A DNA stretch of 5,462 nt from an uncultured Ruminococcus sp. (GTDB lineage Bacteria > Bacillota_A > Clostridia > Oscillospirales > Acutalibacteraceae), in assembly GCA_902773395.1 (NCBI GenBank), contig CACYEJ010000189.1, positions 1-5,462 on the forward strand, in the 5' to 3' direction. The number at the start of each line of letters is the position of its first letter. Position 1 is the stretch's first letter. Shown here in pieces: positions 1 through 5,462 of the stretch. The position numbers were made by a program, and so were the translations under genes. The notes below the pieces were generated by a model, which did not search any database, was not told the DNA's origin, and saw only the letters and a list, made by a program, of their open reading frames with translations.

Positions 1-459
1 ATGACCCAGTGCTTTTACCTCTGTTTGCTTCTCCAGCACCTTACCGCAGTCACCGCAGTGCTGCCCCTCCGTCTTTCCTGCTTCAGTGCAGGTCGCTGCT
101 ACTGCTGCATCGACCACTATATTGACATGATTGTTAGGATCTAATTCACCATATGGCGTTCCTTCCATATTTTGAGAATCCATACATCCTTTGCAACGAG
201 CCACTTCTGTGCAAGTAGCTACTCCACCCCAATGATCCTCGACAAGAAAATATCCATTGCGATAGATGCACTCGGTATTATTACATTGAAAATGATGCGT
301 CGTATCGCTTGCTCCCATCAAAACAAGTATCCCGCTATGACAGTACGGACATGTATCACCATTCTTATAATCCGCCCAAACCGTCTGTACGGGCATAAGA
401 GCGAACACCATCATCATAATTACCAGTATCACCAAAACTCTCGTTCTCTTTTCTCTCAT
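1..459 (-). CDS. Secreted Cys-rich repeat protein, 5' part (runs off left edge)
   Basis: I read 153 codons on the minus strand with no stop before the window edge, so the C-terminus is missing. The start ATG at 459-457 has a GGAGGAG ribosome site at 471-465, five bases upstream. Residues 1-29 form a signal peptide: basic MREKRTR, a hydrophobic core rich in Val, Ile, Leu and Met, and a likely cut after VWA. The mature part has Cys pairs at 37/40 (CPYC), 59/64, 83/89/92 and 124/135/138, spaced as in zinc-ribbon or disulfide-rich modules. Residues 123-153 (ATCTEAGKTEG, HCGDCGKVL, ending KALGH) match a short repeat common in Clostridia surface proteins, so more copies probably follow off the edge. 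Function is unknown; a cell-surface or secreted role is inferred. It is divergent from the small ORF at 714 and on the opposite strand from the main operon, so it belongs to another transcription unit. I am sure it is coding, less sure of the family. Confidence 0.85.
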   Translation of the reverse strand, partial: MREKRTRVLVILVIMMMVFALMPVQTVWADYKNGDTCPYCHSGILVLMGASDTTHHFQCNNTECIYRNGYFLVEDHWGGVATCTEVARCKGCMDSQNMEGTPYGELDPNNHVNIVVDAAVAATCTEAGKTEGQHCGDCGKVLEKQTEVKALGH

Positions 460-493
460 AGCATCTCCTCCACTATTAAGCCCCTCTTATCAG

Positions 494-507
494 ATTCTTT
501 AAAGAAT
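494..507. repeat. 14-bp perfect palindrome in the leader
   Basis: ATTCTTTAAAGAAT is a perfect palindrome lying in the predicted leader of the minus-strand gene, between its promoter and ribosome site. It could be a third operator or chance in an AT-rich leader. It has no loop, so it is a poor RNA hairpin. Confidence 0.3.
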
Positions 508-533
508 GCGTTGTCTCGAATAATTTCAACTTA

Positions 534-563
534 AATATACCCGATAACTGTTATCTTTGTAAA
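534..563 (-). promoter_or_regulatory. Promoter of the secreted Cys-rich protein gene
   Basis: On the minus strand TTTACA (563-558) and TATATT (539-534) are separated by 18 bases, a good SigA-type match. The predicted start is near 527, leaving a leader of about 70 nt before the ATG at 459. The -35 hexamer lies inside one palindrome and the spacer is filled by another, which suggests repressor control. Promoter strength and start site are predicted, not measured. Confidence 0.6.
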
Positions 564-573
564 TGTTACAAAG
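543..573. promoter_or_regulatory. Two abutting palindromes over the promoter (operator candidate)
   Basis: GATAAC-T-GTTATC (543-555) is a perfect 6-bp inverted repeat around one base. CTTTGTAA-ATG-TTACAAAG (555-573) is a perfect 8-bp inverted repeat around three bases. They share base 555, fill the spacer of the minus-strand promoter and cover its -35 box. Symmetric sites placed like this are typical of dimeric repressors. No regulator gene is present in the window, so the binding protein is unknown. Confidence 0.5.
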
Positions 574-621
574 GTAGGTTTATGAAAAACAGTATAAACA
601 AGTATATAACCATAACCAAAC

Positions 622-650
622 TTGTATCAAAATAGAAGAGAATTTATAAT
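622..650 (+). promoter_or_regulatory. Promoter of the 51-codon small ORF
   Basis: TTGTAT (622-627) and a perfect TATAAT (645-650) are 17 bases apart, close to the SigA consensus. Transcription would start near 657, read the small ORF, and stop at the hairpin at 1046-1080, giving a transcript of about 420 nt. The promoter is divergent from the one at 534-563, with about 58 bp between the two -35 boxes. Confidence 0.65.
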
Positions 651-713
651 AAAGATGTAAGAAACTAGATAAAAACATGTTTTCAAAGAAAGGAGAGATG
701 AATCAAAGAAGCT

Positions 714-869
714 ATGAAAATAGATTTAAGTGCTGACATTGATAATCTTGCTTATCTTAATTACATGCAAGAACAAGAAGACAAAGAGAATCAATGTCAA
801 AAAGAAGATGCTGCCGGATCTGATTGGATGGTAGCAGGCGCAGAAGATTCTAAAAAGGATAACCAGTAA
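714..869 (+). CDS. Small acidic protein, 51 aa, unknown function
   Basis: The frame encodes MKIDLSADIDNL and continues rich in Glu, Gln, Asp and Lys, with one Cys (residue 29) and no membrane segment or signal peptide. It follows a near-consensus promoter. The start is awkward: a good AAAGGAG (689-695) is 18 bases upstream of this ATG, too far for usual spacing, while the ATG at 698 is too close to it and reads only 12 codons in another frame. At the ideal spacing this frame has only ATC (702), and a TGA at 699-701 blocks any further extension. The product resembles no family I recognise; the acidic, uncharged-tail composition fits a small regulatory, anti-repressor-like or precursor peptide, but nothing shows which. 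The alternative is that the transcript acts mainly as an RNA. Confidence 0.5.
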   Translation: MKIDLSADIDNLAYLNYMQEQEDKENQCQKEDAAGSDWMVAGAEDSKKDNQ

Positions 870-896
870 ACATTAATCAAAGAGATCAAGAAGCAG

Positions 897-987
897 AATC
901 AAGTTTGCCGATTTGGATTAATCAAGTTTACCGTTACTATAAAATGGCTTAACAGAAAGCTTAAAGCACGATTCAGTAAGTTTGCCG
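897..987 (+). repeat. Three tRNA-like direct repeats ahead of the tRNA fragment
   Basis: AATCAAGTTTGCCG (897-910), AATCAAGTTTACCG (920-933) and CAGTAAGTTTGCCG (974-987) resemble each other and the AATCAAGTTGTCCG of the tRNA fragment itself (1005-1018). Repeats of the anticodon-stem sequence beside an attachment site suggest recombinase binding sites or earlier integration scars. They are short and imperfect, and spacing is irregular (23, 54 and 31 bases). Confidence 0.4.
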
Positions 988-998
988 CGCGCAGCGCT

Positions 999-1041
999 AC
1001 TTTTAATCAAGTTGTCCGGCGTTCGAGTCGCCGATGGCTCA
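999..1041 (+). other. tRNA-Lys(TTT) 3' fragment (attachment-site remnant)
   Basis: The segment begins at the anticodon loop (CTTTTAA, anticodon TTT) and continues with the 3' anticodon strand TCAAG, variable loop TTGTC, T-stem CGGCG (1017-1021), loop TTCGAGT, stem CGCCG (1029-1033), acceptor strand ATGGCTC (1034-1040) and discriminator A. No D-arm, 5' acceptor or pairing 5' anticodon strand precedes it, so it is not a functional tRNA. Duplicated tRNA 3' ends are the usual footprint of tyrosine-integrase elements. Identity starting in the anticodon loop suggests a crossover there, unlike the T-loop junctions later in the window. Confidence 0.8.
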
Positions 1042-1045
1042 GAGG

Positions 1046-1080
1046 GAGCATCCCCGGTTTGCGGGGGTGCTCTTTTTCTT
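1046..1080 (+). terminator. Rho-independent terminator after tRNA-Lys fragment
   Basis: GAGCATCCCCG (1046-1056) pairs with CGGGGGTGCTC (1062-1072) with one T-G wobble and a 5-nt loop, followed by TTTTTCTT. It starts 5 bases after the tRNA 3' end, as expected for the native tRNA terminator carried with the fragment. It also ends transcription from the promoter at 622. A near copy is at 1350-1382. Confidence 0.9.
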
Positions 1081-1163
1081 GTAAACCTGCTTGTTTACTG
1101 GGTTTCTCTGACCGAACCATTATTATTTACAGTTGCTTTTTCGATTAAAATGTGCTCATTTTT
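1081..1163. other. Short geneless spacer between two attachment remnants
   Basis: I see no gene here. It holds one inverted repeat, GTAAAC (1081-1086) with GTTTAC (1093-1098) around six bases, and a T-rich end. It is probably what is left of an element whose right end is the repeat that follows. Confidence 0.4.
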
Positions 1164-1248
1164 TTGAGAACACTTGAGAACACTTGGAAAGAGGCGACGT
1201 AGAATCCCTCTTTCTATGGGCTTTCCAGGGTTTGTGTCCGGCGTTCGA
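1164..1248 (+). repeat. Element end repeat, copy 1
   Basis: Two adjacent TTGAGAACAC repeats (1164-1173, 1174-1183) are followed by 65 bases (1184-1248) that match 5273-5337 at 63 positions. Inside, TGGAAAG (1185-1191) and CTTTCCA (1221-1227) are inverted, and the repeat ends in the tRNA-Lys variable loop and 5' T-arm (1235-1248). Paired direct repeats next to a tRNA-matching core are typical of integrase arm and core sites; that role is inferred. The tRNA match stops at GTTCGA, inside the T-loop. Confidence 0.75.
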
Positions 1249-1347
1249 TGATGGGGCAATTAACAGCCGCAAGCTTGTGCGCCGCGGGCGTGTTACTGCC
1301 CTACATCCCTGGCAGCGCAGCTGGCAGGGGTTCGCTGACGGCTCAGA
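1241..1347 (+). other. Foreign ~85-nt module splitting a tRNA-Lys 3' end
   Basis: The T-loop sequence GTTCG appears at 1244-1247 plus flank and again at 1330-1334; between them lie about 85 GC-rich bases, and after the second the text resumes as a degraded tRNA end (GGCTCA at 1340-1345) and the terminator. The first part (1241-1284) matches 5420-5462, with three substitutions, one missing base and one further change. The second part has a hairpin: CCCTG (1307-1311) with CAGGG (1325-1329), then CAGC with GCTG around GCA, with one G-G mismatch. It could be the left end of the downstream element joined head to tail with another, or a separate small insertion. Confidence 0.55.
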
Positions 1348-1349
1348 GG

Positions 1350-1382
1350 GAGCATCCCCGGTTTTCGGGGGTGCTCTTTTTT
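1350..1382 (+). terminator. Rho-independent terminator, second copy
   Basis: GAGCATCCCCG (1350-1360) pairs with CGGGGGTGCTC (1366-1376) around GTTTT, followed by six T. Stem sequence is identical to the one at 1046; only the loop and tail differ. It insulates the downstream operon from upstream transcription. Confidence 0.9.
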
Positions 1383-1495
1383 CATCGCATCCAGTGTTTA
1401 TGAGTGCTTCCAAGCACGACGGTTAGATGTGATAATTAGAATTTGCTCTAACCTAATTCGTTTTGCGGCATCACATTATTTACCGTTCATATATA
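1383..1495. promoter_or_regulatory. Geneless region with nested inverted repeats upstream of operon
   Basis: No gene is visible. GTGCTT-CC-AAGCAC (1404-1417) is a compact inverted repeat. Next, ATGTGAT (1427-1433) pairs with ATCACAT (1470-1476), and inside it AATTAG (1434-1439) pairs with CTAATT (1453-1458); a competing pair is GTTAGA (1422-1427) with TCTAAC (1447-1452). Lying just upstream of the operon promoter, they could be regulator sites or integrase accessory sites. Confidence 0.35.
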
Positions 1496-1524
1496 TTGTA
1501 AACGCGCTATTGATTATGTAAAAT
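1496..1524 (+). promoter_or_regulatory. Promoter of the four-gene operon
   Basis: TTGTAA (1496-1501) and TAAAAT (1519-1524) are exactly 17 bases apart, a good SigA-type match. Transcription would begin near 1531, giving a leader of about 50 nt before the ATG at 1580. The first terminator downstream is at 5353, so all four genes could be one transcript. Confidence 0.6.
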
Positions 1525-1579
1525 AAAGAAAATAGTAGATTATGAAGAGTTCATAATGAACAAAAACGAGGAGATACAC

Positions 1580-2707
1580 ATGGGATTAATTAAGGCAACT
1601 ACTAATTCAGTAAAGACAGTACTCGCAGACCAATGGGTTGATTACTTTTATTGCGATTCAATCAAAGAAGATACATTGGCAATTAAGGGTTTTAAGCGAG
1701 TTCCGGAAGGATCATCTAACATTAAAGGTTCAAGCAATTATATTACATCAGGTTCTGTTGTTGCTGTTGCTGACGGTCAATGCATGATGGTTGTTGAGCA
1801 AGGAAAAGTGATAGATGTTTGTGATACGCCTGGTGAATATATTTTCGACTCTGATAGAACTCAAGGTATATTTGCTAATGAATCTGATAAATCCGTTAGT
1901 TTGCTAATCGATAAGGCCAAGGATAGATTTAGATATGGAGGCCAGACAAACCTTGATCAACGGATATATTATTTCAATACGAAAGAAATAACAGGAAATA
2001 GATATGGCACACCTTCGGCGATTCCATTCAGAGTAATTGATAAAAATATTGGCATTGATATGGATGTTTCATTAAGGTGCTTTGGTCATTTTAGTTATAG
2101 AATTGCGAATCCGGTGCTGTTTTATAAAAATGTAACAGGAAACTTTGAATCAGATTATAAAAGAGATCGCTTAGATGAACAGTTAGAAGCAGAAGTGATA
2201 TCTGTTTTGCAGCCTTGCTTTGCGCAGATTTCCGCGCAGGGTATTAGGTACTCTTCTCTTCCCTTGCACGCTGAACAGATCTGCAAGGTGATGAACGCCC
2301 TACTATCTGAAAAGTGGTCAGATCTTAGAGGGATAGAGATCGTTTCCTTTGCAATAAAAGGTCTTAAAGCAAAGGAAGAAGATGAAAAAATGCTGAAAGA
2401 GTTGCAACGCAATGCTGCTTTTAGAGATCCGACAATGGCTGCCGCTCAACTTGTCGGCGCACAGTCAGATGCAATGAAAGCGGCTGCATCTAACACAAAC
2501 GCCGGTGCCGCAGCTGCCTTCATCGGCATGAATATGGCATCGCATGCAGCAGGAATAAATGCTGGGGACTTGTTTTCCACGGGAGGAAAACAACAAAACC
2601 ATCCAGACAAAAATGACACAGAAATCCAGGGTAACTGGATTTGTAGCTGTGGATCAGTAAACACATCTAGCTTTTGTCCATCCTGCGGTCAGAAGAAACC
2701 TGATTAA
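1580..2707 (+). CDS. SPFH-domain protein, YdjI-like, with C-terminal zinc ribbon
   Basis: The 375-residue product starts MGLIKA, the usual opening of the SPFH/YdjI-like family, and this ATG has GAGGAG (1568-1573) six bases upstream. An in-frame ATG at 1556 would add eight residues but lacks a ribosome site. Residues 1-20 look like an amphipathic, membrane-associating helix. Residues 25-265 cover the SPFH (band 7) core; 265-285 is charged helix; 286-335 is an Ala/Met/Gly-rich linker; and 353-371 is a zinc ribbon with C355, C357, C366 and C369. There is no transmembrane helix or enzyme motif. SPFH proteins oligomerise on membranes as scaffolds; in Bacillus, YdjI acts beside a PspA-like protein in envelope stress, as I recall. 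No PspA gene lies here. It leads the operon, 50 nt ahead of a second zinc-ribbon gene, and probably assembles the other products at the membrane. Confidence 0.9.
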   Translation: MGLIKATTNSVKTVLADQWVDYFYCDSIKEDTLAIKGFKRVPEGSSNIKGSSNYITSGSVVAVADGQCMMVVEQGKVIDVCDTPGEYIFDSDRTQGIFANESDKSVSLLIDKAKDRFRYGGQTNLDQRIYYFNTKEITGNRYGTPSAIPFRVIDKNIGIDMDVSLRCFGHFSYRIANPVLFYKNVTGNFESDYKRDRLDEQLEAEVISVLQPCFAQISAQGIRYSSLPLHAEQICKVMNALLSEKWSDLRGIEIVSFAIKGLKAKEEDEKMLKELQRNAAFRDPTMAAAQLVGAQSDAMKAAASNTNAGAAAAFIGMNMASHAAGINAGDLFSTGGKQQNHPDKNDTEIQGNWICSCGSVNTSSFCPSCGQKKPD

Positions 2708-2757
2708 CCGAAAAGGGTATGCTGTGGCGGACGAGAAAAAGAAAGGCGAATTATACT

Positions 2758-3021
2758 ATGAAAGCATTGATATGCGAGCACTGTGGTGGTGACGAGTTCA
2801 TTGAAAAAGACGGTTATCGCATTTGTATGTATTGCAAATCCAAGTTTTTCCTGAGCAAAGAGGAAATGCCACGAGCAACGGCGACTATTTCGCTTAATGA
2901 TGATGTCGAGAGGCTGTTGAAGAAATGCAAGACAAACCCTGCACGAGCTAAAAAATACGCAAGGCTTGTTTTGGAGATCGATCCTAACAATACAGAAGCA
3001 ATGATGATTATGATGAGATAA
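2758..3021 (+). CDS. Small TFIIB-type zinc-ribbon protein, 87 aa
   Basis: The product opens MKALICEHC, typical of a zinc-ribbon family widespread in Clostridia. C6/C9 and C23/C26 make a CxxC-13-CxxC ribbon. Residues 45-87 (DDVERLLKKC to NNTEAMMI) resemble a single TPR-like helical pair, as found after the ribbon in longer relatives that, from memory, run well beyond 100 residues, so this is a short form. I chose 2758 because the ATG at 2719 is only one base after its AAAAGGG and would add 13 basic residues unlike the family; AAAGG (2742-2746) serves 2758, at a longish 11 bases. The stop at 3019-3021 overlaps the ribosome site of the next gene, implying translational coupling. Despite the TFIIB-like ribbon nothing indicates DNA binding; an adaptor role in the membrane complex is more likely. 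Confidence 0.8.
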   Translation: MKALICEHCGGDEFIEKDGYRICMYCKSKFFLSKEEMPRATATISLNDDVERLLKKCKTNPARAKKYARLVLEIDPNNTEAMMIMMR

Positions 3022-3034
3022 AAGGAGGTCCGTT

Positions 3035-3667
3035 ATGCCCACAGTATCAGAAATACAAAAAGCATCTGGAGTTAAGGATGAGAAGAAAATCTTTAGCCTG
3101 CTTCGCTCTAGCGAAAAATTCAAAGACAAGATTAAAGACCACCCTTTTAAAGGTTGGGTTGTTGACGGAGATATAAACGAGATAGTTGCTTTCATTAAAC
3201 TATCAGAAGCGGCAGAGAAAGAACTAGCAGAGGCTAGAAAAGAAGAGGAAGCTAAAGCTGAAGCAGAAAGACTCAAAGCGAAGAAGGAATATGATGCTGA
3301 AGTTGCTAAGATATTAATCACTTCGGGACACTCATTTGAAGGGTATAGAATCACAAAGTATTCCGGCTATATATCAGGCGATGACGCAATAAGTGTCAGC
3401 CGTGGTTTTGATGGCTGGAAAACTACTGGTGCAGATGTCGGAGAGTATTTGTTGCAATCCTTGACAATCATACGCCAGAATGCAATACGCGAGTTAAAAG
3501 AGGCTGCTGTTGATTTGGGATGTAATGCCGTTATTGGAGTAGATTTTGATTATATTGACTTAGCGCCTGAAACAGCCAATTCATCTGGTGGAACGACATA
3601 TTATCCGTATGTGTTTTGTGTAACGGCCAACGGAACGGCGGTTACAATTGAAGAATGTGTGCATTAG
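3035..3667 (+). CDS. YbjQ-domain (DUF74) protein with N-terminal helical region
   Basis: The 210-residue protein has three parts. Residues 1-55 are a small predicted domain (HPFKGWVVDGDINEIVAF) that I do not recognise. Residues 56-90 are a charged Glu/Lys/Ala coiled coil. Residues 93-207 match the YbjQ family (DUF74): ILITSGHSFEGYRI, SGYISGDDAIS, then a helix with IRQNAIRELKEAA, then LGCNAVIGVDFDY and a C-terminal strand NGTAVTIE. YbjQ proteins form pentameric rings and are often labelled heavy-metal-binding, but their function is unsettled. The start has AAAGGAGGT (3021-3029) five bases upstream, the strongest ribosome site here, so this may be the most abundant product. The N-terminal extension is additional to the usual YbjQ length of about 105 residues. 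It lies 13 nt after the zinc-ribbon gene and is probably a soluble partner of the SPFH and RCC1 proteins. Confidence 0.85.
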   Translation: MPTVSEIQKASGVKDEKKIFSLLRSSEKFKDKIKDHPFKGWVVDGDINEIVAFIKLSEAAEKELAEARKEEEAKAEAERLKAKKEYDAEVAKILITSGHSFEGYRITKYSGYISGDDAISVSRGFDGWKTTGADVGEYLLQSLTIIRQNAIRELKEAAVDLGCNAVIGVDFDYIDLAPETANSSGGTTYYPYVFCVTANGTAVTIEECVH

Positions 3668-3748
3668 ACGCTCTGCGCTTAATTAGCACTGGGTGTTTAT
3701 AGTATTATCAATTACAATCATAAAAGGTTGTTTTGCGTGGTGTTACAT

Positions 3749-5242
3749 ATGAATCTTTTTAAGAAAAAACTCCAGTATGATGACATGCTCAAGCAGGGCA
3801 TTATAACTTATGCTGAATTCCAGAAATTAAAGACAAGTCTTTATTCTAAGAACATGGCAGAACTCGGCATACATGATGAGGCTGAATTTGAAAACTACAT
3901 CAAGGAGGATGCTTTCAAAGAAGCTGTATTAATGCTCGAGAATCATACTGTCTCAAGTTACAGGGAAGCAATATCTTGGCTAGAAAAACTCGGTGATTGG
4001 GGTAATGCAGCTTCACTTATTGAACAATATACACCTGAACTTCGTGAACTTGAAAAACAAGAAAGATTAGAACAGGCAGAAAAAGCAAGAGCCGATGCTA
4101 TAGCAGCAGAAAAGAAAAAGAAGAAGTTCAAAAGAATCCTCGCTATTGCGATACCAGCAATACTTGTAATAATCGTAGTAGGTATAGGACTCCATTCTTA
4201 CCAGGAAAAGAGAGCAAGAGAAGCAGCAAAGCAAGCTGAGTTAGAACGCCAGGAAGCTGAAAAAAAAGCTGAATTAGAACGCCAGGAAGCTGAAGAACAA
4301 GCAGAGAAAAAACGTCAAGAAGCAGAAGAACAAGCAGCTTTAGAGTTTTCAAAGAAAACAAAAGAAATGAAGCCCGCTATAAAGGCCGCTCTAAGCAGGT
4401 GTTCGTCTGGTTTATCAGCTGGAGGACTTCCCACGTTAGGACTAAAGTCAGACGGTACGGTTATTACAAGCAAACAAGATTACAATAGCGATATAGAAGT
4501 GAGCGATTGGACAGATATTATTGCTGTATCCGCTGGAAATTCCCATGCAATAGGTTTAAAGTCAGACGGCACTGTTGTTGTAACTGGAGATGCTGACTAT
4601 TGCGGAGTTACAGAAGCGAGTGGCTGGACAGATATAGTCGCAATAGCAGCTGGAGTGGATGCAGTTGGATTGAAATCAGATGGAACTGTTGTTCTAACCA
4701 GGGAGGATGACGATGTAGCAGAAGTAAGCAAATGGACAGATATAGTCGCAATAGCAACCGGATTCCATTGCACGGCTGGGCTTAAATCAGACGGTACAGT
4801 TGTGACATCTGGATATGATGACGATGTAGCAGAAGTAAGCGATTGGACAGATATAGTCGCAATAGCATCTGGAAGTAGTTATGTCGTAGGATTGAAATCA
4901 GACGGCACTGTTGTTGCCGCTGGATATGATGACTGGGGTGCTACAGACGTAAGCGATTGGAAAGATATTGTTGCAATATCAGCTGCAGAGGAACACACGG
5001 TAGGCTTAAAATCAAATGGCACAGTTGTTGCAACAGGAAATGAGGACAATGGCCGAATAGACGTAAGCGATTGGAAAGATATTGTTGCAATATCAGCCGG
5101 AAATCTTGACACATTAGGATTGAAGTCAGATGGCACAGTTGTTGCAACAGGAGATGATGACGATGATGACGATAGCGAAACGATAGAAGTGAGAGGGTGG
5201 ACAGGTATAGTAAACAAAGGCTATAAGTACCTTACAAGATGA
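3749..5242 (+). CDS. Membrane protein with SHOCT-like segment and seven RCC1-like repeats
   Basis: Numbered from the ATG at 3749 the protein has 497 residues. Residues 9-33 (DDMLKQGIITYAEFQKLK) match a SHOCT motif, here at the N-terminus. Residues 53-101 hold a helical motif (YREAISWLEKLGDWGNAASLI) common in Clostridia proteins. Polybasic residues 122-129 precede one transmembrane helix (130-149), so the N-terminus is cytoplasmic. A Glu/Ala/Lys coiled-coil stalk (151-203) leads to seven repeats (229-488) of 37-38 residues, each with GLKSDGTV, then an acidic loop, then WTDIVAI. These resemble shortened RCC1 propeller blades; seven would close a ring outside the cell. The last blade has seven Asp (469-475). 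The start is uncertain: GTG at 3737 has AAAGG nine bases upstream and would add four residues; the ATG is preceded only by GTGGTG. An 82-nt gap from the previous gene holds at most a weak promoter. No enzyme motif; a sensor or binding role is inferred. Confidence 0.8.
   Translation: MNLFKKKLQYDDMLKQGIITYAEFQKLKTSLYSKNMAELGIHDEAEFENYIKEDAFKEAVLMLENHTVSSYREAISWLEKLGDWGNAASLIEQYTPELRELEKQERLEQAEKARADAIAAEKKKKKFKRILAIAIPAILVIIVVGIGLHSYQEKRAREAAKQAELERQEAEKKAELERQEAEEQAEKKRQEAEEQAALEFSKKTKEMKPAIKAALSRCSSGLSAGGLPTLGLKSDGTVITSKQDYNSDIEVSDWTDIIAVSAGNSHAIGLKSDGTVVVTGDADYCGVTEASGWTDIVAIAAGVDAVGLKSDGTVVLTREDDDVAEVSKWTDIVAIATGFHCTAGLKSDGTVVTSGYDDDVAEVSDWTDIVAIASGSSYVVGLKSDGTVVAAGYDDWGATDVSDWKDIVAISAAEEHTVGLKSNGTVVATGNEDNGRIDVSDWKDIVAISAGNLDTLGLKSDGTVVATGDDDDDDDSETIEVRGWTGIVNKGYKYLTR
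4433..5212 (+). repeat. In-frame tandem repeats of 111-114 nt coding the propeller
   Basis: Seven in-frame units, all 37-38 codons. Some are almost identical in DNA: 4706-4756 and 4817-4867 differ at 2 of 51 bases, 111 nt apart, and TGGACAGATATAGTCGCA recurs at 4625, 4733 and 4844. Other units differ by many silent changes. This points to recent unit duplication or gene conversion within an older repeat array. Confidence 0.85.
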
Positions 5243-5250
5243 TGACCTAT

Positions 5251-5352
5251 TTGAGAACACCTTTGAGAACACTTGGAAAGAGGCGACGTAGAATCCCCCT
5301 TTCTATGGGCTTTCCAAGGTTTGTGTCCGGCGTTCGAGTCGCCGATGGCTCA
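5251..5352 (+). repeat. Element end repeat, copy 2, with intact tRNA-Lys T-arm
   Basis: TTGAGAACAC occurs at 5251-5260 and 5263-5272, two bases further apart than in copy 1. Then 5273-5337 matches copy 1 at 63 of 65 bases, with TTGGAAAG (5273-5280) and CTTTCCAA (5310-5317) as perfect 8-bp inverted repeats. It begins eight bases after the RCC1-like stop codon. From 5324 to 5352 it is a tRNA-Lys end: T-stem CGGCG (5328-5332), loop TTCGAGT, stem CGCCG (5340-5344), ATGGCTC and A. Unlike copy 1 the T-arm is not interrupted. No D-arm or anticodon arm precedes it, so this is an attachment remnant and not a tRNA gene. Confidence 0.8.
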
Positions 5353-5395
5353 CAAACAAAACAGACGCTCCTGGTGAGCGTCTGTTTTTGTTTGT
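5353..5395 (+). terminator. Long hairpin terminator ending the operon
   Basis: ACAGACGCTC (5361-5370) pairs with GAGCGTCTGT (5376-5385) around CTGGT, extended by three A-T pairs and, across a one-base bulge, six more; T-rich sequence follows. The symmetry means it may work in both directions. It differs from the terminators at 1046 and 1350, so this tRNA fragment has a different downstream neighbour. Confidence 0.85.
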
Positions 5396-5401
5396 ATAAT
5401 C

Positions 5402-5462
5402 AGGCGACGAGAACGCGGAGCGTTCGATGCTGGGGCAGTTAACGGCCGCAAGCTGCGCGCCG
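5402..5462 (+). repeat. Partial second copy of the 1241-type module, cut by the window edge
   Basis: Bases 5420-5462 repeat 1241-1284 with few differences (GCGTTCGATG, then GGGGCA, TTAAC, GCCGCAAGCT and GCGCCG). Just before it AGGCGACGAGAA (5402-5413) resembles AGGCGACGTAGAA of the end repeats, as if most of the repeat between them had been deleted. GAACGC-GGA-GCGTTC (5411-5425) is a perfect 6-bp inverted repeat, a shape expected of a recombinase core. It probably starts another element to the right. Confidence 0.6.

Follow-up and report, generated by a model that had tools for sequence, protein, structure and literature searches.

The stretch of DNA analysed here (the window, 5462 bp) carries four co-directional ORFs on the + strand between positions 1580 and 5242. 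The initial annotation, made from the sequence alone, had read them as four adjacent genes in a mobile-looking cassette that encodes no visible enzyme motif, and these points were borne out: all four ORFs are present, the cassette lies between direct repeats associated with tRNA-Lys 3' parts, and a Pfam search of the window's ORFs returned no enzyme family above its curated cut-off. The starts of genes 1-3 follow those of their homologues, and for gene 4, whose ORF opens at 3728, we chose the start at 3749. From these coordinates, gaps of 50, 13 and 81 nt precede genes 2, 3 and 4, respectively. The features of the window, with the evidence for each in brackets, are as follows.

1000-1041, + strand: 3' half of a tRNA-Lys(UUU), from anticodon loop to discriminator base, a probable integration-site remnant (similarity to tRNA-Lys genes)
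1161-1248, no strand assigned: left direct repeat, with GAGAACAC arms, a hairpin and the start of a tRNA-Lys T-arm (repeat families D5, D7 and D9; fold)
1580-2707, + strand: gene 1, a YdjI-like SPFH/Band_7_1 protein of 375 aa with one C-terminal zinc ribbon, a facultative partner (PF13421, alignment, shared-contig test)
2758-3021, + strand: gene 2, a zinc ribbon with a TPR-like hairpin, 87 aa, first core gene of the pair (homologue alignment, adjacency)
3035-3667, + strand: gene 3, a YbjQ protein of 210 aa, second core gene (PF01906, model, fold matches, adjacency)
3749-5242, + strand: gene 4, a one-pass membrane protein of 497 aa with a weak SHOCT-like N-terminus, a transmembrane segment and RCC1-like repeats, probably a passenger (PF13540, hydropathy)
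5250-5352, no strand assigned: right direct repeat, its end formed by the T-arm and acceptor 3' strand of tRNA-Lys (D5, D11)
5358-5388, + strand: terminator-like hairpin of 13 pairs just after the right repeat (the window holds 5 such sites against 4.5 in shuffles, so the hairpin is not evidence alone)

Most of the domain assignments made from the sequence held up on profile searches. Gene 1 matches the SPFH family PF13421 (E=4.6e-15, 56.3 bits against a cut-off of 24), as proposed, but the product, which had been called a membrane scaffold, contains nothing resembling a transmembrane stretch (best 19-residue Kyte-Doolittle mean 1.26); it also lacks a second C-terminal zinc ribbon, which the 27 close relatives aligned possess. 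For gene 2, Pfam gave no match above cut-off, and its description as a small ribbon-plus-helical protein is supported by four ribbon cysteines that are invariant among its homologues (n=25) and by a C-terminus that matches designed TPR proteins. The YbjQ assignment of gene 3 is secure (PF01906, E=1.4e-11, 45.4 bits against a cut-off of 23), and the same profile matches 91/91 aligned YbjQ homologues at E<=0.1. For gene 4, the single membrane pass, at about residues 130-148 (Kyte-Doolittle mean 3.08), and the RCC1 repeats (RCC1_2, PF13540, E=6.8e-23; seven repeats spaced by about 38 aa) stand, whereas the SHOCT segment falls below threshold (SHOCT_2, E=0.016, 15.8 bits against 24).

Modelling of the YbjQ protein predicts a variable, winged-helix-like head (about residues 1-45), a long helix (47-91) and a YbjQ core (93-207). 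The head is diverging fast, with a mean identity of 27% against 73% for the core. A first model (17 rows, pLDDT 62) gave zero Foldseek matches at E<=0.001, and the head was compared by VIA. The better model (pLDDT 88) was built from an alignment of 91 YbjQ proteins, out of 120 listed, whose first row is P0146, a protein one residue different from the window's; the matches listed by VIA for this model scarcely cover the head. Its core has the alpha/beta fold of 1vr4 and 1y2i, a fold shared by RcsF and IgaA. The protein thus resembles the YbjQ/UPF0145 family (PF01906; 1y2i, 1vr4, 2gtc) in its core domain, by profile and by fold, and differs from it in adding the variable head, the 45-residue helix and a specific zinc-ribbon partner. 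Structures of YbjQ proteins have been solved and are tabulated as pentamers, and those parts of the literature that were consulted give no role for them; the pentamer, which together with heavy-metal binding counts as a trait of the family, is taken here from the accessible part of PMC4092069, our own models being of monomers.

The YbjQ protein also has relatives in phage data. The single match to its model in BFVD at E<=0.001 is a phage 'heavy-metal-binding protein', and YbjQ proteins from the window and from two other loci, L012 and L008, match PHROG 15412 (E 6.6e-11 to 1.3e-8). That family, for which function is not recorded, is a single-protein family with no partner in the library, in contrast to the pair found here. 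In the phage and plasmid collections, YbjQ relatives were only distant, at ~33% identity (8 records from plasmids and 4 from Listeria phages), and the zinc ribbon had zero matches.

The cassette is flanked by an 88-nt direct repeat (1161-1248 and 5250-5337, 91% identical). The left copy is broken after 1248 by about 83 bp of hairpin-capable sequence, and its tRNA-like end resumes at 1332; at the right end, 5324-5352 is identical to 1013-1041 within the tRNA-Lys half. Direct repeats that end in the 3' part of a tRNA, as expected of a tRNA-targeting integrative element, are therefore present. ARAGORN called no complete tRNA gene anywhere in the window, and Rfam searches gave nothing above gathering scores, with sub-gathering matches only in relaxed scans. 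When 985-1420 was used as a query, matches came from 5 records of phages and 23 of plasmids (18 Clostridioides, 2 Proteus) and, among the matches listed, the alignments fall within 999-1042, with 999-1041 at 86-93% identity. Three of the four places fetched (L048, L050 and L051) lie in tRNA-Lys(ttt) genes called by ARAGORN; the fourth, in the inovirus Dulem virus 51, is a tRNA-Lys 3' half without a tRNA gene, with a tyrosine-integrase gene about 460 nt away. Since the repeats carry tRNA-Lys 3' parts and the matching places are tRNA-Lys sites, we place the block in a tRNA-Lys attachment region, which is probably an array of elements. Neither the four cassette genes nor the two other ORFs scanned by Pfam proved to encode a recombinase, on a contig that ends soon after the right repeat; exact repeat patterns were found in 0 viral contigs, and the right end of the cassette had zero plasmid matches.

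Evidence that genes 2 and 3 form a unit comes from phages. Scanning IMG/VR with an alignment of YbjQ proteins yielded five confirmed loci, and the zinc-ribbon gene lies directly upstream of YbjQ in 5/5. Scanning later with an alignment of zinc-ribbon proteins, three of them from these phages, recovered the identical five contigs. They represent three lineages, since L009 and L011 are close to L010 (99.99% and about 89% identity, respectively). The pair of L009-L011 runs antisense to the genes around it, read by us as tail genes. In L012, zinc ribbon, YbjQ and SPFH follow one another in this order, beside three recombinase-like ORFs, one of them Pfam-confirmed. A search for a phage related to the L011 site but without the pair gave no match. 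Two further candidates, L001 from a genome-contig scan with the zinc-ribbon alignment and L002 from the first viral scan, were rejected as generic ribbons only.

Among bacterial genomes the pair is scattered. In the phylum of G001, the genome that holds the Anaerolineales MAG locus L001 and whose phylum we take to be Chloroflexota, zinc-ribbon matches occurred in 3/301 genomes, and one of them, in G296, was strong. Within the family of G296, 13/147 genomes had a zinc-ribbon match, 4 of them strong, and YbjQ at E<=1e-10 occurred in exactly these four, adjacent to the zinc ribbon in 4/4. The nine weaker genomes were not counted as pair carriers; none has YbjQ at E<=1e-10 in the 147-genome search, and the loci of roughly 3 kb available for three of them (L024-L026) contain no YbjQ. 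A class-level search at E<=1e-12 returned 1/396 genomes, G296 itself. Besides the window, genes 2 and 3 are thus adjacent in 9/9 readable loci (five phage contigs and four genomes), which points to the adjacent zinc-ribbon/YbjQ pair as the core of an undescribed accessory system.

Protein clusters offered an indirect test of wider association, in which an equal size of the longest contig served as proxy for a shared contig and 5000 jittered sets as control. SPFH (28 clusters) and zinc-ribbon (25 clusters) proteins shared 12 sizes against 0.10 expected, one of the 12 being the window itself, and the two pairings with YbjQ (120 clusters) gave 6 and 8 coincidences against 0.40 and 0.46 expected. 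Four contig sizes are common to all three, and these protein data suggest that further SPFH-zinc ribbon-YbjQ contigs exist. Sizes of 2798, 3686, 5370, 48910, 6358 and 12417 bp are among the coincidences.

The proposal that the four genes form one system therefore stands in part: genes 1-3 recur together and genes 2 and 3 are constant neighbours, but in the nine loci SPFH lies alongside in 1/9 and an RCC1 gene in 0/9. SPFH is a frequent but facultative partner of the pair, since it occurs in 1/5 phage records carrying the pair (L012) and sits on contigs other than the pair's in 4/4 pair-bearing genomes. Viral scans with the SPFH query found no relative, and the collections returned only distant ones (phage, 25.6-45.9% identity, 9 records; plasmid, 22.7-31.8%, 7 records). 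Downstream of the pair, L035 and L037 carry a GTPase gene (MMR_HSR1/DUF697, with a weak LeoBC match), which we rejected as an obligatory partner: it occurs at E<=1e-30 in 6/147 genomes, 4 of these at 84-100% identity, and two of those four (G439 and G426) are outside the 13 zinc-ribbon genomes. In G439, a DUF4238 gene lies between comparable anchors (L052).

We rejected the RCC1 gene as a core member, given that the loci, genomes and viral data searched revealed no conserved association. A tblastn search with gene 4 gave zero matches in the nine pair-bearing loci, RCC1_2 is absent from the 3 phage records searched of the five with the pair, and in 2/4 pair-bearing genomes it occurs, away from the contig of the pair. 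Scanning viral data with gene 4, at a sensitivity limited to close relatives, turned up none. Relatives were present in 12 plasmid records and 1 phage-collection record, a scaffold without SPFH, zinc-ribbon or YbjQ matches, whose ORFs include, in our reading, an FtsH-like N-terminus, and which we read as bacterial. Judged from these samples rather than from the window's own host group, gene 4 is probably a passenger.

As accessory genes inside phage genomes (five IMG/VR contigs), the pair resembles phage morons, for which distinct G+C and a gene's own promoter and terminator are criteria in the part of PMC1524935 consulted; an SPFH moron is named for Stenotrophomonas phage DLP5 in the accessible part of PMC5834331. 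The pair has a G+C lower than the surrounding mean in 4/4 loci (L010 and L011 being one lineage), although it lies outside the range of the other G+C windows only in L046. It differs from morons in being a conserved two- to three-gene unit; for a promoter and terminator of its own, consensus scans gave matches near or below chance.

How might these genes act? The reading we favour, and in which we place about even confidence, is a mobile accessory module with a zinc-ribbon/TPR and YbjQ core, commonly joined by SPFH and with RCC1 probably a passenger, that acts through a ring/membrane mechanism. A possible if doubtful alternative is that the locus belongs to the YdjGHI-type envelope-stress network, as a branch lacking PspA in which SPFH/zinc-ribbon proteins and a YbjQ ring would organise the stressed membrane and mobility would be incidental. 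In support of this, band-7 and zinc-ribbon proteins occur with PspA in the Firmicutes PSP response, with SHOCT-like links, in the portions of PMC11237479 and PMC9239133 consulted; SPFH relatives are common (75/147 genomes of the G296 family at E<=1e-10), and RcsF and IgaA share the fold of the YbjQ core. However, no PspA/YdjF, YdjG or YdjH gene was recognised among the six window ORFs scanned on this short contig, 8/9 readable loci have the pair without an adjoining SPFH, and its patchy spread and phage carriage are unlike those of a housekeeping system. Gene 1 shares with YdjI of the B. subtilis pspA-ydjGHI operon an SPFH domain, a C-terminal zinc ribbon and a zinc-ribbon partner; apart from the PspA, YdjG and YdjH genes, the locus differs from that operon in its partner, an 87-aa ribbon with a TPR hairpin, in the added YbjQ and in the carriage of the core pair by phages.

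It is very improbable, in our estimation, that all four genes form a dedicated membrane system with the RCC1 propeller as its outer sensor. The co-directional genes, short gaps, single repeat-flanked cassette and single strong transmembrane segment of gene 4 would fit such a system, but an RCC1 relative lies beside the pair in 0/9 readable loci and the gap before gene 4 exceeds those before genes 2 and 3. We think it unlikely that the pair is a metal- or redox-responsive regulator, in which YbjQ would bind DNA, its ring would bind a ligand and the zinc-ribbon protein would serve as co-factor. An equally unlikely reading, in our view, is an undescribed conflict system: rapidly changing heads on a YbjQ ring would recognise the DNA or a protein of an invader, to which the zinc-ribbon/TPR adaptor, together with any SPFH present, would respond by a block at the membrane. 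The stress or phage-defence role raised in the initial annotation may yet hold; PADLOC-DB 2023 gave weak matches only for genes 4 (PD-T4-6, E 0.0023) and 2 (PDC-S64, 0.003) and none for genes 1 and 3.

Under the favoured reading of a mobile zinc-ribbon/YbjQ module, YbjQ protomers would form a pentameric ring bearing helical stalks and variable winged-helix-like heads, and these heads may read a changing ligand, be it DNA or protein. Where SPFH is present, the zinc-ribbon protein would link the ring with an SPFH oligomer beneath the membrane. The complex could protect the envelope of the carrier cell or block a rival phage there. A likely role, by inference, is that of an accessory membrane-stress or superinfection module of phages and islands.

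The component families are known, and within these searches their fixed pairing in phages and in scattered genomes appears to be undescribed; the literature searched, in partial coverage, yielded no paper treating YbjQ and SPFH together. What the YbjQ ring does can be approached concretely through its fixed partner, its carriage by phages and a head that diverges fast. Should a function in phage exclusion or envelope protection prove true, one mobile unit would unite three kinds of protein, SPFH, zinc-ribbon and YbjQ, that are usually encountered apart.

Around the pair formed by the 87-aa zinc-ribbon/TPR-hairpin gene and the YbjQ gene, the following features were recorded at the bacterial loci L035 and L037:

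L035:7052-8167 and L037:6729-7667, GTPase (MMR_HSR1 and DUF697), downstream of the pair
L037:7831-7945, 8994-9108 and additional copies, intergenic repeats of roughly 100 nt in the region of the pair
L035:8989-9840, YbjQ protein with a terminal GRF zinc finger (PF06839, E 1.9e-7)

The GTPase of both loci gave a weak LeoBC match in PADLOC, and its place is taken by a DUF4238 gene in the corresponding region of G439, a genome of the same family. With its intergenic repeats, the region around the pair at L037 is cassette-like. The combination of YbjQ with a GRF zinc finger is also listed for another YbjQ protein, P0233.

Within the window, further features were noted:

1-459 (-), ORF running from its start codon to the contig end, with a signal-like hydrophobic N-terminus and many cysteines
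1249-1331, hairpin-forming stretch that breaks into the tRNA-like end of the left 88-nt direct repeat

From these N-terminal and cysteine features, we read the ORF product as resembling a cell-surface protein. The first part of the hairpin stretch is found again close to the right end of the window, at 5420-5462 (repeat family D9), and the stretch may be a small mobile repeat. A second C-terminal zinc ribbon is found in the 27 close relatives of the SPFH protein that were aligned, and the window copy stops short of it (2704-2760) through natural truncation or divergence.

In Dulem virus 51 (L049), a lemur-faeces inovirus, a tRNA-Lys 3' half lies approximately 460 nt away from the gene for a tyrosine integrase and likely represents an attachment site. 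Lastly, the YbjQ protein P0146 differs from that of the window at a single residue and is listed with a longest contig of 3070 bp; therefore, a near-identical copy seems to be present elsewhere.
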